The translations under genes and the position numbers were made by a program. This document shows, piece by piece, positions 1-11,938 of a DNA stretch of 11,938 nt; positions within the stretch are counted from its first letter, which is position 1, and each line of letters opens with the position of its first letter. The notes below the pieces were generated by a model. That model ran no database searches. It worked only from the letters and a program-made list of their open reading frames with translations, and was not told the DNA's origin. This stretch comes from a bacterium (lineage in GTDB: Bacteria > RBG-13-66-14), in the NCBI GenBank assembly GCA_035528375.1, contig DATKYS010000019.1, forward strand, positions 1 through 11,938. The letters are read 5' to 3'.

Positions 1-909
1 AACAGCGCCTTCCAATGTACCAACAGCATTATAGGCCCAGGGTAATATTCCCTTTTCTGTATCAATCATCTCAAGGAGCAATTCGCTTTCACCCCCAAAA
101 TTAATCGTACCTCGGCCATAAATAAAGCCGTCAATTCCATACATCTTACCTAATTCCTGTGCGGTTGCGCTTGAAATTAAACCGCTATCCTGCGTAAACC
201 GAATCTCCTCAAGTAACTTTGCGAGGTTTTCACGATCCACAACCTGCCAACCGTGACGAACCAGTTTGACTATCAACTTATCAATGACCTGCAATTCTTT
301 TTGTCTTGGTACGTTTCCCAAATCCCAAAAAGAGATTTTTCTGATTCCTTTCGAGGCAAGATAAGATTTTGTATCGTCCAAATCCTTTACGACTGCCGAG
401 ATGACACTGTCAAGACTCGTATTAAGGTAATCACCATAAACCGGAATCTCATAAGCCCATGCAATATAGGAGCGTTCAACATCAATGCCCTTCAAAATCA
501 AAGTCGAGTTTTTTTCTCCTGCTAATTCGTTATCGTAAAAGGTTCCGTACAGGAAGAGATCTATGCCGTACATTTCCCCAAGCCGCTTCATTGTATCCGG
601 ATCTACCAAACCTGAGCCGGTAAATTCGATTTCTTCGAGCAACTGCTGTAGACGAGTTCGGTCAACGACATCAAATTTTCTTTGCCTAACCAGGGATATT
701 TTAAGTCGGCTTAAAAAGTCATCCTCATTATATATTACCGAACCACTATTCCCGATATCCCAAATTGCAATTGTCGAATACTCTCTTGTGTCAAGCCTAT
801 CTCCCAAGTCTTTGGCAATATTTTCTGCAATCGCATCAAAATCAACTGCTAAGGCCTGAGAAAAACAAACCAGCAGCACCAACAAAGAAACACGGCGTGA
901 ATAACCCAC
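1..909 (-). CDS. Secreted protein with two tandem CsgG/FlgO-like domains (partial)
   Basis: The frame reads open from a GTG at 909-907 to the window edge (303 codons, C-terminus missing). GGAGGG lies just upstream of the GTG, with short spacing. Residues 1-21 form a Sec signal peptide (basic MGYSRR, a hydrophobic core, ending AQALA-like in SQALA). Two repeats about 143 residues apart follow. Each has a WD(I/L)GN strand (50-54 and 195-199), a VVDR motif (81-84 and 223-226), an LLEEI-FT segment (90-97 and 232-239), LG-MYGID (110-117 and 253-260) and a (L/I)YG turn (120-122 and 263-265). This pattern is typical of the CsgG/FlgO/TolB-N-like fold, often found in periplasmic or outer-membrane proteins. 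There is no lipobox cysteine, so it is probably soluble in the periplasm. The gene is visibly AT-rich with AT-ending codons, unlike all its neighbours, which suggests transfer or a compositional island. The family call is by motif only; the function is unknown. Confidence 0.72.
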   Translation of the reverse strand, partial: MGYSRRVSLLVLLVCFSQALAVDFDAIAENIAKDLGDRLDTREYSTIAIWDIGNSGSVIYNEDDFLSRLKISLVRQRKFDVVDRTRLQQLLEEIEFTGSGLVDPDTMKRLGEMYGIDLFLYGTFYDNELAGEKNSTLILKGIDVERSYIAWAYEIPVYGDYLNTSLDSVISAVVKDLDDTKSYLASKGIRKISFWDLGNVPRQKELQVIDKLIVKLVRHGWQVVDRENLAKLLEEIRFTQDSGLISSATAQELGKMYGIDGFIYGRGTINFGGESELLLEMIDTEKGILPWAYNAVGTLEGAV

Positions 910-936
910 TTTCCCTCCAAGTTAGCGAATAGAGGG

Positions 937-966
937 ATTCAAGCACAAGGCTGAGTTAGCTGTCAA
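937..966 (-). promoter_or_regulatory. Possible sigma70-type promoter of the CsgG-like gene
   Basis: On the minus strand, TTGACA (966-961) is followed after 18 bases by TTGAAT (942-937), a perfect -35 box with a 4/6 -10 box. Initiation would give a leader of roughly 20 bases before the GTG at 909. It starts 6 bases past the stop of the upstream barrel gene. No clear terminator separates the two genes, so read-through is also possible. Confidence 0.35.
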
Positions 967-971
967 GCTTA

Positions 972-1994
972 CTACAGCATCCAGCCGATTGTGACCCGCC
1001 AGGATTGGCCCAGCTCGGGGCGTCCAAACCCCACGGCGAAGTCCGCGCCCAGGCCGCCGAGGGTGAAGCCCACCCCGGCGCGCAGGTCGTCCTCCCCGTG
1101 ATACCCGACCCGCAGGGCCGCCACGCCGCCGATGGTGTACTCCGCCGCCGCGGACCAGCGCCAGTCGTCGGAGAAGTCCGCCATTCCCCCCACCGCGACT
1201 ACCAGCCCCTCCCAGGTGAACGCGAGGGCGCCCCGCACCCGGCGCTGACCCAGGCTCCGCACGTCGTAAAGCTGGATGTTGGGCTGGATGAAGTTCTCGC
1301 ACGTGACCGCCGCGTACAGCCACCGCCAGACGATGGGCACCGCGAAGCCCAGGTCCATCCCGAAACCCTGATCCCCCGCCCCGGCCACCTCCCGGGCGAA
1401 GACGCGAAAGTTTAGGCCCAGGTAGTAGCCCGGCCGGTACTCGGGCGCCTGGCTCACCCAATCCTCCGGCTCCTCGTAGGTCTCCACGTACTCCTCGACC
1501 TCGCCGGTGTCCTCCTCTTCCTCCTCCTCGGTGAAACTTATGTCCTCGGGGAGGATGACCTTCGTCCCCAATCCGATGGACCAGCCGATGTTTATCGCCG
1601 TGGCCGTGTCGTGGTAGTCCTGACCCGTGGGGCGGCCGGTCTCGTCGTAGCCGGGAATGGCCCCGGCGTCGGAGCGGTCCACGTCGAGGACGAGCGTCCC
1701 CAGGCGCAGTAGGCCGGTGATGGGGTAGGTCAAATCCAGGGATTGGCGGTTGACCTCGGGAATCGCGGCAAAGGGCATGGCGTAGGTCGCCCCGATGCTC
1801 ACCCCCGCGGTGTAGTCGGCGAGCAGAGGGTTGGCGCCGGGGAGGTAGGAGGGCTGCCCGGGGACGGCGACGGCCGCCTCGCCGAAGACGTACTCCCGCG
1901 CGCCGTAGGCCTCGCTGAAATCGCCCAGGGGGTCCGTCCCCCCGGCGGCGAGCGTCAGGACGGGCAGGCAGAGGATGAAGAGGAGTTTACGCAT
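972..1994 (-). CDS. PorV/PorQ-like outer-membrane beta-barrel protein
   Basis: A 340-residue protein with a signal peptide at 1-17 (MRKLLF, hydrophobic core, LAA). The segment at 31-59, beginning GAREYVFGEAAVAV and ending ANPLLA, resembles the N-terminal hallmark of PorV/PorQ/UPF0164 barrels (GAR-lGmGgA-vAv...NPAgLa). Alternating hydrophobic strands run to the end, for example 212-232 and 256-340, and the last strand closes with WRVTIGWML, an aromatic C-terminal end typical of barrels. A strongly acidic stretch at 156-178 (15 of 23 residues Asp or Glu, including six consecutive Glu) interrupts the barrel and is probably a loop. The ATG lies 9 bases after the stop of the preceding gene, so the two are probably co-transcribed, although the ribosome site is weak. 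Family members act in outer-membrane transport or in type IX secretion shuttling; the exact role here is unknown. Confidence 0.6.
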   Translation of the reverse strand: MRKLLFILCLPVLTLAAGGTDPLGDFSEAYGAREYVFGEAAVAVPGQPSYLPGANPLLADYTAGVSIGATYAMPFAAIPEVNRQSLDLTYPITGLLRLGTLVLDVDRSDAGAIPGYDETGRPTGQDYHDTATAINIGWSIGLGTKVILPEDISFTEEEEEEDTGEVEEYVETYEEPEDWVSQAPEYRPGYYLGLNFRVFAREVAGAGDQGFGMDLGFAVPIVWRWLYAAVTCENFIQPNIQLYDVRSLGQRRVRGALAFTWEGLVVAVGGMADFSDDWRWSAAAEYTIGGVAALRVGYHGEDDLRAGVGFTLGGLGADFAVGFGRPELGQSWRVTIGWML

Positions 1995-2003
1995 CCGTTT
2001 TTA

Positions 2004-2813
2004 TCATCCGAAGAGGACCCGCGCCCGCCAGGCGGCCAGGCGGATGGTGGCGGCGTCCAGGTACCCCAGCGCCCACCAGCGCCCCTCCCGGTGCCGCACC
2101 GCGTTCAGGGTCAACGCGCCCCAGCCGAGCCCGAAGACGGCGAGGTCGGTCAGCCACTCGTCCTTGCGGTCCAGTTGGTTCGGCTTCTGTGTGTCGGCCT
2201 CGGACGACGGGTTGAGCACCCTGTAGTATCCGTGACGGAACAGGAAGGCATGGGCGCTCTCATGGGCCAGAATCGAGCCGACGGCCAGCGGGTCGTCCCG
2301 GAAGGCCTCCGCGATATAAATCTGCTGCGGCTCGGGGAGCTCGGGCACGCCGGTCATCGGCGGCCGCTCGGTCACCCGCACCAGCCCCGGGACCTCGAGC
2401 CAATCGCTGAACTCGACCGGCACCGGATCCTCGCCCGTCCAGGCGGCCAGAACCTCCTGGAATCGAGTCGGGTCCCCGTGGACCAGGAAATCCCGGTAGA
2501 GCGTCTCGACGTCCAGCGGACCTTTCGCGGCGTCCCCGCGGACGTAGCGCAGGACGAAGTCCACCTCGTCCAGCAGGGCGGGGTCCACGCCGGTCGGCTC
2601 CTCCACGGGCTCCAGGCTGTTCAGGAGAAAAACCCGGACCAGGAGGTCCCGCTTTTTTCCCCAAAATCCCTTCCTGCCGGCACCCCTCAGGCGGACGGTT
2701 CCCCCGCTCTCGAATCCCCCGGGGAGCGGAAAGCGGAGGCGAACCCCCTTAGTATTCAGCTCCACCGCGTCCCCGCGGGCGGCCGCCGCCGGGGAGACGA
2801 AGACGTACTCCAT
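2004..2813 (-). CDS. DnaJ-C-terminal-like domain joined to a HExxH metallopeptidase-like domain
   Basis: A 269-residue protein without a signal peptide or membrane segment, so probably cytoplasmic. Residues 4-65 resemble the C-terminal substrate-binding beta domain of DnaJ/Hsp40: VSPAAAARG, then a PLPGGFESGGTVRLRGAG stretch (30-46) and a (G)DL-V-V-like RDLLVRV (55-61). No J domain and no zinc fingers are present. A central part (66-160) is unrecognised. At 184-188 is HESAH inside SILAHESAHAFLFRHG, a zincin-type HExxH helix. DEWLTDLAVFGLG at 218-230 could supply a third metal ligand (E219 or D223). The ATG directly abuts the TAG of accA, and GAGGA inside the accA tail serves as ribosome site, so translation is probably coupled to accA. 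The peptidase activity and the DnaJ homology are both inferences from motifs. Confidence 0.6.
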   Translation of the reverse strand: MEYVFVSPAAAARGDAVELNTKGVRLRFPLPGGFESGGTVRLRGAGRKGFWGKKRDLLVRVFLLNSLEPVEEPTGVDPALLDEVDFVLRYVRGDAAKGPLDVETLYRDFLVHGDPTRFQEVLAAWTGEDPVPVEFSDWLEVPGLVRVTERPPMTGVPELPEPQQIYIAEAFRDDPLAVGSILAHESAHAFLFRHGYYRVLNPSSEADTQKPNQLDRKDEWLTDLAVFGLGWGALTLNAVRHREGRWWALGYLDAATIRLAAWRARVLFG

Positions 2814-3773
2814 CTAATCCTCGGCGTACTCCCCCATGACCCGGAATTTGTCGTAACGCTTCTGGAGCAGCTCGTCCACGGGGAGCTTGGTGAGCTCGGC
2901 CAGGTCGGCGACGAGGACCTCCTTGACGATCTGGGCCGTCTCGTCCACGCCGTTGTGCGCCCCACCCAGGGGCTCGGGCAGGACGCGGTCCACCACGCCG
3001 AGGTCCACCAGGTGCCTGCCCGAGACGCGGAGCGCCTGGGCGGCTTCCTGGGCCTGGGCCTGGTCGCGCCAGAGAATCGCCGCGCACCCCTCGGGGCTGA
3101 TGACCGAGTAGTAGCTGTTCTCGAGCATGTACACCCGGTCGCCCACGCCGATGCCCAGGGCGCCGCCGGAGCCGCCCTCGCCGATGACCACGATTATTAT
3201 CGGCACCCGCAGGGTGAACATGTCCCGGATGTTGCGGGCGATGGCCTCGGAGATGCCGCGCTCCTCGGAGCCGATGCCGGGGTAGGCGCCGGTGGTGTCG
3301 AGGAAGGAGATGAGGGGAAGGCCGAAGCGGTCGGCCAGGTCCATGATCCGCCGCGCCTTGCGGAAGCCCTCGGGGTGGGGCATGCCGAAGTTCCTTTGTA
3401 GCTTCTCCTTGGTGGAGCGCCCCTTCTGGTGGCCGATGAGCGCCACCGGTCGCCCCTCCAGCCGCCCCACGCCGGTCACCATGGCGTGGTCGTCGGCGAA
3501 GTTCCTGTCCCCGTGGAGCTCCACCCAGTCGGTCAGGATGCGCTGCACGTAGTCCAGGGTGTAGGGGCGCTGGGGGTGTCGCGCCACCTGGACCCGCTGC
3601 CAGATGGTCAGGTTCGCGTAAATCTGCTCCTTGAGCTTTTCCAGCTTGGAGGAGAGGGTTTCTATCTCGTCGGCGAAGCCCACGGGGCCTTCGGCGTCGA
3701 GCTTCTTCAGCTCCTCGATGCGTCTGGTGAGGTCGAAGATCGGCTGTTCAAAGGCGAGCTGGGCGAACTCCAT
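2814..3773 (-). CDS. accA: Acetyl-CoA carboxylase carboxyltransferase subunit alpha
   Basis: A 319-residue protein, the same length as E. coli AccA and collinear with it. It forms the alpha half of the carboxyltransferase (alpha2beta2 with AccD), which moves the carboxyl group from biotinylated BCCP to acetyl-CoA to give malonyl-CoA, the first committed step of fatty-acid synthesis in the cytoplasm. Visible family blocks are RHPQRPYTLDYV (65-76), GDRNFADD (88-95), IGHQKGR (113-119), RNFGMPHPEG (127-136), DTTGAYPG (159-166), EERGISEAIARN (170-181), the glycine-rich oxyanion block GEGGSGGALGIGVGD (198-212) and SVISPEGCAAILW (223-235), then PEPLGGAH (266-273). E. coli has DTPGAYPG, so Thr161 is a small difference. 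The ATG at 3773 is preceded by GGAGGA. It is the first gene of its cluster; no convincing promoter was found in the spacer. Confidence 0.97.
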   Translation of the reverse strand: MEFAQLAFEQPIFDLTRRIEELKKLDAEGPVGFADEIETLSSKLEKLKEQIYANLTIWQRVQVARHPQRPYTLDYVQRILTDWVELHGDRNFADDHAMVTGVGRLEGRPVALIGHQKGRSTKEKLQRNFGMPHPEGFRKARRIMDLADRFGLPLISFLDTTGAYPGIGSEERGISEAIARNIRDMFTLRVPIIIVVIGEGGSGGALGIGVGDRVYMLENSYYSVISPEGCAAILWRDQAQAQEAAQALRVSGRHLVDLGVVDRVLPEPLGGAHNGVDETAQIVKEVLVADLAELTKLPVDELLQKRYDKFRVMGEYAED

Positions 3774-3899
3774 GCGTTCCTCCGCACAAAAAAGTCGAGC
3801 CCGACGGCGTTCAACCCGTCATTCTTTCGTTCACGGTCGTGGAGGTGGACTGACGGGCGACCATCATCCCGGTTCCCGCGCACCAACCGGCTCCCCGCT

Positions 3900-3916
3900 G
3901 ACGACCGGCCCCCTTG
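3900..3916 (+). repeat. Degenerate repeat, copy 1 (GACGACCGGCCCCCTTG)
   Basis: This 17-base string recurs exactly at 4050-4066, and a variant with substitutions occurs at 3964-3980. On the minus strand each copy is followed by further loosely shared GC-rich sequence (GCCGG and GG-CGGT blocks), so the real unit may be about 45 bases. Confidence 0.6.
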
Positions 3917-3963
3917 ACTACGGCTCCCGCGCTCCGACGTGAACACCGGCCCGTTCCCGGCTG

Positions 3964-3980
3964 GACGACCGGTCCCTTTT
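3964..3980 (+). repeat. Degenerate repeat, copy 2 (GACGACCGGTCCCTTTT)
   Basis: A variant of the copies at 3900 and 4050, sharing the first nine bases and differing by C/T changes plus the last base. The variant creates a GACCGGTC palindrome at its centre. It lies 64 bases after copy 1. Confidence 0.5.
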
Positions 3981-4049
3981 CGTTGGACGATGCCCCACCC
4001 TGTGACGGGACACCCCGTTGCGACCGACCAATTCCAGCCTGAGCGGCCG

Positions 4050-4066
4050 GACGACCGGCCCCCTTG
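4050..4066 (+). repeat. Degenerate repeat, copy 3 (identical to copy 1)
   Basis: Exact 17-base match to 3900-3916, exactly 150 bases downstream. The unequal spacing of the three copies (64 and 86 bases) and the variation between them argue against a CRISPR array. Confidence 0.6.
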
Positions 4067-4181
4067 CTCGGGAGGGGCGGATGGGCTACTATGGGGGCAA
4101 CCCTAGCACGACGGGGGGGAAGTGTCAAGAAGCGGCGTGTCGGTGCTCGTCCGTATCGCACTGTTATAAAAAGGTTTAGCC

Positions 4182-4547
4182 ATGAAGCCGCTCCGAACCC
4201 TCTCGGCCCTCCTACTCCTGGCCCTTGTCGTCGGGGGCTGCAACCCCGCCCGGATGGAGGACCTCATCGCCGACCTGGAGGGGACGTGGCACGGAGTTAC
4301 CCTACTCGGCATGACGTTGGATCTGAGGATATCCCAGAACGGCTCCACCATCGGCAACTACGGCTCCTACTACTTCACCGGCCAGGCCTCACTCTACGGG
4401 ACGCAGTTCGAGCTGACCTCCATAGATATAGACATGTCGGGCCAGTACACCGCCGAAAGCGAACGCCTGGATGGATACCTCTACGATTATCGGGACCCCG
4501 ATGTGCCCGTCGAGGACCAATTCACCGTCTTCCGGGTGAAGGAATAG
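4182..4547 (+). CDS. Small lipoprotein, unknown function
   Basis: A 121-residue protein. Residues 1-20 are a lipoprotein signal: MKPLR, a leucine/alanine/valine core, and lipobox VGGC with the cysteine at 20. After a short linker the mature part is about 100 residues, starting with LEGTWHG, a phrase common at the first strand of small lipocalin-like or META-like beta barrels. It continues with alternating polar and hydrophobic strands rich in Tyr, Gly and Ser (NYGSYYFTGQ, LDGYLYDYRD). No catalytic motif is visible. It stands alone: divergent from accA, convergent with the lytic transglycosylase gene, and closed 20 bases after its TAG by a strong terminator. The ribosome site before the ATG is weak (AAGG). 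The lipobox is clear; the barrel idea is inference. Confidence 0.72.
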   Translation: MKPLRTLSALLLLALVVGGCNPARMEDLIADLEGTWHGVTLLGMTLDLRISQNGSTIGNYGSYYFTGQASLYGTQFELTSIDIDMSGQYTAESERLDGYLYDYRDPDVPVEDQFTVFRVKE

Positions 4548-4567
4548 CTCCGGCTGAAAAAACGAGA

Positions 4568-4588
4568 GGCCCCGAAGGGGCCCTTTTT
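4568..4588 (+). terminator. Intrinsic terminator of the small lipoprotein gene
   Basis: Perfect 6-bp stem GGCCCC/GGGGCC with a GAA loop, then C and five T residues, 20 bases after the TAG at 4545-4547. Read leftward, the same stem is followed after a few bases by a T6 run, so it may also act as a backup stop for the convergent operon. Confidence 0.88.
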
Positions 4589-4630
4589 GAATCCATCATC
4601 CGGGAGCCAGGCGCCGACGCGCCGATGGTC

Positions 4631-4663
4631 AAAAAACGACGGCCCTCAAACGGTCAGGGCGTC
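4631..4663 (-). terminator. Intrinsic terminator of the leftward pfkA-to-SLT cluster
   Basis: On the minus strand GACGCCCT (4663-4656) pairs with AGGGCCGTC (4646-4638) with one bulged C. The loop is about 9 bases, and G plus six T residues (4636-4631) follow. The 5' arm lies in the last codons and stop of the transglycosylase gene, so the stop codon sits at the edge of the loop. Confidence 0.65.
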
Positions 4664-5289
4664 GGAGGGACGTTGGTGATGGTCCCGTCGGGGGCGATGT
4701 ACACGGGAGCCGAGGACGCGCCGCCGGTCATCTCCACCTTCCCCTCGCCCGCCCCGCCGTAGCGGCGGAAATTTTCTAAAACCAGGGCCACGTAGCGCTG
4801 GGTCTCGGGGTAGGGCGGCACAGCGCCGTAGTACTCCACGGACCGGGGTCCCGCGTTGTAGGCGGCCAGGGCGAGGCGCAGGTCGCCGTCGAAGCGCTCG
4901 AGCATCGCGCGCAGGTATCGGCAGCCGCCGTCCACGTTGGCCGTGGGGTCCCAGGGGTCCGTGACGCCCAGCTCCCGGGCGGTGGCGGGCATGAGCTGCA
5001 TCAGGCCCATGGCGCCCGAGCCGGAGACGGCCCTCGGGTAAAAGGCGCTCTCCACCTTCACCACCGCCTTGACCAGGGCGGTCTCCAGACCGTAGCGCCC
5101 GGCGGCGGACGCGATCAGGGGGGCGAAGTTCTCTTCGTTGGAGGCGGAGGCGGCCAGCGCCTCGGGGGTAGGCACGTAGAGTCGGGGATGAGCGGGGACG
5201 TTGGTGATGACGCCGTCGCGGATGACCACCTCGTCGGCCCGGGCGGTCAGGAGGAAAAGGAGGGTCAACGCGAAGGTCCGCCTGAGCAT
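4654..5289 (-). CDS. Periplasmic lytic transglycosylase (SLT/GH23 family)
   Basis: A 211-residue protein that would cleave the MurNAc-GlcNAc bond of peptidoglycan to yield 1,6-anhydro ends. The ATG at 5289 was chosen because GGGGTGA lies just upstream and the protein then begins with a signal peptide (MLRRTFALTLLFLLTARA); a longer upstream frame overlaps the preceding gene and lacks signal character. The SLT domain (about 54-178) shows the catalytic glutamate in VKVES (E80), then GAMGLMQLMPATA (92-104), AAYNAGPRSV (142-151) and PETQRYV (161-167). Just after the signal, and again at the C-terminus, is a DG-ITNVP motif (25-32 and 201-208), resembling the DUF4124-like segment often found beside SLT domains. 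The gene is last in the cluster, 26 bases after the LytR_C gene, and its end overlaps a terminator. Confidence 0.92.
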   Translation of the reverse strand: MLRRTFALTLLFLLTARADEVVIRDGVITNVPAHPRLYVPTPEALAASASNEENFAPLIASAAGRYGLETALVKAVVKVESAFYPRAVSGSGAMGLMQLMPATARELGVTDPWDPTANVDGGCRYLRAMLERFDGDLRLALAAYNAGPRSVEYYGAVPPYPETQRYVALVLENFRRYGGAGEGKVEMTGGASSAPVYIAPDGTITNVPPTP

Positions 5290-5315
5290 CGCTTCACCCC
5301 GCGGCGGCCGGCGGC

Positions 5316-6107
5316 CTACCCGCCGCCGAGGACCACCTGCAGATCGTAGGGTATCCCGGTCACCGAACCGGGCAGGCCGAGGGCCTTCTTCAGGGCCAGG
5401 GCGTACTCGAGCTTGTCCGGCGTGCAGGAGATGGTGGTGCGCTCGCAATCGAAGGTGCTGTTGTTGCGGAAATCCACGACGGTCAGCCCGAACCCCTCGA
5501 GCTTTTTCGCCGTGCGGGAGGCCATGCCGGCGATGCCGCTGCCGTTGAGCACCTCGGCGGTCAGCCCGGACGCCCCTTCGGGCAGCGCGCCGGTGTCGGG
5601 CGCCGCGGCGAGAACACCCTCGATGTCCAGGCCCAGGACGAGGGTGATGTCCACCCGACGCGGGGCGCCGAATCCGAGCAGGTCGGACAGACGTTCGGCG
5701 AAGGACCGCAGCTCCTCGCTCTCGCCGTTGTAGTAGACGACGTTGACGTTCCCGGAGCCCAGAACGGCAATGGGCACGGCGCCGTACTCGGTCTGACCGA
5801 GCTGGGAAAGCTGGTACTCAACGTCTTTGAGCCTCTCGGCGTCCCCCGGCGTGTGCCAGACCTCCACCGAATAGCGCCTCGGGAGGACGATTTCGTCGGG
5901 CGGCTCGTTACCCTCGGGCAGCTCGTTGACCGTGGCGATTTCGCCGTCGTGCGTCTCGCCGTCCGGCGCATTCTCCTCCGTCTCCCAGGGTCGCCAGAGG
6001 ACGAGCACCACGACGACCGCCAGCACGCAGACCACCACGACGGCTATCGTTCGGCGCTTCTGCTTGCGCCGCCGGGACTTCATCATCTCGACCCGACCCT
6101 CGATCAC
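5316..6107 (-). CDS. Membrane-anchored LytR_C domain protein
   Basis: A 263-residue protein with a highly basic N-terminus (KSRRRKQKRR, 10-19), one TM helix (about 21-38) and an acidic, proline-containing linker (42-75); the rest should be outside the cytoplasm. Residues 182-260 match the LytR_C domain (PF13399 type): AEVLNGSGIAGMASRTAKKL (184-203), a GFGLTVVDF strand and the closing YDLQVVLG. Residues 80-162 look like a diverged second copy ending in VDITLVLGLD. No LCP catalytic domain is present, so it is not itself a wall-teichoic-acid-type ligase. The start is GTG at 6107 with GGGGGAT upstream; the ATG pair at residues 8 and 9 is an alternative. It sits between a propeller lipoprotein and a lytic transglycosylase, supporting an envelope role. 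The exact function is unknown. Confidence 0.75.
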   Translation of the reverse strand: MIEGRVEMMKSRRRKQKRRTIAVVVVCVLAVVVVLVLWRPWETEENAPDGETHDGEIATVNELPEGNEPPDEIVLPRRYSVEVWHTPGDAERLKDVEYQLSQLGQTEYGAVPIAVLGSGNVNVVYYNGESEELRSFAERLSDLLGFGAPRRVDITLVLGLDIEGVLAAAPDTGALPEGASGLTAEVLNGSGIAGMASRTAKKLEGFGLTVVDFRNNSTFDCERTTISCTPDKLEYALALKKALGLPGSVTGIPYDLQVVLGGG

Positions 6108-6164
6108 GTCATCCCCCGCAGCCCGTGAATGGTGGACCGGCCCGCGGCCGACCCGAATCAGTCC

Positions 6165-7118
6165 CTACCGCACCGCGGCCAGAGGTGAGGGGTCCAGGAT
6201 GGTGCTCACCCGGACCTCCCTCGCGCCGGTGGAATCGTAAAGCGCCACCAAATCCGCATCCCGCACCGAGAGCCACACCTTGTCCCCCAGGGTGGAGAGC
6301 TCGGGGGTACCCGGAAGGTCCTCCACCTCCGCCGTGACGTCCCCATCCCCGTCCACGAAGAGGAGGTCCATCCCGGCGGCGTCGAAAACCCAGCACCCGT
6401 CGCCCATCGCTCCCGCGACCCGCGGGCTTCCCAGCCCCTCCACGGTCGTGAGGAGGGAGCCGTCGGAAAGGGAGCGTTTCTCCAAACAATCCCCGGTGGT
6501 CAGCCAGAAACAATCCGCGTCGGGATCGGCGCTGAGGTCGCCGTACCCGCCTTCCAGGACCAGCTCGAACACCGTCGCGCCGTCGGAGGGGTCGAGGCCG
6601 AGGACGCGGAACTCGTTCATGTTGTTCGTCAGCATCAGGACCAGGACGACCCTCGCGTCGCCGCCCGCCAGTGCGAGCGAGCGGGGCGGCGAATCGAGCC
6701 CGCTTTGCCACAGGGAGTTGCCGTCGGAGTCGAGGGCGACCACCTCGAGCGCGCCCGAGTCCGCCACGTACACGTCGCCCGTATCCGAGTCCACCGCCAC
6801 CGCCTCGGGGTGGACGAAACCGCTGACGTAGAGCTCCTTCTGCCCGGAGTTGGATATTTTCACGAGTCTCGCGGCGTCGGAATCGGCGAGCCAGAGGGTG
6901 GCCGTCTGGGCCTCGGCGGCCACGTAATCCGCGTCGCCGAAATTGTCCACGACGGTCTCCACGTCACCGTCCTTGGACAAGAGCACCAGAACGCCCTGGG
7001 AGCCGTCGAGGACCCAGCAGCCCCCGAGCCCCGCGGTCTCCTCGGCGGCCGGCTCGCAACCGCCGAGGACCACGATGATGATGGATACCGCCACCGCGGC
7101 ACCGGTGTATCTTCTCAA
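6165..7118 (-). CDS. Seven-bladed beta-propeller lipoprotein (NHL/Vgb-like)
   Basis: A 317-residue protein with a lipoprotein signal: RRYTG, hydrophobic core and lipobox LGGC, cysteine at 21. The mature part contains seven similar blocks of about 30-40 residues (starting near 33, 73, 114, 155, 202, 241 and 279). Each pairs a W-or-Y-containing strand such as CWVLD, LWLAD, VYVAD, FWLTT, CWVFD or VWLSV with a later V-x-L/D-x-DG turn. Together these would form one complete propeller. PEAVAVDSDTGDVYVADSG (104-122) is a typical NHL-repeat phrase. Propellers of this type bind ligands or proteins; no catalytic residues stand out. The start is TTG at 7118, chosen because it gives a complete signal peptide. 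It lies 16 bases after the small TM-protein gene, so the two are probably co-transcribed. The target membrane and partner are unknown. Confidence 0.78.
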   Translation of the reverse strand: MRRYTGAAVAVSIIIVVLGGCEPAAEETAGLGGCWVLDGSQGVLVLLSKDGDVETVVDNFGDADYVAAEAQTATLWLADSDAARLVKISNSGQKELYVSGFVHPEAVAVDSDTGDVYVADSGALEVVALDSDGNSLWQSGLDSPPRSLALAGGDARVVLVLMLTNNMNEFRVLGLDPSDGATVFELVLEGGYGDLSADPDADCFWLTTGDCLEKRSLSDGSLLTTVEGLGSPRVAGAMGDGCWVFDAAGMDLLFVDGDGDVTAEVEDLPGTPELSTLGDKVWLSVRDADLVALYDSTGAREVRVSTILDPSPLAAVR

Positions 7119-7134
7119 GAGGGCAACCCCGCTG

Positions 7135-7467
7135 TTAGTCTCCCTCGATCTCCTGGAAGAGATCGTCGCCGGTGGCTTCCCGCTCCTCTTCCGCCTCGGC
7201 CTCCCGGGAAGCCTCGACGGCCTCCAGCGCCTCGGAGTCCACGGTCCCGTCGTCCGTTTCCGGGTTGGAGACGATTACCTCATCACTCGTGTCGTCGGGG
7301 GTGAAAATCGCCAACAGGGCCAGACCGACGCCCACCAGCCCCACCACCGTCAGGGTGAGGGTCCAGTCATTCTCGGCAGTGGAGCTGGAGGAATCGTCTC
7401 CGCCCGTGGCGGCCAGGGCGGGAACGCCGAACAGGATCAGGCTCATTAATACGCACAGGGCTCGCAT
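7135..7467 (-). CDS. Small secreted single-TM protein with acidic tail, unknown function
   Basis: A 110-residue protein. The ATG at 7467 was chosen because AGAAGG sits 6 bases upstream and the product then starts with a signal peptide (MRALCVLMSLILFGVPALA). A Ser/Asp-rich linker (22-35) leads to one hydrophobic helix (37-55, TLTLTVVGLVGVGLALLAI). The tail after 56 is strongly acidic and Glu/Ala-rich (EASREAEAEEEREATGDD) with possible helical or coiled-coil character. No known domain is recognised. The layout suggests an inner-membrane protein with both ends handled by Sec. It lies 16 bases before the propeller lipoprotein gene and 166 bases after the bactofilin gene, so it may begin its own transcript. 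Confidence 0.65.
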   Translation of the reverse strand: MRALCVLMSLILFGVPALAATGGDDSSSSTAENDWTLTLTVVGLVGVGLALLAIFTPDDTSDEVIVSNPETDDGTVDSEALEAVEASREAEAEEEREATGDDLFQEIEGD

Positions 7468-7633
7468 CGTGTGCCTTCTTTCATCATTTCCGGGCGAGGG
7501 TAAACCCCTCGTCTTCGGGCTCACAGGTATCGTGACGGTCAGTACCCCGACCCCGTTCGAAGCGCCTTTGCCTTCGGGCTTACCGATATATCAAGGGCAA
7601 GGGCCGACCGACGGCTTCACGCAGAGGTGGGAC
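7468..7633. other. Spacer between the bactofilin and small TM-protein genes
   Basis: A 166-base spacer inside the leftward cluster. It contains a hairpin CGAGGG/CCCTCG (7495-7511), an imperfect dyad GGTA...TGACGGTCA...TACC (7526-7546) and a short repeated TTCGGGCT-A phrase (from 7513 and from 7573). No clear terminator T-run or promoter was found. The elements could mark a second transcription start or a processing site. Confidence 0.35.
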
Positions 7634-8050
7634 CTATGCCGGGTGAACCGGAGCGGCGGTCCCCGCGGGTGACGGTTGCGTGAAGGACCCGTCGCGCCAG
7701 ACGCGTCCGGCGACCAACTCTGCGTCGCACCGCGCCACGGGGCCGATGTCGGCCACCCCGTTCACGTGGAACATGCCGACCACATGGCCCTCCAGCCGAA
7801 CGTCGTCGCAGCGAACCACTCCGGCCAGCTTCGCCCCCTCCGCCACCCACACCAGGCCGGAGATGTCAATCTCCCCCTCGAAGGTTCCCTGGACCAGCAC
7901 GTTTACGTTCCCCTTCACCTCGCCGGCTATCTCGTCGTCGGGGGAGACGTAGAACCCGATGGGGAGCTTGTTTCTCGCCGCGGTGGGTTCGGTTGCGGGC
8001 TGGGGCGGCTCTGAACTCTTTTTTCGTTTGATGAAGTCGAAAAGACCCAT
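7634..8050 (-). CDS. Bactofilin family cytoskeletal protein
   Basis: A 138-residue protein. Bactofilins polymerise without nucleotide into filaments on the inner membrane and recruit wall enzymes or position shape features. The core (about 36-115) shows the expected repeating right-handed beta-helix pattern of short glycine-punctuated strands: DDEIAGEVKGNVNVLVQGTFEGE... then SGLVWVAEGAKLAGVVRCDD and VRLEGHVVGMFHVNGVADIG. The N-terminus (MGLFDFIKRKKSS) is short, amphipathic and basic, as in membrane-targeting bactofilin ends, and the C-terminal tail is proline/alanine-rich. The ATG was chosen because the protein then starts 11 bases after the pfkA stop with the usual family length; the ribosome site is weak (AGG within the pfkA stop region). 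Neighbouring LytR_C and SLT genes fit the known association of bactofilins with peptidoglycan enzymes. Confidence 0.88.
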   Translation of the reverse strand: MGLFDFIKRKKSSEPPQPATEPTAARNKLPIGFYVSPDDEIAGEVKGNVNVLVQGTFEGEIDISGLVWVAEGAKLAGVVRCDDVRLEGHVVGMFHVNGVADIGPVARCDAELVAGRVWRDGSFTQPSPAGTAAPVHPA

Positions 8051-8061
8051 TGTCGGTGTAC

Positions 8062-9042
8062 CTACAGACTCAGGATTCCCAGGAGCGCGTACTCCTGGTG
8101 GTTGAAGCGGTGTTCGTGGGCGACGACCTTTTCGAGAGGGGTCAGCCGGATGTCGTTCGAGATCAGACCGACGAGTACGTCGCTCTTTCCCTCGGATATT
8201 GCGCCCACGGCCGCCCAGCCGAGGCGAGCCGCCAGGTTCCGGTCGTAGGAGGTGGGCGCGCCCCCGCGTTGCAGGTGACCGAGCACCGTGGCCCGGCACT
8301 CGATGCCGGTGAGCGATTCCAATTCCCCGGCGATGACCTCGGCCCGGCCGGCTCCCTCGGCGCAGATGACAACGGCCGATTTCTTCCGGGAGCGCTTCAG
8401 GTTGAATGTCAGCCGTTCGGCCAGCGGCGGCAGCTCGGCGCTTTCGGGCACCTCGGGCACCACGGCCGCCTCGGCTCCACCGGCCAGCGCAACCTCCAGG
8501 GCGATGGCCCCCGACTTGCGCCCCATGACCTCGACGACGAAGATCCGGTGGTGGCTGTCGGCGGTCTGGCGGAGCTTGTCCACGGCGTCGAGGGCCGTGT
8601 TCACCGCAGTGTCGAAGCCGACGGCGTTATCGGTGCCGAAGACGTCGTTGTCTATGGAGGCGGGCACGCCGACGACCTTGAGCCGGGTCTCCCGGGCCAC
8701 GGCGTGGGCTCCGGCGGCGGACCCGTTCCCGCCGATGACCACCAGCCCCTCGATTCCTTTATCTTTCAGGTGCCCGTAGGCCCGTTTCCGGTTCTCCGGT
8801 TCGAGAAACTCCTCCGAGCGCGAGGTGCCGAGGATGGTGCCGCCGCGGTCTATTATCCCGCCCACGTCCCGGCTCTCGAGCCCCTTGAATTTGCCCTTCA
8901 ACAGGCCCTGGTAGCCGTCCAGCACCCCAAAAACCCTGCGGCCTCCGTAGAGCGCCGTCCGGGTCACCGACCGGATGCAGGCGTTCATCCCGGGGGAGTC
9001 CCCGCCCGAGGTCAGCACGGCTATACTGGGTTCTTCCCCCAT
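8062..9042 (-). CDS. pfkA: ATP-dependent 6-phosphofructokinase
   Basis: A 326-residue cytoplasmic glycolytic enzyme phosphorylating fructose 6-phosphate to fructose 1,6-bisphosphate; bacterial PfkA is usually about 320 residues. Visible motifs: TSGGDSPGMN (11-20, nucleotide and substrate loop), DRGGTILGTSRSEEF (65-79), GGNGS (104-108), ASIDND (128-133) with catalytic D131, VEVMGRKSGAIAL (170-182) contacting the sugar phosphate, and GHLQRGGAPTSYDR (255-268). Gly107 in the GGxG loop is the residue expected for ATP rather than pyrophosphate enzymes. The third loop residue is Asn106, where E. coli PfkA has Asp103, a magnesium-linked position, so activity or metal use may differ. It is the first gene of the leftward cluster, with a plausible promoter at 9143-9115. 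Confidence 0.95.
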   Translation of the reverse strand: MGEEPSIAVLTSGGDSPGMNACIRSVTRTALYGGRRVFGVLDGYQGLLKGKFKGLESRDVGGIIDRGGTILGTSRSEEFLEPENRKRAYGHLKDKGIEGLVVIGGNGSAAGAHAVARETRLKVVGVPASIDNDVFGTDNAVGFDTAVNTALDAVDKLRQTADSHHRIFVVEVMGRKSGAIALEVALAGGAEAAVVPEVPESAELPPLAERLTFNLKRSRKKSAVVICAEGAGRAEVIAGELESLTGIECRATVLGHLQRGGAPTSYDRNLAARLGWAAVGAISEGKSDVLVGLISNDIRLTPLEKVVAHEHRFNHQEYALLGILSL

Positions 9043-9114
9043 GCGACCCCGAAAAAGGATACCCGTTCCTAAGTGTCCGTCGGAAGCGGTTTTCGGCCCC
9101 CTTCGTCGGGGGGA

Positions 9115-9143
9115 AGATTAGCACACCGATTCCACCTAGTCAA
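9115..9143 (-). promoter_or_regulatory. Probable promoter of the pfkA cluster
   Basis: On the minus strand, TTGACT (9143-9138) is followed after 17 bases by TAATCT (9120-9115), which keeps the key T-A....T of a -10 box. A start near 9108 would leave a leader of roughly 65 bases, beginning within a C5/G5 inverted repeat. Confidence 0.45.
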
Positions 9144-9230
9144 CGTGGCGACGCCGCTCCCCGCGCAGGTCACACGACCTCCAGACCGCACTCCCGCGAG
9201 CTCATCCGGTTCCCGGGATCGAGGCGGTCG

Positions 9231-9254
9231 GACAAGGGGCTCAAGCCACTTGTC
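9231..9254 (+). repeat. 24-base hairpin / inverted repeat
   Basis: GACAAG pairs with CTTGTC, and inside it GGC pairs with GCC around a TCAA loop, with one mismatch between the two stems. No T-run follows on either strand, so it is not an obvious terminator. It may be an operator or simply chance structure. Confidence 0.4.
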
Positions 9255-9333
9255 GCGTTCGATAACGTCGTTTCGTCCCCCGGATAATTTTTCGCACCCG
9301 CCGCAAGAGGGGAGTGAACCGGTAAACCCATAT

Positions 9334-9351
9334 CTGTCAGCCGATTGACAG
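9334..9351 (+). promoter_or_regulatory. Dyad overlapping the mazG -35 box, operator candidate
   Basis: CTGTCA-N6-TGACAG, a perfect 6-bp inverted repeat. Its right arm lies within TTGACA plus one base, so a bound protein would block the -35 box. The regulator is unknown. Confidence 0.4.
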
Positions 9352-9373
9352 TTCCCGTGGGCCCCCGTATACT
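9345..9373 (+). promoter_or_regulatory. Sigma70-type promoter of mazG
   Basis: TTGACA (9345-9350), a 17-base spacer, then TATACT (9368-9373): perfect -35 box, 5/6 -10 box and ideal spacing. Initiation near 9380 gives a short leader that includes GAGGAG 7 bases before the GTG start. Confidence 0.8.
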
Positions 9374-9406
9374 TTACGGGCCGCCTCAACAACGAGGAGC
9401 GAAGCG

Positions 9407-10210
9407 GTGCAATCCTACGACCGGCTGCTCGACACACTGAGAACCCTCCTCTCCCCGGGCGGGTGCGCCTGGGACGCCGAACAGGACGTCCGCAGCATGG
9501 CCCGGTATCTGATCGAGGAGTCCTATGAATTCTACGACGCGGTGGCGGAGGATAGTTCCACCGGGGTCATCGAGGAACTGGGGGACGTTCTGTACGTGGC
9601 TAGCTTCATCGCCCTGCTGGCGGAACGTGACGGGACCTTCACCCTGGCCCAAGTCTGCGACGGCGCCGAGGAGAAGATGCGCCGCCGCCACCCCCACGTA
9701 TTCGATCCCGGGGGGCCGAAGCTGGACGACGCCGACGCAGTCATCCGCCACTGGGAGAAGTTGAAGCACGGGGAGGCCGAGGAGCCGACCGAGCTGCCGC
9801 TGAGCCGGGCGCTCGAGAAAGTCCCCGTGCACACCCCGCCGCTGCTGCGGGCGGTCCGGGTCCAGGAAAAGGCGGCCCACTACCACTTCGACTGGCCCGA
9901 GGTGGGCGGCGTCCTGGACAAGCTGGAGGAGGAGACGGCCGAGCTCCGCCGGGCCGTGGGGGAGGGGCGGAGGGATCGAATCGCCGACGAGCTAGGCGAC
10001 GTCCTCTTCTCCCTGGCCAACCTCGCCCGGTTTTTAAAAATGGACCCCGGGCAGGCGCTGATCGGAACCGTAAAGAAATTCCAGGAGAGGCTGCGGTGGA
10101 TGGAGACACGGTGCGTCGCCGGGGGCGTATCGCTCTGCGACTTGAACCTACCCGAACTCGAGGCCCTGTGGCAGAAGGCCAAGCTCCAGCTAGAAAACGA
10201 CGCCTCCTGA
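9407..10210 (+). CDS. mazG: Nucleoside triphosphate pyrophosphohydrolase MazG
   Basis: A 267-residue cytoplasmic enzyme that hydrolyses (d)NTPs to monophosphate and pyrophosphate, linked to nucleotide-pool cleaning and, in E. coli, to ppGpp turnover. It is collinear with E. coli MazG (263 residues). Two MazG domains are visible. The N-terminal one has GCAWDAEQ (19-26), EESYE (37-41) and EELGD (56-60). The C-terminal one has FDWPEVG (161-167), EEETAE (174-179) and DELGDVLF (194-201). These are the EExxE and ExxD metal sites. RRHPHVF (93-99) is the usual linker block. The GTG start is supported by GAGGAG 7 bases upstream and a near-consensus promoter. The downstream membrane-protein gene overlaps its end. 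Confidence 0.95.
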   Translation: MQSYDRLLDTLRTLLSPGGCAWDAEQDVRSMARYLIEESYEFYDAVAEDSSTGVIEELGDVLYVASFIALLAERDGTFTLAQVCDGAEEKMRRRHPHVFDPGGPKLDDADAVIRHWEKLKHGEAEEPTELPLSRALEKVPVHTPPLLRAVRVQEKAAHYHFDWPEVGGVLDKLEEETAELRRAVGEGRRDRIADELGDVLFSLANLARFLKMDPGQALIGTVKKFQERLRWMETRCVAGGVSLCDLNLPELEALWQKAKLQLENDAS

Positions 10211-11938
10211 CATCCCGGGGGGCCTATATTCTCCTCGTGACGGCCGTCGCGGTCCTGGCGGGGATCGGCTACCACACCCTCGGCGGCGGGTTGGACGACG
10301 GCGCCTACCTGCAACTTTCCTTCTCCGACCAGCTCCTGGCCGGGGAAAGCTTCCGCGTCAACGTGGACGACCCCTCGAGCGACGCCACCGCCAACCCCCT
10401 CCTGGTAGGGCTCCTGTCGGCGGGACGCCTCATTTTCGGCGGGGAGGCCGGGGCCCGGGTGCTGGGGGTGGTGATCCTCGTCGGCTTCGGTCTCTGCGCC
10501 TTTTGGCTGGCGGCCAACCTCGGCGCCGAGCCGATCATCGCCTGCATCGCCGGACTGGCGGTGGCCCTCTCCCCCTCGGTCGTCACGGCTTCCTCTTCGT
10601 TACAACCCATCGCCTTCGACGCCCTTCTGTTGGTCATCGCCGTCATCGGCGTGCTTCGCGGCATCGGAACTCTCGCGCTCGCCGCCGGCGCCCTCACCCT
10701 GACCAGCTACCCGGGCATGTTCGCCGGGCTGGCCTTCGCGCTGGCCGTGCCGGCCATAGACGCCGTCAAGCGCAAGCAGTTGGAGAAGCGCTACCTCCTG
10801 CTTCTGATCCCCTTCGCCCTGGCGGCGGCCCGGGCCATCAGCGGGCCGATTCTCTTCGAATCCAACCCCCTGAGGGAGGTGCTCGCCCCCCTCGCCCTCT
10901 CCGGCGCTCCCGCGATGGAGCAGCGTCTCACGCTGTTGGCGGCGCTGCCGATTCGAATCTTTACCCTCCTGGGCGTCTCGACCGTCGGATTCCTTATGTC
11001 CGCGGCCGCCTTCTCCCTCGCCGTCCCGAAGCTCAGGTGGCGGACCTCCCTGGCGGCGATCGTCATTTCCGTGGCGGTGACCTACCTCGTGATGCGGGGC
11101 ACGGAGCTCATGGTGCTGTGGGCGGCGCCCCTGGTGGTGGTTGCCGGCGTCACCTGGTGCGGCTCCTACTGGAAGGAACACAAAAAGGTCCGGTTGTGGG
11201 TCACGGTGGGGGTGGCCCTGGCTTTCGTGGCGCCCCCGCTCTTAACCTTCCCCCAGAGTGGCATCGAGGGGGGAGTACTGGACCTCTGCCGCCGCGTGCC
11301 CGAGATCCTGCCCCCCCGGACCGTCATCGCCACCTCCCACCCCGGGGCCTACCGCTGCATCGCCGACGTCCCGGTGGTGGACCTCTCCGGCGCGCTTCCG
11401 CCAAAAATCTGCGAGGGCCCGCGCGACCTGGCGGTGGTGCTCGAGAGCTGGGCCCACCGGGTGCGGGTCCGCCGCCCGACCTACGTCGTGAGCGACGGGG
11501 TGAACATCGCCGAGGTGCGTTCAACCCCGCTTCTCGAGCGGGTTTTCCCGGAAAACGACGGCCCCGACGCCCTCTGGCGCATAGACTGGGAGCCGCTGGA
11601 TCGCCGGGAGGGGCTCTGGAACCCCGGGGTGCTGGAACGCATCGGCGATGGGAGGCTCATCAACTGGCTCGACATCGGCGGTGGCGGAGAATCTGCCGGA
11701 ATCGTCAACCTCGAGACCTACGGGGCCGCCAATCTCGACTGGAAGCTGGTCTGGCTGCCGGTGGAGCTGTGGGGTCGGAGCACCACCCTCGCCGACACCT
11801 GCCGCGTCTGCAGGAACGCCGAGGCCGTCCGCGTTGACGTGCTTCTGCCGCCCCATACGCGCGTCGTCTGCCTGCGCCTCTTCGTGTGCGGCGCCGGGGA
11901 ACCGGAGTGCCGCGCCGAATCGGGCGCCTACTCGACCT
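10168..11938 (+). CDS. Polytopic membrane protein, GT-C glycosyltransferase-like (partial)
   Basis: The reading frame is open to the window end (590 complete codons, C-terminus missing). GTG at 10168 is chosen because GAGG lies 4 bases upstream and it supplies a basic N-terminus (ARKRRLLTSRG) before the first TM helix; it overlaps mazG by 43 bases. GTG at 10237 is an alternative but has no ribosome site. About ten hydrophobic helices fill residues 19-365. After the first comes GGGLDDGAYLQL (acidic pair D43-D44), then AGESFRVN and TANPLLVGLL, resembling the first periplasmic loop of GT-C enzymes (DDa-isfryA-nl-eGkG-v-N...TsPLw). Past the helices a soluble domain contains PRTVIATSHPGAY and VPVVDLSGAL (from about 383), a phrase common in the C-terminal part of GT39/GT87-type proteins. 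Such enzymes move sugars from lipid-linked donors outside the membrane. The family call is by pattern only and the substrate is unknown. Confidence 0.6.
   Translation, partial: MAEGQAPARKRRLLTSRGAYILLVTAVAVLAGIGYHTLGGGLDDGAYLQLSFSDQLLAGESFRVNVDDPSSDATANPLLVGLLSAGRLIFGGEAGARVLGVVILVGFGLCAFWLAANLGAEPIIACIAGLAVALSPSVVTASSSLQPIAFDALLLVIAVIGVLRGIGTLALAAGALTLTSYPGMFAGLAFALAVPAIDAVKRKQLEKRYLLLLIPFALAAARAISGPILFESNPLREVLAPLALSGAPAMEQRLTLLAALPIRIFTLLGVSTVGFLMSAAAFSLAVPKLRWRTSLAAIVISVAVTYLVMRGTELMVLWAAPLVVVAGVTWCGSYWKEHKKVRLWVTVGVALAFVAPPLLTFPQSGIEGGVLDLCRRVPEILPPRTVIATSHPGAYRCIADVPVVDLSGALPPKICEGPRDLAVVLESWAHRVRVRRPTYVVSDGVNIAEVRSTPLLERVFPENDGPDALWRIDWEPLDRREGLWNPGVLERIGDGRLINWLDIGGGGESAGIVNLETYGAANLDWKLVWLPVELWGRSTTLADTCRVCRNAEAVRVDVLLPPHTRVVCLRLFVCGAGEPECRAESGAYST

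Follow-up and report, generated by a model that had tools for sequence, protein, structure and literature searches.

The gene at 2004..2813 on the minus strand of the window (the whole stretch of DNA analyzed, 11,938 nucleotides) encodes a protein in which a single DnaJ-type C-terminal subdomain precedes a predicted HExxH metallopeptidase domain. This domain architecture is well supported, and we infer metal binding, proteolysis and substrates. Judged from the sequences, the protein would be a variation on the theme of a chaperone-type binding module joined to a peptidase, in a pairing of domains that is new; no description of the combination was found in a limited search of open-access papers. 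The gene and its parts are as follows.

2004..2813, minus strand: DnaJ_C-peptidase fusion gene, whole open reading frame, 269 aa (ORF list, orthologs and dN/dS)
2607..2813, minus strand: single DnaJ_C (Hsp40 CTD) subdomain, residues 1-69 (profile, hhalign, structure and Pfam matches)
2322..2606, minus strand: helical segment, residues 70-164, modeled with helices at 78-92, 102-112 and 115-125, a strand at 133-136 and a low-confidence loop at 145-159
2007..2321, minus strand: HExxH peptidase core of an unnamed family, residues 165-269 (family profile, alignment and model)
2250..2264, minus strand: H184-E185-S-A-H188, putative HExxH zinc-binding/catalytic motif (H184, E185 and H188 invariant in 26 sequences)
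2145..2159, minus strand: E219-W-L-T222-D223, gluzincin-like ExxTD motif with E219 as probable third zinc ligand (E219 and T222 invariant in 26 sequences)
2061..2066, minus strand: G250-Y251, invariant family motif preceding the last helix (alignment of 26 sequences)

The open reading frame is a real gene. Codon comparison of the orthologs gives a dN/dS of about 0.2-0.45 over the full length of the gene, and the fusion protein is therefore under selection. Between genera, purifying selection is weaker in the N-terminal part, and the DnaJ_C half changes more rapidly than the peptidase half.

The N-terminal DnaJ_C subdomain

The earlier note read the N-terminal 65 or so residues as the substrate-binding beta domain of Hsp40 without its J domain and proposed a profile comparison with DnaJ_C; the match was found at both the profile and the structure level. 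When PDB sequences are searched with a profile of residues 1-69 built from the five orthologous proteins, DnaJ chains come out on top (best, DnaJ 6jzb, E 1.8e-10). When hhalign compares the same residues with aligned DnaJ proteins, among them the one from this genome, the E values are 1.3e-7 for the second CTD and 8e-7 for the first. The predicted structure of residues 1-69 superposes on DnaJ CTDs with Z scores of 8-10 (the matches at Z 9-10 with 1.5-2.3 A over 60-72 residues), and a BFVD fold search returned only DnaJ-type matches to the N-terminal part, along with weak rows. The Pfam DnaJ_C model (PF01556) scores 32.7 bits in ortholog L004, 22.7 in L005, 16.6 in L003 and 12.3 in the window protein, with L002 not listed, and only L004 exceeds the gathering cut-off of 26.6 bits. 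Since the window protein alone is below this cut-off, the orthologs are needed to establish the match. On these profiles and models, residues 1-69 form a single substrate-binding subdomain of the DnaJ C-terminal type. An early N-terminal match, L007, was rejected as a ribosomal-protein locus that does not encode DnaJ.

The subdomain is CTD-II-like and has in common with DnaJ/Hsp40 the signature A-A-x-G-x-x-x-E-L...PxGxxSGxxxRLRGxG and the order of strands. DnaJ differs in the remaining parts, as the fusion protein carries one subdomain with a peptidase attached and lacks the J domain, the zinc finger and the second CTD. There is no Pfam J-domain match and no HPD in the window protein sequence, nor are there CxxCxGxG repeats, and residues 1-69 are the only part that matches DnaJ. 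By its sequence, the protein is thus not a J-domain protein, the defining domain being absent. In a hand alignment, the residues of the Ydj1 hydrophobic pocket appear only partly retained (L19 and L26), T21 being polar, and client binding by the DnaJ_C module is therefore not assured.

The genome has a complete DnaJ of its own on one contig, and the fusion is thus no substitute for the ordinary chaperone. A second dnaJ is split over two contig ends (L022 1-862 and L023 1426-1775, on contigs C131 and C17), which looks like a break in the assembly and not in the gene itself.

The HExxH domain and its unnamed family

The C-terminal half had been described in the earlier note as metallopeptidase-like, with HESAH at residues 184-188 and a possible acidic ligand downstream, and the sequences and the model support this description. 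H184-E185-S-A-H188 and E219-x-L-T-D223 are conserved in all five orthologous proteins, and the first motif and the acidic ligand recur in remote relatives. Over 26 aligned sequences A183, H184, E185, H188, E219, T222, G230, G250 and Y251 are invariant and D223 is nearly so (E in one relative), making the common motif E-x-x-T-[D/E]. An AlphaFold model made with the five orthologous sequences only has a pLDDT of 54 and a poor peptidase half; when remote relatives are added, the pLDDT is 85.1 and the pTM 0.85, a rise that supports the alignment. In the resulting fold, predicted with confidence, the helix at 175-193 carries H184, E185 and H188, and E219 sits close to where a second helix (216-228) begins. 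H184, H188 and E219 are predicted to be zinc ligands, with E185 as the catalytic base.

A PDB profile search with residues 68-269 produced chance matches only (D7 protein, DHFR). The ortholog profile of residues 68-269 weakly matched (E 0.025) a protein of 308 aa that shares these motifs, in a 9.2 Mb genome. Searching from this relative gave 111 matching genomes in a single genus (genomes of 5.5-12 Mb) and 10 in another family, and a combined profile added three more distant relatives. The unnamed HExxH...ExxTD...GY family occurs in most g234 genomes (g234 being the genus), in part of those of family f261 and in other families; its loci include L041, L044-L083 and L090-L092. Alignment of the fusion's peptidase domain to two other lineages by hhalign gives E values of 1.7e-10 and 1.6e-8, and all invariant residues are common to the family and the window protein, from the strand at 165 to the last helix. 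A profile made from non-Coatesbacteria proteins only scores 40.5 bits in the window protein, at most 5 bits in 1000 shuffles and at most 12.7 in other HExxH proteins (DA1-like included), a control that is not fully independent because the ortholog profile had a part in finding the relatives and the shared motifs guided their trimming. By these profiles and alignments, the window protein is a member of the family.

No Pfam or NCBIfam model recognizes this family above its cut-off, and the finding points to a broad, conserved group of HExxH proteins that has a name in neither collection. Among the relatives scanned outside Coatesbacteria none has a DnaJ_C domain; their partner domains are different or none is recognized. 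The genus-g234 members that were read carry a C-terminal zinc-ribbon-like CPxC...CxxC segment. A plasmid search with the peptidase domain found no relatives. Two candidates were set aside, namely the sole IMG/VR match of the L041 protein (L043), which is a different HExxH protein, and a weak profile match (G098/L040), which is an unrelated protein. Alignment A5, which included longer fragments of the relatives, was discarded because it forced the N-termini of these fragments to align with the DnaJ_C part.

After the DnaJ rows, the solved structures closest to the model are mostly HExxH peptidases: BepA (Z 5.6 over 126 residues), PprI (5.3) and IrrE (5.2) lead the matches to the C-terminal half, followed by an M. 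tuberculosis regulator (4.7), BlaR1 (3.1), MATCAP, a cold aminopeptidase and a DPP III family member, and these modest values of 3-6 indicate a shared arrangement, not a shared function. Like the IrrE/PprI and ImmA-type peptidases (M78, PF06114), the protein has a Glu helix after its HExxH helix; structural matches to them have Z scores of 5-6 (4.7-6.1 over IrrE, PprI and related chains). It differs from them in having no recognized HTH or GAF-like domain, an extra conserved LGYL segment and another fusion partner. PF06114 matches neither the window protein nor its orthologs, and there are weak sub-cut-off matches in remote relatives of the peptidase half. BepA and other M48 peptidases likewise have HExxH and a Glu helix. 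BepA joins its protease to a protein-interaction domain (TPR) and is periplasmic, whereas the window protein has no signal peptide that can be seen and carries DnaJ_C.

The DA1-like family (PF12315; cut-off 25 bits) scores 17 bits in the window protein and lower in the orthologs, over a 28-residue stretch of the form AHExxHAxL...GY. It was rejected as the best family since the unnamed family scores far higher for the window protein, and the match is best taken to reflect similarity confined to the HExxH helix. No LIM family match was seen in a Pfam scan of the window protein, in which, unlike DA1, the upstream domain is DnaJ_C. By the curated cut-offs, the protein is a member of neither M78 nor DA1. 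In several bacterial genomes (L025-L032 and L034), DA1-like peptidases are preceded by arrays of zinc-binding repeats of treble-clef or LIM-like type.

Proposed function and alternatives

Hsp40s normally pass clients to Hsp70 for refolding, and the established role of the J domain is stimulation of the Hsp70 ATPase. Because the J domain is missing, the fusion protein should not stimulate this ATPase in the normal way. No signal peptide is evident from reading the sequence, and the protein is therefore probably cytosolic. The reading that we favor, and consider reasonably probable, is a cytosolic zinc peptidase with a built-in DnaJ_C module that recruits substrate or DnaK. Residues 165-269 would bind zinc and cleave proteins. 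The DnaJ_C module would grip hydrophobic stretches that are exposed on damaged or unassembled proteins, or else the DnaK C-terminal tail, and in this way would guide substrates to the peptidase while bypassing the step of the Hsp70 cycle that needs the J domain. On the simplest reading the outcome would be degradation rather than refolding. A more far-reaching version, which we put forward tentatively, is that a J-domain-free Hsp40 module on a small zinc peptidase makes a single-chain, ATP- and Hsp70-independent protease for misfolded or unassembled proteins selected by the Hsp40 code, perhaps with subunits of the neighboring acetyl-CoA carboxylase among them; that enzyme as a substrate is only a possibility. 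If the client-binding part does serve a peptidase, the Hsp40 grip would have been rewired from refolding to destruction within about 270 residues and with no ATPase.

The main rival takes DnaJ_C as a docking or dimerization module (for the DnaK tail, a DnaJ partner or AccA) that localizes a regulatory peptidase of the IrrE/ImmA style with one target. The resemblance of the peptidase half to IrrE/PprI and related regulators is consistent with this, as is the presence of one DnaJ_C subdomain and not the usual pair. There is also a precedent for single-target cleavage, as IrrE is reported to cleave one specific repressor, DdrO (PMC5552922). However, no repressor or HTH gene adjoins the fusion gene, whose neighbors are accA and a gene for an outer-membrane-like protein, and we regard docking as rather unlikely.

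Some HExxH domains are non-proteolytic, and the C-terminal half might instead be an alpha-ketoglutarate HExxH-type metal-dependent hydroxylase or a catalytically silent binding fold to which DnaJ_C presents a peptide. One relative, L074, weakly matches the NCBIfam model for the aKG-HExxH-type peptide beta-hydroxylases (17.1 bits against a cut-off of 40), proteins that are named in PMC12257519. Against this, neither the window protein nor any ortholog matches that model, E219 and T222 show no variation and D223 almost none in what is a gluzincin arrangement, and the structural matches from VIA-align are mostly peptidases, all of which makes this reading less likely still. Most improbable is that the N-terminal part is an unrelated small beta domain that has converged on the DnaJ_C fold. 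UreE chains (N-terminal domains) do superpose on it with Z scores of 3.8-4.4, and the window sequence by itself falls short of the Pfam cut-off, but DnaJ is far better both by sequence and by fold (Z 9-10), L004 passes that cut-off, and convergence is already contradicted by the profile evidence.

Distribution and gene neighborhood

Orthologs of the fusion (88, 75, 60 and 56% identity) are present in four other genomes of the same family of Candidatus Coatesbacteria, so that, counting the window genome, five genomes from three genera have kept it in a conserved gene context. It is absent from two further genomes of the family, which are 70-75% complete, from all seven other genomes of the phylum and from the remaining genomes among 386 sampled across the tree. 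In a collection of 84,980 species, a pattern-based scan picked up two loci only, both in Coatesbacteria. An IMG/VR search with the fusion alignment returned no relatives, and PADLOC and PHROGs gave nothing convincing. As far as searched, the fusion is confined to one bacterial family and may thus be a lineage-specific tweak.

The adjoining genes are the following.

2814..3773, minus strand: accA, carboxyltransferase alpha, whose stop codon abuts the ATG of the fusion gene
972..1994, minus strand: gene 3' of the fusion gene (gap of 9 bases), outer-membrane-like protein with a signal-peptide-like N-terminus

The upstream neighbor is accA at all five loci. The gap between the accA stop and the fusion ATG is 0 bases in the window, L002 and L003/L011, about 9 in L004 and about 45 in L005. 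We infer that the fusion gene and accA are co-transcribed because of the zero-base junction and the conserved gene order. A homolog of the outer-membrane-like gene also lies 3' of the fusion gene in L003/L011, L004 and L012. The product of 972..1994 has an acidic insert (EEEEEEDTGEVEEYVETYEE) and no match in a Pfam scan.

Elsewhere in the window, the gene at 1-909 (minus strand), which runs off the window start, encodes two copies of VVDR..L..LLEE....GL...., a pattern reminiscent of CsgG-like proteins. At 4654-6107 the open reading frame of a lytic transglycosylase (SLT) overlaps a LytR_C open reading frame if a far-upstream TTG is taken as its start; the start is probably an internal ATG at the signal peptide (MLRRTFALTLLF). 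The plus-strand gene at 10096-11937 encodes a membrane protein of 614 aa with many hydrophobic segments and runs off the window end.
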